In this document: one piece after another, positions 1-64,000 of the stretch
How positions within the stretch are numbered: position 1 is the stretch's first letter
Layout: every line of letters begins with the position of its first letter
Source of the DNA: Corallococcus soli
Lineage (GTDB): Bacteria; Myxococcota; Myxococcia; Myxococcales; Myxococcaceae
DNA length: 64,000 nt
NCBI RefSeq assembly: GCF_014930455.1
Contig: NZ_JAAIYO010000004.1
Span: 434,001 to 498,000, forward strand
Reading direction: 5' to 3'
Translations under genes and position numbers: made by a program
The notes under the pieces: model-generated
The model's database searches: none
Told to the model about the DNA's origin: nothing
The model's input: the letters and a program-made list of their open reading frames with translations, nothing else

Positions 1-403
1 GCTCAACCAGTACCGCACGTACCTGAGCGGCGCGGACCGCGACCACCTGCAGGGTGAGGTGGCGGCGCTGGAGGCGGAGGTCGAGGGGGAACCCAACCCG
101 CGCCTCAAGGACGTGAAGGGCAAGCGCCTGGAGATTCAACGCAAGCGCATGGCGCGCTTCGACCAGGCGGGCGAGAGCCGCGAGGTGGTGAGCCACCAGC
201 TGGCCGGCATCGAGGACCTGATGCGGCTGACGCACGAGCAGTCCATCACCATCCGCGATCCGGAGAGCGTCAACCGGCAGCTGGACGTGCTCTCCGCGGA
301 GACGGAGTCCACCGACGAAACGGTGCGCCAGATGGAGCGCTTCCTGGAGTTCACCGAGGAGACGCGCGGGCCGCTGCCGCATGGTGGCGGTCGCGTGCGG
401 TAG
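1..403 (+). CDS. Hypothetical coiled-coil protein, C-terminal part (5' end outside window)
   Basis: The open frame is already running at position 2 and ends with TAG at 401-403, so the start lies upstream of the window. About 133 residues are visible. They are rich in Glu, Arg, Gln and Leu with heptad-like spacing, so long helices or a coiled coil are likely, and there is no membrane segment. The last few residues are Gly/Arg-rich. I do not recognise the family and no function can be assigned. The 180 bp that follow separate it from the next gene and contain a perfect inverted repeat. Confidence 0.7.
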   Translation, partial: LNQYRTYLSGADRDHLQGEVAALEAEVEGEPNPRLKDVKGKRLEIQRKRMARFDQAGESREVVSHQLAGIEDLMRLTHEQSITIRDPESVNRQLDVLSAETESTDETVRQMERFLEFTEETRGPLPHGGGRVR

Positions 404-440
404 ACCGGGCACGGGGCCGCCTGCCGGGACGCCCTGTCAA

Positions 441-465
441 AACCTGTCCGACAGTGGGACAGGTT
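441..465. repeat. Perfect 9-bp inverted repeat in the intergenic gap
   Basis: AACCTGTCC at 441-449 and GGACAGGTT at 457-465 are exact reverse complements around a 7-base centre. The centre extends a second short palindrome, CTGTCCGACAG. There is no T-tract, so it is not a classical terminator. It sits between two same-strand genes and could be an operator, an mRNA hairpin or one copy of a dispersed repeat. Confidence 0.6.
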
Positions 466-583
466 GGGCCTGGGGGCGTCCGCGAGGCACCTGTTCACCG
501 TGGCACCTTGGGGGCGTGGCGGGGGGCCGCGAGGGCGCACGAATAGATTGACTCTCCGGCGCAGGCATCCTGTCCTGCCGCCC

Positions 584-2229
584 ATGCTCCGCCGCGTTGG
601 TTTTCTTCCGCTGCTCCTGTTGTTGGTCGTGTTCGCCGGCTGCTCGCGCTGCGGGAAGGACGCGGCCGGTCCCGCGTCCTCGCCGGCCGGGGTGTCGCGC
701 TACCTGCCGCGCACGGCGCAGGCGGCCGTCGTCATCGAGGACCTGGGGACGCTGGGGGAGAAGCTCGCGCGCTTCCAGAACCTCAAGGTGGCCTCGTTCG
801 TCGCGCAGTTGCAGAACTTCCCCAGCGCGGAGCGCTACGTGTCCGCGGTGATGCGGCAGGTGGGGGTGGACCTGCGCAGCCGCAAGGCCCTGGAGGACGC
901 CGGCATCGACCCGAAGCGCGGCGCGGGCGCGGCCTTCCTGGGGGGCACGCAGGCGGTGTCCGTCCTGGGCGTGAAGGACGCGGACAAGCTGAAGACGACC
1001 TTCGCCACCTTCGCCCGCACGCGGCTGGGCGCGTCGGAGGAGAAGGAGACGAAGTCGGACGCGGGGCGGCTCGTCACCTTCAGCCGGCCGGGGGCCACGG
1101 AGCCCGCGCTGGGCCTGCTCTTCCTCAAGCACGACCTGGTGCTCCTGTCCGCGGGCGCGTCCGTGAAGCGGCTGCCGGAGCTGGCGGCGCTGCCGGAGGA
1201 GAACTCCCTCGCGAAGGAGCCGGTGCTGGAGGCGTCGCTCAAGCGGCTGACGGGCGAGCGGGACTTCCACGTCTGGCTGCCGGGCGGGTCGGGCCTGCTG
1301 CCCGCGGGCACCGTGCAGGGCGTCACCTTCGCGGGCCACATCGAGGAGCGCGCGGTGACGCTGCGCGCGGACGCGCCGTGGCCGGACACGCAGGCGTCGC
1401 TCGCCGCGCTGGAGCCCAAGGGCGGGGAGGCGCTGGCGGGCTGGCTGCCCCAGGACAGCTTCTTCGTGGCGCGCTTCCGCGGGGACCCGGCGCAGCTGGA
1501 CGGCGTGTGGCCGTACCTCGCCGGCACGCAGGTGACGCGCGCGGTGCAGCAGGCGGGCTTCAACGTGAAGACGGAGGTGTTGGACAACCTCAAGCCGGGC
1601 ATGGTGCTGGCCCTGTCGCTGTCGCCCAGCGTCAACCTGGGCTCGGGCCTGCCGGACCTGGACCTGCGGCGCACGAACCCCTTCCGCTTCGTCAACCTGG
1701 TGGCCATCGCGGAGACGAAGGACGTGGCGAAGGGGCAGGCCACGCTGGAGAAGGTGCCCGGCTTCGCGGGCGGCTTCGGCGCGAAGGTGGAGCCCGTGGA
1801 GCTGAGCGGCCAGAAGGCCTACCTCACGTCGTACCGCGCGGGCGAGGGCGCGCACTTCGCGCTCACGAAGGACGGCAAGCTGCTGCTCGCGGCGCCCCGC
1901 GCGCGGCTGGAGTCGTCCCTGGCCGCGCTCGCGCAGCCGGCGGGCACGGGCCCGGTGTCGGAGGACCTGAAGTCGGTGGGCAGGGACGCGGCGTTGGTGC
2001 TGCTCCTGGACCTGCGCCGGCTGTCGGACGCGGTGAAGGCGCTGCCGTCCTCCGCGTGGGGCATTGGCGGCTTCGCCATCAAGGCCACCACGGTGCGCTG
2101 GCTGGACGCCACCGACGACCTGCGCGCCGTGACGCTGTCGCTGTCGCGCAAGGACAAGGCGCTGCAGGCCGAAATCTCCCTGCGGCTGACGCCCGCGCCG
2201 GCCACCACCACCACGACTCCGGCCACCCC

Positions 2230-2233
<4 letters not shown>
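584..2233 (+). CDS. Predicted lipoprotein, DUF3352-like
   Basis: About 549 residues. ATG 584 was chosen because it opens directly on a lipoprotein signal: a short basic start, a Leu/Val-rich stretch, then FAGC with Cys near residue 20 followed by Ser, which suggests outer-membrane sorting. In-frame starts further upstream would bury the signal. The mature part is a long series of alternating beta/alpha segments that resembles the DUF3352 family, whose function is unknown. It ends in a Pro/Thr-rich tail. The TGA overlaps the TTG start of the ABC ATPase gene, so the two are probably co-translated and the protein may be an envelope partner of that transporter. Confidence 0.75.
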
Positions 2234-2930
<697 letters not shown>

Positions 2931-2934
<4 letters not shown>

Positions 2935-4217
2935 GGTTGGACGCACTGTCACGACTGGTGAGGTTGTCGCTCGCGCGCGAGCGGCGGGGCGCGTTCTTCT
3001 CCGCCTTCGGCGTGGCCATGGGCGTGGGCGCGCTCGTGTTCTTCGTGGGGCTGGGGCTGGGGGTGGGGCAGGTCATCCGCGAGCGCATCTTCCCCACGGA
3101 CTCGCGGCTGGTGGACGTGGTGCCCCCGTCGGTGTCGCTGGGCCTGCTGGGCGGAGGCAAGCTGGACACGGGCGCGGTGGAGCGCCTGCGCGCGCTGCCC
3201 GGCGTGGAGACGGCGTACCGGAAGATGAACGTGCGCGTGCCGGCGGTGACGCGCTACGACGGCACCTTCTTCGGCTCGCGCCTGCGCATGGGCCTGGAGG
3301 TGCTGGCGGTGGGCGTGGACCCCGGCCTCGTGCAGAAGGACGTGGGGCTCCCGGAGGCGAAGGACTTCAAGGACCCCGGCGAGGGCAAGGCCATCCCGGC
3401 GCTCATCTCCACGCGCCTGCTGGAGCTGTACAACAAGACGTTCGCGCCCGCGCGCAAGCTGCCGCAGCTGTCCGCGGAGATGCTCATCGGCTTCGGCTTC
3501 CCGGTGGAGTTCAACCGCTCCTACGTGGCGGCCACGTCGGGCGGTCCCAGTTCCACGCAGCAGGCGCAGGTGGTGGGCGCGTCCGACCGGGCCATGCTCG
3601 CGGGCATCACCATCCCCCTGGACACGGCGGTGCGCATCAACCGCGCGGCGGGCGCGGACGCGGACAGCTACACCGGCGTCACCCTGGTGGCGGCCGACCC
3701 CTCGCACGTCCCGGCGCTGGTGGCGGCGGTGCGGGGCATGGGCTTCGAAATCGATGATCAGGAGCGAAGGCTCGCGGAGAACGCGGGCGCGGCGGTGGCG
3801 CTCACCACGTCCGCGCTGGCGCTGCTGTCCATCCTCATCTGCGTGCTGGCCGCGGTGAACATCACCCACGCCATGTCCGCGTCGGTGCGCGCCCGGGCGA
3901 AGGAGATTGGGGTGATGCAGGCGGTGGGCGCGTCGCGCGCGGACGTGCGCTCCATCGTCCTGGCGGAGGCCAGCGTGGTGGGCCTGCTGGGGGGCGCGGC
4001 GGGGACGGCGGCGGCGCTGGTGCTGGCCTTCGCGGTGGACCGCTTCGCCGCGGGCTACCTGCCCGACTTCCCCTTCAAGCCCGACAGCTTCTTCTCCTTC
4101 CCCGCCACGGTGCTGCTGGGCGGCGTGCTCCTGGGGCTCGTGGCCGCGCTCGCGGGGGCCTGGTTTCCCAGCAGCCGCGCCGCCGCCACGGATCCAGCCA
4201 GGACGCTCGCGGGATGA
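2931..4217 (+). CDS. ABC transporter permease, FtsX/MacB family
   Basis: About 428 residues. GTG 2931 overlaps the stop of the ATPase gene. The layout is the family one: one membrane helix near residues 18-42, a large periplasmic domain (about 45-285), and three helices in the C-terminal third. These enclose the conserved cytoplasmic stretch RAKEIGVMQAVGASRADV, the FtsX coupling segment that contacts the ATPase. A single four-helix permease with its own ATPase fits a LolE/LolC or MacB-like mechanotransmission system. It ends in an ATGA overlap with the next gene. Confidence 0.88.
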
Positions 4218-4978
4218 CGGGCCCGCGCCGCCGGACGTGGGTGTCCAACGCCCTGTGCCTGGGGGCGCTGGGCTGGCTCTACGGCGGCGAGCTGGTGGAC
4301 GCGCTGCGCGTCCGGACCGAGGAGGTCTCCGCGCTGACCTCGTCCCCCTCCGTCGCGCGCGCGGGCGTCGTGCTGGGCCTCTCGGCGGTGGGGCTGGGCG
4401 TGGCGCTCTGGGGGCTGCTGCGCCAGCGGCCGGAGGGCTTCAAGGGCTACCGGCTGCTGCCCATCCTGCTCGTGGGCGCGCTCTTCCTGGACCTGGTGCT
4501 GTCGGAGGGACGCTCCCCGCTGGATGCGCCCGCGCAGGCCGTGGTGGCGCTGCGCGAATTCCAGGAGGCGGCGCGCAAGCACGTCACCCCGGAGGCGGTG
4601 CCCCTGGACGCGCGCGTCCTCCAGCCCCTCGTCGCTGGGCTGGGAACGCCCCCCTACCGGGAGCGCGGCGTCCAGGTGACAGCCTACGCACTCCAGGTGC
4701 GCCGCGACTGCGCGGGCCCCGCCCGTGACGCTTCCGGAGCGCGGCCCGGGACGCTGCTGTACTGTGTCTCCCAGGATGGCAAGCAGGCGTGGGTGACGCT
4801 GGTCGGGCTGCCCGCCGAGGTGCGCTGGGGGACGCCGGCCGTCTTCACCATCGGGGGCGAGCCGCGTTTCAGCCTCGTGCGCGCCGGCTCCCCAGAGGAG
4901 AATGGGGCCGAGCCCGCCATCGAGCTGGAACTCCCCGAAGCGGATTCGGGCGGCGAAGCCACATCCCCTTCGCCGTGA
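4214..4978 (+). CDS. Hypothetical membrane protein, last gene of the ABC operon
   Basis: About 254 residues, starting in an ATGA overlap with the permease gene. Hydrophobic segments lie near residues 11-27, 48-68 and 79-95. A soluble domain follows, with two Cys residues (in RRDCAG and LLYCVS) that could pair outside the membrane, and an acidic tail. I do not recognise the family. The four-gene overlap chain from 584 argues that it works with the ABC transporter. Confidence 0.7.
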   Translation: MTGPRRRTWVSNALCLGALGWLYGGELVDALRVRTEEVSALTSSPSVARAGVVLGLSAVGLGVALWGLLRQRPEGFKGYRLLPILLVGALFLDLVLSEGRSPLDAPAQAVVALREFQEAARKHVTPEAVPLDARVLQPLVAGLGTPPYRERGVQVTAYALQVRRDCAGPARDASGARPGTLLYCVSQDGKQAWVTLVGLPAEVRWGTPAVFTIGGEPRFSLVRAGSPEENGAEPAIELELPEADSGGEATSPSP

Positions 4979-5028
4979 ATCCGGGCTGCTTGCAGGGCAA
5001 GCGGGCGGAAATAGGTCCGCGTGCGCGG

Positions 5029-5058
5029 TTGACCCTGCGGAGCCGCGATCGATAGGCT
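5029..5058 (+). promoter_or_regulatory. Candidate housekeeping promoter of the Ser/Thr kinase gene
   Basis: TTGACC at 5029-5034 (5 of 6 to the -35 consensus), an 18-base spacer, then TAGGCT at 5053-5058. The start codon at 5087 would leave a leader of about 20 bases. The same -10 hexamer occurs before the moxR gene in this window. Confidence 0.5.
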
Positions 5059-5086
5059 CCTCGCAAGGACTCGACCCCCACCCAAA

Positions 5087-7594
5087 GTGACGACCTCTCA
5101 ACCGAAGCGGCAACCCATCCCGTTCGGGAAGTATCTCCTCCTGGACCGCGTCAACATCGGCGGCATGGCGGAGGTCTGGCGCGGCAAGCAGTTCGGCGCC
5201 AGTGGCTTCGAGCGGCTCGTCGCCATCAAACGAATCCTGCCGAACATCGCGGAGGATGAAGAATTCATCTCGATGTTCATCGATGAGGCGAAGATCAGCG
5301 TCCAGCTGACCCACGCCAACATCGCGCAGATCTACGAACTGGGGCAGATCGCCAGCAGCTACTTCATTTCGATGGAGTACATCCCCGGCAAGGACATGCG
5401 GGCCATCTTCGACCGCTGTCGCAAGAAGGGCGAACCGGCGCCGGTGCCGCTGGTCGCCTTCTGCGTGGCGAAGATGTGCGAGGGCCTGGACTACGCCCAC
5501 CGCAAGAAGGACGGGATGGGGCGCGACCTCAACATCGTCCACCGGGACATCTCGCCGCAGAACGTGCTCGTGTCCTTCGAGGGCGAGGTCAAGGTCATCG
5601 ACTTCGGCATCGCGAAGGCGGCGGGCAAGGCGACGAAGACCCAGGCCGGCATCCTCAAGGGCAAGTTCGGCTACATGAGCCCGGAGCAGATCCGCGGCCT
5701 GCCGTTGGACCGGCGCTCGGACGTGTTCGCCATTGGCGTGTGTCTCTACGAGATGCTCACCGGCGAGCGCCTCTTCGTGGGCGACAGCGACTTCAGCGTG
5801 CTGGAGAAGGTGCGCAAGGCGGAGGTGCCGTCGCCGTCCACGTACAACCGGCGCATCCCGGAGGCGCTGGAGCGCATCGTGCTCAAGGCGCTCGCGAAGG
5901 ACGTGGACGAGCGCTACCAGTACGCGAGCGAGCTCGGCGACGACCTGCAGCGCTTCCTGCTCACGAGCGACTCCATCTTCAGCCGCAAGGACCTCATGCA
6001 GTACATGAAGTCCACGTTCGCTGAAGAGGTGGAGCGCGAGAAGCAGCGCCTGGCCGAGTACGCGGACATCCGCGCGCCGGACGGCATGCTGGCGGCCATC
6101 GAGGCGGGCTACAGCGGCCCGTCTCCGGTGCCCACGCAGAGCATGACCAACCTGCCGGCGGTGCAGCCGTCGTCCGCGCCGGCCGTGGAGCCGGTGTACA
6201 CGCCGCCGCAGCCGCGGGCCTCCAGCCCCAACGCGGCGCCGCAGGGGGCCCGTCGCTCGCCCACGCTCGCCGCGCTGCCCAAGCTGACCGCCGCGCCCGC
6301 CGCGCCATCGCCCAAGGAGGACGAGGAGCTGGCGACGCAGATGGTGGACCGCGACGCCGTCTTCAACGACGCCCCGGAGCCCACCACCCAGCCCGGCGCC
6401 GCCATTGGCCGCGCCGTCACGCCGCTGGAGTCCCGGGCCGCCACGCACGAGGAGGAAGAGGAGGAGCCCAGCACGCTCCCGCCGTCGTCCTCCGCGTACA
6501 CCGTGGGGCCGCCGCGCCTGTCGCAGAACAACATGCCGGTGCTCAACGCCGCGCCCCCGCGCCCGTCGTTGACCAACGTGCCCACGCTGATGTCGCACGA
6601 CGCGCCCGCGCCCCGGTCGACGCCGAACCGGGCGGGCGAGGGTCAGCTGCCGCGCATCGTCCGGCCGGACTCCCCGCCCGAGCCGATGCCGCCCCCGCAG
6701 CGTCCGTCCACGCCGCCCGTGCTGGGCAACCCCTCGCGGCCGCCGCCGTCGAAGGAGCCGCGCGCGAAGGAGGCCCCCGAAGTGGCCGCGGGCCCGGGCC
6801 TGGGCGGTCTGGACAAGCGCCTGCTCTACAGCGTCGTTGGCCTGGCGTCGCTGCTGCTGCTGGTGGGCCTGGCGGTGGTGTTGAAGCCGAGCGGCCCCTC
6901 GCTGGGCTACGTCATGGTGGAGCTCAAGACGCCGGAGACGAAGGCGACCGCCCGGGTGTCCATCAACGCGGGGCCTGGCGAGGCGTTCCCCGACACGGGC
7001 TTCATCCTGAAGCAGGTGCCGGTCGGCAACGCGCTGGTGGTGGTGACCGCGCCCGGCTTCGAGGCCTTCAACCAGTCCGTGATGGTGGCCGAGGGCACCA
7101 GCGCTGCCCCGGTGCGCGCGCAGCTCCAGCGGCAGGCTCGCCCGGTAGTGCTGGTGCTCAAGACGCGGCCGGATGACGCCGAGGTGAAGATTGAAGGGAA
7201 GGTGGCGCGCGCGCAGGGCAAGAGTGAGTCGGTCATCCGGGACTTCTCCGTCACGACCGACGCCCCGCTCGTGGAGGTGACCGCTCCGGGACACCAGCCC
7301 TTCATCCGGAACGTGGCCGTGAAGGACGGGGCCCTGGACTTTTCGGCCGTGCTGGAGCGCTCCGACCTGGAGGTGGTGATCACCTCCAACCCGCCGGGCG
7401 CCGCCATCTACCTGGGCAACAAGGACCTGGGCGTCGTCACCCCGAACCCGGTGCGGGTGCCGCCGGGGACGCGGGAGCTCACGCTGAAGGCGAAGTGCCA
7501 CGTCGACGAGGACGTGGACGTGGTGGCGCCCACGCCGGGCGCCGTCATCAAGGTCGACGCCACGTTGAAGAAGCAGGCGCGTTGTCGCGATTGA
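5087..7594 (+). CDS. Serine/threonine protein kinase with PEGA-type extracytoplasmic repeats
   Basis: About 835 residues. The N-terminal kinase domain (about 14-290) has the glycine loop around 24-33, the ATP-anchoring Lys48 in VAIKR, the catalytic loop HRDISPQN with Asp154, the DFG motif at 172-174, and an APE-like MSPEQ, so it should be active. A roughly 270-residue Pro/Ala-rich linker follows. One membrane helix lies near 577-599, and then come three PEGA-like beta repeats, typical of periplasmic wall-contacting segments in myxobacterial kinases. The start is GTG 5087, in line with the promoter just upstream. The phosphorylation targets are unknown. Confidence 0.93.
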   Translation: MTTSQPKRQPIPFGKYLLLDRVNIGGMAEVWRGKQFGASGFERLVAIKRILPNIAEDEEFISMFIDEAKISVQLTHANIAQIYELGQIASSYFISMEYIPGKDMRAIFDRCRKKGEPAPVPLVAFCVAKMCEGLDYAHRKKDGMGRDLNIVHRDISPQNVLVSFEGEVKVIDFGIAKAAGKATKTQAGILKGKFGYMSPEQIRGLPLDRRSDVFAIGVCLYEMLTGERLFVGDSDFSVLEKVRKAEVPSPSTYNRRIPEALERIVLKALAKDVDERYQYASELGDDLQRFLLTSDSIFSRKDLMQYMKSTFAEEVEREKQRLAEYADIRAPDGMLAAIEAGYSGPSPVPTQSMTNLPAVQPSSAPAVEPVYTPPQPRASSPNAAPQGARRSPTLAALPKLTAAPAAPSPKEDEELATQMVDRDAVFNDAPEPTTQPGAAIGRAVTPLESRAATHEEEEEEPSTLPPSSSAYTVGPPRLSQNNMPVLNAAPPRPSLTNVPTLMSHDAPAPRSTPNRAGEGQLPRIVRPDSPPEPMPPPQRPSTPPVLGNPSRPPPSKEPRAKEAPEVAAGPGLGGLDKRLLYSVVGLASLLLLVGLAVVLKPSGPSLGYVMVELKTPETKATARVSINAGPGEAFPDTGFILKQVPVGNALVVVTAPGFEAFNQSVMVAEGTSAAPVRAQLQRQARPVVLVLKTRPDDAEVKIEGKVARAQGKSESVIRDFSVTTDAPLVEVTAPGHQPFIRNVAVKDGALDFSAVLERSDLEVVITSNPPGAAIYLGNKDLGVVTPNPVRVPPGTRELTLKAKCHVDEDVDVVAPTPGAVIKVDATLKKQARCRD

Positions 7595-7611
7595 GCGGTC
7601 GCGCTTAAGCT
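7582..7611 (+). promoter_or_regulatory. Possible promoter for the AAA ATPase gene
   Basis: TTGTCG at 7582-7587, an 18-base spacer and TAAGCT at 7606-7611. It overlaps the end of the kinase gene. The match is only partial in both boxes. Confidence 0.3.
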
Positions 7612-7672
7612 CGCCCCCTGAGAGTCTTCCCCCCGGATGTGGATGGGGGGAGTGACGCCGGAGGGGTTTCCC

Positions 7673-9430
7673 GTGACGAAGGTGCGCAAGGTGAACAAGG
7701 CGGATCCGCTGGCGGATCTGCCCAGGTGGGCGCAGCAGCTGGCCCGCAAGTACTACACGAAGACCGTCAGCACCTTCCTGCTGTACGGGGCCGTGCGCGA
7801 TCTCCAGCCGCTGCAACTGGAGGACGGCGGGCGCGGCTTCGGCACGCTCAAGACCTTCTTGTCGGAGGAGCTGTTCGGCGGACGGGACCACGTCCTGTTC
7901 TACGACCGCTCGTCGGGCATCCGCTCCGCCTCGCCGGAGACGCAGAAGGACCTGGCGCGGGCCATGGCGGGCTACGACGCGATGTACGGCACCGACTACG
8001 CGAAGGTGATGCCGCGCGACCCGGGCCGTGCGCTCCAGATCCTGGAGAACTTCCTGCGCATGCGCCTGAGCGAGGGCCGCTCGCTGGCGCTCATCATCGA
8101 CTTCGCGGAGACGCTGGTGCCCGGCGGGGAGATGAGCCACCTGTCCGCGGAGGACCGCTTCGTCGTGGCCACGCTGGACAAGTGGGCGCACGACCCGCAG
8201 TTCCTGGCGGGCGACGTGTCGGTGGTGCTGCTGGCGGAGAACCTGGCGGACATGTCGCCGCGCATCAGCCGCAACCCGTACGTGGCGCCCATCGAGCTGC
8301 CCCTGCCCACCGAGGAGGAGCGTTTGGACTACGTGCGCTCCAAGCTGGACGGCAAGCGGCTCCAGTCCCTGTCGGAGGTGCCGCTGGCGGGCCTGGCGAA
8401 GATGACGGCGGGCCTGTCGCGCATCAACCTGGACCGCGTGCTCACGGAGGCGCTGGAGCGCGAGATCCGCATCACGCCGGACATGCTCAAGGAGAAGAAG
8501 AAGGAGCTCATCCAGGCGGAGTGCCACGGCCTCCTGGAGTTCATCGAGCCGGCGCACAACCTGGACGCGGTGGCGGGGCACGCGCACGCCAAGCAGATGC
8601 TGCGGCAGGCGGCGTCCGCGCTGAAGAAGGGCCGCATCGAGGTCATGCCCATGGGCTACCTGCTGAGCGGGCCGGTGGGCACGGGCAAGACGTTCATGGT
8701 GAGCTGCTTCGCCGGGGAGATTGGCATCCCGGTGGTGAAGTTCCTGAACTTCCGCAGCCAGTGGCAGGGCGTCACCGAAGCCAACCTGGAGAAGATCTTC
8801 AACCTGCTGAAGGCCCTGTGGCCGGTGGCGGTGATGGTGGACGAGGCGGACACCTTCCTCGGCAACCGCGACTCCGGCGGGGACTCGGGCACGAGCAGCC
8901 GCATCTTCGGCTCCATCGCGGCCTTCATGGGCAACACGCAGTACCGCGGCAAGATCGTCTGGTTCCTGCTGACGGCGCGGCCGGACCTGCTGCCCATCGA
9001 CCTCAAGCGCCAGGGGCGTGCCGAGGAGCACATCGCGCTCTTCTATCCGCAGACGGACGAGGAGCGGAACGAGCTGTTCCAGGTGATGAGCCGCAAGACG
9101 GGCGTGTCGGTGGAGGGCGTGGAGTCCTTCGCCACGCTGATTCCGGAGGGTGTGCGCGCCTTCAGCGGCGCGGACATCGAGGCGGTGATGGTGCGCTCGA
9201 AGTTCCGCGCCCTGGCGGACAACCGGGACCAGGTGACGAAGGAGGACCTGGCGGCGGTGCTGGCGGACTTCGTGCCGCCCAGCTACCCCCTGGAGATCGA
9301 GATGCAGAACCTGGTGGCGGTGCAGGAGTGCACCAGCCGGGCGCTGCTGCCGGAGAACTTCCGCGCGCTGGACCGGGACTACATCAGCCGGCGCGTGCGG
9401 GAGCTGAAGATGCTGCTCGAGGAGCAGTGA
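7673..9430 (+). CDS. Tandem AAA-family ATPase
   Basis: About 585 residues. GTG 7673 is preferred because GGAGGGG lies six bases upstream. ATG 7637 is in frame but has no ribosome binding site. The C-terminal half is a standard AAA module: Walker A GPVGTGKT near 332-339, Walker B VMVDEAD near 387, sensor 1 in LLTARPD, and an Arg-finger-like RQGRAEEH. The N-terminal half (about 25-260) has a Walker-B-like LALIIDFAE but no P-loop, so it looks like a degenerate first AAA module. Unfoldase or remodelling activity is likely, but the client is unknown. It converges with the minus-strand transpeptidase gene. Confidence 0.85.
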   Translation: MTKVRKVNKADPLADLPRWAQQLARKYYTKTVSTFLLYGAVRDLQPLQLEDGGRGFGTLKTFLSEELFGGRDHVLFYDRSSGIRSASPETQKDLARAMAGYDAMYGTDYAKVMPRDPGRALQILENFLRMRLSEGRSLALIIDFAETLVPGGEMSHLSAEDRFVVATLDKWAHDPQFLAGDVSVVLLAENLADMSPRISRNPYVAPIELPLPTEEERLDYVRSKLDGKRLQSLSEVPLAGLAKMTAGLSRINLDRVLTEALEREIRITPDMLKEKKKELIQAECHGLLEFIEPAHNLDAVAGHAHAKQMLRQAASALKKGRIEVMPMGYLLSGPVGTGKTFMVSCFAGEIGIPVVKFLNFRSQWQGVTEANLEKIFNLLKALWPVAVMVDEADTFLGNRDSGGDSGTSSRIFGSIAAFMGNTQYRGKIVWFLLTARPDLLPIDLKRQGRAEEHIALFYPQTDEERNELFQVMSRKTGVSVEGVESFATLIPEGVRAFSGADIEAVMVRSKFRALADNRDQVTKEDLAAVLADFVPPSYPLEIEMQNLVAVQECTSRALLPENFRALDRDYISRRVRELKMLLEEQ

Positions 9431-9447
9431 GTCCGTGAGTCCGTGCG

Positions 9448-9473
9448 CCGTCGGCGGAGGGTTCAGCCGACGG
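9448..9473. terminator. Hairpin between convergent genes
   Basis: CCGTCGGC at 9448-9455 pairs exactly with GCCGACGG at 9466-9473 around a 10-base loop. It spans the short gap and the last codons of the minus-strand gene. There is no T-tract, so it may act with Rho or only as an RNA end-stabilising hairpin for both transcripts. Confidence 0.4.
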
Positions 9474-10653
9474 TGACGGGGACGCCCAGGTGCGGGTCCT
9501 GGAGCGTCTCCACCACGGCGATGCGGTCTCCCACGGCGAGCGCGTCATGCAGCACGAGGATGTCCTCGTTCGCGTGGCGGATGCAGCCGTGGGACACGTC
9601 GCCGCCCAGGAGCGCGGGCGCGCTGGTGCCGTGCAGCTCCTCGCCGCTGCGGTGGCCGTCCACCCAGGAGAGGTCCAACAGCCGCGCGCCGAACACGTGC
9701 CGGTCGTTCCACAGCCGCGCGCCCGCGTTCTCCGTGGCCACCTGATCCAGCTTCGCGCGCACCACCTTGAGGCCGGGGTGCGTGGGCGTGGCGGCGGTGC
9801 CCACCGCGTTGGGGAAGATGTCCACGAGTCGGCCCTCCGGGTCGAAGAGGAAGGTGCGGTGTTCGCGCAGGGCGATGACGACGCGCACCGGCTGCCCCGC
9901 GTAGAAGGGGGAGGGCAGGGAGCGCGTCTGCCCGCGCGAGCCGGGTGCGGGGGCCAGGGCCTCCAGGGCGCGCAGGGTGGCCGCGTCGAGCACCCCGCTC
10001 GCGCGCACGCCAGGGAAGGCCACGCTGGTCGCGTGCACCTGGAAGTTGCGGAGCGCGCGGGCCGTGTCCGGGCCGTAGCGTCCATCCGCGCCGCCGTACA
10101 GCGCGAAGCCCATGTCCAGGAGCGCGCCCTGCACCGCGCGCAGTCCGTCTCCGCGAGAGCCCGGCCCGAGCACGGCGCCCGCCGCCACGTCCGCGAGCTG
10201 GGGTGAGCCGGTGAAGCGAGCGTGCTCCAGGGGCACGACGGAGGTGACCGCGGTCAGCGTGGGCGCGGGCTCCTGCGCCGCCAGCAGGGGAGCCGTCACC
10301 GTGCGCGCGGCCACGGGGGCGCTCGTCGCGGTCCATGCGGTAGGGCCCCCTGGTGTTGGCCCCTCACCGGACGCCGCCGTGCGAAGCGGGACGACTGGCG
10401 CCCCGAAGCGCATCAGCGTGTTCCCACCCGCGTAGGCCGCGAGCACGGGCGTGCTGGCGAAGCCCGTCCCGGGCGTGAGCGCCGTGCTCCCGAAGACCGT
10501 CCTGTCGTCGGGACGTTCGGCTCCACGGGACGGGACGTGCCGGAGCAGGGGGGCGCCGGGAGCACGGCCCGGTTCGACAGGGGAGGGCTCCCGCGTGTCG
10601 AACGGCTCGGCGGGAAGCGAGGAGGGCTCTCGAAGCAGCGTCGAAGCAATCAT
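9463..10653 (-). CDS. L,D-transpeptidase (YkuD) with peptidoglycan-binding domain
   Basis: About 396 residues. The first 155 or so are low-complexity Ala/Pro/Thr-rich sequence without a clear signal peptide. Next comes a peptidoglycan-binding-1 fold (about 165-245, with the typical LDMGFALYGGADGRYGPDT stretch). The YkuD domain runs to the end and carries SHGCIRHAN with His355 and nucleophile Cys357. The family makes 3-3 peptide crosslinks or attaches proteins to murein, in the periplasm. The missing signal peptide suggests a wrong start, a non-classical export route, or export signals hidden in the N-terminal tail. It lies downstream of the lytic transglycosylase gene on the same strand. Confidence 0.88.
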   Translation of the reverse strand: MIASTLLREPSSLPAEPFDTREPSPVEPGRAPGAPLLRHVPSRGAERPDDRTVFGSTALTPGTGFASTPVLAAYAGGNTLMRFGAPVVPLRTAASGEGPTPGGPTAWTATSAPVAARTVTAPLLAAQEPAPTLTAVTSVVPLEHARFTGSPQLADVAAGAVLGPGSRGDGLRAVQGALLDMGFALYGGADGRYGPDTARALRNFQVHATSVAFPGVRASGVLDAATLRALEALAPAPGSRGQTRSLPSPFYAGQPVRVVIALREHRTFLFDPEGRLVDIFPNAVGTAATPTHPGLKVVRAKLDQVATENAGARLWNDRHVFGARLLDLSWVDGHRSGEELHGTSAPALLGGDVSHGCIRHANEDILVLHDALAVGDRIAVVETLQDPHLGVPVTVG

Positions 10654-10736
10654 GGCCCGGGCAACTGCAAGGCCCCGGCCGTCACCTCACGCTGCTCACC
10701 CCCGGGACGAGGCGCCCGGGAGCACCCACGCAGCCG

Positions 10737-12683
10737 CTACGGCGCGCTCAGCGACAGCAGCTTGCCGGTGGGGACCGTGCGGTGGTCCTTGATGCGGTTC
10801 CACTTCATGATGTCCTCGACGGACACGTTGTAGCGCTGCGCCACCGACCAGAGCGTCTCGCCCTCGGCCAGGGTGTGCACCTTGCCCTTGGGGCCGGCGG
10901 GCGCCTGTCCCGCGACGGCGCTGGCCACGACGATGGTGCCGCCGCGCTCCTCCACCTTCGCGGGCCCCGTGCCGGCGGGCTCCGATGGCCACACCATCAG
11001 CAGCGTGCCCACCGACAGCGTGCGGTTGCGGCGGGGCAGGTTGTTCCACTTCTTCATGTCGTCCACCGACACCTGGAAGCGGTTGGCGATGAGCCACAGG
11101 CTGTCGCCCTCCTGCACCCCGTACGTCACGCGCGTGCGGCCGTTCACCTTCTCCGTCTTCACCGGCCCCGCGGCCACGGGCCCCTTGGGCGTTCCCGCGG
11201 GCACTTCGTCCTCGGGCCGCGCCGCCACCACGCCGCTGCGCCGCGCCTGCGCCACCTTCGTCGCGAGGGCGCCGCTCACGGCCCCGTTGCCGCCCCGGCC
11301 CGTCGGCACCGGAATCACCAGCTCCGCGCGCACCTTCAGCGTCCGCGCGCTCTTGAGCCGGTTCATCTGCAGGATGGCCTCCGGCGCGGTGCCGTACTGC
11401 TGGGCAATCTGCGACAGCGTGTCGCCGCGCTTCACCGTGTGCACGCGGAACGTCAGCCGGTCCGCCGGCGACAGCTTCTGGAAGTTCTCCGCGAAGCGCG
11501 TCGCGGTGCCCGAGGGCAGCCGCAGCACGTAGGGCTTCGCCGCCGTCGCCGGAGGCGTGCACCAGCGCTTCAGCTCCGGGTTCAGCTCCTGCACGTCCGC
11601 CACGCCCACCCCGGCCGAGCGCGCCAGCACGTCCAGGTCCGTGGCGTCCGTGAGCTTCACCTCGTCGTACTCCAGCGCGGACTCGTACTGGAACTCCTCC
11701 TCGGAGAAGCCGAACGCGGCGGGGTTCTTCGCCACCAGCGCCGCGGCGATGAGCTTGGGCACGTAGTGCTTCGTCTCCTTCGCGAGCCCCTTCTCCTCCG
11801 CCAGGAGCCACCAGTCCCTCGTCCCGTAGCGCTCCACCATCTTGCGCACCCGGTACGAGCCCGTGTTGTAGCCCGCCCACGCCAGGTACCAGTGGCCCAG
11901 CTCGCCGTGGAGGTCCTTCAGGTACGCCGCCGCCGCGTGCGTGGCCTTGATGGGGTCGCGCCGCTCGTCCACCCAGAAGTCCTGCTTGAGGCCGTACTGC
12001 TTGCCGGTGCTGGAGATGAACTGCCACGGCCCGGCCGCGTGCGCCCACGAATAGGCGTGCGCGGAGAAGCCGCTCTCAATCATCGCCAGGTACACCGTGT
12101 CCCGGGGCAGGCCCCTGGACTCCAGGATGGGCTGCATCACCGGCAGGTAGCGCGTGGAGCGCGCCATCCACTTGCGGAACCACTTGCGGCCAGGGCCCTG
12201 GAAGAACTGGATGTACTCGGCCACCCGGGGCTGCATGTCCACCGGGATGTCGAAGCGGTCCTTCACCAGCGAAACATCGAAGGTGGACAGGTCCGTGATG
12301 CGCGCGAGCGCCGGGGGCGTGTCGTCCTCGCGGAAGGTGGGCTCCTCCAGCGCGTCCAGCATCCGCAGCCGCAGCGGGTTCGTCAGCCCCAGCCGCCGCA
12401 GCGACTGCATCATCTCCGCGTTCGGCTTGGACTCTGGATCCAACGCGGCGCCTTCCAGGGCGCGCAGCTCCTCCAGCTCCGCGGATTCCGCCTCCACTTC
12501 CTCCGTCTCCTCGGCTTCCTCCAGGGGAACCGGGGGGGCCGCGAGGCTCCCGTCCGCCGTCAGCGAAGGCGCCTCGGCGGAGGGCAGCGCCCGCACGCCG
12601 GGCGGCGGCACGGGCTTCGGCGCCACCCCCTGCGCGGAGGGGACCGAGGCCAGGGCAAGCAGGAGCAGTGAGAGAGGCGGCAT
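10737..12683 (-). CDS. MltD-like lytic transglycosylase with three LysM domains
   Basis: About 648 residues. A signal peptide ending near SAQG is followed by an acidic low-complexity stretch. The SLT domain (about 165-330) has the catalytic Glu203 in AMIESGFSAHAYSWAHAAGPWQF. Three LysM modules follow near 405-452, 518-568 and 597-645, separated by linkers. The enzyme cleaves murein glycan strands and the LysM modules hold it on the wall, so with the neighbouring L,D-transpeptidase this is a wall-remodelling pair. A good promoter match lies just upstream. Confidence 0.93.
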   Translation of the reverse strand: MPPLSLLLLALASVPSAQGVAPKPVPPPGVRALPSAEAPSLTADGSLAAPPVPLEEAEETEEVEAESAELEELRALEGAALDPESKPNAEMMQSLRRLGLTNPLRLRMLDALEEPTFREDDTPPALARITDLSTFDVSLVKDRFDIPVDMQPRVAEYIQFFQGPGRKWFRKWMARSTRYLPVMQPILESRGLPRDTVYLAMIESGFSAHAYSWAHAAGPWQFISSTGKQYGLKQDFWVDERRDPIKATHAAAAYLKDLHGELGHWYLAWAGYNTGSYRVRKMVERYGTRDWWLLAEEKGLAKETKHYVPKLIAAALVAKNPAAFGFSEEEFQYESALEYDEVKLTDATDLDVLARSAGVGVADVQELNPELKRWCTPPATAAKPYVLRLPSGTATRFAENFQKLSPADRLTFRVHTVKRGDTLSQIAQQYGTAPEAILQMNRLKSARTLKVRAELVIPVPTGRGGNGAVSGALATKVAQARRSGVVAARPEDEVPAGTPKGPVAAGPVKTEKVNGRTRVTYGVQEGDSLWLIANRFQVSVDDMKKWNNLPRRNRTLSVGTLLMVWPSEPAGTGPAKVEERGGTIVVASAVAGQAPAGPKGKVHTLAEGETLWSVAQRYNVSVEDIMKWNRIKDHRTVPTGKLLSLSAP

Positions 12684-12725
12684 GGGAACGCCAGGCGAGG
12701 TCGCCCAGAAGCAGGCGAAGGCCGC

Positions 12726-12754
12726 AGTATTCGCCAGCTTTCTTGACAGTCAAA
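12726..12754 (-). promoter_or_regulatory. Candidate promoter of the lytic transglycosylase gene
   Basis: Read on the minus strand: TTGACT (12754-12749), 17 bases, then AATACT (12731-12726), matching 5/6 and 4/6. The predicted start of transcription is about 36 bases before the ATG. The -35 box lies within the palindrome TTGACAGTCAA. Confidence 0.5.
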
Positions 12755-12808
12755 CAACAAGTCGCCCGGTATGCCCTCCGGACGGACCCCGCGTGGGGGC
12801 AGGCGACC

Positions 12809-14362
12809 CTATTTCGCCGGGGGCTCCGCTGCCTGCCCGCTGCTTACCGGTCTTCCATGACCTGGGGCGAGGATGCGGGGCAGGTAGGTGGCGAAGTCGA
12901 AGTGCGGCGAGTTCTCCGGGTTGTGGCAGGTGACGCACACCGCCTGCCCGGGCTTGCCGACGATGGTGTCCGCGCCCGGCGCGTCCACGTGCCTGGAGCC
13001 GGGGCCGTGGCAGCTCTCGCAGCCCACGTCCTCGCGCCCGGCCACCTTGTCCAGCCGGCACACGCCGCCGGGCTGCTGCCAGCCGGTGACGTGACAGCCG
13101 ATGCAGTTGAGGTGGTGCTGCTTGCCCACCGCCTCCAGCGTCTCCCACGCGTGGTGGTGCTTGCTGCCCTGCCACACGGTGGTGGCCTCCGGGTGGCAGT
13201 CCGCGCACGCCGCGCTGCCGACGAAGCCCGCCTGGTCCTTCGCGGGCAGCGGGCAGTCCTGGCCGTGCGCCTTCGCCCATTCAAGGTTCAACTTCCCCAC
13301 GTCCGCGTCGTACGCCGTCACCAGCGCCTGTGCGTCCTTCGCGGAGGCCAGGTTCGACTCCAGCGGCAGGAAGCGCAGCGCGAAGCCGTTGACGTCCGTG
13401 GCGGGGGCGGGCGGCGCGGTGAGCAGGCCCTGCTTGCGCGCGGAGAGCTCGTCGCGCTTGCCCTGCTTCAGCGCCTTCAGCTTCGGGTCGATGCCCGGCA
13501 GGTTGATCTCCTTGTCCAGGAGCGCGAGGCGCTGCTCCAGCGCCGTCACCTCCCGGTCCGTGTCCCCCTGCGAGCGCTGGAGCGTGAACGGCCCCTTCGC
13601 GGCCGCGTACGTCAGGTCCACGCGCAGCAGCGACCGGCCCTTGCTCTGCACCGCCACCACCGGCACGTCGGAGCGCACCAGCCGGTTCTCCTCCGCGGAG
13701 AACTCCCCGGCGCTGTGCGTGGCGACCACCAGGTTCGCGGCCAGCCCCGGCAGCGCGGCGGCCGCCTGGGCTGCCTCCAGCGGCTGGTCGAGCAACCCCA
13801 TCACGAAGTCCGCGCCCTGGGCCCGCGCCTGCTGGCTCGCCTGGACCAGCGCTTCGCCGGAGGCCGCGGCCACCACGGCCACCTTGCGCGCGCCCGCGTC
13901 CAGCAGCTTCACCCCGCCCGGCGCCACCTCCGGCAGGCCCAGGCCCCGGCGGAAGTCCGCGCCGCGCGTGTCGTCCAGCGCGCCCGTGGCCCGCACCGCG
14001 AGCCCCATGGTCCGGAACGCGTCCGCGAGCGCCTTCGCCTTGCGCTCCTCCTGCGGCACCTGGTCCGGCTTGAGCGTCAGCTCCCCGAAGAGGCTGTTGC
14101 CGCCGTCCACGTACAGCACCGGCTGGCCCCCCAGGCGCGCCTGCTGCACCTGGAACGCCGCCCGGCCGATGCCGCCGCGCATGTTCTCGCTGCACCCGCA
14201 GGGGCCCAGGTAGCCGCGCGTGTCGGCGGAGATGAAGAGGACGGCCCCCGGTGGGGAGGCCACCGGGGCGGGGGAGGAGGCGCCCTCCTGGGGGCGCGAC
14301 TCCTGGCGCCTGCAACCGGAGACGAGCGCGCCCACGAGCACCGCGAGGACGACCGCGCGCAT
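12809..14362 (-). CDS. Lipoprotein joining a phosphatase-like domain to a tetraheme cytochrome c domain
   Basis: About 517 residues. ATG 14362 has GAGG eight bases upstream and opens on a lipoprotein signal ending LVSGC. The first 240 residues resemble the metallophosphatase/5'-nucleotidase fold in outline (ISADTRGYLGPCGC, later VLYVDGG), but the usual metal ligands look incomplete. A helical, charged linker follows. The C-terminal part has four CXXCH heme-binding motifs, beginning near 386, 420, 448 and 475, in a cytochrome c554-like arrangement. It should be a periplasmic or outer-membrane electron carrier or reductase of unknown partner. A response-regulator gene ends 10 bases upstream and is probably co-transcribed. 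Confidence 0.82.
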   Translation of the reverse strand: MRAVVLAVLVGALVSGCRRQESRPQEGASSPAPVASPPGAVLFISADTRGYLGPCGCSENMRGGIGRAAFQVQQARLGGQPVLYVDGGNSLFGELTLKPDQVPQEERKAKALADAFRTMGLAVRATGALDDTRGADFRRGLGLPEVAPGGVKLLDAGARKVAVVAAASGEALVQASQQARAQGADFVMGLLDQPLEAAQAAAALPGLAANLVVATHSAGEFSAEENRLVRSDVPVVAVQSKGRSLLRVDLTYAAAKGPFTLQRSQGDTDREVTALEQRLALLDKEINLPGIDPKLKALKQGKRDELSARKQGLLTAPPAPATDVNGFALRFLPLESNLASAKDAQALVTAYDADVGKLNLEWAKAHGQDCPLPAKDQAGFVGSAACADCHPEATTVWQGSKHHHAWETLEAVGKQHHLNCIGCHVTGWQQPGGVCRLDKVAGREDVGCESCHGPGSRHVDAPGADTIVGKPGQAVCVTCHNPENSPHFDFATYLPRILAPGHGRPVSSGQAAEPPAK

Positions 14363-14372
14363 CACCATCACC

Positions 14373-14759
14373 TCACCAGAGGATGCTCTGCACCAGCTCG
14401 TCGATCTTCTCGCCCATCGCCTCCAGGCCGTTCACCTTGGAGAGCGAACCATCCGCGCCCACCTGCTCCGCCAGCTTCGACAGCTCGTCGTCCGGCAGGC
14501 TGGAGAACAGCACGATGGGGATGTCCTGCGTGCCGTACTCGTTCTTCAACGTGCGGCAGATGTCCGTGCCCTTCGCTTCGGGCATGTGGATGTCGGTGAG
14601 GATGAGGTCCGGCCGCCAGATCTGGAGCGTTTTCTCAAACTCCATGAGCGTGGAGGTGGCCACGACCTCATAGCCCCGTGCCTCCAGGACGGCCTTCTCC
14701 ATGGCGAGGGTGATCTCGCTGTCGTCAATCAGGAGGATTCTTCGCTTCTGCTCGGACAC
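14373..14759 (-). CDS. Single-domain response regulator
   Basis: About 128 residues, only a receiver domain. The acidic pair is in LLIDDSE, the phospho-acceptor Asp is in ILTDIHMPE, and the conserved Ser/Lys switch residues are in VLFSSL and SLSKVNG. With no output domain it must act through protein contacts. It lies upstream of the cytochrome lipoprotein gene on the same strand and diverges from the MscS gene across a 181-base gap in which no clear promoter was found. Confidence 0.9.
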   Translation of the reverse strand: MSEQKRRILLIDDSEITLAMEKAVLEARGYEVVATSTLMEFEKTLQIWRPDLILTDIHMPEAKGTDICRTLKNEYGTQDIPIVLFSSLPDDELSKLAEQVGADGSLSKVNGLEAMGEKIDELVQSILW

Positions 14760-14940
14760 GGCGACCTTCCTTGGGGGTCGGTTCTAGCCCACCACCTCGC
14801 AGTGCACCAATGCTTTCCCGTCAGGGGCCTGGAGCCCGCTTTCTGGCTCTCCGGCGGGGGCGTCCCCGCCCGCCCGCCTGGCCCGGGGGCAGGTCCGTCT
14901 TTCACGGGCAGGGGGCCGGAAAAGCGGTATGGAGGCGCCC

Positions 14941-16578
14941 ATGAAGCTCCGCGCCCCCCGGGCCCTGGCGGCCCTCCTCCTCCTCTGGACCGTCCTCTGC
15001 GGCCTCCCCGCCGCCGCCCTCAACCCCGGCCTGGGGCAGGTCCCGCAGGACCTGGACCGGCAGTCGCCCCGCGCCACCGCGAAGGGGTTCCTGGACGCGG
15101 TGCATCGTGGCGACTACCCCCGGGCCGCCCACTACCTGTACCTGGACTTCCTTCCGGCCGCCGAGCAGGCCACGCGCGGGCCCCAGCTGGCGCGCCGGCT
15201 GAAGTTCGTCCTGGACCGGGAGCTGTCCATCGACGTGTCGGCGCTGGCGAAGACGCCGGAGGTGGACGCCACGAACCCGCGCTTCGACTCGCTGGGCGCC
15301 ATCCAGCTCAAGGGCGCGGGCGTGCCCATCCGCCTGCAGCGGGTGACGGTGGACGGCACGCCCACCTGGGTGTTCGCGGAGGCCACCGTGAAGATGGTGG
15401 ATCCGCTCTTCGACGAATACGGCCCGCTGCTCACGGAGACGCTGCCGTCCTTCTTCTTCGACCGCTCCGTGCTGGGCCTGGAGCCGTGGCAGTGGCTGGG
15501 CCTAGTGGTGACGCTGCTGGGCGCGTGGATCCTCTCCTACCTCCTGGAGAAGCTGCTGCTGGCCGCGGCCCTGCGCGTGGCGCGCTGGACGAACATCAGC
15601 TGGGATGACCAGGTCGTCAACGCGGGCCGGGGGCCCCTGCGCCTGCCGTTCTTCGCGGGCCTGCTGGCGCTGGGCACGTCGTTCCTGCTGCTGCCCCCGC
15701 CGCTGCGGCTGTTGAGCGGCCGGGTGAGCTACTCGCTGGTCATCGTCGCGGTGGCCTGGTTCATCTTGCGCTTCCTGCGTGTGTCGGAGGCGTTCGTCCA
15801 GAGCCGCGTCACCACCGAGGCGGGCAACAAGCCCCGCGCGCGCTCGCTGCGCACCCAGCTGGCCGTGCTGCGCGCGGTGTTCGAGGTGGCCACCTACGTC
15901 ATCGCCGCCGCGCTGCTGCTGATGCAGTTCGAGGTGGTGCGCAACGTCGGCGTGTCGCTGCTCGCCTCCGCCGGCATCGCCGGCCTCGTCATCGGTCTGG
16001 CCGCGCAGAAGTCCATCTCCACGCTGCTCGCCGGCATCCAGCTGTCCATCACCCAGCCGGTGAGCATTGGCGACCAGGTGCTGGTGGAGAACGAGTTCGG
16101 CACCGTGGAGGAGATCACCCTCACGTACGTCGTTTTGCGCATCTGGGACCAGCGCCGGATGGTCATCCCCATCACCCAGTTCCTGGACAAGCCGTTCCAG
16201 AACTGGAGCAAGGGCTCCCCGGAGATGATGGGCACCGTCATCCTCCAGGTGGACTACATGGCGGACATCGACGCGCTGCGCGCCGAGCTGGACCGCGTCC
16301 TGGCGAACGAGGGCAAGCACCTGTGGGATGGCCGGGTGAAGACGCTGGTCGTCTTCGACGTGATGGACAAGACCCTCACCGTGCGCGCGCTGGTGAGCGC
16401 GGCGAACTCCAGCCAGCTGGGCGACCTGCGCTTCCTCGTGCGTGAGCGCCTGGTGCTCTTCCTGCGCGCGCGGCCCCAGTGGCTGCCCACGGTGCGCAGC
16501 GAGTCCCGGCCCGCCCAGGCCCAGCCCACCCGGGACGAGGACGCCGCCTCGGCGGGCGCCCCGGAGCCCCGGGCCTGA
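14941..16578 (+). CDS. Mechanosensitive ion channel, MscS family
   Basis: About 545 residues. ATG 14941 is preferred over ATG 14929 because GGAGG lies five bases upstream and the protein then begins with a clean signal peptide (to about AALN). A periplasmic domain of about 160 residues precedes four or five membrane helices. The pore helix and following beta domain carry the MscS signature GLVIGLAAQKSISTLLAG and VSIGDQVLVENEFGTVEEI. A cytoplasmic alpha/beta domain and a Pro/Ala tail finish the protein. It would act as an osmotic release valve. Its N-terminal periplasmic domain makes it longer than the minimal MscS. Confidence 0.93.
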   Translation: MKLRAPRALAALLLLWTVLCGLPAAALNPGLGQVPQDLDRQSPRATAKGFLDAVHRGDYPRAAHYLYLDFLPAAEQATRGPQLARRLKFVLDRELSIDVSALAKTPEVDATNPRFDSLGAIQLKGAGVPIRLQRVTVDGTPTWVFAEATVKMVDPLFDEYGPLLTETLPSFFFDRSVLGLEPWQWLGLVVTLLGAWILSYLLEKLLLAAALRVARWTNISWDDQVVNAGRGPLRLPFFAGLLALGTSFLLLPPPLRLLSGRVSYSLVIVAVAWFILRFLRVSEAFVQSRVTTEAGNKPRARSLRTQLAVLRAVFEVATYVIAAALLLMQFEVVRNVGVSLLASAGIAGLVIGLAAQKSISTLLAGIQLSITQPVSIGDQVLVENEFGTVEEITLTYVVLRIWDQRRMVIPITQFLDKPFQNWSKGSPEMMGTVILQVDYMADIDALRAELDRVLANEGKHLWDGRVKTLVVFDVMDKTLTVRALVSAANSSQLGDLRFLVRERLVLFLRARPQWLPTVRSESRPAQAQPTRDEDAASAGAPEPRA

Positions 16579-16703
16579 GCCCGGGGGGCGCCGGGAAGAG
16601 CGGACGCTTGCACGGATGTTCGCCGCGCGATGAATATGTCGCCCCGCGCGCCGTATCACGCGCAAGACAAGAGCAGTCGCACCCACGCTTGGGAGTCCAA
16701 CAG

Positions 16704-17270
16704 ATGAAGCGTCCTGTCACGTTGTGCGGAGCCCTGGCGCTCCTGGCCGTCGCCGCGCCGCTGACCGCGAGCGCCCAGGAGCGTGACGGTCGCACCGACG
16801 GACCCGAGGAGTCGGAGTACGGCAAGGGCGGCTACGGCGACAACCGCCGGGGCGTCTCGCTCCAGTTCGACTGGGGCGCGGCCATCAACTCCCGGGAGAA
16901 CCCCGCGGGCGCGCCGGAGGGCCCGCCCCTGTTCGTGGGCGCCACCGTCTCCCTCTGGGGGGATGACTGGTACCGCCTGGACGCCAGCGGCGCCTACGTC
17001 TTCGACGGCGGCCGGTTCATCGGCAACGTGGGTCCCACCTTCCGCACCTGGGGCTGGCCGGTGTCCTTCACCGCCGGCATCAAGGCGGGCGCCATCGTCA
17101 TCCCGGAAGGGGAGGGCCTGCGCTTCGCCCTGTCGCCGCAGATTGGCGCGGAGCTGTTCCTGGGCCGCCGCGACCGCGTGCTCATGGGCCTGCACTACTC
17201 GCCGGACATCCCCATCGGGGGAGGAGGAGTGACGAACCGGTTGTTCATGAACATCGGATACCGGTTCTGA
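16704..17270 (+). CDS. Predicted outer-membrane beta-barrel-like protein
   Basis: About 188 residues. ATG 16704 follows a GGGAG and opens on a signal peptide cut near ASAQ. The mature protein has many alternating aromatic/Gly strands (VSLQFDWGAA, FVGATVSLWGDDWYRLDASG) and ends in IGYRF. The terminal Phe is the usual C-terminal signal of BAM-inserted barrels. No specific family is recognised. It ends six bases before the next gene, so it may be co-expressed with the LpoB set. Confidence 0.7.
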   Translation: MKRPVTLCGALALLAVAAPLTASAQERDGRTDGPEESEYGKGGYGDNRRGVSLQFDWGAAINSRENPAGAPEGPPLFVGATVSLWGDDWYRLDASGAYVFDGGRFIGNVGPTFRTWGWPVSFTAGIKAGAIVIPEGEGLRFALSPQIGAELFLGRRDRVLMGLHYSPDIPIGGGGVTNRLFMNIGYRF

Positions 17271-17275
17271 CCGCC

Positions 17276-18091
17276 ATGATCGCCCAACTGCTCGCCGCCA
17301 CCGTCGCGCTGACCGCCGCCCAGGCGCCCCGCGCCGCCGCCCCCCCGGTCTCCCTGCCGTTCCCCACCGGGAACACGCAGACCTACAACATCATCCAGTG
17401 GGACCCGAACCAGCTTCCGCGCATCTATGAACGTTCGGACCAGCTGCCCCTCACGGACGAGGAGCTGACCAAGCTGTCCCAGGCCGGCTTCGAACCCGCG
17501 CAGCTCGTGAAGATGATTGAAGAGCGCCGCTGCGCGTGTGACGCGAGCGCGGACGGCCTCATCCGCCTGAAGAAGGCGGGCGTGGACAAGACGGTCATCG
17601 CCGCGGTGTCGCGCCAGGGGCTCGCGCCCAACCGGGAGCTGAACCTGCTGGTGACGCTGGACTTCACCGGCGAGGGCCGCACCGCGCGCGAGGCGTTCCT
17701 CTACTTCTTCGTGGACGACGGGGACATCACCCGCGTGTTCTCCGCGAACCTTCCGGAGCTGCTCCAGCGCCGCAACACCCATGAGACGATGGTGGACCGC
17801 AGCGACATCGTGATCGCGCGCACGGTGCGCCGCATCCAGCTTGCCGGCCGCGTGCCGCTCAGGACCTACGGCGCGCACCGCGTGCTGGTGGCCGCCAGCG
17901 CCAGCCCCACGCTCACGCACCCCTCGCAGCTCACCGCCCAGGAGCGCGCGAAGGCGCAGACGTACAGCTTCGACTATCCGCGCAGCTCGTTGCAGAGCCT
18001 CTGCCGTCTGACGGCCGGCTACCGCCGCGACGCGGTGCTTGCGTACAAGTGGAACTTCGAAGGCAGCCGCTTCGAATGCGAATGGAACTAG
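17276..18091 (+). CDS. Hypothetical secreted protein
   Basis: About 271 residues. It has a short signal peptide (to about AAQA), a Pro-rich start, and a helical region with two adjacent Cys (RRCACDAS) that reads like a repeat of LSQAGFEPAQLVKMIEE and LKKAGVDKTVIAAV. The C-terminal half is beta-rich. I do not recognise the family. Its place just before the LpoB and COG3014 genes suggests an envelope role, possibly standing in for the third protein (YcfL-like) often found with that pair. Confidence 0.65.
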   Translation: MIAQLLAATVALTAAQAPRAAAPPVSLPFPTGNTQTYNIIQWDPNQLPRIYERSDQLPLTDEELTKLSQAGFEPAQLVKMIEERRCACDASADGLIRLKKAGVDKTVIAAVSRQGLAPNRELNLLVTLDFTGEGRTAREAFLYFFVDDGDITRVFSANLPELLQRRNTHETMVDRSDIVIARTVRRIQLAGRVPLRTYGAHRVLVAASASPTLTHPSQLTAQERAKAQTYSFDYPRSSLQSLCRLTAGYRRDAVLAYKWNFEGSRFECEWN

Positions 18092-18105
18092 GAGTCAACC
18101 CGACC

Positions 18106-18717
18106 ATGAACACCCGCCGCCTGTTGCTGTCCGCCCTCGTCGCCGTGTCGCTCGTCGGCTGTGGGGGGCCGCGCGCCTTCACGCGTGGCACCTACGAGGA
18201 CCCCAACACCATCGAGATGCTGGGGGACCGTTTCAACGAGAACGACCTGCAGCTCATCGCGAAGAAGATGGCCGAGTCGCTCGCCAGCTCCCCGCGCTTC
18301 GCCCAGCCCCCGCCCCAGGGCTCGCCCCTGCCCATCGTCCTCGTGGGCAAGCTGCGCAACAGCACCAGTGAGCACATCGACATGCGCTCGCTGGGCGACA
18401 AGATCCAGACGGCGCTCGCGCAGACGGGCCGCTTCGCGCTGGTGGACCAGCAGGCGCGCCAGGACATCGCGGAGGAGTACGAGTACCAGCAGTCCGGCTA
18501 CGTCAGCCCGGACGCCGCCAAGGCCCCCGGCCAGCAGGCGTCGGTGGACTTCCTGATGACGGGCGACCTCGCCTCCATCATCCAGGAGGTCGGCCGCGAC
18601 AAGCTCGTCTATTACAAGATGACCGCGAAGCTGAACGACGTGCGCTCGGGCACCATCGCCTGGACGGACGAGAAGCAGATCCGCAAGAAGTTCGAGAAGC
18701 AGGGCGTGAGCTGGTAG
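18106..18717 (+). CDS. LpoB-like penicillin-binding protein activator lipoprotein
   Basis: About 203 residues. ATG 18106 follows an AGGAG and gives a lipoprotein signal ending SLVGC. The rest matches the LpoB/CsgG-like family: FNENDLQLIAKKMAESL, a conserved VLVGKLRNSTSEHIDMRSL stretch and DFLMTGDLASI. In Enterobacteria LpoB crosses the periplasm to stimulate PBP1B. The long disordered linker of E. coli LpoB is absent, as in many other phyla. The COG3014 lipoprotein gene follows after eight bases. Confidence 0.8.
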   Translation: MNTRRLLLSALVAVSLVGCGGPRAFTRGTYEDPNTIEMLGDRFNENDLQLIAKKMAESLASSPRFAQPPPQGSPLPIVLVGKLRNSTSEHIDMRSLGDKIQTALAQTGRFALVDQQARQDIAEEYEYQQSGYVSPDAAKAPGQQASVDFLMTGDLASIIQEVGRDKLVYYKMTAKLNDVRSGTIAWTDEKQIRKKFEKQGVSW

Positions 18718-18725
18718 TCGCCTCC

Positions 18726-20006
18726 GTGTCCAACGTGTCCGACATCGCCTCGCGGGCCTCACGCGCCACCGTCCGACAGGGCGTGGCGCGCTGGGGCCTG
18801 CTGTTCGTCACCGCCCTGGGCCTGCTGAGCGGCTGCGCCAGTGACTACGTGGCGCGCACCGCGGCGGCGCGCCTGGCGTACCAGGCCTCCGACTATCCGC
18901 GCGCCCTGCGGGAACTGGAGGACGAGGAGAAGGGCGCCCCGCAGCGCGACCAGCTCCTGTTGATGCTCGACAGGGGCATGGTGCTGCACGCGGCGGGGCA
19001 GTGGGAGGCGAGCACGAAGGTCCTGGCGGAGGCGGACCGGCTCGTGGGGGAGCTGGACATCACCTCCGTGAGCGAGGAGGCCGGCGTGCTGCTCAGCAAC
19101 GAGCGTCGGCGTGCCTACCGGGGAGAGGACTTCGAGAAGCTGATGATCTCCGTCCTCCAGGCGCTCAACTACGCGCAGCTGGGTCGGGACGAGGACGCGC
19201 TCGTGGAGGTCCGCCGCGTCAACGAGCGCCTGGAGAAGATGATCCTCGAGGAGAAGAAGCCCTACGAACAGCTCGCCATCGCCCGCTACCTGGGGGGCGT
19301 GCTGTACGAGGACCAGCGGGAGTGGGACTCGGCCTTCATCGACTACATGAAGGCGTACGAGTTGGAGCCCCGGCTGGGCGGGCTGGTGGAACCCCTGCTG
19401 CGGCTGGCGAAGAAGACCGGCCGCGACGACGCCTACGCCATGCTGTCCCAGAAGTTCCCGGACGTGGAGCACTCGCCGCCCGGGCCGGAGGACGGGCAGC
19501 TCGTCGTGGTGGTGGAGGCGGGCCTGTCACCGGAGAAGACGTCCGCGTCGCGCGACTACAACGACTCCGGGGAGCTCATCTCCGTGCCGGTGTACCGCGA
19601 CCGCGGAGGCACACCGGCGGTGCGCGTGGCGGTGGGGGACCGCTCGGAGCGGGCGGTGACGGTGACGTCGCTGTCGCGGGTGGCCCAGGTGCACCTGAAC
19701 GACCGCATCGGCCGGATGCTGGCGAAGCAGCTCGCGGGCGCCGTGGCCAAGGCGGGCGTGGCCGCGGGCGTGGGCGCGCTGACCAAGAGCAAGGAGCTGG
19801 GCGTGCTGACCTTCCTGCTGCTCAACGCCGGCAACCAGCCCGACCTGCGCTCCTGGCTGTCGCTGCCCGCGGAGTTCCAGGTGGCGCGCTTCCGGCTTGC
19901 TCCGGGAAAACACACCGTCCAGGTGGACGCGCCGGGCCGGCCGACGACGCACGCGGTGGAGGTGAAGCCGGGCCGGGTGGCGGTGCTGGTGGTGCGAAGC
20001 TATTGA
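18726..20006 (+). CDS. COG3014-family lipoprotein with TPR-like helices
   Basis: About 426 residues, starting at GTG 18726. It has a lipoprotein signal after a basic N-terminus, ending LLSGC. Residues 45-240 are helical repeats of TPR type (ARLAYQASDYPRALRELE, then ALNYAQLGRDEDALVEVRRVNERL). A beta-rich C-terminal domain contains the glycine-rich GAVAKAGVAAGVGALTKSKELG segment typical of COG3014. The family usually sits beside LpoB, as here. Its role is probably envelope maintenance but is not defined. Confidence 0.8.
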   Translation: MSNVSDIASRASRATVRQGVARWGLLFVTALGLLSGCASDYVARTAAARLAYQASDYPRALRELEDEEKGAPQRDQLLLMLDRGMVLHAAGQWEASTKVLAEADRLVGELDITSVSEEAGVLLSNERRRAYRGEDFEKLMISVLQALNYAQLGRDEDALVEVRRVNERLEKMILEEKKPYEQLAIARYLGGVLYEDQREWDSAFIDYMKAYELEPRLGGLVEPLLRLAKKTGRDDAYAMLSQKFPDVEHSPPGPEDGQLVVVVEAGLSPEKTSASRDYNDSGELISVPVYRDRGGTPAVRVAVGDRSERAVTVTSLSRVAQVHLNDRIGRMLAKQLAGAVAKAGVAAGVGALTKSKELGVLTFLLLNAGNQPDLRSWLSLPAEFQVARFRLAPGKHTVQVDAPGRPTTHAVEVKPGRVAVLVVRSY

Positions 20007-20038
20007 ACGCCGCGTTTTGCGGTTAGGGTGCGCGCCCC

Positions 20039-20797
20039 ATGTCGCCGGTCGTGGCTGAAGTCTTCCTTTATTCCTGCATCGTCGTGATGAGCGCGCTGGC
20101 CGGCGCGGCGGTGGTCGTCCTCAATGAGAAGTCCACGCGGCTGGTGACGTTCCTGGCCTTCGCGGCGGGCGTCATGTTCGGCGCGGCCTTCTTCCACATG
20201 CTCCCGGAGGCGTACGAGGGCGGCGGCTGGTGGGCCTTCGCGCTCGTGCCGCTGGGCTTCCTCTTCGTGCTGGTGCTGGAGCGCTACCTCGTCGCGCACG
20301 CCTGCGAGGAGCCGCCGGACTGCGCGGAGCACGTCCACGGCCGCGCGCTGGGCCTGAGCGCGTTCCTGGGCCTGTCCACGCACACGCTCTTCGACGGCAT
20401 CGCGCTGGGCTCCTCCGTGAAGGAGGGCGTGGGCGCCATGGCGCTGCTGGCCATCACCGCGCACAAGATTCCCTCGTCGCTGTCGCTCGCGTCCATCCTC
20501 CAGGCGGAGGGCAAGAAGCGCGGCACCATCCTGGCGTACACGGCGCTGTACGGCCTGATGGTGCCGGTGGGCGCGCTGCTCTACTTCGGCTTCGACGCGG
20601 TGCTGCGCTTCGAATCGCTGGCGCCCAAGGCGCTGGCCTTCTCCGCAGGCACCTTCCTCTACATCGCCGTGTCGGACCTGCTGCCGCACGTGAACAAGCA
20701 CGGGCGGGACAAGCCCGGACGCAACCTGGTGGCACTGGCAGCCGGGTTGCTGGTGATGTTCGTGCTGGCGCGCGTCCTCGGGCACACGGAGCACTGA
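20039..20797 (+). CDS. ZIP-family metal transporter
   Basis: About 252 residues with about seven or eight membrane helices. The metal-site helices carry HMLPEA, HTLFDGIALG and HKIPSSLSLA, the conserved His/Asp/Glu pattern of ZIP proteins that move Zn or similar divalent metals into the cytoplasm. ATG 20039 is only nine bases after a TAGGGT hexamer, which hints at a very short or absent leader. A methyltransferase gene follows after six bases. Confidence 0.92.
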   Translation: MSPVVAEVFLYSCIVVMSALAGAAVVVLNEKSTRLVTFLAFAAGVMFGAAFFHMLPEAYEGGGWWAFALVPLGFLFVLVLERYLVAHACEEPPDCAEHVHGRALGLSAFLGLSTHTLFDGIALGSSVKEGVGAMALLAITAHKIPSSLSLASILQAEGKKRGTILAYTALYGLMVPVGALLYFGFDAVLRFESLAPKALAFSAGTFLYIAVSDLLPHVNKHGRDKPGRNLVALAAGLLVMFVLARVLGHTEH

Positions 20798-20803
20798 CGC
20801 ACC

Positions 20804-21598
20804 ATGGAACGACGCACGGACTGGTACGAGCACCCGGAGTACTACGAGGCCATCTTCGGCACGGACACCGTGCGCGAGGCGGACTTCCTCCAGGCGCTGA
20901 GCCAGCGCTACGGCACCGGCGGCAACCAGTGGCTGGAGCCCGCATGCGGCGCGGGCCGCCTGGTGGAGGAGGCCGCGCGCCGGGGCCTGCGCGTCGCGGG
21001 CTACGACTTGTCGGACGCCATGCTCGCGCACGCGCGCAAGCGCCTCACCCCCGCCGAGCGCCGCCGCGTGAAGCTGTCACGGGCGCGCATGGAGGACTTC
21101 TTCGACCCCGGGCTGGAAGGCTGTGTGGACCTGGCCCACACCCTGGTCTCCACCTTCCGCTACCTGGACAGCGAGAAGGCCACGGTGGAGCACCTCACCG
21201 GCACGCGGCGGCTGCTCAAGCCGGACGGCCTCTACGTGCTGGGCTTCCACCTCACCGACTACGCGCGCCCGGGGCCGGAGCACGAGCGCTGGGTGGGCCA
21301 GGTGGGCCCGGACAAGGTCGTCTGCAACACCCACGAGGGCCTGCCGGAGAGGCGCCTGCGCCGCTCGCCCATGCGCAACCGGCTGCGCGTCACCGGTCCC
21401 GGCAAGGACTGGCTCATCGAGACGACGTGGTACTTCCGCACCTACGACGAGCCCCAGGCGAAGCGCCTGTTCCGCAAGGCGGGCCTGCGCGTCGTGGCCA
21501 CGTTCACCTTCGACTACGACCTGGAAGCGCCGGTGGGGCGCGGCAGCAACCGGTTGGATCGCGTCTTCGTGCTCCAGCCGGACACCGCCACGCCCTGA
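20804..21598 (+). CDS. SAM-dependent methyltransferase (class I)
   Basis: About 264 residues. The SAM-binding motif I is WLEPACGAGRLVEEAARRG, followed by the acidic loop GYDLSDAMLAHA. A later strand VLGFHLTDYA fits motif IV. The substrate is not evident. Its tight spacing with the ZIP gene suggests one transcript, but no functional link is clear. Confidence 0.88.
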   Translation: MERRTDWYEHPEYYEAIFGTDTVREADFLQALSQRYGTGGNQWLEPACGAGRLVEEAARRGLRVAGYDLSDAMLAHARKRLTPAERRRVKLSRARMEDFFDPGLEGCVDLAHTLVSTFRYLDSEKATVEHLTGTRRLLKPDGLYVLGFHLTDYARPGPEHERWVGQVGPDKVVCNTHEGLPERRLRRSPMRNRLRVTGPGKDWLIETTWYFRTYDEPQAKRLFRKAGLRVVATFTFDYDLEAPVGRGSNRLDRVFVLQPDTATP

Positions 21599-21699
21599 CT
21601 GCGGCCCTGCCCTGGAGGGTGGGGTGGGGTGTCCTCGGGTGGATGGAGGCCCGGGCTCCTGGCGCGGGCCGCTGGAGTCCCGGTGCTAGCGTCCCCGGC

Positions 21700-22371
21700 A
21701 TGGAAGCCTCGCCGGCACCGGGGACGCAGGCGCGCGGGGATGGCCGCGAGGCGCGGCTGCTCCTGGGCTTCGACTTCGCCGGCACCTTCGTCTTCGCGGT
21801 GGAGGGCGCCATCGCCGCCATCGCGGGCGGGTTGGATCCGCTGGGCATCCTGGTGCTGTCGTTCACCACGGCGCTGGGCGGCGGCATCCTCCGCGACCTG
21901 CTCATCGGCGCCATTCCGCCCAACGCCATCCGCGACCCGCGCTATGCCCTGGTCGCCTTCGGGGGCGGCGCGACGGTGCTGCTCCTCCACCGCTTCGTGA
22001 GCTTCGTGCCGCCCGCGCTCCTCGTCACGCTGGACGCGGCCGGGCTGTCCCTGTTCGCCATCGCCGGGGCGCGCAAGGCGCTGGACTTCGGCCTGCGCCC
22101 GCTCATGGCCATCCTCATGGCCGCCATCACCGGCGCGGGCGGCGGCACCGTGCGCGACCTCTTCCTGGCCCACGTCCCCACCGTGCTGCGCGCGGACATC
22201 TACGCGGTGGCGGCGCTGTCCGGGGCGCTCGTCATGGTGGTGGGCCAGCGGCTGGGGCTGCCCTCCCGGACCATGGCCTTCGTGGGGGGCGCGGCCTGCT
22301 TCGCCCTGCGCGTCATCAGCGTCTGGCGCGGCTGGAACCTGCCCCACCTCTCCGGCATGGGGAGGGGATGA
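21700..22371 (+). CDS. TRIC/UPF0126 (YicG-like) membrane protein
   Basis: About 223 residues. ATG 21700 was chosen because the conserved family sequence starts about 20 residues later and a TAGCGT hexamer lies just upstream. Seven membrane helices show the internal duplication of the family. The two repeats are marked by GGGILRDLLIG and GGGTVRDLFLA. Bacterial TRIC homologues form trimeric monovalent-cation channels, and some UPF0126 members are linked to glycine uptake. The function here cannot be decided from sequence. Confidence 0.9.
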   Translation: MEASPAPGTQARGDGREARLLLGFDFAGTFVFAVEGAIAAIAGGLDPLGILVLSFTTALGGGILRDLLIGAIPPNAIRDPRYALVAFGGGATVLLLHRFVSFVPPALLVTLDAAGLSLFAIAGARKALDFGLRPLMAILMAAITGAGGGTVRDLFLAHVPTVLRADIYAVAALSGALVMVVGQRLGLPSRTMAFVGGAACFALRVISVWRGWNLPHLSGMGRG

Positions 22372-22402
22372 CCCGGCCCCTTCGTTGGGGGCCCAGGCAC
22401 GT

Positions 22403-22472
22403 GACGCGTCAGGCCCGGAATGGACGCGTCCGCGTTCCGGATGGACGCGTCCGCGTTCTGTCAGGACGCATC
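22403..22472. promoter_or_regulatory. Four palindromic boxes at 20-21 bp spacing (candidate upstream activating sequence)
   Basis: GACGCGTC occurs at 22403, 22423 and 22444, and GACGCATC at 22465. The second and third lie within the 10-bp palindrome GGACGCGTCC and share the flank CGCGTTC. Start-to-start spacing is 20, 21 and 21 bases, two helical turns each, so all boxes face the same side of the DNA. The array ends about 50 bp before the -24 box of a sigma-54 promoter, where enhancer-binding protein sites normally lie. Confidence 0.6.
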
Positions 22473-22522
22473 CGGTGGAGGGGGTTCAGCGGAACTGCCT
22501 GGATTCACACGGCTTCGGCTTC

Positions 22523-22538
22523 TGGCACGACATCCGCA
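22523..22538 (+). promoter_or_regulatory. Candidate sigma-54 (-24/-12) promoter
   Basis: TGGCACG at 22523-22529 is a full -24 element. Ten bases separate its GG from the GC at 22536-22537, the strict sigma-54 spacing. The -12 element is CCGCA instead of TTGCA. The predicted transcript start is near 22549, just before the first hairpin. Confidence 0.6.
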
Positions 22539-22548
22539 AGAGTCTGGC

Positions 22549-22640
22549 GGCACATGCTGGCAACGGCGTGTACCGCATCCGGCTGCACCCGGAGCGCGGA
22601 AGGAGGGGCCGCTCCTTCCGCGCTCTCCATCCTTCATCTC
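22549..22640 (+). ncRNA. Candidate sigma-54-dependent small RNA with three stem-loops
   Basis: From the predicted start, stem 1 pairs ACATGC (22552-22557) with GCGTGT (22566-22571), including one G-U pair. Stem 2 pairs TCCGG (22578-22582) with CCGGA (22589-22593). Stem 3 is a perfect 14-bp hairpin (22592-22625), and stems 2 and 3 compete for two bases. A pyrimidine-rich tail follows. The arrangement of sigma-54 promoter, about 90 nt, three stem-loops and an adjacent enhancer-binding protein gene resembles what I recall of the Pxr developmental sRNA of Myxococcus xanthus. Homology is not shown. It could equally be a structured leader of the activator mRNA. Confidence 0.45.
22592..22625 (+). 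terminator. Perfect 14-bp hairpin, terminator- or attenuator-like
   Basis: GAGCGCGGAAGGAG at 22592-22605 pairs without mismatch with CTCCTTCCGCGCTC at 22612-22625 around a 6-base loop. The downstream sequence is pyrimidine-rich with scattered T but no pure T-run. It could end the candidate sRNA or attenuate read-through into the activator gene. Confidence 0.5.
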
Positions 22641-22716
22641 CGATAGAGTCCGCGTCTGATTTCAGGACGGCTTCGCCGGTCTGCGGTGGCGCGGCATCCG
22701 CACGGAGGCGAAGGGG

Positions 22717-24438
22717 ATGCGAGACGAGTTGGCGCAGCTCATGGCTGCGCTCAGGGATTCCAGGGACTTCGAGTCGGCCGCGGCGGCGACGCTGCGCCGG
22801 ATGCTGGCCGCGGCGGAGGCCGCGGTGGCGTCCAGCCGCTACGCGGGGCGCGCCCGGGTCCTTCGCGGCATCGTCCACCTGCGCCCCGGAGAAGCGTACC
22901 GCCGCCTGGCGGCGTTGGACGTGGGCGCCCGGGAGACGACGGACGCGGGTGTCGGCACGCCCTTCTTCACCTCCGCCACGGCGTGGCGCGCGGTGGTGGA
23001 GCACCGCTGCGCGGTGTCCATCGACGTGAACATCGGCACGGTGCAGCCGCACGCGCCGGACGCGCCCGTGACGGGAGACCCGGGCCTCGCGGGCTTCCAC
23101 AGCAACGAAAGCAAGCAGCGCTTCCTGGGCCGTCACGCCACGCACGTCTGCGTGCTGCCCCTGCGCACGCCCGCGGGCATGGAGGGCATGATTTCGCTGG
23201 AGGCCGAGTGCCTGGCCGCGATGGGCCAGGAGTTCGTCTGGCGCGACGCCGGGGACCTGCTCCAGCTCTTCACGGACATCGCCGCGCCGTACCTCACCGC
23301 GCTGCCGCAGCGGCCGGTGGCCACGCCGGAGGTGGACGAGTTCCTGCCGGTGGTGGGCCGCTCCATGGCGGAGCTGCTGCCCATCCTCCGGGTGTTCGCG
23401 CTCCAGGACGAGACCATCCTCGTCAGCGGCGCCACGGGCGCGGGCAAGTCGCGGCTGGCGCGCTGGTGCCATGAGCGCTCCAACCGCCGGGGCAAGCCGT
23501 TCGAGACGCTGGACCTGGTGACGGTGCCGGAGGACCTCCAGATGGCGGAGCTCTTCGGCTGGAAGAAGGGCGCCTTCACCGGCGCCACGCGCGACGCGCC
23601 GGGCGTGGTGGCCCGCTCGGATGGCGGCACGCTGTTCATCGACGAAATCGACAAGCTGTCGCTGAAGGCGCAGGCGGGCCTGCTGCACCTCTTGGAGTCG
23701 CGCAGCTACCGGCCGCTGGGCGAGGGCACCGGCGAGAAGCTCGCGGACGTGCGCTTCATCATCGGCACCAACGCGGACCTGCACGCGCAGGTGCGGGCCG
23801 GCCGCTTCCGCGAGGACCTGTACTACCGCGTGAACGTGCTGCCGGTGCGCATGCCGCCCCTGCAGGATCGCAACGACGAGATTCCCCTCTGGGCGCGGTA
23901 CATGGTGAACCGCCGCCACCGCGAGCGGCAGCCGGAGGGCTCCGCGCGCCTGGCGCCGGAGGCGGAGCACCTGCTCGTCACCAGCTCCTGGCCGGGCAAC
24001 CTGCGCCAGCTCGACAACATCGTGCGGCGCGCCTACACGCTGGCGATGGTGGAGCACGCCGGGGCCGGGGGCGACCTCGTGCTGCTGGAGAAGCACGTCG
24101 CGCGGGCGCTGGACTACGAGCAGGCGCCGGGCGGACGTCCGCTGCCGGAGGCCCTGCGCGCCGCCGCGCAGGCGTTCGTGGGCGAGGCGCGTCGCCGGGG
24201 CGCGCCGTTGGATCTGGACCTCGCGGACGGCTTCCGGGGGCTGGTGCTGGGGCTGGCCATCCGGCAGGTGGGCCGCGATGAGGCCTTCCGCCTGCTGGGC
24301 CGCGAAAGCCTGGTGAAGAACCGCAACCACCACAAGGCGCTCAAGCGCGAGCTGGAGAAGGTGGACGGGCTCTACAAGGCCCTGGGCGAGGACGGCTCCC
24401 CGTTCTCCGACCTGCTCGAAGGCGAAGAGGCCACGTGA
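22717..24438 (+). CDS. Sigma-54-dependent transcriptional activator with GAF-like sensor
   Basis: About 573 residues. ATG 22717 follows GAAGGGG. The N-terminal 200 residues fit a GAF-type sensor. The AAA domain has Walker A GATGAGKS near 238-245, the sigma-54-contacting GAFTGAT loop near 285, Walker B FIDEID near 304, and the arginine-finger region FREDLYYRVNVLPVRMPPL. The C-terminal 90 residues contain DEAFRLLGRESLVKNRNHHKALKRE, a helix-turn-helix-like but non-standard replacement for the usual Fis domain. The phased palindromes and sigma-54 promoter upstream suggest autoregulation or control of the small RNA between them. Confidence 0.9.
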   Translation: MRDELAQLMAALRDSRDFESAAAATLRRMLAAAEAAVASSRYAGRARVLRGIVHLRPGEAYRRLAALDVGARETTDAGVGTPFFTSATAWRAVVEHRCAVSIDVNIGTVQPHAPDAPVTGDPGLAGFHSNESKQRFLGRHATHVCVLPLRTPAGMEGMISLEAECLAAMGQEFVWRDAGDLLQLFTDIAAPYLTALPQRPVATPEVDEFLPVVGRSMAELLPILRVFALQDETILVSGATGAGKSRLARWCHERSNRRGKPFETLDLVTVPEDLQMAELFGWKKGAFTGATRDAPGVVARSDGGTLFIDEIDKLSLKAQAGLLHLLESRSYRPLGEGTGEKLADVRFIIGTNADLHAQVRAGRFREDLYYRVNVLPVRMPPLQDRNDEIPLWARYMVNRRHRERQPEGSARLAPEAEHLLVTSSWPGNLRQLDNIVRRAYTLAMVEHAGAGGDLVLLEKHVARALDYEQAPGGRPLPEALRAAAQAFVGEARRRGAPLDLDLADGFRGLVLGLAIRQVGRDEAFRLLGRESLVKNRNHHKALKRELEKVDGLYKALGEDGSPFSDLLEGEEAT

Positions 24439-24484
24439 CGTCCGCCGCCGCGCCCCGGACGTGCCGGGGCGCCGCGGAGCTGCT

Positions 24485-24982
24485 TCACTGCACGGCCTTG
24501 CCCAGCGGCTGGTAGCTGTCGTCGCGCAGGCCCACGAGCACGCTGGCGCCGCTGTCCGTCACGCGCAGCTCGCCGTAGCGCGCGTTTTCGTAGCGCTCCG
24601 CGTGGCCCTCCTGGAAGAAGAAGGCCTCCGCGCCCAGGCGCATGCGCGAATTGCGGATGCGGAAGCGCAGGCGAACCTCGTCCGGCGCCAGCGCGGTGCC
24701 CGGCGTCTCGTAGCGCACGAACTGGCCCACGCCGTGCTCATCCAGGCGCAGCACCACGTTGCCGTCCGCCTGGGGCGCCTCGCGGCCCTCGCGCCAGGTC
24801 TGGCTGATGGCGTAGTCGAGCACCATGTAATCGCCCTGGATGAGCGAGCGGGGATCCACCGGCGCCAGCCGCAGCAACACCGGGCGGCCCCGGGCCAGCA
24901 CGGTCTCCTTCTGCACGACGAGGGCGGCCGTGGCGACGAGCACCAGCGCGAGCCCCCCGAAGATGACGGCGCCGCGTTTCAT
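24485..24982 (-). CDS. GDYXXLXY-domain membrane-anchored protein
   Basis: About 165 residues. One N-terminal membrane helix is followed by a beta-rich domain containing LIQGDYMVLDYAI, the motif that names the family. Its ATG overlaps the TGA of the DUF4401 gene. GDYXXLXY proteins are regularly found with DUF2157 and DUF4401 membrane proteins, as here, but their biochemical role is unknown. Confidence 0.88.
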   Translation of the reverse strand: MKRGAVIFGGLALVLVATAALVVQKETVLARGRPVLLRLAPVDPRSLIQGDYMVLDYAISQTWREGREAPQADGNVVLRLDEHGVGQFVRYETPGTALAPDEVRLRFRIRNSRMRLGAEAFFFQEGHAERYENARYGELRVTDSGASVLVGLRDDSYQPLGKAVQ

Positions 24983-26082
24983 CGGGCCTCCGAGAGCACG
25001 GCGGAGGCCCGCCGCTGGAAGAACTGCCGCACGCCCAGCAGGACGAGCCCGCTGCCCACGAGCGCGAGCGCCTTGGCGAGCAGGGTGAGCCGCAGGTCGT
25101 AGTAGTAGAACGAGCCGAACGTCAGCAGGAACGCCACCGCCAGCCCCAGCATCACGCGGCTGCGGCGGTGGAAGCCGAGCGTCAGCATCAGGCCCGCCAC
25201 GAGCAGGCCCGGCGTGCTCAGCGTCATCCCGGTGAGCAGCACCAGCGCGAAGGCGGCGGGAAGCCAGACGCCCCGGTCCTTGTCCAGCCCCTGCTCGCGC
25301 AGCACCTGCCACCCCGTCCACAGGGCGATGAGGCAGAGCGGCACGGTCAGCACCACGCCCGGCATGAAGTCGCCGCTGAACACGTAGTGGAAGCCATCCT
25401 GCGTCCCGACGACGTTGCGGAACAGCAGCCACCCGGGCACGGCGCAGGCGAGCGCGAAGGCGATGGGGCCCACGCGGTGGCCCAGCCGGCCCTTGCGCAG
25501 TCGGGGCTCGAAGACGAGCAGGCCGCAGAGCGCCGCCGTGCCCAGCACCGCGCACACGTCCACGCCCAGGCCGCTCAGGGCCTCCTGCGCCAGGTAGCCC
25601 AGGGACACGCAGATGCCCAGGGTGGCCAGGAAGTAGAGGATGACGTCGGGGAAGTACGCGAGCAGCACGACGCACAGCCCTCCCGCCACGAGCGCGACGG
25701 TGACGTCGTCGTGCGTCCAGTCCGCCATGGCGGCCAGGATGGAGCCCACGCCCGCCAGGCACGTGGACAGGCTGAGCTGCTCCATGAAGGGGCCCTCCGT
25801 CTTCCGCCGCAGGAAGATGGCCCCTGTGTACAGCGCCACGCCCACCACGATGAGGACCCCTGCCTCGTCCCACAGCCCGGCGCAGGCGAAGAAGCTCATC
25901 AGGAAGCCGGCGGACATCCACGCGCCCAGGCCGGACAGGGCCTTCACGAACCAGGGCGAAGCGCTCAGGGTCCGCTGCCGGACCTCCAGGGCCGTGCGGG
26001 CGCGCGCCTCCACCTCCGCGTCCACCTGGCCTTCGGTCACCAGTCCGCGCAGGACGTCCCGCATCGACGGTCGCAGGGCCAT
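24979..26082 (-). CDS. DUF4401 integral membrane protein
   Basis: About 367 residues with around ten predicted membrane helices after a soluble helical start. ATG 26082 is two bases after the DUF2157 stop, and upstream in-frame starts would overlap that gene heavily. The tight spacing and family pairing mark a three-gene membrane complex or pathway of unknown function. Confidence 0.85.
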   Translation of the reverse strand: MALRPSMRDVLRGLVTEGQVDAEVEARARTALEVRQRTLSASPWFVKALSGLGAWMSAGFLMSFFACAGLWDEAGVLIVVGVALYTGAIFLRRKTEGPFMEQLSLSTCLAGVGSILAAMADWTHDDVTVALVAGGLCVVLLAYFPDVILYFLATLGICVSLGYLAQEALSGLGVDVCAVLGTAALCGLLVFEPRLRKGRLGHRVGPIAFALACAVPGWLLFRNVVGTQDGFHYVFSGDFMPGVVLTVPLCLIALWTGWQVLREQGLDKDRGVWLPAAFALVLLTGMTLSTPGLLVAGLMLTLGFHRRSRVMLGLAVAFLLTFGSFYYYDLRLTLLAKALALVGSGLVLLGVRQFFQRRASAVLSEAR

Positions 26083-26083
26083 G

Positions 26084-27094
26084 TCAGGTCTCTTCCGTGA
26101 CGCCGGTGGCGTGGGACTCGTGGCGCAGCCAGGTGACGGCCAGCGCCATCTCACCGATGACCAGCGGGGTCATCACCAGGAGGACGATCTCCTCGGGCAT
26201 CGAGCCCTCGATGAGGAAGTAGCCCACCGCCGTGGTGACGAGCGTCATCGCGCACAGGGCGGACACCGTGAGCAGGAACAGCTCGCCGCGCAGGTGGCGG
26301 TGCAGGGCGTAGGTGGCGCCCATGGCCGCCAGCAGCAGCAGCAGGGACAGGCCGGATTCGACCGAACGGTCGCTGTTGCTGACGATGAACAGGATCGCCA
26401 TGCCGAGCAGGGGCGTCACCGTCATGAGGGACAGGACGCGCGGCAGCCACCGCCCCTGGAGCCAGGGCACCTTGAGGTTGGCGAAGTGTTCGTACGTGGC
26501 CCAGGCGAAGCCGTTGAGCGCGCCGAGCAGCAGCGCCAGCAGCCCCTCCCGGGACCCCAGCCCGTCCATGCGCTGGCCCCAGAAGAGGATGACGCCCGTG
26601 TTGATGAGCACATGCTGGAGCAGCCACAGCGGCGTGAAGCGCGCCAGCGCCACCCACGGCAGGATGAGCGCACCCCAGCCGATGAACAGCTCGTACGGGT
26701 CCGCGCCCGTCTGGTACGTCTGCCCGTACACGGCGAGCAGCGGGCCCACGAGCACCGCGGACGCGAGCAGCGCGAACTGGCCCGCGGGCCTCTCTCCCAG
26801 CCGCCACGCCCCCACCGCCGTCGCGGTGATGCCCAGCGCGATGAGGCCCAGCTTCGCGAAGCGCCCCAGCTCCGCCCAGTTGTAGGCGAAGAAGTACACC
26901 ACGCCCGCGAGCACCAGCAGCGAGCCCAGGGCCATCAGCGTCATGGACACGAACGCGTGCCACGCGGAGCGCGACGGCGAGGCGACGGCCAGGTGCAGCG
27001 CGCGGCCGTACGCGTCCGGGCTCAGGATTCGGGCGTCCGCCAGCGCATGCAAGCGCTCCGGCGTCGCCTCCAGGTCGAGGAAGTCTTTCGTCAC
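26084..27094 (-). CDS. DUF2157 integral membrane protein
   Basis: About 336 residues. A short soluble N-terminal helical region (to about residue 45) precedes about ten membrane helices. The first helices contain GSLLVLAGVVYFFAYNWAEL, typical of DUF2157. It is the first gene of the DUF2157-DUF4401-GDYXXLXY set. No function is established. Confidence 0.87.
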   Translation of the reverse strand: MTKDFLDLEATPERLHALADARILSPDAYGRALHLAVASPSRSAWHAFVSMTLMALGSLLVLAGVVYFFAYNWAELGRFAKLGLIALGITATAVGAWRLGERPAGQFALLASAVLVGPLLAVYGQTYQTGADPYELFIGWGALILPWVALARFTPLWLLQHVLINTGVILFWGQRMDGLGSREGLLALLLGALNGFAWATYEHFANLKVPWLQGRWLPRVLSLMTVTPLLGMAILFIVSNSDRSVESGLSLLLLLAAMGATYALHRHLRGELFLLTVSALCAMTLVTTAVGYFLIEGSMPEEIVLLVMTPLVIGEMALAVTWLRHESHATGVTEET

Positions 27095-27166
27095 GGCGGA
27101 CGACTGTAGCCTGTTTGACGGAGGGGCCGGGACAATGGCCCCCGGCCCCTCCAGACACAGTCGGTG

Positions 27167-28306
27167 CTACGGCGTGACGTCGGTGATTTCGTAGCCGAAG
27201 GCCTCCGGAATCAGCCACTTCCAGATGCCGAAGCCACGGGCGCGCTTGAGCGCGAGGAAGTACCTGCCGGTCGTGGGCGGCACGAACGAGACCCCCGTCC
27301 TGTCACTCGCCAGCTCCGCCCCCAGCAACTGACCCTGGGCGTCCGTCACCGTGGTGCTGGCATGGAAGGGGCTGCTGTTGTTGGAGTCATCCCTCAGCAG
27401 GTACTCGTGGCCCGCCACGAGGTCCACGGCCAGCACGTCGACTTCATTCTGGGCCCCCAGGTCGACCCTCACCCGCGCGGGCACCGTGATGGCGGTGGCC
27501 TCGGCCGCGACGTCCCCATGGTCATCCGGGCCCGCGTCGCGGACCTTGCAACCATACCGGGTGGAGTTGGCGGAGTAGGGGCCGCTGGCACGGACGAGCA
27601 GCAGGAGGTCCCCTCCGCCAGCATTCTTGATGGCCATGTCGGCGATGCCGCCGTTGAACTGGACGGCGTTGTACGTGCCCAGCGAGGTGCCGTCCGGGCG
27701 GATCAACTCCATGTCCGGATCCCTGTTCGCGCCATCAAAGCCACTGCAGACCGCACGCAGGATGTGGTTTGCGGGAACAGAGAGCCGCCACGCGTCCACG
27801 TCATCGGGACGCTCCAGGAACCCGATGAAGGCATGCTCCGTTTCGCTGAACGGCTGGGGCACCGCCCCGTCCGCGGAATCGCCCGCGTCATCTGCGGCCT
27901 CCGTGAACTCGTACTGGAACGCTCCGGCCTCTCCCTCCAGGGCGGACTGGACGTCCAGCACCGCGAGGCCGGTCGTCGCCGCCGTCCAGAAGAAGTTGAG
28001 CTGCTTCGTCGCCCGCGACAGCCGGGCCTCTCCCACGGGCTCCAGGGTCGTCGCGTCGCGCAACTGGACCTTGCACCCCGTCATCGTCGTGGCGGTGCAG
28101 ACGAACCGGTACAGCTGGCCTGCCTTGACGGAGAGCTCCAGGCGGGTGGGCTCGGTCGCCGTGACCGCCGCTTCCCCCTGCGCCCCCGGCTTCATGCCCT
28201 TGTCCTCGGGCTCGTCCTTGCCGCAGGCCCCCAGGGTCAGCGCCACGCCCAACAAGAGCCCCAGCGCCCATCCCCCTCGGGACTTCAATTCCAATTCAGT
28301 ATGCAT
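27167..28306 (-). CDS. Hypothetical lipoprotein with beta-sandwich-like repeats
   Basis: About 379 residues. ATG 28306 opens on a lipoprotein signal ending TLGACGK. A GTG or ATG nine codons upstream is less likely. Three similar beta-rich segments contain aromatic and Asp-rich turns (LSVKAGQLYRFVCTATT; WRLSVPANHILRAVCSG; VDLVAGHEYLLRDDSNN), reminiscent of pre-peptidase C-terminal (PPC)-type domains. Four or more Cys may form disulfides. The function is unknown and a surface or outer-membrane location is likely. Confidence 0.72.
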   Translation of the reverse strand: MHTELELKSRGGWALGLLLGVALTLGACGKDEPEDKGMKPGAQGEAAVTATEPTRLELSVKAGQLYRFVCTATTMTGCKVQLRDATTLEPVGEARLSRATKQLNFFWTAATTGLAVLDVQSALEGEAGAFQYEFTEAADDAGDSADGAVPQPFSETEHAFIGFLERPDDVDAWRLSVPANHILRAVCSGFDGANRDPDMELIRPDGTSLGTYNAVQFNGGIADMAIKNAGGGDLLLLVRASGPYSANSTRYGCKVRDAGPDDHGDVAAEATAITVPARVRVDLGAQNEVDVLAVDLVAGHEYLLRDDSNNSSPFHASTTVTDAQGQLLGAELASDRTGVSFVPPTTGRYFLALKRARGFGIWKWLIPEAFGYEITDVTP

Positions 28307-28362
28307 TCCCGTGATTCCCCCATCACGGCTCACCCGGCCCTGAGCTGCTGGGGCAGGAACAT

Positions 28363-28391
28363 GCCATGTCTGGTTTGGGAAATGACATGCC
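28363..28391. repeat. Imperfect inverted repeat upstream of the lipoprotein gene
   Basis: GCCATGTC (28363-28370) and GACATGCC (28384-28391) pair at 7 of 8 positions around 13 bases, with TTTTT following on the plus strand. It lies upstream of the minus-strand lipoprotein gene and could be an operator. Terminator action would only suit plus-strand transcripts. Confidence 0.3.
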
Positions 28392-28415
28392 TTTTTGCCA
28401 ACTCACGGGCGATTG

Positions 28416-29396
28416 TCATTCATTGGCCAGGAACGCCTTCAGCTCCGGGAGCACCCGCTCGGGCCGCTCCAGGTGCGGGCTGTGTCCGCAGTCCACGCGC
28501 AGGACGCGGGCCCGGGGCAGCCGCCGCGCGGCCTCGTCCGCCAGGGTGATGGGCAGGGTCTCCTCGCGCTCACCCCAGACGAGCAGCACCGGCTGCTTCA
28601 CCTCGCCCAGCCGCTCCATGCGGTGGAACACCGGGCCCGTCAGCGGCACCAGCGCGTTGAAGGCCTGCGCCGCCTCCGGACGGCCTCCCCGGACCTCCAG
28701 CAGCTCGTAGCCCAGCGCGCCCAGCCGTGCGCCCAGCGGCGTCGGCGGGGGCGGCAGCATCCGCGCCATCGCCCACGGGCCCAGGTTCCGGGCCAGGCGC
28801 TCCGGCCCCGCGCGGAAGAAGAGGCGCGAGGCGCGCGTCATCTCCGGCCCCAGCCCCATCGCGTCCACCAGCGCCAGCCGCTCCACCTTCACCGTGCCGC
28901 GCAGCGCCAGCTCCAGCGCCACCAGCCCGCCCAGCGAGTGGCCGACCACCGCCACCGGCCCCGGCTCCAGCATCCCCAGGGCCTCCTCCACCGGGTCGGT
29001 GAAGAACCGCACCGCGTCCTCCGCCGAGCGCACGCGCCGCTCCGGCGGGGTGGACTGGCCGAAGCCGGGCAGGTCCAGGGCCAGGACCCGGTGGTGCCGG
29101 GCCAGGGCCGTCAGGTAGGGGAACCAGTGCGTCGCGGACTGGCCCCGCCCGTGCAACCACACCACCGTCGGACGGGGCGGCTCCGGGGCGTCCGCCGGGG
29201 GCCCCCCCTCCAGGATCCGCACCGCGCCGCCCCCGGGCAGCCAGTGGACCTGGGGCACCACGGCGGGGGCCAATTGGGCCAGGAGGGCCGTCTCCACCGG
29301 GCCCACGGGGGGCGTGGCCCCCAGGGCGCCGGGGCGGCTGGCGGCGTCCCAACGGGGGGGGAGGGCAGAACGACGGGGCGGAGGCGGCCGGGACAT
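28416..29396 (-). CDS. Alpha/beta-hydrolase fold protein
   Basis: About 326 residues. After a Pro-rich start the fold shows the oxyanion segment WLHGRGQSATHW, the nucleophile elbow VVGHSLGGL (Ser), an acid in VWGEREETLPITLADEA, and the catalytic His in CGHSPHLERPE. No signal peptide is evident. The substrate is unknown. It is divergent from the moxR operon across 116 bases. Confidence 0.88.
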   Translation of the reverse strand: MSRPPPPRRSALPPRWDAASRPGALGATPPVGPVETALLAQLAPAVVPQVHWLPGGGAVRILEGGPPADAPEPPRPTVVWLHGRGQSATHWFPYLTALARHHRVLALDLPGFGQSTPPERRVRSAEDAVRFFTDPVEEALGMLEPGPVAVVGHSLGGLVALELALRGTVKVERLALVDAMGLGPEMTRASRLFFRAGPERLARNLGPWAMARMLPPPPTPLGARLGALGYELLEVRGGRPEAAQAFNALVPLTGPVFHRMERLGEVKQPVLLVWGEREETLPITLADEAARRLPRARVLRVDCGHSPHLERPERVLPELKAFLANE

Positions 29397-29455
29397 GGGA
29401 GGATGACCCTTTACGGGATGGGGCGGCTTGTCGGAATGTCCGGAGCTCAGCGGTG

Positions 29456-29484
29456 TTGAGCCGGACGCCCGGGAACCCTAGGCT
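29456..29484 (+). promoter_or_regulatory. Candidate promoter of the moxR-bat operon
   Basis: TTGAGC at 29456-29461, 17 bases, TAGGCT at 29479-29484. The -10 hexamer is identical to that proposed for the kinase gene at 5053. The start codon is at 29513 with AGAGGGG just before it. Confidence 0.42.
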
Positions 29485-29512
29485 GCCCGCCGCCCAGGCC
29501 GACAGAGGGGAC

Positions 29513-30502
29513 ATGAACACCGACATCCGCGCGCTCACTGAACGCGTGCAGCAGGAAAGCAGCTTCGTCGAAGTCCTCAACCAGGAGACCGGCAAGGTCA
29601 TCGTCGGGCAGCGGTACATGCTCGAACGCATCCTCATCGGCCTGTTGTGCAACGGCCACGTCCTGTTGGAGGGCGTGCCGGGCCTCGCCAAGACGCTGAC
29701 GGTGCGCACCGTGGCGGACTCGCTGAGCGCCACCTTCATGCGCGTCCAGTTCACCCCGGACCTGCTGCCGGCGGACCTGGTGGGCACGATGATCTACAAC
29801 CAGCAGACGGCCGCGTTCACCGTCCGCAAGGGGCCCATCTTCGCGAACATCGTCCTGGCGGACGAAATCAACCGCGCCCCCGCCAAGGTCCAGTCCGCCC
29901 TGCTGGAGGCCATGGCCGAGCGCCAGGTCACCATCGGCGACCAGACCTTCGGGCTGCCCTCGCCCTTCCTGGTGCTGGCCACCCAGAACCCCATCGAGCA
30001 GGAGGGCACCTACCCCCTGCCCGAGGCCCAGGTGGACCGCTTCATGCTCAAGGTGAAGGTGGGCTACCCGACCCGTGATGAGGAGAAGGTCATCATGGAC
30101 CGGATGTCCGGTGGCTCCTCTCCGAAGGCCCAGAAGGTCATCGCGCTGGAGCACCTGGTGCGCGCGCGCGAGCTCGTCCAGTCCATCTACATGGACGAGA
30201 AGGTGAAGGAGTACATCCTCAACGTGGTGTTCGCCACGCGCGAGCCCGCGCGCTACGGGCTCAAGGACCTGGCGGACTACATCCAGTTCGGCGCCTCGCC
30301 GCGCGCGACCATCTCCCTGGCCCAGGCGGCGCGCGCGCACGCGTTCCTGCGCCACCGCGGCTTCGTGACGCCGGAGGACGTGAAGGCCATCGCCTTCGAC
30401 GTGCTCCGTCACCGCATCGCGATGACATACGAGGCGGAGGCCGAGGAGCTCACCCAGGAGAAGATCATCCAGCGCGTCTTCGACCGCGTGGAAGTCCCCT
30501 GA
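29513..30502 (+). CDS. MoxR-family AAA ATPase
   Basis: About 329 residues, standard for the family. ATG 29513 follows AGAGGGG. Walker A is GVPGLAKT, Walker B is VLADEINRAP, sensor 1 is in LATQNPIEQEG, and LPEAQVDRFMLKV is the MoxR signature. It is the first gene of an eight-gene run ending at 38016. MoxR ATPases act as chaperones for VWA-domain partners, which are encoded downstream. Confidence 0.95.
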   Translation: MNTDIRALTERVQQESSFVEVLNQETGKVIVGQRYMLERILIGLLCNGHVLLEGVPGLAKTLTVRTVADSLSATFMRVQFTPDLLPADLVGTMIYNQQTAAFTVRKGPIFANIVLADEINRAPAKVQSALLEAMAERQVTIGDQTFGLPSPFLVLATQNPIEQEGTYPLPEAQVDRFMLKVKVGYPTRDEEKVIMDRMSGGSSPKAQKVIALEHLVRARELVQSIYMDEKVKEYILNVVFATREPARYGLKDLADYIQFGASPRATISLAQAARAHAFLRHRGFVTPEDVKAIAFDVLRHRIAMTYEAEAEELTQEKIIQRVFDRVEVP

Positions 30503-30530
30503 CGGCCCGCGCGCCTCCCGAGAACGCCCC

Positions 30531-31412
30531 GTGCTGCCCAAGGACCTCATCCGCCGCATCCGCAAGTTGGAGATCCGCACCCGCAAGGTGGTCTCCGACA
30601 TGCTCGCCGGCCAGTACCACTCGGTGTTCAAGGGCCGCGGCATGGCCTTCTCCGAGGTGCGGCAGTACCAGCCCGGTGACGAGATCCGGTTCATCGACTG
30701 GAACGTCACCGCGCGCATGAACGAGGCGTTCATCAAGGTCTTCACCGAGGAGCGCGAGCTCACGGTGATGCTCCTGGTGGACGTGTCCGCCTCCAACGAG
30801 TTCGGCTCGAAGGAGCGCACCAAGGCGGAGGTCGCCGCGGAGGTGGCCGCGCAGATCGCCTTCAGCGCCATCGCGAACAACGACCGGGTGGGGCTCATCC
30901 TCTTCTCGGACCGGGTGGAGAAGGTCGTCCCGCCGCGCAAGGGCCGCACGCACGTGCTGCGGCTGGTGAGCGACATCCTCACCTTCAAGCCGGAGGGCAG
31001 GGGCACGGACCTGGCGGCGGGGCTCGGCTACCTGCGGCGGGTGGCGAAGCGCAAGGCGGTGACGTTCCTGGTGTCGGACTTCCTCGCCACCGGCTACGAG
31101 AAGCCGCTGCGCCTCGTGGGCCGCAAGCACGACCTGGTGCCCGTGGTCATCGAGGATCCGCTGGAGCAGGCGTTCCCGCGCCATGGGCTCGTGGAGATGG
31201 AGGACCCGGAGACGGGGGAGCGCTTCGTCGTGGACACCAGCTCCCCCAGCGTGCGCGGCCGGTACGCGCGCGCGATGCAGGCCCAGCGCGACGAGCGCCG
31301 CAAGCTGTTCCGCAAGCTGGAGCTGGACCACGTGGAGCTGCGCGCCGGGGATGACCACGGCAAGGCGCTGGCGCAGTTCTTCAGGGCGCGCGCCCGGAGG
31401 ATGGCGGCATGA
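30531..31412 (+). CDS. DUF58 domain protein
   Basis: About 293 residues, starting at GTG 30531. It carries the DUF58 core YQPGDEIRFIDWNVTARM and a VWA-like continuation (VMLLVDVSASNEFG, a MIDAS-type DxSxS). There are no membrane helices. The family always travels with MoxR and the Bat proteins. It overlaps the next gene by four bases. Confidence 0.93.
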   Translation: MLPKDLIRRIRKLEIRTRKVVSDMLAGQYHSVFKGRGMAFSEVRQYQPGDEIRFIDWNVTARMNEAFIKVFTEERELTVMLLVDVSASNEFGSKERTKAEVAAEVAAQIAFSAIANNDRVGLILFSDRVEKVVPPRKGRTHVLRLVSDILTFKPEGRGTDLAAGLGYLRRVAKRKAVTFLVSDFLATGYEKPLRLVGRKHDLVPVVIEDPLEQAFPRHGLVEMEDPETGERFVVDTSSPSVRGRYARAMQAQRDERRKLFRKLELDHVELRAGDDHGKALAQFFRARARRMAA

Positions 31413-32404
31413 GGCAGGCCCTCGTCCTCGCGGCGGTGTTGTTGCTCGGCGTCCCCGTGGCGCGGGCGCAGGCCCCGGCGCCCGCGGCCGCCCCGGTGGT
31501 GCTGGAGTCGGTGACCCCCACGGCGGCGTCCGCGCGGGTGGAGCCGGAGTCGGTGCACATCGGTGAGCCTTTCCTGTACCAGGTGACGCTCACGCACCCG
31601 AAGGACCAGCGCTACGAGCTGGTGGCGCCCAGGGGCGACGACAGCCCGGTGGAGCTGCTCCAGCAGACGCGCCAGCGGCAGGACGGGACGAACGACGCGA
31701 CGACGACGTTCGGCCTGCGCTTCTCCGCGTTCGAGCTGGGCGACGTGGCGCTCCCCGACCTGACCTTCGACGTGGCGACGCCGGACGGCCCCCGTCGCTT
31801 CGTGCTCAAGGGCAAGTCCGTGGAGGTGGGCACCACGCTGCCCGCGGACGCGAACGGGCAGGGCGCGGAGCTGTTCGACTACCAGCCGCCCCAGGAAGTG
31901 CCCATCCGTTCGTGGACGCTGCTCTACGCGCTGGCGGTGGCGCTCGCGGTGGGGCTGCTCGCCTGGGCGCTGGTGCGCTGGTGGCAGCGGCGGCCGAAGC
32001 GCGAGAAGGTCATCCCGGTGCTGCCGCTGGACGTGCGCGTGCGTCAGTCGCTGGACGCGCTCAAGCGCGAGGACCTGCCCGGCCGGGGGCTCGTGAAGGA
32101 CTACTACGTCCGGCTCTCCGAAATCGTGCGTGGCTACCTGGGCGAGCGCTACGGCTTCGAGGCCCTGGAGTGCACCTCCTTCGAGCTGATGACGCACCTG
32201 CGCAAGCTGCCCACGCCGGGCCTCCCCGAGGACGCGCTGATGCGCTTCATCTCCGAATCGGACCTGGTGAAGTACGCCCGGGCCGACGCCTCCCCCGAAA
32301 CCTGCGCGCAGTCGCTCGCCTTCGGCTACGACCTGCTGGCCAAGACGTACGTCGTCCCCTCTCCGCCCCCCACGCCCGATGCCTCCGGACCTCGCGTTCA
32401 ATAA
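31409..32404 (+). CDS. DUF4381/BatD-like membrane-anchored protein of the Bat operon
   Basis: About 331 residues. A signal peptide (to about ARAQ) is followed by a beta-sandwich extracytoplasmic domain (about 30-160), a membrane helix near 173-191, and a cytoplasmic helical domain with RQSLDALKREDLPGRGLVKDYYVRLSEI, which matches the DUF4381-like partners found in moxR operons. Its last 26 bases overlap the start of the VWA gene downstream. Confidence 0.82.
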   Translation: MRQALVLAAVLLLGVPVARAQAPAPAAAPVVLESVTPTAASARVEPESVHIGEPFLYQVTLTHPKDQRYELVAPRGDDSPVELLQQTRQRQDGTNDATTTFGLRFSAFELGDVALPDLTFDVATPDGPRRFVLKGKSVEVGTTLPADANGQGAELFDYQPPQEVPIRSWTLLYALAVALAVGLLAWALVRWWQRRPKREKVIPVLPLDVRVRQSLDALKREDLPGRGLVKDYYVRLSEIVRGYLGERYGFEALECTSFELMTHLRKLPTPGLPEDALMRFISESDLVKYARADASPETCAQSLAFGYDLLAKTYVVPSPPPTPDASGPRVQ

Positions 32405-33389
32405 CCCGGAGGCGCTCTGGGCCCTGCTGCTGGCGCCGCTGCTGCTCGTGCTTGCCTTCTGGGAGCGCCGCCGCCGCGCCACGCTGCGCTTCTCCGCCGC
32501 GCACGTCTTCGCCAGGGGCGGGCGCGGCCTGCGCACGTACCTGCTGCCGCTCTTGCCCTTCCTGCGCGCGGCGGCGGTGGTGGCGGCGGTGCTCGCCATC
32601 GCCCGGCCCCAGTCGCGGGACTCGCGCGTGCGGGACCTGTCGGTGGAGGGCATCGACATCGTGGTGGCGTTGGACCTGTCCACGTCCATGGAGGCCGGTG
32701 ACTTCCGTCCGCAGAACCGCCTGAACGTGGCGAAGGAGGTGCTCGCGGACTTCATCACCGGCCGCGTGAACGACCGCCTGGGCCTGGTGGTGTTCTCCGG
32801 CGCCGCGTACACGCAGTCGCCGCTGACGCTGGACTACGGCGTGCTCAAGGAGGTGCTCAAGCAACTGCGCACCCGCGTGCTGGAGGACGGCACCGCGATT
32901 GGTGACGCCATCGCGACCTCGCTCAACCGCCTGCGGGACTCCGAGGCGAAGAGCCGGGTGGTGGTGCTCATCACCGACGGCGACAACAACGCCGGTAAAA
33001 TCTCTCCGCTGGACGCGGCGAACATGGCCGCGTCGCTCCACATCCCCATCTACACCATCCTCGTGGGCAAGGGCGGCAAGGTGCCCTTCCCGCAGGGCAC
33101 GGACCTGTTCGGCAACACGGTCTGGCGCGAGACGGAGATCCCCATCAACCCGGAGCTGATGCAGGACATCGCGGACCGCACCGGCGGCGAGTACTACCGC
33201 GCCACGGACCCGGAGGGCCTCAAGCAGGGCCTGCAGAAGGTGCTGGACGCGCTGGAGCGCTCGAAGCTGATGGAGGGCGGCGCCAGCGCCACGTACCGGG
33301 AGGGCTTCCATCCCTTCCTGCTCGCGGCCTTCGGGCTCGCGGCGCTGGAGCTGCTGCTGCGCGCCACCTTCCTGCGGGTGTTCCCATGA
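32379..33389 (+). CDS. batA: BatA-type VWA-domain membrane protein
   Basis: About 336 residues. Two N-terminal helices flank a short loop. A VWA domain (about 88-285) has the MIDAS motif DLSTSMEAGD, the downstream Thr in LEDGTAIGDAI, and the Asp in LITDGDNN. A C-terminal helix re-enters the membrane. In Bacteroides and Leptospira Bat proteins support aerotolerance or cell envelope integrity. The start overlaps the preceding gene by 26 bases, which suggests translational coupling. Confidence 0.9.
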   Translation: MPPDLAFNNPEALWALLLAPLLLVLAFWERRRRATLRFSAAHVFARGGRGLRTYLLPLLPFLRAAAVVAAVLAIARPQSRDSRVRDLSVEGIDIVVALDLSTSMEAGDFRPQNRLNVAKEVLADFITGRVNDRLGLVVFSGAAYTQSPLTLDYGVLKEVLKQLRTRVLEDGTAIGDAIATSLNRLRDSEAKSRVVVLITDGDNNAGKISPLDAANMAASLHIPIYTILVGKGGKVPFPQGTDLFGNTVWRETEIPINPELMQDIADRTGGEYYRATDPEGLKQGLQKVLDALERSKLMEGGASATYREGFHPFLLAAFGLAALELLLRATFLRVFP

Positions 33390-34444
33390 CGCCGGGCATG
33401 GAGGCATGGCGCTTCACGCTGCTGGGCTACCAGGTGGGTCTGGCGCAGCCGCTGTTCCTGTTGCTGTTCGTGATGGGCCTGCTGCTGGGGGCGCTCGTGC
33501 TGGTCAAGGCGCTGGGCCGCAGGACACGGCTGTCGGCGCTCCTGGCGGAGCGGCACGTGGCCACGCTCGCGCCCGGCGTGTCCGTGTGGCGCCCGGCCGT
33601 GCAGGGAGGGCTCTACGGCCTGGGGCTGATGCTGTTCGGACTGGCGCTCGCGCAGCCCCAGTGCGGCACCAAGAGCGAGCTGACGAAGCGCCGGGGCATC
33701 GACGTGGTGGTGGCGCTGGATGCCTCCAAGTCGATGCTCGCGCGCGACGTGCAGCCCAGCCGCCTGGACCGGGCGCGCCTGGAGCTGAACACGCTCCTGG
33801 ACGAGCTGAAGGGCGACCGCGCGGGCCTCGTGGTGTTCGCCGGGGACGCGTTCGTGCAGTCGCCGCTCACGTCGGACTACTCGGCGGTGAAGCTGTTCCT
33901 GCGCGCGGTGGACCCGGACGTGATGCCCCAGGGCGGCACCAACGTGGGCGCGGCGCTGAGGCTGGCCATGCAGGTGCTGGACAACGCGGACCGCGGCTCC
34001 AAGGAGCGCGTGGTGGTGCTCCTGTCGGACGGCGAGGACCTCACCGGCGAGGTGCGCGAGGCCACGGACGCGCTGAAGGACGCGCGCGTGCAGGTGCTGG
34101 CGGTGGGCGTGGGCTCCGACTCCGGCGAGCCCATCCCCGTCTATGACCGGCGCGGCGAGTTCGTGGACTACAAGAAGGACGGCAACGGTGACACGGTCAT
34201 CACCCGCCTGGACCGCGCGGGCCTCACGGCCATCGCGGACGCGACGGGCGGCGCCTTCTTCTACCAACCCAACGGCGTGGCGATGAGCCAGGTGGTGGAG
34301 CGCATCGACCAGATGCAGAAGAGCGAACTGGAGAGCCGCGTGACGGTCCGCTACGACGAGCGCTTCCAGTTCTTCGCCATCCCCGGGCTGGTGTTCCTGG
34401 TGCTGGGCATGATGCTGCTGCCGTCGCGGCGGAGGCCGGCATGA
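33386..34444 (+). CDS. batB: BatB-type VWA-domain membrane protein
   Basis: About 352 residues, second VWA paralogue of the operon. It has N-terminal helices near 20-40 and 70-90, the MIDAS motif DASKSMLARD, VMPQGGTNVGAAL for the second metal contact, LLSDGEDLTGE, and a C-terminal membrane helix. BatA and BatB presumably form a hetero-complex. It overlaps both neighbours by four bases. Confidence 0.9.
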   Translation: MTPGMEAWRFTLLGYQVGLAQPLFLLLFVMGLLLGALVLVKALGRRTRLSALLAERHVATLAPGVSVWRPAVQGGLYGLGLMLFGLALAQPQCGTKSELTKRRGIDVVVALDASKSMLARDVQPSRLDRARLELNTLLDELKGDRAGLVVFAGDAFVQSPLTSDYSAVKLFLRAVDPDVMPQGGTNVGAALRLAMQVLDNADRGSKERVVVLLSDGEDLTGEVREATDALKDARVQVLAVGVGSDSGEPIPVYDRRGEFVDYKKDGNGDTVITRLDRAGLTAIADATGGAFFYQPNGVAMSQVVERIDQMQKSELESRVTVRYDERFQFFAIPGLVFLVLGMMLLPSRRRPA

Positions 34445-35433
34445 AGGCGCGTTCAATGCGGCGGCGCGCGACGCGCCTGGTGGCCTCCGGGCTCGTGGGC
34501 CTGCTCGCCCTGCCGGGGCCCGCCTGGGCGGTGGGGCCGCTGGAGAAGGACCACCCGCTGGTGCAGCGCGGGCGCGAGGCCTACGCGGCGGGACGCTACG
34601 AGGACGCGCTGCGCGACTTCGAGGCCGCGAAGAAGGAGCGGCCGAGCGATCCGATCGTCGAGTTCAACCGCGCGGACGCGCTGGCGAAGCTGGGCCGCGC
34701 GGCGGAGGCGCGCGAGGCGTTCAAGCAGGTGACGGAGTCCTCGCGACAGCCCGACCTGACGCAGAAGAGCTGGTACAACCTGGGCAACCTCGCGGCCACG
34801 GCGGGGGACCGCAAGGAAGCGCTGAAGTCCTACCGGCGCGCGCTCACGCTGGACCCCACGGATCCGCTGGCCCGTCACAACTACGAGGTGGTGCTGCGCG
34901 ACCTGCCGCCGCCCCAGAATCAGCCGGATGGTGGCGCGGACGGAGGCCAGGACGGCGGTGACGACGGTGGGCGTCCGGACGCGGGCGAGGACGGCGGCCG
35001 CAAGGAGGACGGAGGCGCGCCGGTGGATGGCGGTGCCGACGCGGGGCCGGATGGCGGCGAGGACGGCGGCGCGGATGGAGGCTCGCCGGATGGCGGCGGC
35101 GACGGGGGCTCGGATGGCGGCGGAGGCGATGCCGGCCCCGGGGACGGCGGCGGGGCGGACGGCGGCCCGGCGGATGGCGGCGCGGATGCTGGCGCTGACG
35201 GCGGCGACGGCGAGGGCGAAGGGGACCCGAAGGACGGCGGTTCGGACGGTGGCAGCGAGAGCGAAGAGGACTCGCAGAGGGATCCGCGCGACGGTGGCTC
35301 GCCCGCGAGCGACGTCGACCGGCAGGAGGCCGAGCGCCTGCTGGATGCGATGAAGCAGAACGAGAAAAATCTCCAGCTCTGGCGTTTCCAGCAGAAGAAG
35401 AAGCCGAGGAAGCCCAATGAGAAGGACTGGTAG
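34441..35433 (+). CDS. batC: BatC-type TPR protein with a long Asp/Gly-rich segment
   Basis: About 330 residues. After a signal peptide (to about AWAV), three TPR units (about 38-150) contain typical AYAAGRYEDALRDFEAAKKE spacing. Residues about 161-281 are almost entirely Asp, Gly, Ala and Ser, with about twenty DGG units. The C-terminus returns to a charged helix with a basic tail. Normal BatC has the TPRs but I know of no such acidic repeat, which could bind calcium or act as a flexible spacer. It overlaps batD by 17 bases. Confidence 0.85.
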   Translation: MKARSMRRRATRLVASGLVGLLALPGPAWAVGPLEKDHPLVQRGREAYAAGRYEDALRDFEAAKKERPSDPIVEFNRADALAKLGRAAEAREAFKQVTESSRQPDLTQKSWYNLGNLAATAGDRKEALKSYRRALTLDPTDPLARHNYEVVLRDLPPPQNQPDGGADGGQDGGDDGGRPDAGEDGGRKEDGGAPVDGGADAGPDGGEDGGADGGSPDGGGDGGSDGGGGDAGPGDGGGADGGPADGGADAGADGGDGEGEGDPKDGGSDGGSESEEDSQRDPRDGGSPASDVDRQEAERLLDAMKQNEKNLQLWRFQQKKKPRKPNEKDW

Positions 35434-37294
35434 CGGCCGCACGGCGCTGCTCGCCGTGCTCGCCCTCCTGGCCACTGCGCCGGCGTGGGCGGCGGACATC
35501 GAGTTCTACCAGACGGTGGACCGCGCCGAGGTGGGCACCGCCGACACCTTCAAGCTCACCGTGGTGGTGGTGGACGCGCCGTCCAACGCCCGGGTGCGCC
35601 TGCCCGAATCCGAGGACTTCGAGGTCCTGTCCTCGTCGCGCGGCAGCCAGCGCTCCATCTCGCTGTCGGGAGGCGGCCCCGCCGTCATCCAGGACATCAC
35701 GCGGCACGAATTGCTGATGCGCGCCACGCGCCCGGGGAGGCTGACGATTCCGCCCTCGACGCTCACCGTGGGTGGCCGCACGCTGCGCACGGAGGCCGTG
35801 CGGATGACGGTGAGCGAGGGCCGTACGGGCAATGCGCCCCAGGCCCAGCAGGGCGGCCGGCCCGGGCTGCCGGATCCGTTCCGCAACTTCCGCAACATGC
35901 CGGATCCGTTCGCCAACGAGCCGCAAGAGGACGACACGCCGGTGATTCCGCGCGGCGACTCGGACCTGTTCCTGCGCGCCAGCCTGGACCGGACCGACCT
36001 CTACGTGGGCGAGCAGGCGACGCTGTCGCTCTACATCTATTCGCGCGTGGACCTGTCCAGCGTGGACGCCGTCACCATGCCCAAGCTGGAGGGCTTCTGG
36101 ACGGAGGAGGTGGAGAGCCCCACGCAGTTGACGGGCGAGCAGAAGGTGGTGGACGGCATCCCGTACCGCGCCTACCTCCTGCGCCGCCGCGCGCTGTTCC
36201 CGGTGAAGTCCGGCACGCTGTCCATCAGCGCGGCGGAGGCGGACATCACCACGGGCTTCCTCTTCGCGGGCCACCGGGTGCACCGCATCTCCAACGCGCT
36301 GAAGGTGAAGGTGCGGCCGCTGCCGACGTCCGGCGCGCCCCCGGACATGTCCAACGCGAACGTGGGCTCGTGGCGGATGTCGCTGGACGTGTCGCAGACG
36401 CGCGTGGAGCTGGGACAGCCCATCACGGTGAAGGTCATCCTGGAGGGCGTGGGCAACGTGAAGAACGTCACCCCGCCGAAGCTCACCGGGCCGGCCGCGC
36501 TGAAGATCTACGAGCCCTCCACGACGGACCGGCTCACCCCCAACCGCAACCGCATCCAGGGCCGCCGCGTGGTGGAGTACCTGGTGATGCCGCAGCGCAC
36601 GGGTACCTTCACGCTGCCCGCGCTGCAGTTCCCCTTCTTCGACCCGGCGCGCCGCCAGTACGAGGTGGCGCGCACCGACCCGGTGACGGTCACCGTGGAG
36701 GCGGGCGCGGGCGGGGTGTCCTCGCTGCCGTCCACGATGACGCCCTCGCAGGTGGCGGACGCGGCCAACGAGCAGAAGAACGTGCTCACCGCGGGCGGCC
36801 TGCGCCCGGTGCGCTACCAGGCGCGCTTCGTGGGCCCGTCGCGGCCCGTGTGGCTGCGGCCCTACTTCGTGGTGGGCGTGCTCGCGCCGCTGGGCCTGCT
36901 GGCGGGCGTGGCGTTCATCGGCGCCCTGCGCGGCCAGCTGGCCTCCCGCTCCCAGGCGGGGCAGGGCCGTCAGCAGGCGAAGGCCGCCCGCAAGCGGCTG
37001 GCGGAAGCGGAGAAGCTCAAGTCGGGCGCGGACGCGGGGGCCTTCTACGTGGAGGTGGAGAAGGCGATGGTGGGCTTCCTGGAGGCGCAGCTCGGCTCGC
37101 CGGTGGGCGGGCTGACGCGCGAGGCGCTTGGCGCGAAGCTGGCGGCGGCGGGAGTCCCCGAGGAGGCGCGCACCCGGGTGCTCTTCGTGCTGGAGGCGTG
37201 TGACCTGGGCCGCTACGGCGGCGGGGTGGACCCGGGGGAGCGACGCAAGGTGCTGGCGACCGCGGCGGCGGTGATGGAAGGCTGGGCGGGATGA
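35417..37294 (+). CDS. batD: BatD-type protein
   Basis: About 625 residues. It has a signal peptide (to about AWAA), then repeated BatD beta domains starting DIEFYQTVDRAEVGTADTFKLTV, with a Pro/Asn-rich linker near 140-175. A membrane helix lies near 475-497, and a cytoplasmic helical tail finishes the protein. The long extracytoplasmic part and single late helix match BatD. It overlaps the neighbours on both sides. Confidence 0.9.
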   Translation: MRRTGSGRTALLAVLALLATAPAWAADIEFYQTVDRAEVGTADTFKLTVVVVDAPSNARVRLPESEDFEVLSSSRGSQRSISLSGGGPAVIQDITRHELLMRATRPGRLTIPPSTLTVGGRTLRTEAVRMTVSEGRTGNAPQAQQGGRPGLPDPFRNFRNMPDPFANEPQEDDTPVIPRGDSDLFLRASLDRTDLYVGEQATLSLYIYSRVDLSSVDAVTMPKLEGFWTEEVESPTQLTGEQKVVDGIPYRAYLLRRRALFPVKSGTLSISAAEADITTGFLFAGHRVHRISNALKVKVRPLPTSGAPPDMSNANVGSWRMSLDVSQTRVELGQPITVKVILEGVGNVKNVTPPKLTGPAALKIYEPSTTDRLTPNRNRIQGRRVVEYLVMPQRTGTFTLPALQFPFFDPARRQYEVARTDPVTVTVEAGAGGVSSLPSTMTPSQVADAANEQKNVLTAGGLRPVRYQARFVGPSRPVWLRPYFVVGVLAPLGLLAGVAFIGALRGQLASRSQAGQGRQQAKAARKRLAEAEKLKSGADAGAFYVEVEKAMVGFLEAQLGSPVGGLTREALGAKLAAAGVPEEARTRVLFVLEACDLGRYGGGVDPGERRKVLATAAAVMEGWAG

Positions 37295-38016
37295 GCGACG
37301 CGGCGACCCAGGGCTACTACACCGCCGAGGAAGCGGAGGCCGTCTTCCAGCAGGCCAACGACGCCTACGTGCGCGAGGACTATCCGTCCGCGCAGGCCAG
37401 CTACGAGAAGCTCCTCTCCCACGGCTTCGGTGGGCCGGACGTGCTCTACAACCTGGGCACCACGCACCTGGCCCGGGGCGACCTGGGCCGCGCCGTGCTG
37501 GCGCTGGAGCAGGCCCGCAAGCAGGGCGGTCGCTCGGAGGACCTGGAGGCGAACCTGGCCCTGGCGCGCGCGCGGCAGGTGGACAAGGTGGTGGGCGCCA
37601 CCGCGGACGAGGCCTTCCTGCCCCGGCTGGCGGCGGCGACGGACGGCGCGGCGGCGGCCTGGGTGTTCCTGGCGGCGTGGCTCGTGGGCTTCGCGCTGCT
37701 GCTCCTGCGGCGCGTGTTCCCCTCGGCGAGGCGCACGGCGGTGGCCGTGGTGGCGGCGCTGTGCCTCACCGCGGCGGTGCCGGCCGGGTTCCTGCTGGCG
37801 GCCCACATCTGGGTGCACCAGAACGTCCACGAGGCGGTGGTGCTGGCCCCCACGCTGGTGGCGCGCGAGCTGCCCCGGGCCGAAGCGCGCTCGCTCTTCG
37901 AGGTGCACGCCGGCCTGAAGGTCCAGCTCCTGGAGGAGACGGGGAAGTACGTCCGCATCCGCCTGCCCAACGGCCTGGAGGGCTGGGCCGAGCGCGACGG
38001 CGTCGCCGAAATCTAG
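37291..38016 (+). CDS. batE: BatE-type TPR and SH3 membrane protein
   Basis: About 241 residues. TPR motifs occupy the first 100 (FQQANDAYVREDYPSAQASYEKLLSHG). Two membrane helices lie near 112-135 and 148-170. A short SH3-like C-terminal domain (VHAGLKVQLLEETGKYVRIRLPNGLEGWAE) would be extracytoplasmic. TPR plus two helices plus SH3 is the BatE layout. It is the last gene of the operon. Confidence 0.85.
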   Translation: MSDAATQGYYTAEEAEAVFQQANDAYVREDYPSAQASYEKLLSHGFGGPDVLYNLGTTHLARGDLGRAVLALEQARKQGGRSEDLEANLALARARQVDKVVGATADEAFLPRLAAATDGAAAAWVFLAAWLVGFALLLLRRVFPSARRTAVAVVAALCLTAAVPAGFLLAAHIWVHQNVHEAVVLAPTLVARELPRAEARSLFEVHAGLKVQLLEETGKYVRIRLPNGLEGWAERDGVAEI

Positions 38017-38154
38017 CCGGGGCCGGCCAGACCCTGGCCTCTATTGCCGGGGGCGCGGACCGGCCGTGGACCGCTTTCGTACACACGGCGAACGCTGGAC
38101 ATGGCTCTGCTGGACGTCGCCGGGGCAATGGCCTACGAGGGGCCCCGAGGAACC

Positions 38155-38553
38155 ATGGCTGGCCACGCCCAGGCACCCTTCCACATCCTGCTCGTCGAGG
38201 ACGAGCCCGTCATCCGCGAGTTGGTGCGCTCCATGCTGAGCGACGGCGCGGTGGACGTGGTGTGCGCGGCGCATGGGCTGGAGGGCCTGAAGCTGGCCCG
38301 CACGCAGCCCTTCCACCTCATCCTGATGGACGTGGTGCTGCCGCAACTGGACGGCATCTCCGTGTGCCGCATCCTGAAGAGCGACCCGGCCACGGCGAAG
38401 GTGCCGCTCTACATGCTCACCGCGAAGGCGAAGAAGGCGGACGTGGAGAGCGCGACGCAGGCGGGCGCGGACGGCTACATCCACAAGCCGTTCCGGGGCG
38501 CGGAGCTGATGGACCTGGTGGAGCGGCTGCGCGCGGCGCGGACGGACGCCTAG
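38155..38553 (+). CDS. Single-domain response regulator
   Basis: About 132 residues. ATG 38155 is chosen because GAGG lies four bases upstream and the receiver fold starts about nine residues later. ATG 38101 is in frame. The acidic pocket is in LLVEDEP, the phospho-Asp in LILMDVVLP, and the conserved Lys in IHKPFRG. No output domain is present. Its stop overlaps the stop of the PilZ gene on the other strand, within CTAG. Confidence 0.9.
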   Translation: MAGHAQAPFHILLVEDEPVIRELVRSMLSDGAVDVVCAAHGLEGLKLARTQPFHLILMDVVLPQLDGISVCRILKSDPATAKVPLYMLTAKAKKADVESATQAGADGYIHKPFRGAELMDLVERLRAARTDA

Positions 38554-38876
38554 GGCAGGTGCGGGTGGAGGAAGCGGGCCAGGGCGATGAGGTCGTCCCA
38601 GTCCAGCTCGCCGAACTCCAGCGCCACGCCGTCCACTTCGCGGCGGCGGATGGTGCACATGGTGACGAGCTCCCGGTCGCCCGGCAGGGGCAGGGCGATG
38701 GTGAGCGCGCGCTGCGAGTCGGCAGGGTGGGCCTGAAGGAACAGCCCGTTCATGGAGATGTCGCGCGCCTGCGCCTGCACGGTGCGGCCCGACAGGAGCA
38801 CCTTGACCTGGAGCCGGGCTTCGACGCGCGGGTGGAAGCGCTCGGTCGTTCGGGGTCCACCAGTGGGGGTCATCAT
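38550..38876 (-). CDS. PilZ-domain protein
   Basis: About 108 residues, essentially one PilZ fold: RFHPRVEARLQVKVL gives the RxxxR-like switch and ARDISMNGLFLQAH gives the (D/N)xSxxG motif, so c-di-GMP binding is possible. The first conserved Arg cluster is intact. Upstream in-frame starts exist, but sequence before residue 1 as given looks unconserved. It converges with the response regulator and diverges from the type III locus. Confidence 0.85.
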   Translation of the reverse strand: MMTPTGGPRTTERFHPRVEARLQVKVLLSGRTVQAQARDISMNGLFLQAHPADSQRALTIALPLPGDRELVTMCTIRRREVDGVALEFGELDWDDLIALARFLHPHLP

Positions 38877-39103
38877 CGGAGTGCTCGCCTTCGTGTGCGA
38901 CAGGACGCGACAACTGTGATGCAGGTTGGAGCGGAGGCAAGTTTTCGGGCGGCCCTCCGCCGTCCCACGCCGCGGACCCGGAGCCTCCACGCTGGAGCCG
39001 CCCGCGGACGGGGAGGGGGCGAAGGCCCCTGTCGTTCCAGGCGTTTGGGCACTGGCATGGCGGGTGGATGGCAGCCCCGGCGAATCACTGCCGGAGGCAC
39101 CTC

Positions 39104-39619
39104 GTGGAACCACCCGACCGCCGCATCTCCTCGTTGAGCATCGCCCAGACCGTCCCGCGCCAGACGCCCCAGACGGACTTCGGCCCCACGTTCGCGCGAG
39201 CGGCGCGCGAGGTGGTGCGCACGGGCGCAGGACTCGTGGGCGGCATGCTGCCCGCGGGCGTCATCTCCAGCGCGGCGGTGTCGTCCACGCTGCGCGGCGC
39301 GGTGTCCGCGGCGGTGCCGTCACCGCTGGCGCTGACCGCGTCCGCGGCGGGGGGCACGGCGGTGGGGAGCATGCCCGCGACGTCGGCGCGCGCGACCAGC
39401 GCGGTGGGGACGACGGCCGGGACGGCGACGGGTCAGGGCGATGCCTGGGACATGCTGGAGGCGCAGAAGCTGATGAGCGCGGAGGGCCAGAAGTTCAACA
39501 TGGCCTACCTCTCGCTCCAGAACGAGATGCAGAAGGAGAGCCGCGAGCACAACGCCATCTCCAACATCATGAAGGTCCGCCACGACTCGGCGAAGGCCGC
39601 CATCAACAACATCCGCTGA
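39104..39619 (+). CDS. Candidate type III secretion needle-like protein (SctF position)
   Basis: About 171 residues. GTG 39104 has GGAGG seven bases upstream. The first 110 residues are Ala/Ser/Thr/Gly-rich and probably disordered. The last 60 form a helical hairpin-like segment ending NAISNIMKVRHDSAKAAINNIR. That tail lines up without gaps, at about half the positions, with the C-terminus of the Salmonella needle protein PrgI as I remember it. The gene lies immediately before the rod and SctJ genes, as prgI does before prgJ and prgK. It is twice the usual needle length. It could also be a chaperone-like or unrelated secreted protein. Confidence 0.5.
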   Translation: MEPPDRRISSLSIAQTVPRQTPQTDFGPTFARAAREVVRTGAGLVGGMLPAGVISSAAVSSTLRGAVSAAVPSPLALTASAAGGTAVGSMPATSARATSAVGTTAGTATGQGDAWDMLEAQKLMSAEGQKFNMAYLSLQNEMQKESREHNAISNIMKVRHDSAKAAINNIR

Positions 39620-39631
39620 GGCGCGTCCGCG

Positions 39632-40120
39632 ATGGCCATCGACAAGCTGGGAGCCGTGGGAGGCGCGGGCGCTACACCCGCGCTGGAGTCAGGCCGGGAG
39701 ACGTTCGGCAAGGTGTTGGAAGGGGTGGGCACGCCCGCGTCGCGCGGGGTGCCGGTGACGACGGAGGGCCCGCCACGCCCGGTGAAGACGCCCACCGAGG
39801 CGACCGCCGGGCTGGCGCGCGCGGAAGGCGTGGACCGGGCGAAGGCGGGCTGCGCGCAGGTGACGCCGGGAGCGCGGCTGGATTCGGTGCAGGCGGCGCG
39901 CGGTCAGCAGGCGGTGGAGGTGTTGGACAGGGTGGGGCAGGCGCAGCAGCGGCTGGACCACATCCTGAAGCTCGCCGAGTCCGGCCGCACGTTCAGCCCC
40001 ACGGAGTTGCTCGCGCTCCAGGCGCACGTCTACCGCGCCAGCCAGGAGCTCGACCTCGCCGGCAAGGTCGTCGAGAAGGCCACCGGCGGCGTCAAGCAGG
40101 TCCTCCAGACCCAGGTTTGA
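39632..40120 (+). CDS. sctI: Type III secretion inner rod protein (SctI-like)
   Basis: About 162 residues. The first 90 are variable and Gly/Ala/Thr-rich. The C-terminal 55 residues match the SctI/YscI pattern: FSPTELLALQAHVYRASQEL then LAGKVVEKATGGVKQVLQTQ, the region that lines the export channel and joins the needle. The N-terminal part is longer than usual, as in the preceding gene. SctJ follows after 16 bases. Confidence 0.72.
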   Translation: MAIDKLGAVGGAGATPALESGRETFGKVLEGVGTPASRGVPVTTEGPPRPVKTPTEATAGLARAEGVDRAKAGCAQVTPGARLDSVQAARGQQAVEVLDRVGQAQQRLDHILKLAESGRTFSPTELLALQAHVYRASQELDLAGKVVEKATGGVKQVLQTQV

Positions 40121-40135
40121 GGAGTTCCCCTTCCC

Positions 40136-40951
40136 ATGCGTTCCGCTCCCTCCCGCTGTCTCCTCTTCCTCCTGCTCCTGGGCGCTTCGGCGTGCCGGGA
40201 GCGCATCCAGCACGGCCTCGACGAACGTCAGGCCAACGAGCTGCAGACGGTGCTCGTCGAGCGGGGGCTCGACGCGCGCAAGGTGCCCGAGCCGGGCAAG
40301 AAGCCCACCTGGGCCATCGAGGTGACGGACGCGCAGTCCTCGGACGCGGTGCGCATCCTGGCGGAGCTGGGGCTGCCCCGGCTCGCGGTGGAGTCCGGGT
40401 GTGACGTGTTTGGGGGCAGTGGCCTCGTGCGCTCACCGCTGGAGGAGCAGGTCTGCCGCGTCCGGGCGATGGAGCGGGAGCTGGAGAAGACGCTCCAGAC
40501 GGTGGATGGGGTGCTGATGGCGAGGGTGCACCTGGTGGTTCCTCCTCCGCCGAGGCCAGGGCAGGCGCCCACGCCGTCCAAGGCGTCGGCCATGCTGCGC
40601 TCGGCGCCGGGGAGCGCCTCGCGCGTGCGCAAGTCGGCGGACACGCTGCGGGAGCTCATCGCGGGAGGCGTGGAGGGGTTGTCGCCGGAGTCGGTGTCGC
40701 TGCTGGTGGATGAGGTGACGACGCGCGTGGAGGCACCATCCCCTCGGGGAGGCCCGGTGCCGCTGCGGCTGCGGGTGCTGCTTGCGCTCCTGGGCGCCCT
40801 GGTCACGGGGCTGTCGGGCGCGCTCGTCTGGACGACGCTGCGGTGGAGGCACTTCCGCACCCTGGCGGAGAGGCCCCCCGCGGCCCCTCCGGCTCCACCG
40901 ACGCCCGCGCGACCGGTGGTGACCCCCGCCTCCGCCCGCAAGCTGGCTTGA
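40136..40951 (+). CDS. sctJ: Type III secretion inner-membrane ring lipoprotein SctJ
   Basis: About 271 residues. A lipoprotein signal (LLGASAC) precedes the SctJ/FliF-type ring-building domain, with DERQANELQTVLVERGLDARKV, LAELGLPR, and RVRAMERELEKTLQTVDGVLMARVHLVVP. A C-terminal membrane helix near 203-225 and a short Pro-rich cytoplasmic tail complete it. It builds the 24-fold inner-membrane ring. No SctD partner is visible in this window. Confidence 0.9.
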   Translation: MRSAPSRCLLFLLLLGASACRERIQHGLDERQANELQTVLVERGLDARKVPEPGKKPTWAIEVTDAQSSDAVRILAELGLPRLAVESGCDVFGGSGLVRSPLEEQVCRVRAMERELEKTLQTVDGVLMARVHLVVPPPPRPGQAPTPSKASAMLRSAPGSASRVRKSADTLRELIAGGVEGLSPESVSLLVDEVTTRVEAPSPRGGPVPLRLRVLLALLGALVTGLSGALVWTTLRWRHFRTLAERPPAAPPAPPTPARPVVTPASARKLA

Positions 40952-40958
40952 GCGGAAC

Positions 40959-41447
40959 ATGGGCGCCATGGAAGCGACACGCGTGGGACGGGCGCTCCTC
41001 AGGGCCCGGAAGTTCCTCCACGCTCGCGAGGAGAAGCCGCCAGCGACGAGGATGGACCTCACCCTGCCGGCGTTGTCCCTGCCCCTGGAGCGCATCGCGC
41101 TGGTCGTCTGCGTCCTGGCGCGCGAGCGCGCTCCGGTGCTGCTGGAGGGGCTGGTGGACGCGGAAGCGGGGAGGGCGCTGCGGCACCTGGAGCGATTGGC
41201 CGCCATGCCCTCTGCGCAGCGACAGGCGAAGGTGGCGGTGGAGTTCGGTGAGCGCGCGGACGCCGCGAACCGGCTGACCGCCTTGGTGGAAGCGGCGCCG
41301 GAGGCCCTGCGCCGGGAGGTGCTCCGCAGGCTTCCGCCGTATCACCGCAGCCGCTTTCCCCAGTTCGAAGGGGAAGCCCTCGCCGCCAAGCCGGCGCAGG
41401 CTCTGGTCGCGCTGGCGGAGCGGCGCATCCGCGAGGCCACTCGCTGA
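40959..41447 (+). CDS. Protein of unknown family at the FliG/SctK position of the type III locus
   Basis: About 162 residues, soluble and helical, starting 7 bases after sctJ. Residues about 45-90 (RIALVVCVLARERAPVLLEG and the following RHLERLAAMPSAQRQAKVAV) follow the rhythm of the FliG N-terminal domain with almost no gaps. A later piece, LRREVLRRLPPYHRSRFPQF, ends the protein. In flagellar operons fliG follows fliF, the sctJ counterpart, and in Yersinia-type loci sctK does. Either assignment is an inference. It probably adapts the C-ring (SctQ) to the SctJ ring. Confidence 0.6.
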   Translation: MGAMEATRVGRALLRARKFLHAREEKPPATRMDLTLPALSLPLERIALVVCVLARERAPVLLEGLVDAEAGRALRHLERLAAMPSAQRQAKVAVEFGERADAANRLTALVEAAPEALRREVLRRLPPYHRSRFPQFEGEALAAKPAQALVALAERRIREATR

Positions 41448-41604
41448 GCGCGGACCGGTTCGGGGAGGCCCATCCCGGACCGGGTACGCCGCATCCCGAT
41501 ACAGGACGTCCGCGCCTCGCCAACACCCTGATTCCACGGGCCCCGACTCCTGGCCGGGCCCGTGCACAGGGGACGTGTGTCCTTTCACCGCTTTGGAGTT
41601 CCGG

Positions 41605-42756
41605 ATGCAAACGAGCCCAGGCAGAGCCCCCAGCCCCGCGAAGAAGTCCGTCCGCCCGTTCCGCCTGGGCGCTCGCCGGCTGACGCGCGCGCACCTGCTG
41701 CTGGGCCAGAGGCCCCAGGTGGCGCGCTGGGGCGCCGAACTCCTTCGGGACGTGGGGGCGGCGCTCTCCCGGGACGTGGGGGCGGAGGTCGCGGTGGAGG
41801 GACACCTGGTGGACGCGGCGGTCCAACCCGAGCGGGAGCTGGCGCTGGGGGTGGTGTTCGCGCTGGTGGAGCTGTCGGCGGTGGGAGGGACGGCCATCGT
41901 GGAACTGGAGGTGCCGCTGGTCTTCGCGGCGCTGGCGCGGCTGGCGGGGACGGGGCTGCGACCGGGACCGGTGACGGAGCTGACCCGGCTGGAGGAGTCC
42001 ACGCTGGTGTACCTGCTGCTGTCCGCCCTGGCCGCGATGCGCGGGCACGAGGCGTGGATGCGCAGGTTGGGCCCCCGGTTGTCCGCGGTGTCGATGCGGC
42101 GAGGGGACGTGCTGACGCGGGTGGACGCGCGTCAACCCTACGTGGCGGTGTCGCTGTCCCTCGCGATGGAGGGCCTGCGGGCGGGAGGCCGGGTGCTCCT
42201 GCCCGCGCGCGCCCTGCAGACCGCGTTCCAGGAGTTGCCGGTGGAGTCCGGAGCGGACGTCGCGCCGCAGGTGCTCGCGGCGTCGGTGCCCGCGCGCTGT
42301 CTCGTGGGGCGCAGTCCGTTGCAGCTGTCGGCGGTGGACGCGCTGTCCACGGGGGACGTCGTGCTCTTCGAGGGCGTGCGCCTCCAGGACGGCCGTCTCC
42401 AGGGTCAGGGCCGGTTGATTGCCCGGGGCTTCGTGCTCGGTGGGGAGTTTCACGCGAACGGTTTTTCGACGGGAAGCGTGCGCTCGTACGCGGCCCGACA
42501 GGAGTCGGACATGGTGGCGACGAACAAGCGGAGCGAGGCGATGCCGCCGCTTCCGGTGGATGTGGAGATCGAGCTGACGCGGTTGCTGTTGCCGTTGTCG
42601 GAGCTGGCGGCCCTGAAGCCGGGCACGTTGCTGCCGCTGCACGTCAACGCGAGCAGCCCCGTGCTGTTGCGCGTGGGTGACCGCGTGGTCGCGCGTGCGG
42701 AGTTGGTGGAGATCGAGGGCGAAGTGGGCGCCCGCATCCTGGCGTTGTTGCCGTGA
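41605..42756 (+). CDS. sctQ: Type III secretion C-ring protein SctQ (FliM/FliN SPOA domain)
   Basis: About 383 residues. ATG 41605 has GGAG six bases upstream. GTG 41575 is in frame without such a site. The last 75 residues are a SPOA/FliN domain (PPLPVDVEIELTRLLLPLSELAALKPGTLLPL, then LRVGDRVVARAELVEIEGEVGARI). The middle part fits the second SPOA-like and FliM-like regions of SctQ. It should form the cytoplasmic sorting platform. The stop overlaps the FliO-like gene. Confidence 0.88.
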   Translation: MQTSPGRAPSPAKKSVRPFRLGARRLTRAHLLLGQRPQVARWGAELLRDVGAALSRDVGAEVAVEGHLVDAAVQPERELALGVVFALVELSAVGGTAIVELEVPLVFAALARLAGTGLRPGPVTELTRLEESTLVYLLLSALAAMRGHEAWMRRLGPRLSAVSMRRGDVLTRVDARQPYVAVSLSLAMEGLRAGGRVLLPARALQTAFQELPVESGADVAPQVLAASVPARCLVGRSPLQLSAVDALSTGDVVLFEGVRLQDGRLQGQGRLIARGFVLGGEFHANGFSTGSVRSYAARQESDMVATNKRSEAMPPLPVDVEIELTRLLLPLSELAALKPGTLLPLHVNASSPVLLRVGDRVVARAELVEIEGEVGARILALLP

Positions 42757-43244
42757 GCGCGCGGATGAATGCCCTGGTGAGCTCCCTTTCGCCGCGCGGT
42801 CGGTTGCTCTTCGCCGCGGCGCTGCTGGTGGGGCTGGCGACGCTCGCGCCCCTGGGTGGCTTTTCGCTGGTGGGCACGTCGCGCCTGTTGGTGGGAGCGC
42901 TGGCCGTGGCGGGGCTGGGGTGGGTGCTGGTCCGCAAGGGAGGCGAGACGGTGGGCGGGGATGCACCTGCTCCAGCGCCGCTGAGCATCGTCACGCGAAC
43001 CGGGCTCTCGCAGCGCTGCGGTCTTGCGCTCGTGGAGGCGGAGGGGCGTCGCTACCTCGTGGTCTACGGGGACACCTTCGCGGAGATCCACGAGACCCGG
43101 AGCGTGGCGGTTGCTCCCACGCTGACGCCCAGGCCGGCGGCAAGTCCCCGGTTGGACCTGGACCTGGAGACAACGGTGCTCTTCACCCGCGCGCGACGGG
43201 CGCGCCCGGCGTGCGGTGCTTCGCGCAAGCGGGGTGGGGGATGA
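42753..43244 (+). CDS. FliO-like protein of the type III locus
   Basis: About 163 residues, starting at GTG 42753 in overlap with sctQ. Two hydrophobic helices lie near 17-35 and 41-58. A small beta domain follows, SIVTRTGLSQRCGLALVEAEGRRYLVVYGD, with the pattern of FliO (conserved start, then LVEVGGRRLLLG-like). The tail is Arg-rich. FliO helps assemble FliP in flagella and normally has no counterpart in non-flagellar systems. Its place between SctQ and SctR is exactly that of fliO between fliN and fliP. Confidence 0.65.
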   Translation: MSARMNALVSSLSPRGRLLFAAALLVGLATLAPLGGFSLVGTSRLLVGALAVAGLGWVLVRKGGETVGGDAPAPAPLSIVTRTGLSQRCGLALVEAEGRRYLVVYGDTFAEIHETRSVAVAPTLTPRPAASPRLDLDLETTVLFTRARRARPACGASRKRGGG

Positions 43245-43966
43245 GGGCCCTGGGAATGGGGTGCGGGCTGTTGCTGCCCGCGCTGGCCTCCGCGGCGGAG
43301 ACATCCCTGGCGCAGGCGTCGTACGCGGGCAGTCCCCTGGCGATGATGGGGATGCTCGCGCTCCTTTCGCTGCTGCCGTTCGCGGTGCTGATGCTGACGA
43401 GCTTCTCGAAGATCGCCGTGGTGCTCTCCCTGGCCCGCTCGGCGATGGGCACCCAGCAGGCTCCTCCGACGGTGGTGTTGACGGGACTCGCGGTGGTGCT
43501 GACGGGGCACATCATGGCGCCGGTGATGGAGCGCATGTACGACGCGGGACAGGCGGCGTACGAGGAGGTGCATTCCGGGGCGCAGCTGGTTTCCGCCGCG
43601 AAGCAGGTGACGGAGCCCCTGCGAGGCTTCCTGATGAAGCACGGCGGTGCGGAGGAGCGTGCGCGCTTCGTGGACCTGGCCCGGGAGCTGCGTCCCCCGG
43701 AGGAGTCCGAGGAGGTGCAGGAGACGGACCTGTTCGTCGTCATCCCGGCGTTCGTCATCACGGAGCTGAAGGAAGCCTTCCAGATTGGCTTCATCATCTT
43801 CCTGCCCTTCCTGGTGCTGGACATGGTCATCGCCAACGTGTTGCTCGCGCTGGGAATGCAGACGCTGTCACCGAGCCAGGTGAGCCTGCCCTTCAAGATC
43901 CTCCTCTTCGTCGCCGTGGATGGTTGGGCCCTGCTCGCGCGCGGCCTCATCCTCGGCTACCGGTGA
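43241..43966 (+). CDS. sctR: Type III export gate protein SctR (FliP family)
   Basis: About 241 residues. ATG 43241 overlaps the previous stop and gives a signal-peptide-like start (ALASAAE), as in FliP but unlike most SctR. Family signatures are clear: FAVLMLTSFSKIAVVLSLARSAMGTQQAPP, FVVIPAFVITELKEAFQIGFIIFLPFLVLDMVIANVL (given here as contiguous family blocks) and FKILLFVAVDGW. It forms the core export gate with SctS and SctT. Confidence 0.95.
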   Translation: MRALGMGCGLLLPALASAAETSLAQASYAGSPLAMMGMLALLSLLPFAVLMLTSFSKIAVVLSLARSAMGTQQAPPTVVLTGLAVVLTGHIMAPVMERMYDAGQAAYEEVHSGAQLVSAAKQVTEPLRGFLMKHGGAEERARFVDLARELRPPEESEEVQETDLFVVIPAFVITELKEAFQIGFIIFLPFLVLDMVIANVLLALGMQTLSPSQVSLPFKILLFVAVDGWALLARGLILGYR

Positions 43967-43970
43967 AGCC

Positions 43971-44240
43971 ATGACCCAGGACGTCCTGCTCGCCTTGGGG
44001 CGCGAGGCCCTGCTGTTGATGGTGCTCGCCTCGCTGCCGCCCATCGGCGCGAGCATGCTGGTGGGCTTCCTGATGAGCCTCTTCCAGGCCACCACGCAAT
44101 TGCAGGAGAGCACCCTGTCGGTGGTCCCCAAGCTGTGCGCGGCCGTGCTGTCGCTGGTGCTGGCAGGCCCGTGGATCGCGGGGCAGCTCACGCTCTTCAC
44201 CCGGCAACTGCTCACGCTCATCGCGGAGGTCGCCCTGTGA
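43971..44240 (+). CDS. sctS: Type III export gate protein SctS (FliQ family)
   Basis: About 89 residues, two membrane helices. ATG 43971 is four bases after sctR. SLPPIGASMLVGFLMSLFQ and TTQLQESTLSVVPKLCA are the FliQ/SctS signature. The length is standard. The stop overlaps the GTG of sctT. Confidence 0.95.
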   Translation: MTQDVLLALGREALLLMVLASLPPIGASMLVGFLMSLFQATTQLQESTLSVVPKLCAAVLSLVLAGPWIAGQLTLFTRQLLTLIAEVAL

Positions 44241-45031
44241 ACCCGGAGGCGCTGGGTGAACAGCTCCTCGCGCTTGGGCCCCATGTCCTCGCGGTGGCGC
44301 TGTGCGCGGCGCGCCTCGTGCCCATCGCATTCCTCTGTCCGTTGTTGGGGGGACAGGCCGCGCCGACGACGGTTCGCCTGGGGCTGGTGCTCGCGCTGTC
44401 ACTCTTCCTGCATGTCGAAGCGGGCGTGGACCTCATGGGGCCGGTGGAGACGCCTGTCGTGATGGCGGCGCTCGTGGTGCGCGAGCTGGCCTACGGCGTC
44501 TCGGTGGGCCTCGTGTCCGCGCTGCCCTTCGACGCAGCGAGGATGGGCGGCCGCTTCATCGACCTGTTCCGTGGGACCTCCGCGGAGGCGAGCCTGCCCC
44601 TGGCGGGAAGCCGCGAGTCGGCCACGGGCGATGGGCTGTACCACCTGCTGGTGGCCCGGGTGGTCTCGGGGGCCCTGTTCCCACTGGTCATTTCGGCGCT
44701 GCTGCGCGGCTTTGGCGTGGTGCGACTGGGTGCCTTCGTGCCCACCGAAGCCGCGACTCTGCAAGTGGTGGTGATGGTGGGCAGCGCCATGGCCACGGGG
44801 CTGGCGGTGGGCGCGCCGGTGGCCGCGGCGGCGCTCGCGGTGGATTGCTTCCTGGGCATGGCGTCCCGTGCCGCGGCGCAGGTGAACCTCCAGGAACTGG
44901 GCGCGCCGCTGCGCATCCTCGGGGGCGGCGCCGTGCTGTGGCTGGGCGTCGGGCTGCTGTGTGAGCGGCTGCTCGCGGGCGTGGCATCGACCGAGGGCGC
45001 ACTGGCGCTCCTGGGAGAGGTCGCGCGATGA
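44237..45031 (+). CDS. sctT: Type III export gate protein SctT (FliR family)
   Basis: About 264 residues with six or so membrane helices, starting at GTG 44237 in a four-base overlap. FliR-type features are the early LCAARLVPIAFLCPLLGG, VVRELAYGVSVGLVSALPFDAARMGGRFID and a late GAPVAAAALAVDCFLGMASR. It completes the SctRST gate. It overlaps sctU by four bases. Confidence 0.94.
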   Translation: MNPEALGEQLLALGPHVLAVALCAARLVPIAFLCPLLGGQAAPTTVRLGLVLALSLFLHVEAGVDLMGPVETPVVMAALVVRELAYGVSVGLVSALPFDAARMGGRFIDLFRGTSAEASLPLAGSRESATGDGLYHLLVARVVSGALFPLVISALLRGFGVVRLGAFVPTEAATLQVVVMVGSAMATGLAVGAPVAAAALAVDCFLGMASRAAAQVNLQELGAPLRILGGGAVLWLGVGLLCERLLAGVASTEGALALLGEVAR

Positions 45032-46074
45032 GCGGGGAGAAGACGGAGCAGCCCACCGCCCGACGCTTGCGGGACGCGAGGCGCAAGGGCCAGTTGCCCC
45101 GCAGCCGCATGCTGTCCTCCAGCGCGGCGACCCTGGGGGGACTGCTGGGCTTCCTCGTGTTCGCGCCAGACGGCTTCGCGCGACTGAGGGACTGGGCCGC
45201 GCGGTTGCTGCTGGAGCAGCGCCTTCCGGGAGCCTGGGAGGAGGGGGCCTGGGTCGCCGCGCGGCTGTGCGGGCCCGCGCTCGGCGGAGCGCTCGTGGCA
45301 TCGCTGGCGGTGTCGGTGGCCACGGTGGGCTTCGAGATGGACGCGCGGCACGCCGCCCCGAAGTTCGAGCGCATCAACCCGGCCGAGGGACTCAAGCGCC
45401 TCTTCAGCGTCCGTCCCCTGCTGGAGATGGGCAAGGCCCTGCTCGTGGCGACACTGCTGGCGCTGCTTGTCTGGAGCGAGGTGGAGACGGTGGGGCCTGA
45501 CGCCCTGCGGGCCGCATGGCTTGATGGGGCTCGGGGCCTGGAGTTCCTGGTCGGCCGACTGGCGGCGTTGGGCGTCCAGTTGGCGTGGGTGGTGCTGGGC
45601 TGCGGCGCCGTGGACTACGCGCTCGCAAGGCATCGGCACCGGCGCGAGCTGATGATGACCCGCGAAGAGGTCCGGCGGGAGCACAAGGAAAGTGAAGGCG
45701 ACCCGCGCCACAAGGGACAGAGGAAGGCCCTGCACCGGCAGCTCGCGCAGGGAGGTCCGGCACGTGGAGTGCAAAAGGCCACCGCCGTGATCGTCAACCC
45801 CACGCACATCGCCGTCGCGCTCCGCTACGAGGCGGGCGAATGCGACGCGCCCTACCTCGTGGCCAAGGGGCGCGAACAGGACGCGCTCGCGCTCAAGGAA
45901 GAGGCGCGCCGACAGGGCATCCCGGTGGTCCGGGACGTGCCCCTGGCGCGCAGCCTCATCCACTTCGACGTCGGGGAGTCCATCCCCGAGGAGCTGTATC
46001 AGGCGGCGGCCGTCGTGCTGCGGACCGCGATGGAGACGCGCGAGACGGACGACCGTCCACGGAGACAGACGTGA
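45028..46074 (+). CDS. sctU: Type III export switch protein SctU (FlhB family)
   Basis: About 348 residues. The start MSGEKTEQPTARRLRDARRKGQ is the family hallmark. Four membrane helices precede a linker. The self-cleaving motif NPTH is present in AVIVNPTHIAVALRYEAGE, followed by APYLVAKGRE and PVVRDVPLARSL. Substrate-specificity switching by autocleavage should therefore be intact. It overlaps sctV. Confidence 0.96.
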   Translation: MSGEKTEQPTARRLRDARRKGQLPRSRMLSSSAATLGGLLGFLVFAPDGFARLRDWAARLLLEQRLPGAWEEGAWVAARLCGPALGGALVASLAVSVATVGFEMDARHAAPKFERINPAEGLKRLFSVRPLLEMGKALLVATLLALLVWSEVETVGPDALRAAWLDGARGLEFLVGRLAALGVQLAWVVLGCGAVDYALARHRHRRELMMTREEVRREHKESEGDPRHKGQRKALHRQLAQGGPARGVQKATAVIVNPTHIAVALRYEAGECDAPYLVAKGREQDALALKEEARRQGIPVVRDVPLARSLIHFDVGESIPEELYQAAAVVLRTAMETRETDDRPRRQT

Positions 46075-48152
46075 TGAATCCGCTCATGAAGGTGTTGCTG
46101 AAGGCCCGCCAGACCTCGGACGTGGTGCTCGCGGTGGCGATGGCCGCCGTGCTGGGCGCGCTCATCATCCCGCTGCCTGCCTGGCTCCTCGACGCGGGGC
46201 TCGCGGTGAACCTCGCCGCCGCCGTGGCGCTGCTGGTCGCGGCGCTCCACGCGAAGGACGCGCTGCGGGTGACGTCGTTCCCCACGTTGCTCCTCTTCAC
46301 CACGCTCTTCCGGCTGTCGCTCAACGTGTCGTCCACGAGGCTGGCGCTGTCCGAAGGCCACGCGGGCGAGGTCATCCAGGCCTTTGGCGAGTTCGTGGTG
46401 CGCGGGGACTACGTGGTGGGCGCGGTGGTGTTCGCCATCCTCACGCTGGTCCAGTTGCTGGTGGTGACCAAGGGCGCTGAACGGGTGGCGGAGGTGTCCG
46501 CCCGCTTCACGCTGGACGCGATGCCCGGCAAGCAGATGTCCATCGACGCGGACCTGCGCGCGGGGGCCATCGACCAGACCGCGGCCCGCCGCCGTCGGCG
46601 CGACCTGGAGCGCGAGTCCCAGATGTTCGGCGCCATGGACGGCGCGATGAAGTTCGTGAAGGGGGACGTCGTCGCAGGCTTGGTCATCGTCGCGGTGAAC
46701 CTGCTGGGCGGAACCCTCATCGGGGTGTTGCAGAACGGCCAGTCCTTCTCCGAAGCCGCCGCCACCTTCGCCCTCATCGCCATTGGTGATGGACTCGTGT
46801 CCCAGGTGCCCTCGCTGTGCATCGCGGTGGCCGCGGGCCTCGTCGTCACGCGGGTGGCCTCGGAGAAGGAAGAGGACTCGCTGGGCACGGAGATTGGCAC
46901 CCAGTTCTTCGGAGATCCCCGGACGCTGGGCATCGTCGCGGGACTGTGCGTCGCGCTGGCCCTCATGCCGGGCATGCCGCACCTGACCTTTCTCGCCCTC
47001 GCGGGCGGCCTGGGGGGCCTGGGGTATGCGCTGCGGCGCAAGGCACCGGACGTGGCGGAGACGGCCCTGACGAAGGAAGGGGCACCTGCGGGCGCCACCG
47101 CTCCCGTCGGTGCGGCGGGCAAGCCTCCCGAGAGCGCCGCGGCGCCCGTGGGCGTGGCCCCGCTCACCCTGGACCTGTCCTCGCTGCTGACACCCCTGGC
47201 GGAGGCCGACGGCGGCGCCTTCGTGCACACGGTGCTGAACGGGGTGCGAGACGAACTCTTCTTCGAGCTGGGCGTGCGCATCCCTGGCATCCGAGTGCGG
47301 ACCCAGGCGGCGTACCTGGGGCCGGGCGAGTACCGCATCCTGCTGGACGAGGTCCCCGCTGGTGGTGGGGTGGTGCAGCCCGGTGCCCTCTATGCGCTCG
47401 TGCCGCCCGGGGAGCTGGCCTTCCTGGAGGTCCAGGCGGAGGCCTCCGTGGAGCCGGCCACCGGCCGTTCCATCAGCCGCGTCGGAGAAGGGGCCCGCTC
47501 CCGGCTGGACATGGCCCAGGTGCCCGTGCGCAGGCCCTCGGAGCTCATCGCGGACCACCTGCGTGCCGTGCTCCGCCTGCGCGCCGCCGCGCTGCTGGGG
47601 CTCCAGGAGGTGCAGGGCCTCCTGGAGGGGCTGGAGGCCCAGGCGCCCGTGCTGGTGAAGGAGGCGCTGCAGAAGGTGCCGCTGCCGCTGCTGGTGGACG
47701 TGCTGCGACGGCTCGTGCAGGAGCAGGTGAGCATCCGGGACCTGCGCGCCATCCTGGAGGCCCTGGTGGCCCCCACCACTGAAGGGGACGCGACCGCCCT
47801 GGCCGAGCGCTGCCGTCAGGCCCTGCACCGCTACCTGAGCCACCAGTTCGCGCCCACGGGCCCGCTGTACGCGTACCTCGTGGATCCGGAGGTGGAGGAG
47901 GTGCTGCGCGCCAGCGGGCCCCGGGGGCCGTCACCGGAGCCGGAGCGTGTCGTCGAAATCCTGGAGGGGGTCCGGCAGATCGCCACCGGCGGCCGGGCGG
48001 TGCTGCTCACGGCCCCGGACGTCCGCAGGCCGCTGCGCAAGCTGTGCGAAGGCCCCTTCCCGGACGTGGCGGTGCTCACCTACGGCGAACTGGACGGAGA
48101 CCTGCAGATTCGCCCCATCGGCCGGCTGACGCCGGTCGCCGTGGGGCGGTGA
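46074..48152 (+). CDS. sctV: Type III export apparatus protein SctV (FlhA family)
   Basis: About 692 residues. ATG 46074 has GGAGAC seven bases upstream. GTG 46071 is equally in frame. Seven or eight membrane helices are followed by a large cytoplasmic domain that makes the nonameric ring. The FHIPEP signature reads ARFTLDAMPGKQMSIDADLR, and LFRLSLNVSSTRLAL is also typical. It is the last gene of the locus. No ATPase or chaperone gene follows, and the next gene is a minus-strand HU-like gene. Confidence 0.96.
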   Translation: MNPLMKVLLKARQTSDVVLAVAMAAVLGALIIPLPAWLLDAGLAVNLAAAVALLVAALHAKDALRVTSFPTLLLFTTLFRLSLNVSSTRLALSEGHAGEVIQAFGEFVVRGDYVVGAVVFAILTLVQLLVVTKGAERVAEVSARFTLDAMPGKQMSIDADLRAGAIDQTAARRRRRDLERESQMFGAMDGAMKFVKGDVVAGLVIVAVNLLGGTLIGVLQNGQSFSEAAATFALIAIGDGLVSQVPSLCIAVAAGLVVTRVASEKEEDSLGTEIGTQFFGDPRTLGIVAGLCVALALMPGMPHLTFLALAGGLGGLGYALRRKAPDVAETALTKEGAPAGATAPVGAAGKPPESAAAPVGVAPLTLDLSSLLTPLAEADGGAFVHTVLNGVRDELFFELGVRIPGIRVRTQAAYLGPGEYRILLDEVPAGGGVVQPGALYALVPPGELAFLEVQAEASVEPATGRSISRVGEGARSRLDMAQVPVRRPSELIADHLRAVLRLRAAALLGLQEVQGLLEGLEAQAPVLVKEALQKVPLPLLVDVLRRLVQEQVSIRDLRAILEALVAPTTEGDATALAERCRQALHRYLSHQFAPTGPLYAYLVDPEVEEVLRASGPRGPSPEPERVVEILEGVRQIATGGRAVLLTAPDVRRPLRKLCEGPFPDVAVLTYGELDGDLQIRPIGRLTPVAVGR

Positions 48153-48161
48153 GGCCCGGCC

Positions 48162-48509
48162 CTAGAGGGTCCCGGTGCCGCTGCTGCCCTTGAACTCGGA
48201 GGACGGCAGGTCCGACTGGGCCTGGAGGGGAGCGGGACGGTTGACGCGGTCGCGCAGTTCCTTGCCCGTGCGAAAGAGCAGGCCGCGCTTGGGCTTCACC
48301 GGGATGACCTGGCCCGTCTTCGGGTTGCGGCCCTGGTAGCCCTGGTAGTTCTTCACGTGGAAGGCGCCGAGCCCGCGAATCTCGATGTTCTCGCCGCGGC
48401 AGAGCGCGTCCTTCATCGACTCGAAGATCGTCTCGATGGTTGCTTCAGCCTGCTTCTGGGTCACGCCTCGTTTGGCGACGAGGATGTTGATCAGATCGGA
48501 CTTGAGCAT
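48162..48509 (-). CDS. HU/IHF-family DNA-binding protein
   Basis: About 115 residues. The first 92 match IHF-alpha/HU well: LINILVAKRGVTQKQAEATIETIFESMKDAL, the GENIEIRGLGAFHVKNYQGYQGRNPKTGQ beta arm with its tip Pro, and FRTGKELRDRVN. A Ser/Gly/Thr-rich tail of about 20 residues is an extension beyond the usual length. It bends DNA and can assist sigma-54 promoters, such as the one found at 22523. Confidence 0.92.
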   Translation of the reverse strand: MLKSDLINILVAKRGVTQKQAEATIETIFESMKDALCRGENIEIRGLGAFHVKNYQGYQGRNPKTGQVIPVKPKRGLLFRTGKELRDRVNRPAPLQAQSDLPSSEFKGSSGTGTL

Positions 48510-48576
48510 CGGACGCTCCCGCAAACCCCGTGACCCCTTGGTGACAGGGCTCTGTGGCCCGTGGTCGAGTCCCGAA

Positions 48577-48604
48577 TACATAACAGAACACCTCCTCCTT
48601 GCAA
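48577..48604 (-). promoter_or_regulatory. Candidate promoter of the HU-like gene
   Basis: On the minus strand TTGCAA (48604-48599), 16 bases, TATGTA (48582-48577), inside an unusually AT-rich patch. This leaves a leader of about 60 bases before ATG 48509. Confidence 0.35.
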
Positions 48605-48634
48605 GCCGGGTAGGCTCCCAACCCTCTAAAAACG

Positions 48635-50041
48635 TTACGGATTTCCGCTGCCAGCCGCTGCCTTGGGTGCCTCCGGGGCGGGCGGGTCGAGCAGCCCCGG
48701 ACGCAGGGGCGTCACGAGGTCCATCCACCGCGTGCGGCGCAGCAGGTCCACCCCGGCACAGTCGGCCGCCTGGAACAGGGGCTCGAATTGCTCGAAGCCC
48801 GGAGCCCGGGGGCCCGTCCAGGTTTCGGGGCCTCCGGAGATCATCACGCCGTGCACCGCGAGCGTCGTGTCCGCGAGCGTCAGCTCGGCCGGGTCCCTCG
48901 CCGGTCGCAGCCCTCCCCGGCGCCCCCGCTCCAACAGGCGGGCTTCCACCAGCCGGTCGACGACCTCGTGCACCAGCGACTCGGGCACGCGCAGGTGCGT
49001 GGCCAGCTCCCGCGGCAGGGGCGGCGTGCGCCCATCCACCCAGCACAGGGTGACGTCCTGGGCGACACGGGCGGCCACCAGCTCGTACGCGCGGGGATGG
49101 GTGCCGAAGGCGAAGAGCGAGTCGCGGAAGGAGACGTGCTCCACCGCGTAGGACAGCCGGGCGCCGAACAGCATCACCAGCCAGCTCACGTACACCCAGG
49201 CGAGGAACAGGGGCAGGGCGCCCAGGGACGCGTAGAGCGGATTGTAGAGGAAGCTGCGCGCGGCGAACTCGGCGTACACCTGCTTCGCCAGCATCCACCC
49301 CACGCCGGCCACCAGCCCGCCCGCCAGCGCCGAGCGCACGCGCACATGGGCGAAGGGCGTCCAGAGGTACAGCAGCGTCAGGCTGCCGATGGCGATGAGC
49401 ATGGTGCCCAGCGCGATGAACAGCGGCGCGGTCGGCGCGTACATCTGCAGCAGCACGCGCACCCGGCCCGTGCCCGAGAAGGAGATGGCCAGGAAGATGG
49501 GGCCCAGCAGCAGCAGGCCCGCGTAGATGGACAGGCGCGTCAGCCAGGGGCGCTGGCGCCGGATGCCCCACAGCTCGTTCACCGCGCCGTCGATGTGGCG
49601 CAAGAGCGAGCCCGCCGACAACAGCACCGCGAGGAAGCCCACGCTGCCCACGGCGATGGAGCTGCCCGGGTGCAGGAACCGGTCGAGCAGGGCGGCGGAC
49701 TCCTCGCTGACCCCCGGCGCCAGGACCTCGGAGATGACGAAGCGCAGCTTCCGCTGGAACTGCTCCTGGTGGAGCGTGCGCAGCAGCACGAGCCCCACCG
49801 TCAGCAGTGGCACCAGCGAGAACATGCTGATGTACGTGAGCGCCGCGGCGCGAAGGCGCAGGTTCTCGCCCATGAAGCCGCGCGCCACCGTGCGCGCCGC
49901 GAGGAGGATGTCCGCCGCGAACCGGCCGCCGGACGTACCCGCCACCGGAGCCCACACGCGGGACACCGTCGCGCGCGCCCAGGCCCGCAGCCGGACCAGC
50001 CCCTGCCGATAGCGCCACCCCAGGCCCCGCGTCACACGCAC
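48635..50041 (-). CDS. YihY/BrkB-family membrane protein
   Basis: About 468 residues, starting at GTG 50041. The N-terminal 300 residues contain six membrane helices with the family motifs LRAAALTYISMFSLVPLLTVG, GSLLRHIDGAVNELWGIRRQR and FLAWVYVSWLVMLFGARLSYAVEH. The C-terminal 150 residues form a winged-helix-like cytoplasmic domain (PRELATHLRVPESLVHEVVDRLVEARLLERG), found in a subset of these proteins. The old name ribonuclease BN is wrong for the family, and transport or envelope roles are likely. Confidence 0.9.
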   Translation of the reverse strand: MRVTRGLGWRYRQGLVRLRAWARATVSRVWAPVAGTSGGRFAADILLAARTVARGFMGENLRLRAAALTYISMFSLVPLLTVGLVLLRTLHQEQFQRKLRFVISEVLAPGVSEESAALLDRFLHPGSSIAVGSVGFLAVLLSAGSLLRHIDGAVNELWGIRRQRPWLTRLSIYAGLLLLGPIFLAISFSGTGRVRVLLQMYAPTAPLFIALGTMLIAIGSLTLLYLWTPFAHVRVRSALAGGLVAGVGWMLAKQVYAEFAARSFLYNPLYASLGALPLFLAWVYVSWLVMLFGARLSYAVEHVSFRDSLFAFGTHPRAYELVAARVAQDVTLCWVDGRTPPLPRELATHLRVPESLVHEVVDRLVEARLLERGRRGGLRPARDPAELTLADTTLAVHGVMISGGPETWTGPRAPGFEQFEPLFQAADCAGVDLLRRTRWMDLVTPLRPGLLDPPAPEAPKAAAGSGNP

Positions 50042-50441
50042 GGCGCCCTCCAGGCGCGTTCCCGCCCGGACGAGGGCAGGCCACCGGGGTCCAGCGGCGT
50101 ACGGAGGCGCGGAAGGGGGCGGGTCATCCCGGGCGATTCAGAGGGACCGACGGGCGACGACTCCCCCCGGTGTGGAAGTGCCACCGTAACCAAACTCGGG
50201 CCCGGGGGACCAGCCCACCCGCCACCGGATGTGGACCCCACCACGCTGTCCGCGAAACCCCTGTGCCTGGTCGGCCGCTGGACAGGTGACCGGACGAACG
50301 CACAGCGAAGCGCGGTGTCCCACGTCCGCGGGCCCTCCCTGGTGCCCTCCGGGCAAAAGAGAAAGCCCGGCGGGGATGCACCCCACCGGGCCTTCGCTGT
50401 CACTCGCAGACCGCGCTCAAGGCGCGGTGCCGCTCACCGGC
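50042..50441. other. 400-bp gap between RNase E/G and YihY genes
   Basis: This gap contains the intrinsic terminator of the RNase E/G gene at its right end and the upstream region of the YihY gene. I found no convincing promoter boxes and no open frame with coding character. Confidence 0.5.
50355..50391 (-). terminator. Intrinsic terminator of the RNase E/G gene
   Basis: On the minus strand an 11-base arm GCCCGGTGGGG (50391-50381), loop TGCAT and arm CCCCGCCGGGC (50375-50365), with one G-T pair, is followed by TTTCTCTTTT (50364-50355). It lies about 50 bases after the stop codon at 50442. It is the clearest Rho-independent terminator in the window. Confidence 0.85.
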
Positions 50442-53156
50442 TCAACCTTCGCTGCCCCCGCCGGACGACTCCGAGGAGCCTCCGCCGGATGCTGCGGGAG
50501 GCGTGCCACCGGAGCCCCCGCCGTTGTTGCCGGAGCCTCCCTGCGAACCCCCGCGCTCGGACCGTTCACCGCCCCGGCCTTCACCGCCGCGACGCTGCTC
50601 GCGCTCGCCACCACCCCGGTTGCGGTCGCCACCACCACCACCACCGCCGCCGCGCTCGGGACGCCGGCCTTCGCGACGGTCGCCCCCGCCGCGCTCGCCA
50701 CCACCACCGCCACCGCCCCCGCCACCGCCACGGGCCTCCGCGCCGCGCTCGCCACCGCCGCCGGCACCGCCGCCACGGTCCCGGTCGCGTCCACGCCGGC
50801 CCTGGTCCTGGCGTCCGCCACCGCCGCCGCCGCCACCACCGCCGTAGGCGTTCTCCGGGCGGCGCTGCTGCATCGCCAGCTCGCCATCCCCGGAGCCCGG
50901 CGACGAGGCCACCTTGTGCTCGGGGCCCGTGGCCGACCGGCCGTAGATGTCGTACTGCTCGCGGTGGTAGTTCTGCTGCGCCTTCACCTGGATGGACTTG
51001 TTGTAGCGGTCCATCAGGTGCCGCAGTTCGTTGCGCTCCTCGCCCTGGAGCAGCCGCGCGACCTCCGCGTTGCAGTTGATGACGAGCGTGGAGTCCTTGT
51101 AGCCCGGCGCCTCGCGGCGGATCTCCCGGAAGATTTCGTACGCCACCGTGGTGGCCGTCTTCACGAAGCCCTTGCCGTCGCAGTAGGGGCAGTCCTCGTG
51201 CAGCACGCGGCCAATGGACTCGCGCACGCGCTTGCGCGTCATCTCCACCAGGCCCAGCTCGGAGATGCGCAGCACGTTCGTCTTGGCCTTGTCACGGCCC
51301 AGCGCTTCCTGCAGCGACTTGAAGACCTTGTCGCGGTTCTGCGCCTTCTCCATGTCGATGAAGTCGCAGATGATGATGCCGCCGATGTTGCGCAGCCGCA
51401 GCTGGTAGACGATCTCCTTGGCGGCCTCGACGTTGATCTTGGTGATGGTCTCCTCGAGGCTCTTCTTGCCGACGTAGCGGCCCGAGTTGACGTCGATGGC
51501 GGTGAGCGCCTCCGCCTGATCGATGATGAGGTAGCCGCCGCTCTTCAGCCACACCTTGCGCTGGGTGGCGCGCTGCAACTCCTGCTCGATGCCGTAGGCG
51601 TCGAAGACGGGCTCGTCCGTCTCGTGCAGCACCACGCGGTCGCGCAGCGCCGGGTCCTGCGCGGTGACGAAGCCCTGGATGCGCTCGTACTCCTCCGCGT
51701 CGTCCACGACGAGCTTCTCCACGTCGTGGGCGAACAGGTCGCGCGTGGCGCGCAGGATGAGGTCCAGGTCGGGGTGCAGCAGGCCCGGTCCGCCGCGCTT
51801 CTCGTTGCGGCGCACCACCTGGTTCCACACCTCGATGAGGAACCGGATGTCGCTCTCCAGCTTCTCCTGGGGAACGTTCTCCGCCACCGTGCGCACGATG
51901 AAGCCCGTGCCGGGCGGCCTCAGCCGGTCCACGATGTCACGCAGCCGTCGGCGCTCCTTCTCGTTGGAGATGCGGCGGCTGATGCCCACGTGGTCCACCG
52001 TGGGCATGAACACCAGGTGACGGCCCGGGATGGAGATGTGCGAGGTGAGCCGCGCACCCTTGGTGCCGATGGGGTCCTTGGAGATCTGGACCACCACCTC
52101 CTGGCCGACCTTCAGCAGGTCCTCGATCTTGTCCGTCTTGCGCTGCTTGGGCTTCTCCTTGTCGTCGTCGCGCTTCTCGCGACGGGGAGGGCCCTCCTGG
52201 CGGCGCTTGTCCTTGTCCTTCTCGCGGCCTTCCCGGGCGCGCGGCTCGCGGGCCTCCCGGGCCTCGCGCGGCGTGCGGCGCTCGCCGGAGACCTCACCCG
52301 GACGCGCGGTTTCGGTGGCGGCGGGGGAGGGGATGAGGTCGCCCAGGACGGCGGCGTGCGGAGGCGGCTCGGCGGCTTCGGGAGCGCCTTCGCCAGCCTG
52401 CGCGCCGTGGCCCTCGGCGAGGGTGGCGACCGTGACGGTCTCCGAGGGCGTCTCCTGCACCAGCACGGGGGCCGCGTCCGCCGGGACGCCGGCGTCCGAC
52501 AGCGGCACCGCCACGGAGGCGGTGGACACCGTGACCTGCGTCTCCTCGATGACGAAGGCCTGGGGCAGCTCGGCCTCCGGCACCGGAGCCTCGACCTGCG
52601 CGGTCTGGGCCTGGGGCTCGGCGGCGGGCGCGTCCCCGGCGGGGGCGGCCTGCGTGTCCGTGGTCGCCTCGGTGGAGGCCTCCGGAGCGGCTTGCGGCGC
52701 CGCGTGGGACTGGACGTCCAGCGCCAGCGCGGTGTCGTGCGGAAACGACGGCTCCTTCGCCACGGGGGCCCCAGCGGCCTCCGTGCTGGCCGGCAGCGTG
52801 TGGGCGCCCTTGTCCGGCACCGTGACCGCGGCGGCCTCCAGGGTGTCGGCCTCGGATTCGGTGGGGACCTCCGGCGCGTCCTCGTGCTCGCCCTCGGTCA
52901 ATTCGAACTGGGCGCGGGCGAAGTCCGGGTCGTAGACGACGTCGCTGACGTACAGGAAGGCGGCCTTCTCCAACCCGATGTCGACAAAAGCCGCCTGCAT
53001 GCCCGGGAGCACCCGGACGACACGGCCCTTGTAGATGTTTCCGACGACGCCCTTGTCCTTCTTACGCTCGAGGTAGAACTCCGCGATATGGCCGCCCTCT
53101 ACGAGCGCCACCCGGGTCTCCCGACCCGCGGCATTGATGACGAGCACACTGCTCAT
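50442..53156 (-). CDS. Ribonuclease E/G family protein with a large insertion in the S1 domain
   Basis: About 904 residues. The N-terminal S1 half (SSVLVINAAGRETRVALVEG; GNIYKGRVVRVLPGMQAAFVDIGLEKAAF) is separated from its second half (LLKVGQEVVVQISKDPIGTKG) by about 260 acidic, Pro/Ala-rich then Lys/Arg-rich residues (about 75-335). The DNase-I-like domain keeps the catalytic Asp residues (AIDVNSGRYVG; IIICDFIDME), and the Zn-link is CPYCDGKG. The C-terminal 140 residues are Gly/Arg-rich repeats, a likely RNA-binding or phase-separating tail. The family processes rRNA and turns over mRNA. Confidence 0.92.
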   Translation of the reverse strand: MSSVLVINAAGRETRVALVEGGHIAEFYLERKKDKGVVGNIYKGRVVRVLPGMQAAFVDIGLEKAAFLYVSDVVYDPDFARAQFELTEGEHEDAPEVPTESEADTLEAAAVTVPDKGAHTLPASTEAAGAPVAKEPSFPHDTALALDVQSHAAPQAAPEASTEATTDTQAAPAGDAPAAEPQAQTAQVEAPVPEAELPQAFVIEETQVTVSTASVAVPLSDAGVPADAAPVLVQETPSETVTVATLAEGHGAQAGEGAPEAAEPPPHAAVLGDLIPSPAATETARPGEVSGERRTPREAREAREPRAREGREKDKDKRRQEGPPRREKRDDDKEKPKQRKTDKIEDLLKVGQEVVVQISKDPIGTKGARLTSHISIPGRHLVFMPTVDHVGISRRISNEKERRRLRDIVDRLRPPGTGFIVRTVAENVPQEKLESDIRFLIEVWNQVVRRNEKRGGPGLLHPDLDLILRATRDLFAHDVEKLVVDDAEEYERIQGFVTAQDPALRDRVVLHETDEPVFDAYGIEQELQRATQRKVWLKSGGYLIIDQAEALTAIDVNSGRYVGKKSLEETITKINVEAAKEIVYQLRLRNIGGIIICDFIDMEKAQNRDKVFKSLQEALGRDKAKTNVLRISELGLVEMTRKRVRESIGRVLHEDCPYCDGKGFVKTATTVAYEIFREIRREAPGYKDSTLVINCNAEVARLLQGEERNELRHLMDRYNKSIQVKAQQNYHREQYDIYGRSATGPEHKVASSPGSGDGELAMQQRRPENAYGGGGGGGGGGRQDQGRRGRDRDRGGGAGGGGERGAEARGGGGGGGGGGGERGGGDRREGRRPERGGGGGGGGDRNRGGGEREQRRGGEGRGGERSERGGSQGGSGNNGGGSGGTPPAASGGGSSESSGGGSEG

Positions 53157-53750
53157 GGATGAATCCTGGAAGCGCGCGCGGTAGGGGGGACCTCACCGGA
53201 CGGGGGGCGGCAAGGAGCCACACCTCCGAGCACGCTGCGAGGGGAGCGGCGGTCGGTGACCCTCCGACGTGTGGACGCCCACCGGACTCACCGGAGGGAG
53301 AACGCATCGCCTGGGTGAGGGCCGAGGACATCACCGCCTGCTCCTCCGAGTTCATGTCGCCCCGCATTGCGACCGGCACCGTGCCGGGCGGGGCTGCTTC
53401 TCTTCAAGCGCTCGAGGCCTCCACCACGCCCGTGCCGTCCGCCCCCTCTTCCACACCCGGTCGGTGCCCATCGTGGGCCACCTTGGGGGGGCGTCTGGGG
53501 GCCCCGGAGCAGCAGGGACGTCCGGAAGAGACCGGAAGCGCAACCCGTCGAAATTCCTGCCTGGGCCTGATGTCCCGCCAACGCGGGGCGTCACACAACC
53601 ACCCAGAAACACGGAGAGTTTTCCACGCCCCTCCAGGTGTGTAAAGGCAAGAAGCGCCCGTTCATCCACTGTCGGGCAGAAGGCCCCGGGGCCCGGCCCC
53701 AGGGCATCCAGGCCGGAACGGAGCCGACCCGGGGGCTTGGATGGGGCCCC
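53157..53750. other. 594-bp gap upstream of RNase E/G
   Basis: This gap should hold the promoter and a long 5' leader of the minus-strand RNase E/G gene. Long leaders are used for autoregulation of rne in E. coli. I saw no good promoter match, no terminator for the DUF3052 operon and no protein gene. Short open frames here lack coding character. Confidence 0.45.
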
Positions 53751-54194
53751 TCAGGCCTGGGCGGGGGCCTGCTTGCGGCCCTCGGGCTTGTCCAGCTTGC
53801 CGCGCGGCCGGCGCACCAGCCGCAGGGCGGTCCACGTCTCGTCGATGACGCAGATCTTGTTGTCCACCAGCCCGATGTCGAGCGCCGCGTGCCGCACGAA
53901 GTCCTCGGACAGGCGCGTCCGGGCGCCCTCGGCGGTGGCCCAGCACACCCAGATGCCACCGGTGAGGGTGGTGGCGCGCGACAGCGCGGGCAGCCGCTGC
54001 ACCAGGTCCGTGGCGTCCGTGGTGAAGAAGAGGATGACGTCCAGGCCCGTCTGGGCGGTGACCAGGAACTCCACCCCGTCCGGCAGCGGGTTGAGCTTCT
54101 GCACGAAGCCCCGGGGGGGGTTGATGATGGAAACCTTGGAGCCGGACCGGATGCCCAGCATGGCCGGCAGGGACGCGAAGGCGTAGGGCGTCAT
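53751..54194 (-). CDS. DUF3052 family protein
   Basis: About 147 residues. ATG 54194 overlaps the stop of the acylphosphatase gene. The DUF3052 pattern is clear: [71 protein letters not shown] (in separate conserved blocks) and LRLVRRPRG. The tail is Lys/Ala-rich. The function of the family is unknown and it looks cytoplasmic. Confidence 0.87.
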
Positions 54195-54478
54195 GAGGTG
54201 CGCTCCACCGTGAAGGTGCGGAACTCGCCAGTGGCGTCGCCGTCGGTGCGCGCCACGTGGGTGACGCGCGCCAGGCGGGGGCCCTGGTGGCACCAGCTTA
54301 CGAAGACTTCCAGCGCGGCGGGCTCGCCTTCCACCGTGGCCTCCACGGAGCTGTCGCTCCGGTTGCGCACCCAGCCGCTCAGGCCCAGCCGCAGCGCTTC
54401 GGCGCGGGAGCTCTCCCGGAAGGAGACCCCCTGGACCGTGCCCTGGATGCGCAGGGTCGCCCGGCGCTGCGTGCTCAT
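54191..54478 (-). CDS. acyP: Acylphosphatase
   Basis: About 95 residues, the standard size. The phosphate-binding loop [16 protein letters not shown] has the catalytic Arg, and [17 protein letters not shown] supplies the catalytic Asn. It hydrolyses acyl phosphates such as acetyl or carbamoyl phosphate in the cytoplasm. It lies 10 bases after ligA and overlaps the DUF3052 gene. Confidence 0.93.
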
Positions 54479-54488
54479 GCCTTGGGCC

Positions 54489-57101
<2,613 letters not shown>

Positions 57102-58709
57102 ATGGCCAAAGCCCGTTCCCCCCGAGAGAAGGTAGTCGAGCCCCCGTTTGTCGCCGCGGAGGAGAAGCCCCGCCGCAAGCGCGCGGCGGCGAAGGAGGCG
57201 GAGAAGCCCGCGCCGCGCTCTCGCCGCGCCCCGGCCCGCCGTGAAGAGGCGCCCGTGGAGGAGGCTCCGGAGGTGGTCGCGGAGGCCCCGCGCCCGGTCC
57301 TCACGCCCATCTCCCGCCCCGTGCGCGACGACGAGCTCCAGGAGATCCGCGCGGAGGAGCCCGAGGACACCGCGTCCGCGACGCCCGCCCCGCAGGAGTC
57401 CGCCGAGTCCCCCGCCATCACGGAAGTCGACCGCGACGGCGCCCCGATGCAGGTCATCAAGCTCAATGACCTGAAGCGGATGAAGATCGTCGAACTGTCG
57501 AAGATGGCCCAGGACGTGGGCATCGACGGCTACCAGGGGCTGAAGAAGCAGGACCTCATCTTCGCGCTGCTGGGTGGCATCGCGGACAAGCGCTTTGAAG
57601 TCCACGCGGAGGGCGTGCTGGAACTGCTCAGCGACGGCTTCGGGTTCCTGCGCAGCGCGGACAGCGACTACCAGCCGTCCCCGGACGACATCTACGTGTC
57701 GCCGTCCCAGGTGCGCCGCTTCACGCTGCGCCCCGGCGACACGGTGACAGGCCCCATCCGCCAGCCCCGCGAGGGCGAGCGCTTCTTCGCGCTCCAGAAG
57801 GTGGACACGGTCAACTTCGCGGACCCCACGTCCGAAGCCGCGCGTGAGCGCATCCTGTTCGACAACCTCACGCCGCTGTACCCGACGCGCAAGCTCAAGC
57901 TGGAGCACGAGTCGTCGGAGATGACCACGCGCATCATCGACATGTTCTGCCCCATCGGCCTGGGCCAGCGCTGCCTCATCGTCGCGCCCCCGAAGGCGGG
58001 CAAGACGGTGCTGCTGCAGAACATCGCGCACGCCATCAGCCGCAACCACCCGGACGTCTACCTCATCGTGCTGCTGGTGGATGAGCGCCCGGAAGAAGTC
58101 ACCGACATGGAGCGCAGCGTGCGCGGCGAGGTGGTCTCCTCCACCTTCGACGAGCCCGCCACGCGCCACGTGCAGGTGGCGGAGATGGTCATCGACAAGG
58201 CCAAGCGCCTGGTCGAACAGAAGTACGACGTGTGCATCCTGCTGGACTCCATCACCCGTCTGGCTCGCGCCTACAACACGGTGGTGCCGGCGTCCGGCAA
58301 GATCCTGTCCGGCGGCGTGGACGCCAACGCGCTCCACAAGCCCAAGCGCTTCTTCGGCGCCGCGCGCAACATCGAGGAGGGCGGCAGCCTCACCATCATC
58401 GGCACGGCCCTCATCGACACGGGCAGCCGCATGGATGAGGTGATTTTCGAGGAGTTCAAGGGCACGGGTAACTCCGAAATCGTCCTGGATCGGAAGTTGA
58501 TGGAGAAGCGCATCTTCCCAACGCTCGACATCAACAAATCCGGCACGCGCAAGGAGGAGCTCCTCTTGTCGCAATCGGACCTGGTGCGCATTACGGCGTT
58601 GCGCCAGGTGCTCCACCCGTTCACCCCCATCGACGCGATGGAGTTCGTGCTCAAGCACATGCGTCCGACGGCGGCGAACGCGGAGTTCCTGGGCTCGATG
58701 AACCGTTGA
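57102..58709 (+). CDS. rho: Transcription termination factor Rho
   Basis: About 535 residues against about 420 in E. coli. ATG 57102 is preferred. The extra 110 N-terminal residues are Arg/Ala then Glu/Pro-rich, like the extensions of other high-GC Rho proteins. The core has the Rho_N helices ([18 protein letters not shown]), the cold-shock RNA-binding domain ([20 protein letters not shown]), Walker A PPKAGKT near 297-303, Walker [16 protein letters not shown], and the Q-loop and R-loop regions. It is a hexameric RNA helicase that ends transcription. Confidence 0.97.
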
Positions 58710-58729
58710 CCCCGGCCAGGGAGCCCCAC

Positions 58730-59050
58730 ATGCGTCGTCCCCACGTCCTGCGTTTCCTCGCCCGCGCCGTCGCGGGCGTCACCCTGGGCCTGATGGCGGG
58801 GTGCGACCTGGGCGTGGAGGACCTGCCGCTGGAGGATGCGCCGCCGGTGCTCTCCAGCAAGGTCTGCTACGACGACTCGGACTGCGTGGCGAGCGCGTGC
58901 TGTGGCGAAGGCAACGCCGTCACCCACGTCACGGAGGGCCCCAACTGCGCGGGCGTGCGGTGTGACGGGACGTGCCCCCCGGGCAGCATCGACTGCGGTC
59001 GCTGCATCCCGACGTGCCGCAACGCCCGCTGCGCCGGCGCCTGCCAGTAG
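58730..59050 (+). CDS. Small cysteine-rich lipoprotein
   Basis: About 106 residues. ATG 58730 has AGGGAG seven bases upstream. A TTG inside the rho stop is also in frame. The lipoprotein signal ends GLMAGC. The mature part has twelve further Cys residues, in pairs such as ASACCGEG and DCGRCIPTC, which suggests a compact disulfide-rich fold. It is probably outer-membrane or surface-located. No family is recognised. Confidence 0.72.
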   Translation: MRRPHVLRFLARAVAGVTLGLMAGCDLGVEDLPLEDAPPVLSSKVCYDDSDCVASACCGEGNAVTHVTEGPNCAGVRCDGTCPPGSIDCGRCIPTCRNARCAGACQ

Positions 59051-59080
59051 CCCGGCGGCGGTCGCGGCGCGCGGGGGCCT

Positions 59081-61648
59081 TCAGCCCGTCTGTTCGGTGA
59101 TGGCCCCCGTGGGGGGGACGGCCGCGTCCTTCAGCGGCAGCGTCACGCGGAACGTGGTGCCGCCGCCCGGCGTGTCCTCCACCTCAATGTGGCCCTGGTG
59201 GGCCTCCACCACCTGGCGTGACACCCACAGGCCCAGGCCCAGGCCGCCGTAGTGGTGCGTGGACACCGCGCGCTCGAAGCGCTCGAAGATGCGCTCGCGG
59301 TCCTCCGGCTTGATGCCGATGCCGTGGTCCACGACGCACAGGCGCACCACCGCGTCGTCCGGTCGCAGCGTCACGTCCACCGGCTTGCCCCGGCCGAACT
59401 TCAGCGCGTTGGCCACCAGGTTGTGCACCACCTGGGAGATGCGGGACGCGTCGAAGGCGCCCATCACCGGCCCGTCCACGGTGACGGTGAGCTGCGTGCC
59501 CTCGCGCCGGGCCTCCTCCTCCGCGAAGCGCGTCACCTCCACCAGCAGCTCCGCGAGGTCCACGTCCGTGCGGGTGAGCTTCAGCCGGCCGCTGGTGATC
59601 TGCGACACGTCCATCAGCACGTCCACCAGCAGCGCGAGCCTCCGGATGAAGGAGCGCGCATGCTTCATCCGCTCCAGGGCCCTGGCCGGCGCGTCCCGTC
59701 CCAGGCTGCGCTCCGCCAGCTCCAGGTGCAGCTGGAAGGCGGCCAGCGGCGTGCGCAGCTCGTGCGCCGCCACGGAGAGGAAGTCATCCCGGGCGCGCAG
59801 CGCTTCGGCCAGCCCTTCGGCGCGAGCGCGCTCGTCGGCCATCTCCCGGCGCATCCTCGCGAGCCTCAGGTTGGAGGCGATGCGCGCCAGCAGCTCCCCC
59901 GCGGAGAAGGGCTTCACCAGGTAGTCGTCCGCCCCGGAGGACAGGCCCTGCACCGTGGCCTGCTCGCCGGCCTTCGCGGACAGCAGCAGGATGGGCAGCT
60001 CGCGCGTGTGCGGCGCCGCGCGCAGGGCCTGCAGCAGGCCCACGCCGTCCAGGCGCGGCATCATCACGTCCGACAGCACCAGGTCCGGCGGCCGGGCCAG
60101 CGCGAACTCCAGCGCCTTCTGGCCGTCCGTCACCGTCTCCACGTCGTAGTCGGTGGAGAGCACGCGCTGGATGTAGTCCCGCATGTCGCGGTTGTCGTCC
60201 ACCAGCAGGATGCGCGCGCGGGGCCGCGGGTCCTGGGACGCCTGTCCCGGAGTCGGGGCGTGGTTGGACTGCGTGTGCTCCTTCGGCTTGGAGACGTTCC
60301 ACAGGAGCGCCTCCTGCACGTAGGCGGACGTGGCCTCGCGCGCCGCGGAGCGGGGCCGGGCCGTGGTGCGGATCCGCTCCGGGGGCAGGTGCGCGTGGCC
60401 CAGGGGCAGCTCCACCCGGAAGGTGGTGCCCTCGCCCTCGGTGCTGCGCACCGACACCGCGCCGCCGTGCAGCCGCGCGAACTCCTGCACCAGCGCGAGC
60501 CCGATGCCGGTGCCTTCGTGCGTGCGCGACGCGGTGCCCGGCACGCGGTGGAAGCGCTCGAAGAGGCGCGGCAGCTCCTGCGCGGGGATGCCCGCGCCGG
60601 TGTCCTCCACCTCCAGCGCCACGCGCCGGCCCTCCTCGCGCAGGCGCAGCGTGACGCCGCCCTGGAGCGTGAACTTGAACGCGTTGGAGACCAGGTTGAG
60701 GACGATCTGCTCCCACAGGTCCGGCGCCACGTAGACGGGTTCGGAAAGGGGCGGACAGTCCACGGTGAACTGGAGCCCCGTGCGCTCCATGGCGGAGCGG
60801 AAGCTGCTCGCCGCGTCCGCCGTCAGCGCCGCCAGGTCCGCGGGCACGAAGCGCTCCTCCTTGGGGCCGGCCTCCAGGCGCGACAGGTCCAACAGCGCGT
60901 TGACCAGCTTGAGCAGGCGCCCCGCGTTGCGGTGCACGCGCTCCAGCTCCTTGCGCGCCTCGTCTGGCAGCGTGCCCGAGCGTCCGGCGAGCAGGTCCTC
61001 GGTGGGCCCCAGCATCAGCGTCAGCGGCGTGCGGAACTCGTGGCTGACGTTGGCGAAGAACTCCGACTTGAGCCGGTCCAGCTCCCCCAGCTGCTCGTTC
61101 GCGGTGCGCAGCTGCTGGTTGGTCTCCTGGATCTGCTGCGCGCGGCGGAAGATCTCCTCCTCCATCTGCCCCGCGCGGGCCTGGAGCGCTTCGTGCTGGC
61201 GGTTGTGCTCCGCGTCCCGGCTCTTCAGGTGGACGAAGTCCGTCACGTCCTCCACGCGGTGGATGATGTAGCGCAGCCTGCCGTCCGCGCCCAACACCGG
61301 GGAGTTCAGCGGGCTCCAGTAGCGCACCTCGAACCCGTCCCCCACGGAGCCCGCGCGGGGGATGTCGTACTTCTGGACCGCCATGGCGTCCGGGGCGCCC
61401 GTCTTCACCACGCGCTCCAGGGACGCGCGCAGGTTGCTCACTCCGCTGGCCGCCGGGTCCTCCGGGTTGTCCGGGAAGACGTCGAAGATGTGGCGGCCGA
61501 GGATGGCCTCGCGCCGCGTCTGGGTGGTGCGCAGGTAGGCGTCCGTCACCGCGACGATGATGAGCCCGGGCGTCAGCACCAGGTACGGATTGGGCGAGGC
61601 TTCGAAGAGGCTCCGGAAGTCAGGGGCCTCGGGAGGGCTGGGGGGCAT
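59081..61648 (-). CDS. Hybrid sensor kinase with two histidine-kinase cores around a receiver
   Basis: About 855 residues. ATG 61648 has GAGGA six bases upstream and starts on the PAS domain. ATG 61714 is in frame. Order: PAS (about 10-125), coiled coil, first HisKA with His203 (FFANVSHEFRTPL) and its HATPase, receiver with Asp527 (LVLSDVMMP), then a second HisKA with His629 (SVAAHELRTPL) and a second HATPase to the end. No membrane helix is seen, so it is cytoplasmic. Internal phosphotransfer from the first core to the receiver could control the second core. Confidence 0.92.
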   Translation of the reverse strand: MPPSPPEAPDFRSLFEASPNPYLVLTPGLIIVAVTDAYLRTTQTRREAILGRHIFDVFPDNPEDPAASGVSNLRASLERVVKTGAPDAMAVQKYDIPRAGSVGDGFEVRYWSPLNSPVLGADGRLRYIIHRVEDVTDFVHLKSRDAEHNRQHEALQARAGQMEEEIFRRAQQIQETNQQLRTANEQLGELDRLKSEFFANVSHEFRTPLTLMLGPTEDLLAGRSGTLPDEARKELERVHRNAGRLLKLVNALLDLSRLEAGPKEERFVPADLAALTADAASSFRSAMERTGLQFTVDCPPLSEPVYVAPDLWEQIVLNLVSNAFKFTLQGGVTLRLREEGRRVALEVEDTGAGIPAQELPRLFERFHRVPGTASRTHEGTGIGLALVQEFARLHGGAVSVRSTEGEGTTFRVELPLGHAHLPPERIRTTARPRSAAREATSAYVQEALLWNVSKPKEHTQSNHAPTPGQASQDPRPRARILLVDDNRDMRDYIQRVLSTDYDVETVTDGQKALEFALARPPDLVLSDVMMPRLDGVGLLQALRAAPHTRELPILLLSAKAGEQATVQGLSSGADDYLVKPFSAGELLARIASNLRLARMRREMADERARAEGLAEALRARDDFLSVAAHELRTPLAAFQLHLELAERSLGRDAPARALERMKHARSFIRRLALLVDVLMDVSQITSGRLKLTRTDVDLAELLVEVTRFAEEEARREGTQLTVTVDGPVMGAFDASRISQVVHNLVANALKFGRGKPVDVTLRPDDAVVRLCVVDHGIGIKPEDRERIFERFERAVSTHHYGGLGLGLWVSRQVVEAHQGHIEVEDTPGGGTTFRVTLPLKDAAVPPTGAITEQTG

Positions 61649-61783
61649 CACGCGTCCTCGAAGGCGGAGGAGTGCGTGGAAGTAGTCACTCGACTTCCGG
61701 ATGGCCAGGGGCATGTGCCCCGCTTCCCCCGGGTTTTCACCGGTGGACGCTTGGGACCCCGGCGGCCTCCGCCAGCGGGCGGC

Positions 61784-63007
61784 TCAGGCCGCGGGAGCGG
61801 CGTCCGAGGCGGCGATGGGCTGCTGCACGGCGGCCGTCACCCGGGGGGGCGGCTGGGCCTTGAGGCGGGCGTAGTCGAAGCAGGCCACGAGGATGGAGGC
61901 CACCGGCACGGCGAAGAGCGCGCCCCACAGGCCGAAGAGCTTCTCCCCCGCGATGAGGGAGAAGGCCACCACCACGGGGTGGATGCGCGCGGCCTCGCCC
62001 ATGATCTTCGGGTTGAGGAAGTACGCCTCCAGCGCGTGGATGCCGATGATCCACAGCAGGAGCGCGAAGGCCTTCTGCACGCCGTCCGCCAGCGCGATGA
62101 GCACGATGGGCACGGAGCTGATGATGGTGCCGAAGATGGGGATGAGGCTGAAGAGCGTGGCGATGGTGGCCAGCAGGAAGGCGAACTTCACGCCGAACAG
62201 CAGCAGGCCCACCAGCGTGAGGGCCCCGTTGACCAGGCAGATGGTGACCTGGCCGCGCACCACGCCCGACAGCGAGCGGTCGATGTTCGCCACCAGCGTC
62301 TTCGCGTCGGGGAGGAACTCCGCGGGCACCAGCGTGCCGAAGTAGCGGCGGATGGACTGCGCGTCGATGGAGAAGAACGCGGCGACCATCAGGATGAAGA
62401 ACAGCATGAAGACGCCGGCCAGCACCTCCGTGACGATGCGGCGCGACACGTTGACGATGTCCGACATGTTCTCGCGCACGAGCGTCGTGCCCCGGGACAC
62501 CGCGTCCGTGAGCATCTGCTCCAGGTCCAGCGCGAGGCTGAAGCCACCGGACGTGCCCGCCGCCGCGCCCTCCATGGCCCGGTCCGACAGGGCCACGGGG
62601 ATGCCGTACACGTTGAGCCACGTCTCCGCGCGCTGCGCGAGCGTCTGCAGGTGCTCCGGCGTGAGCGCGCTGGCGAAGGCCGCCATCTCCCGGCTGATGC
62701 GCACCACCTCGCGGTACAGCTGCGGCACCAGCGCGATGAAGAAGAGGTACACCGCCAGGAAGAAGCCCGAATAGATGAGCAGGATGGCCACCCACCGGGG
62801 CACGGAGCGGCCGCCCAGGTTCCACCGCGTGATGCGCCCCACCAGCGGCTGCACCAGGTACGCGATGAGCGCCGCGCCCGCGAAGGGCATCACCACCGAG
62901 CGCAGGGTGAAGAGCATCAACGCGATGGCCAGCCACAGCCCCGCGAGGAGCATCAGGCGCTTGCGGCGTTCATCGGGGGCGGTGTCCACGGGCTGCGACA
63001 TGGACAT
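61784..63007 (-). CDS. AI-2E family (PerM-like) membrane protein
   Basis: About 407 residues. ATG 63007 is chosen, with GTG 63055 in frame. Seven or eight membrane helices are arranged as in the AI-2E family, with a periplasmic loop containing the AAAGTSGGFSLALDLEQML region and the late signature GTIISSVPIVLIAL and EAYFLNPKIMGEAARIHPVVV. Despite the name, only some members export autoinducer-2. The substrate here is unknown. Confidence 0.9.
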   Translation of the reverse strand: MSMSQPVDTAPDERRKRLMLLAGLWLAIALMLFTLRSVVMPFAGAALIAYLVQPLVGRITRWNLGGRSVPRWVAILLIYSGFFLAVYLFFIALVPQLYREVVRISREMAAFASALTPEHLQTLAQRAETWLNVYGIPVALSDRAMEGAAAGTSGGFSLALDLEQMLTDAVSRGTTLVRENMSDIVNVSRRIVTEVLAGVFMLFFILMVAAFFSIDAQSIRRYFGTLVPAEFLPDAKTLVANIDRSLSGVVRGQVTICLVNGALTLVGLLLFGVKFAFLLATIATLFSLIPIFGTIISSVPIVLIALADGVQKAFALLLWIIGIHALEAYFLNPKIMGEAARIHPVVVAFSLIAGEKLFGLWGALFAVPVASILVACFDYARLKAQPPPRVTAAVQQPIAASDAAPAA

Positions 63008-63103
63008 GGGCTTAGGGCAGTCGCCTCCCTCCTGACAAGCTTCTGGAGGAAACACTCCACGGCCGCCGGGCCGCCGAGCCTCCGCCGGGCCCCTGGCGGG
63101 TCT

Positions 63104-63565
63104 TCAGGCCCGGGGCAGCGGGGATGACGCGCCCAGACGGGCTTCCAGCCGGTCCAGGCAGGCCTGCATCAGGGGGCGCTTGATGCGTCCCTGGGTGGCC
63201 TCGCCCAGGCCCAGCATCTGCTCCGTCAGCCAGCGGGTGAGGAAGAGCAGGGGGACGCGGTCGCCGGGGACGAGCCCCCGCTCCAGGTAGCGCTTGTTGC
63301 GCATGTACTCATCGAACGCGTCGAACTCACGCCCCAGGTCCCAGCGCGCCAGCTTCAGCGCCTCCGTGTAGACGGCCGGATCGGGGCGGCGGGTGGCCTC
63401 CGCGAACAGCGGGGCGAACTCCCCCAGGGTGGCGGCGTCCAGGTCCTGCACGGGCGGGGGCCAGTCGCCCAAATCCTTGGCGAGCAGCCGCGCCACCTCG
63501 TCCAGCAGGTGGTCCACGAGGGGGATGGGCTTGAGGTCGAAGAGGTGGTCCCAGCGCGAGGGCAT
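63104..63565 (-). CDS. Hypothetical protein
   Basis: About 153 residues, soluble, mostly helical, no signal peptide. It starts MPSRWDHLFDLKPIPLVDHLL and contains RPDPAVYTEALKLARWDLGREFDAFDEYMRNKRYLERGL in its middle (quoted as adjacent blocks). No family is recognised. It starts four bases after the stop of the lipase-like gene, so the two are probably co-transcribed. Confidence 0.7.
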   Translation of the reverse strand: MPSRWDHLFDLKPIPLVDHLLDEVARLLAKDLGDWPPPVQDLDAATLGEFAPLFAEATRRPDPAVYTEALKLARWDLGREFDAFDEYMRNKRYLERGLVPGDRVPLLFLTRWLTEQMLGLGEATQGRIKRPLMQACLDRLEARLGASSPLPRA

Positions 63566-63568
63566 GTG

Positions 63569-64000
63569 TCAGGGGCTGGCGGCGGCGGACAGGGCCACCG
63601 GAAGGGGAGGGGGCGGGGCCAGGGGAAGCACGGGCACCGCGTCGTCCGCAGCATAGCCCAGGGCCAGCTCGCGCTGTATGACCTCCCACACGGCGCGGCG
63701 GGTGAGCAATTCGCCGTGGGCCACGCCGGACAGCTCCACGTTGAAGACGTTGGGCTGGCCGTCCACGTCCAGCACGGAGGAGGGGAAGCGGGCCACGGCG
63801 TCGTCGCGCGAATAGATGGACGTCAGCCGGACATGGCGTGGAAAGGCCCCCTCACCCAGGTGCTTGATGAAGGGCGACACGGGCGTGAGCTGCCACATGC
63901 TGCGGCTGAACCAGCCGAGCGTCGCGCACCCCAGGTACGCCATGCGCGTGCCCCGGTGCGGCGTGCCCAGGGTGATGAGGCTCTTCACCCGGGCGTCCCC
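63569..64000 (-). CDS. Lipase/esterase of the alpha/beta-hydrolase fold, C-terminal part (5' end outside window)
   Basis: About 144 residues are visible and the frame is open to the window edge. LITLGTPHRGTRMAY is the segment that follows the nucleophile strand in triacylglycerol lipases and PGAP1-like hydrolases. YSRDDAVARFPSS offers the catalytic acid and SGVAHGELL the catalytic His. The nucleophile Ser must lie beyond the window. The C-terminus is Pro/Ala-rich. Confidence 0.78.
   Translation of the reverse strand, partial: GDARVKSLITLGTPHRGTRMAYLGCATLGWFSRSMWQLTPVSPFIKHLGEGAFPRHVRLTSIYSRDDAVARFPSSVLDVDGQPNVFNVELSGVAHGELLTRRAVWEVIQRELALGYAADDAVPVLPLAPPPPLPVALSAAASP

Follow-up and report, generated by a model that had tools for sequence, protein, structure and literature searches.

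Pxr, a development-blocking small RNA (sRNA), is a gate to multicellular development in myxobacteria, and when the literature was searched and judged by titles and the starts of abstracts it was the sole sigma-54-driven regulatory RNA that we found described for these bacteria. The locus studied here, a non-coding gap (22372-22716) in a 64-kb stretch of Corallococcus soli DNA (the whole stretch analysed, from here on the window), raises the question of whether it holds another RNA of this kind and, if so, whether this is a relative of Pxr, the leader of a neighbouring mRNA or a gene of its own. The gap is situated between an ORF with a match to PF03458, ending at 22371, and a gene for a sigma-54 activator (enhancer-binding protein, EBP). 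The best reading of its sequence is an sRNA of a new sigma-54-dependent family, which probably acts in trans and would be switched on by the neighbouring EBP. No paper on this RNA was recognised among the titles and abstract starts, and as far as found the gene is undescribed.

The predicted transcription unit

When reading the gap (Table 1), a sigma-54 promoter, TGGCACGACATCCGCA, was identified with GG at 22524-22525 and GC at 22536-22537, which agrees with the exact GG-N10-GC match reported in the first-pass annotation of this DNA, and adding twelve bases to the C of the -12 element gives a predicted +1 at 22549, the same transcript start as was proposed there. Folding of 22549-22640 gave a minimum free energy (MFE) of -48.2 kcal/mol (z = -4.57; as low in none of 200 shuffles) and three stem-loops: SL1 with an inner stem of 8 bp (22552-22559/22564-22571), SL2 with a weak stem of 3 bp (22575-22577/22584-22586) and SL3, pairing 22591-22605 with 22612-22626, where the perfect 14-bp stem already noticed (22592-22605/22612-22625) is extended by an outer G.U pair. 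The pyrimidine tail that had been pointed out behind the last stem is present but weak, and a terminator scan of the window called nothing. An Rfam scan of the 64 kb gave no family at its cut-off.

The adjacent sigma-54 activator gene, also part of the earlier description, was borne out by a match of its ORF to the activator domain PF00158 (164 bits). Its ATG starts 90 nt after the hairpin, and family, sequence and model all mark the protein as a sigma-54 activator of the AAA+ type; the 50 matches listed by a structure search are sigma-54 activator structures. No receiver domain was matched in Pfam, and the N-terminal 205 residues have, in our own reading, a putative GAF-like look.

Table 1. 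Positions of the predicted features in the gap and of the gene following it (window coordinates)
Feature	Position	Strand	Basis
Further GACGCGTC copies upstream of the site pair	22403-22430	+	0 expected in shuffles
Activator-type (UAS) site 1, GCGTTC-N5-GGACGC	22432-22448	+	pattern search
Activator-type (UAS) site 2, GCGTTC-N5-GGACGC	22453-22469	+	pattern search
Sigma-54 promoter (-24/-12), TGGCACGACATCCGCA	22523-22538	+	sequence read; conserved
Predicted start and SL1 (5' hairpin)	22549-22574	+	MFE fold, covariation
Linker with weak, unconserved SL2	22575-22590	+	MFE fold, alignments
SL3, terminal hairpin (core 22596-22621)	22591-22626	+	fold, comparison
Pyrimidine-rich tail, predicted approximate RNA 3' end	22627-22634	+	sequence read; U content compared
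Conserved CATCTCCGATAGAGT, candidate -10 region of the EBP's own promoter	22635-22649	+	pattern comparison
Sigma-54 activator (EBP), 573 aa	22717-24438	+	Pfam, sequence, model

Distribution and conservation

A BLAST search with the gap revealed matches in 16 of 39 genomes, namely in all 16 of the genus (its own included) and in none of the 23 others. Searching with the EBP protein led to loci in Corallococcus, Myxococcus (M. xanthus included), Pyxidicoccus and Citreicoccus, and 28 distinct hairpin-bearing loci were left after removal of duplicates, every one of them containing the promoter pattern TGGCAY-N7-GCA together with at least two activator-type sites. Conservation beyond close strains had been named earlier as a test of the candidate, and the unit was indeed found well beyond them: a covariance model built from the 16 Corallococcus copies (R1) matched 53 of 96 genomes of the family, in 5 of 26 genera and with one locus per genome. 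Apart from these loci, R1 responded to the palindromic hairpin on the opposite strand as well, as an echo, and had a weak additional match (31.9 bits) in G094. With a second model of wider scope (R2), for which 52 of the 53 copies were used, no further genome was added: of 145 genomes in the order it hit these 53 again (5 of 46 genera); strict filters were used above 40 genomes, and the E-values of the models are rough.

The core of the terminal hairpin (GCGGAAGGAGGGGCCGCTCCTTCCGC, 26 nt including the loop) is identical in all 53 loci, in part because the search models are dominated by SL3, so that homologues with a changed SL3 or otherwise diverged would escape them. GG-N10-GC is likewise kept in 53 of 53, and the fuller pattern TGGC[AG][CT]-N7-GC[AT] in 52, the exception (L192) reading TGGCCC; the variant TGGCGT is found in L223, one of the loci without the EBP gene treated below. 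Across clades the identity was 0.94 in SL3, 0.73 in the promoter and 0.37 in the spacer, and the activator-type sites, which the first-pass annotation did not contain, are with 0.73 among the best conserved parts of the unit.

Relation to the EBP gene

In 45 of the 53 loci the EBP gene lies directly downstream. This speaks for an alternative explanation in which the sigma-54 promoter produces an autoregulated 5' leader for the EBP mRNA and the hairpin is an attenuator or an RNA-stability element, and so does the end of the predicted RNA, since with a poor U-tract and no terminator called in the window read-through into the EBP gene is possible. A further point in its favour is an EBP 74% identical to this one (L227, G040:C1:9298802-9300529), which lacks the sRNA and is immediately preceded by one matching site; by eye a second, imperfect site and a GG-N10-GC motif can be made out there, the scripted promoter pattern found none, and the gene may represent an autoregulated form that does without the RNA.

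The loci outside Corallococcus argue against such a leader. The EBP (86-89% identity) is right downstream in 29 of these 37, whereas the remaining 8 (all seven of g27 and the single one of g28) have no EBP in the 3-kb stretch fetched and nevertheless retain the activator-type sites, the promoter, SL1 and SL3. The U-tract is richer at these 8 loci (a mean of 7.4 U in the 12 positions after SL3, compared with 4.7 at the EBP-linked ones), and in L211, the one of them that was scanned, a terminator was called. All 8 adjoin a homologue of the methyltransferase of the window (20804-21598, Pfam) and 4 face a homologue of the window ORF 28416-29396, hydrolase-like in our own reading, so that the locus is positionally the same and the EBP is a lineage-specific neighbour. 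Being kept at 8 loci without the EBP, the unit looks like a free-standing sRNA gene and not like an EBP leader. Among 13 tested genomes that lack the RNA, 8 hold the methyltransferase, and no site pair with promoter was found within the next 1.5 kb in these.

The region following the hairpin points in the same direction. An extra element, ATCTCCG-nTAnA, is present there at 45 of 45 EBP-linked loci and at none of the 8 EBP-less ones, a restriction that fits a private EBP promoter; in the window the element (CATCTCCGATAGAGT) was not recognised by a sigma-70 scan. The EBP leader is also poorly conserved between clades (identity 0.37). Because of the EBP-less loci the explanation as a leader was largely rejected, and we regard it as unlikely.

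In the 7 EBP-less genomes that were searched an unlinked EBP was found (63-65% identity) in which the C-terminal motif NRNHHK is kept. No activator-type sites were seen upstream of such unlinked genes in the 4 inspected from Stigmatella-type genomes. A record titled Comamonas sp. KCTC 72670 (L051, BNCN01000001.1) also contains the EBP (87% identity), preceded by the unit in full; it is probably a mislabelled myxobacterial assembly.

The hairpins as predicted RNA structures

SL3 could also be a terminator of the usual kind, or act as DNA, as a palindrome to which a protein binds, with the sigma-54 promoter serving something else. Terminators are common, and the hairpin is nearly palindromic DNA that is matched on both strands. 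Terminators, however, conserve structure rather than exact sequence, while here 26 bases, those of the loop included, are identical across the 53 genomes. When analysing the model-fitted alignment (44 distinct rows), 12 of the 15 pairs of SL3 were invariant and two showed double changes from G-C to A-U, one of them with G.U intermediates; in the outermost pair G.U (34 rows) prevails over A-U (8 rows). Over the 53 loci the base of the stem is GAAC/GTTC (24), GAGC/GCTC (18), AAGC/GCTT (8) or GAGC/GTTC (3), the last being a G.U intermediate. Such G.U states, at these 3 loci and in the outermost pair, break the DNA palindrome and keep the RNA pair, and the types of stem base fit RNA pairing better than a DNA palindrome. 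Since SL1, situated between the promoter and SL3, covaries as well, a terminator or a DNA palindrome is considered very unlikely.

The covariation of SL1 was most complete in an alignment of 52 rows fitted to the model (A5; L223 fell below the threshold and was left out), with double changes in 8 of 8 pairs and 95% of the SL1 cells paired. For the whole structure 94.5% of the cells were paired compared with 43-52% when the structure was slid, and its covariation score of 0.320 compares with 0.126 for shuffles and with 0.077 or less for slid versions. As this alignment was fitted to the model, those that were not fitted matter. In an unfitted MAFFT alignment of 11 Myxococcus-type rows (A3) the covariation was matched by 5 of 500 shuffles, and in that of the 8 EBP-less rows (A6) the SL1 pairs were kept in 8/8 with double changes in two pairs. 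Within Corallococcus alone (A1) the SL1 covariation was not significant, 79 of 500 shuffles being as high, and from the unfitted alignment of all 28 loci (A2) SL3 alone was recovered. The part preceding SL3 had a mean folding z of -1.1 over the 28 loci, positive in 6 of them, and at several Myxococcus loci it folds no better than shuffles.

Three consecutive hairpins had been described for the predicted transcript. SL1 and SL3 are backed by the comparison, but stem 2 is not conserved: in the alignment of 52 rows fitted to the model 72% of its cells pair, in 2 rows out of the 15 distinct ones from Corallococcus two of the four pairs are lost, and it was rejected as a conserved feature.

A small-protein mRNA would be suggested by a frame of 30 codons, which in this genome begins with an ATG close to the 5' end. 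This reading is highly improbable and was rejected on the ATG frames over the 53 loci, ATG being the start codon listed: 23 have no ATG in the predicted RNA, the others differ in its position and in the length of the frame, the distance from start to core varies between 45 and 52 without keeping the frame, and the 26-nt core is free of any variation, synonymous or otherwise.

Activator-type sites and promoter spacing

The two activator-type sites follow the general pattern GCGTYC-N5-GRACGC and lie 21 bp apart in all of the first 28 loci, and with the strict pattern at least two sites were found in 52 of the 53 loci, the exception (L217) having 1. The additional copies of GACGCGTC fall in a segment (22400-22428) that is unconserved between clades (identity 0.22). 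Between the nearest site and the promoter Corallococcus and Citreicoccus have a gap of 51-53, almost every Myxococcus-type locus has one of 61-64 and L202 one of 74, and at the EBP-less loci the nearest strict site is located at 61-62, 82-83 or 102. The distance from site to -24 element thus differs between clades by about 11 bp, approximately one helical turn, which is the step size to be expected if an EBP acts by looping the DNA.

The tandem-pair pattern was searched for in 15 genomes of the genus, all of which have it at the RNA locus and most of which have it elsewhere too, and in 9 other genomes, 1 of which contains it; the reversed-pattern control gave 0 in 22 of 24 genomes. That the EBP reads these sites is supported by their proximity and conservation and by the motif NRNHHK in the unlinked EBPs. 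Against it stand the occurrence of the pair at other places and, in Stigmatella-type genomes, a nearest EBP of no more than 63-65% identity that is unlinked and, in the 4 inspected, lacks such sites upstream.

Sites followed by a promoter (gap 50-80) occur in this genome at the RNA locus and at one other place (L141, G000:C17:44500-50500, at 3070-3190), where a site pair and a sigma-54 promoter precede a lipoprotein-like ORF; inspection by eye of the matches listed for the 15 other genus genomes showed no sequence like it. In L143 (G010) an ORF is preceded by a single site and a sigma-54 motif. A recurring arrangement, GCGTY-N7-RACGC ... GACGCGG ... TGGCAY, ahead of a sigma-54-like site was seen at G004:C74:5999, G010:C1:2722265, G008:C405:5947, G003:C338:1938, G009:C549:2606 and G007:C164:10480, which within Corallococcus seem to make up a single family. 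When further EBP targets were sought by the site pattern, dense GCGT...ACGC arrays turned up in L138, which overlap a long ORF (3236-5068, minus strand) and were rejected as enhancers; similar arrays were located in L139, L140 and L144.

Proposed mechanism

Comparison of the genomes established the conservation of the promoter, the activator-type sites and both hairpins, and the independence of this unit from the EBP gene, and the segment from 22549 to about 22634 is very probably a real and conserved sRNA gene. From this we infer its transcription with the predicted start and end, the EBP as its activator and base-pairing with mRNAs. The paired sites at 22432-22469 would be bound by the EBP, which would contact sigma-54 RNA polymerase at the promoter (22523-22538) and start the RNA at about 22549. 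The RNA would then fold into SL1, with its structure kept and its sequence drifting, a short linker and the very stable SL3, which would end the transcript. As the sequence of SL3 is frozen including the loop, this hairpin probably has a further task, which could be to bind a protein, to stabilise the RNA or to contact a target. The EBP would mainly be transcribed from its own promoter 3' of the hairpin, and where the U-tract is weak some transcripts of the sigma-54 promoter could run on into the gene and provide positive feedback.

Taken as a whole, a discrete trans-acting non-coding RNA of about 80-90 nt, switched by the EBP and carrying a frozen terminal hairpin, is likely to be the best explanation of the locus. 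For its parts, activation of the sRNA by this EBP or by the unlinked relatives is judged quite likely and action in trans on mRNAs reasonably likely, although no target was found, and a developmental role is a possibility put forward with some doubt. The sRNA, usually adjoining the gene of a receiver-less activator, offers a defined candidate activator site, and the frozen SL3 could be used as bait for RNA-binding proteins of bacteria lacking Hfq.

Comparison with Pxr and other sRNA systems

The Qrr sRNAs of Vibrio are sigma-54-dependent and driven by the EBP LuxO, a phosphorylated response regulator, with qrr1 located beside luxO, and they act together with Hfq. In enterobacteria GlmY and GlmZ have a sigma-54-type promoter and the response regulator GlrR as activator, the EBP gene being found near glmY. 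The RNA proposed here has no Rfam match to these families in the window; it is like Qrr as a predicted sigma-54- and EBP-driven sRNA and like GlmY/GlmZ in its sigma-54-type promoter and nearby EBP gene.

Kinship with Pxr had been suspected in the first-pass annotation, and a similar promoter type and size, a terminal hairpin and an EBP nearby would all suit a diverged member or a paralogue. The Rfam model RF01812, however, finds pxr at a separate place in the same genome (G000:C1:1113159-1113265; 113.2 bits, cut-off 80) and matches a locus other than that of this RNA in 12 of 12 genomes tested, while in the gap it gave no match even at E<=10. In the reverse test R1, run without filters over the pxr locus, reached 10.0 bits antisense and 8.0 sense, which is background, unrelated places in the same 7 kb reaching 12.7. 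Pxr membership was rejected on these grounds; a relationship is refuted at the level of detectable homology and is exceedingly improbable. The Pxr-like layout did not hold either, the EBP here being downstream, without a receiver match and absent from 8 of the 53 loci; according to the Pxr papers (PMC5684412, PMC5568312) it is pxr that lies downstream of its regulator gene, pxrR/nla19, which codes for a response regulator of the NtrC type and has pxrK as its partner kinase.

M. xanthus is described as being without an hfq homologue (PMC5684412). A tentative and rather unlikely reading is that SL3 is the recognition element of an RNA-binding protein that substitutes for Hfq in myxobacteria, and that the RNA is a second sigma-54 checkpoint alongside Pxr. 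A variant of this is suggested by the loop of Pxr, which contains a run of seven C in 12 of 12 pxr copies, and by the linker of the Stigmatella-type (g27) RNAs L208, L209, L211, L217, L218, L222 and L223, which contains a complementary run of seven G; L189 (g28) has five G, and L001 and L196, the remaining copies that were checked by script, have no run of at least five. Cofolding energies with Pxr ranged from -0.2 to -10.6 with no pattern favouring the G7 genomes, so that the Stigmatella-type RNA as a Pxr antagonist, acting through these runs, stays a speculation weaker than the one on an Hfq substitute. The direct binding targets of Pxr itself are described as not established, with pxrA as a predicted target (PMC11928866).

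Going by the descriptions of Pxr in PMC5684412 and PMC5568312, the two systems share the myxobacterial host, a predicted sigma-54 promoter with an upstream enhancer region and an adjacent EBP gene, and the RNAs are similar in size (about 100 nt for Pxr) and in having a first stem-loop and a stable terminal one. They differ in the upstream neighbour, which here is the PF03458 protein and not pxrR, and in the pattern of conservation: in Pxr, according to the same papers, SL1 and SL2 are conserved and SL3 is more variable, an 8-bp segment of it being required for Pxr accumulation (PMC5684412), whereas here SL3 is frozen and SL1 is drifting. The locus would thus provide a second, unrelated RNA of the promoter class of Pxr, present in M. 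xanthus and directly testable as a new regulator.
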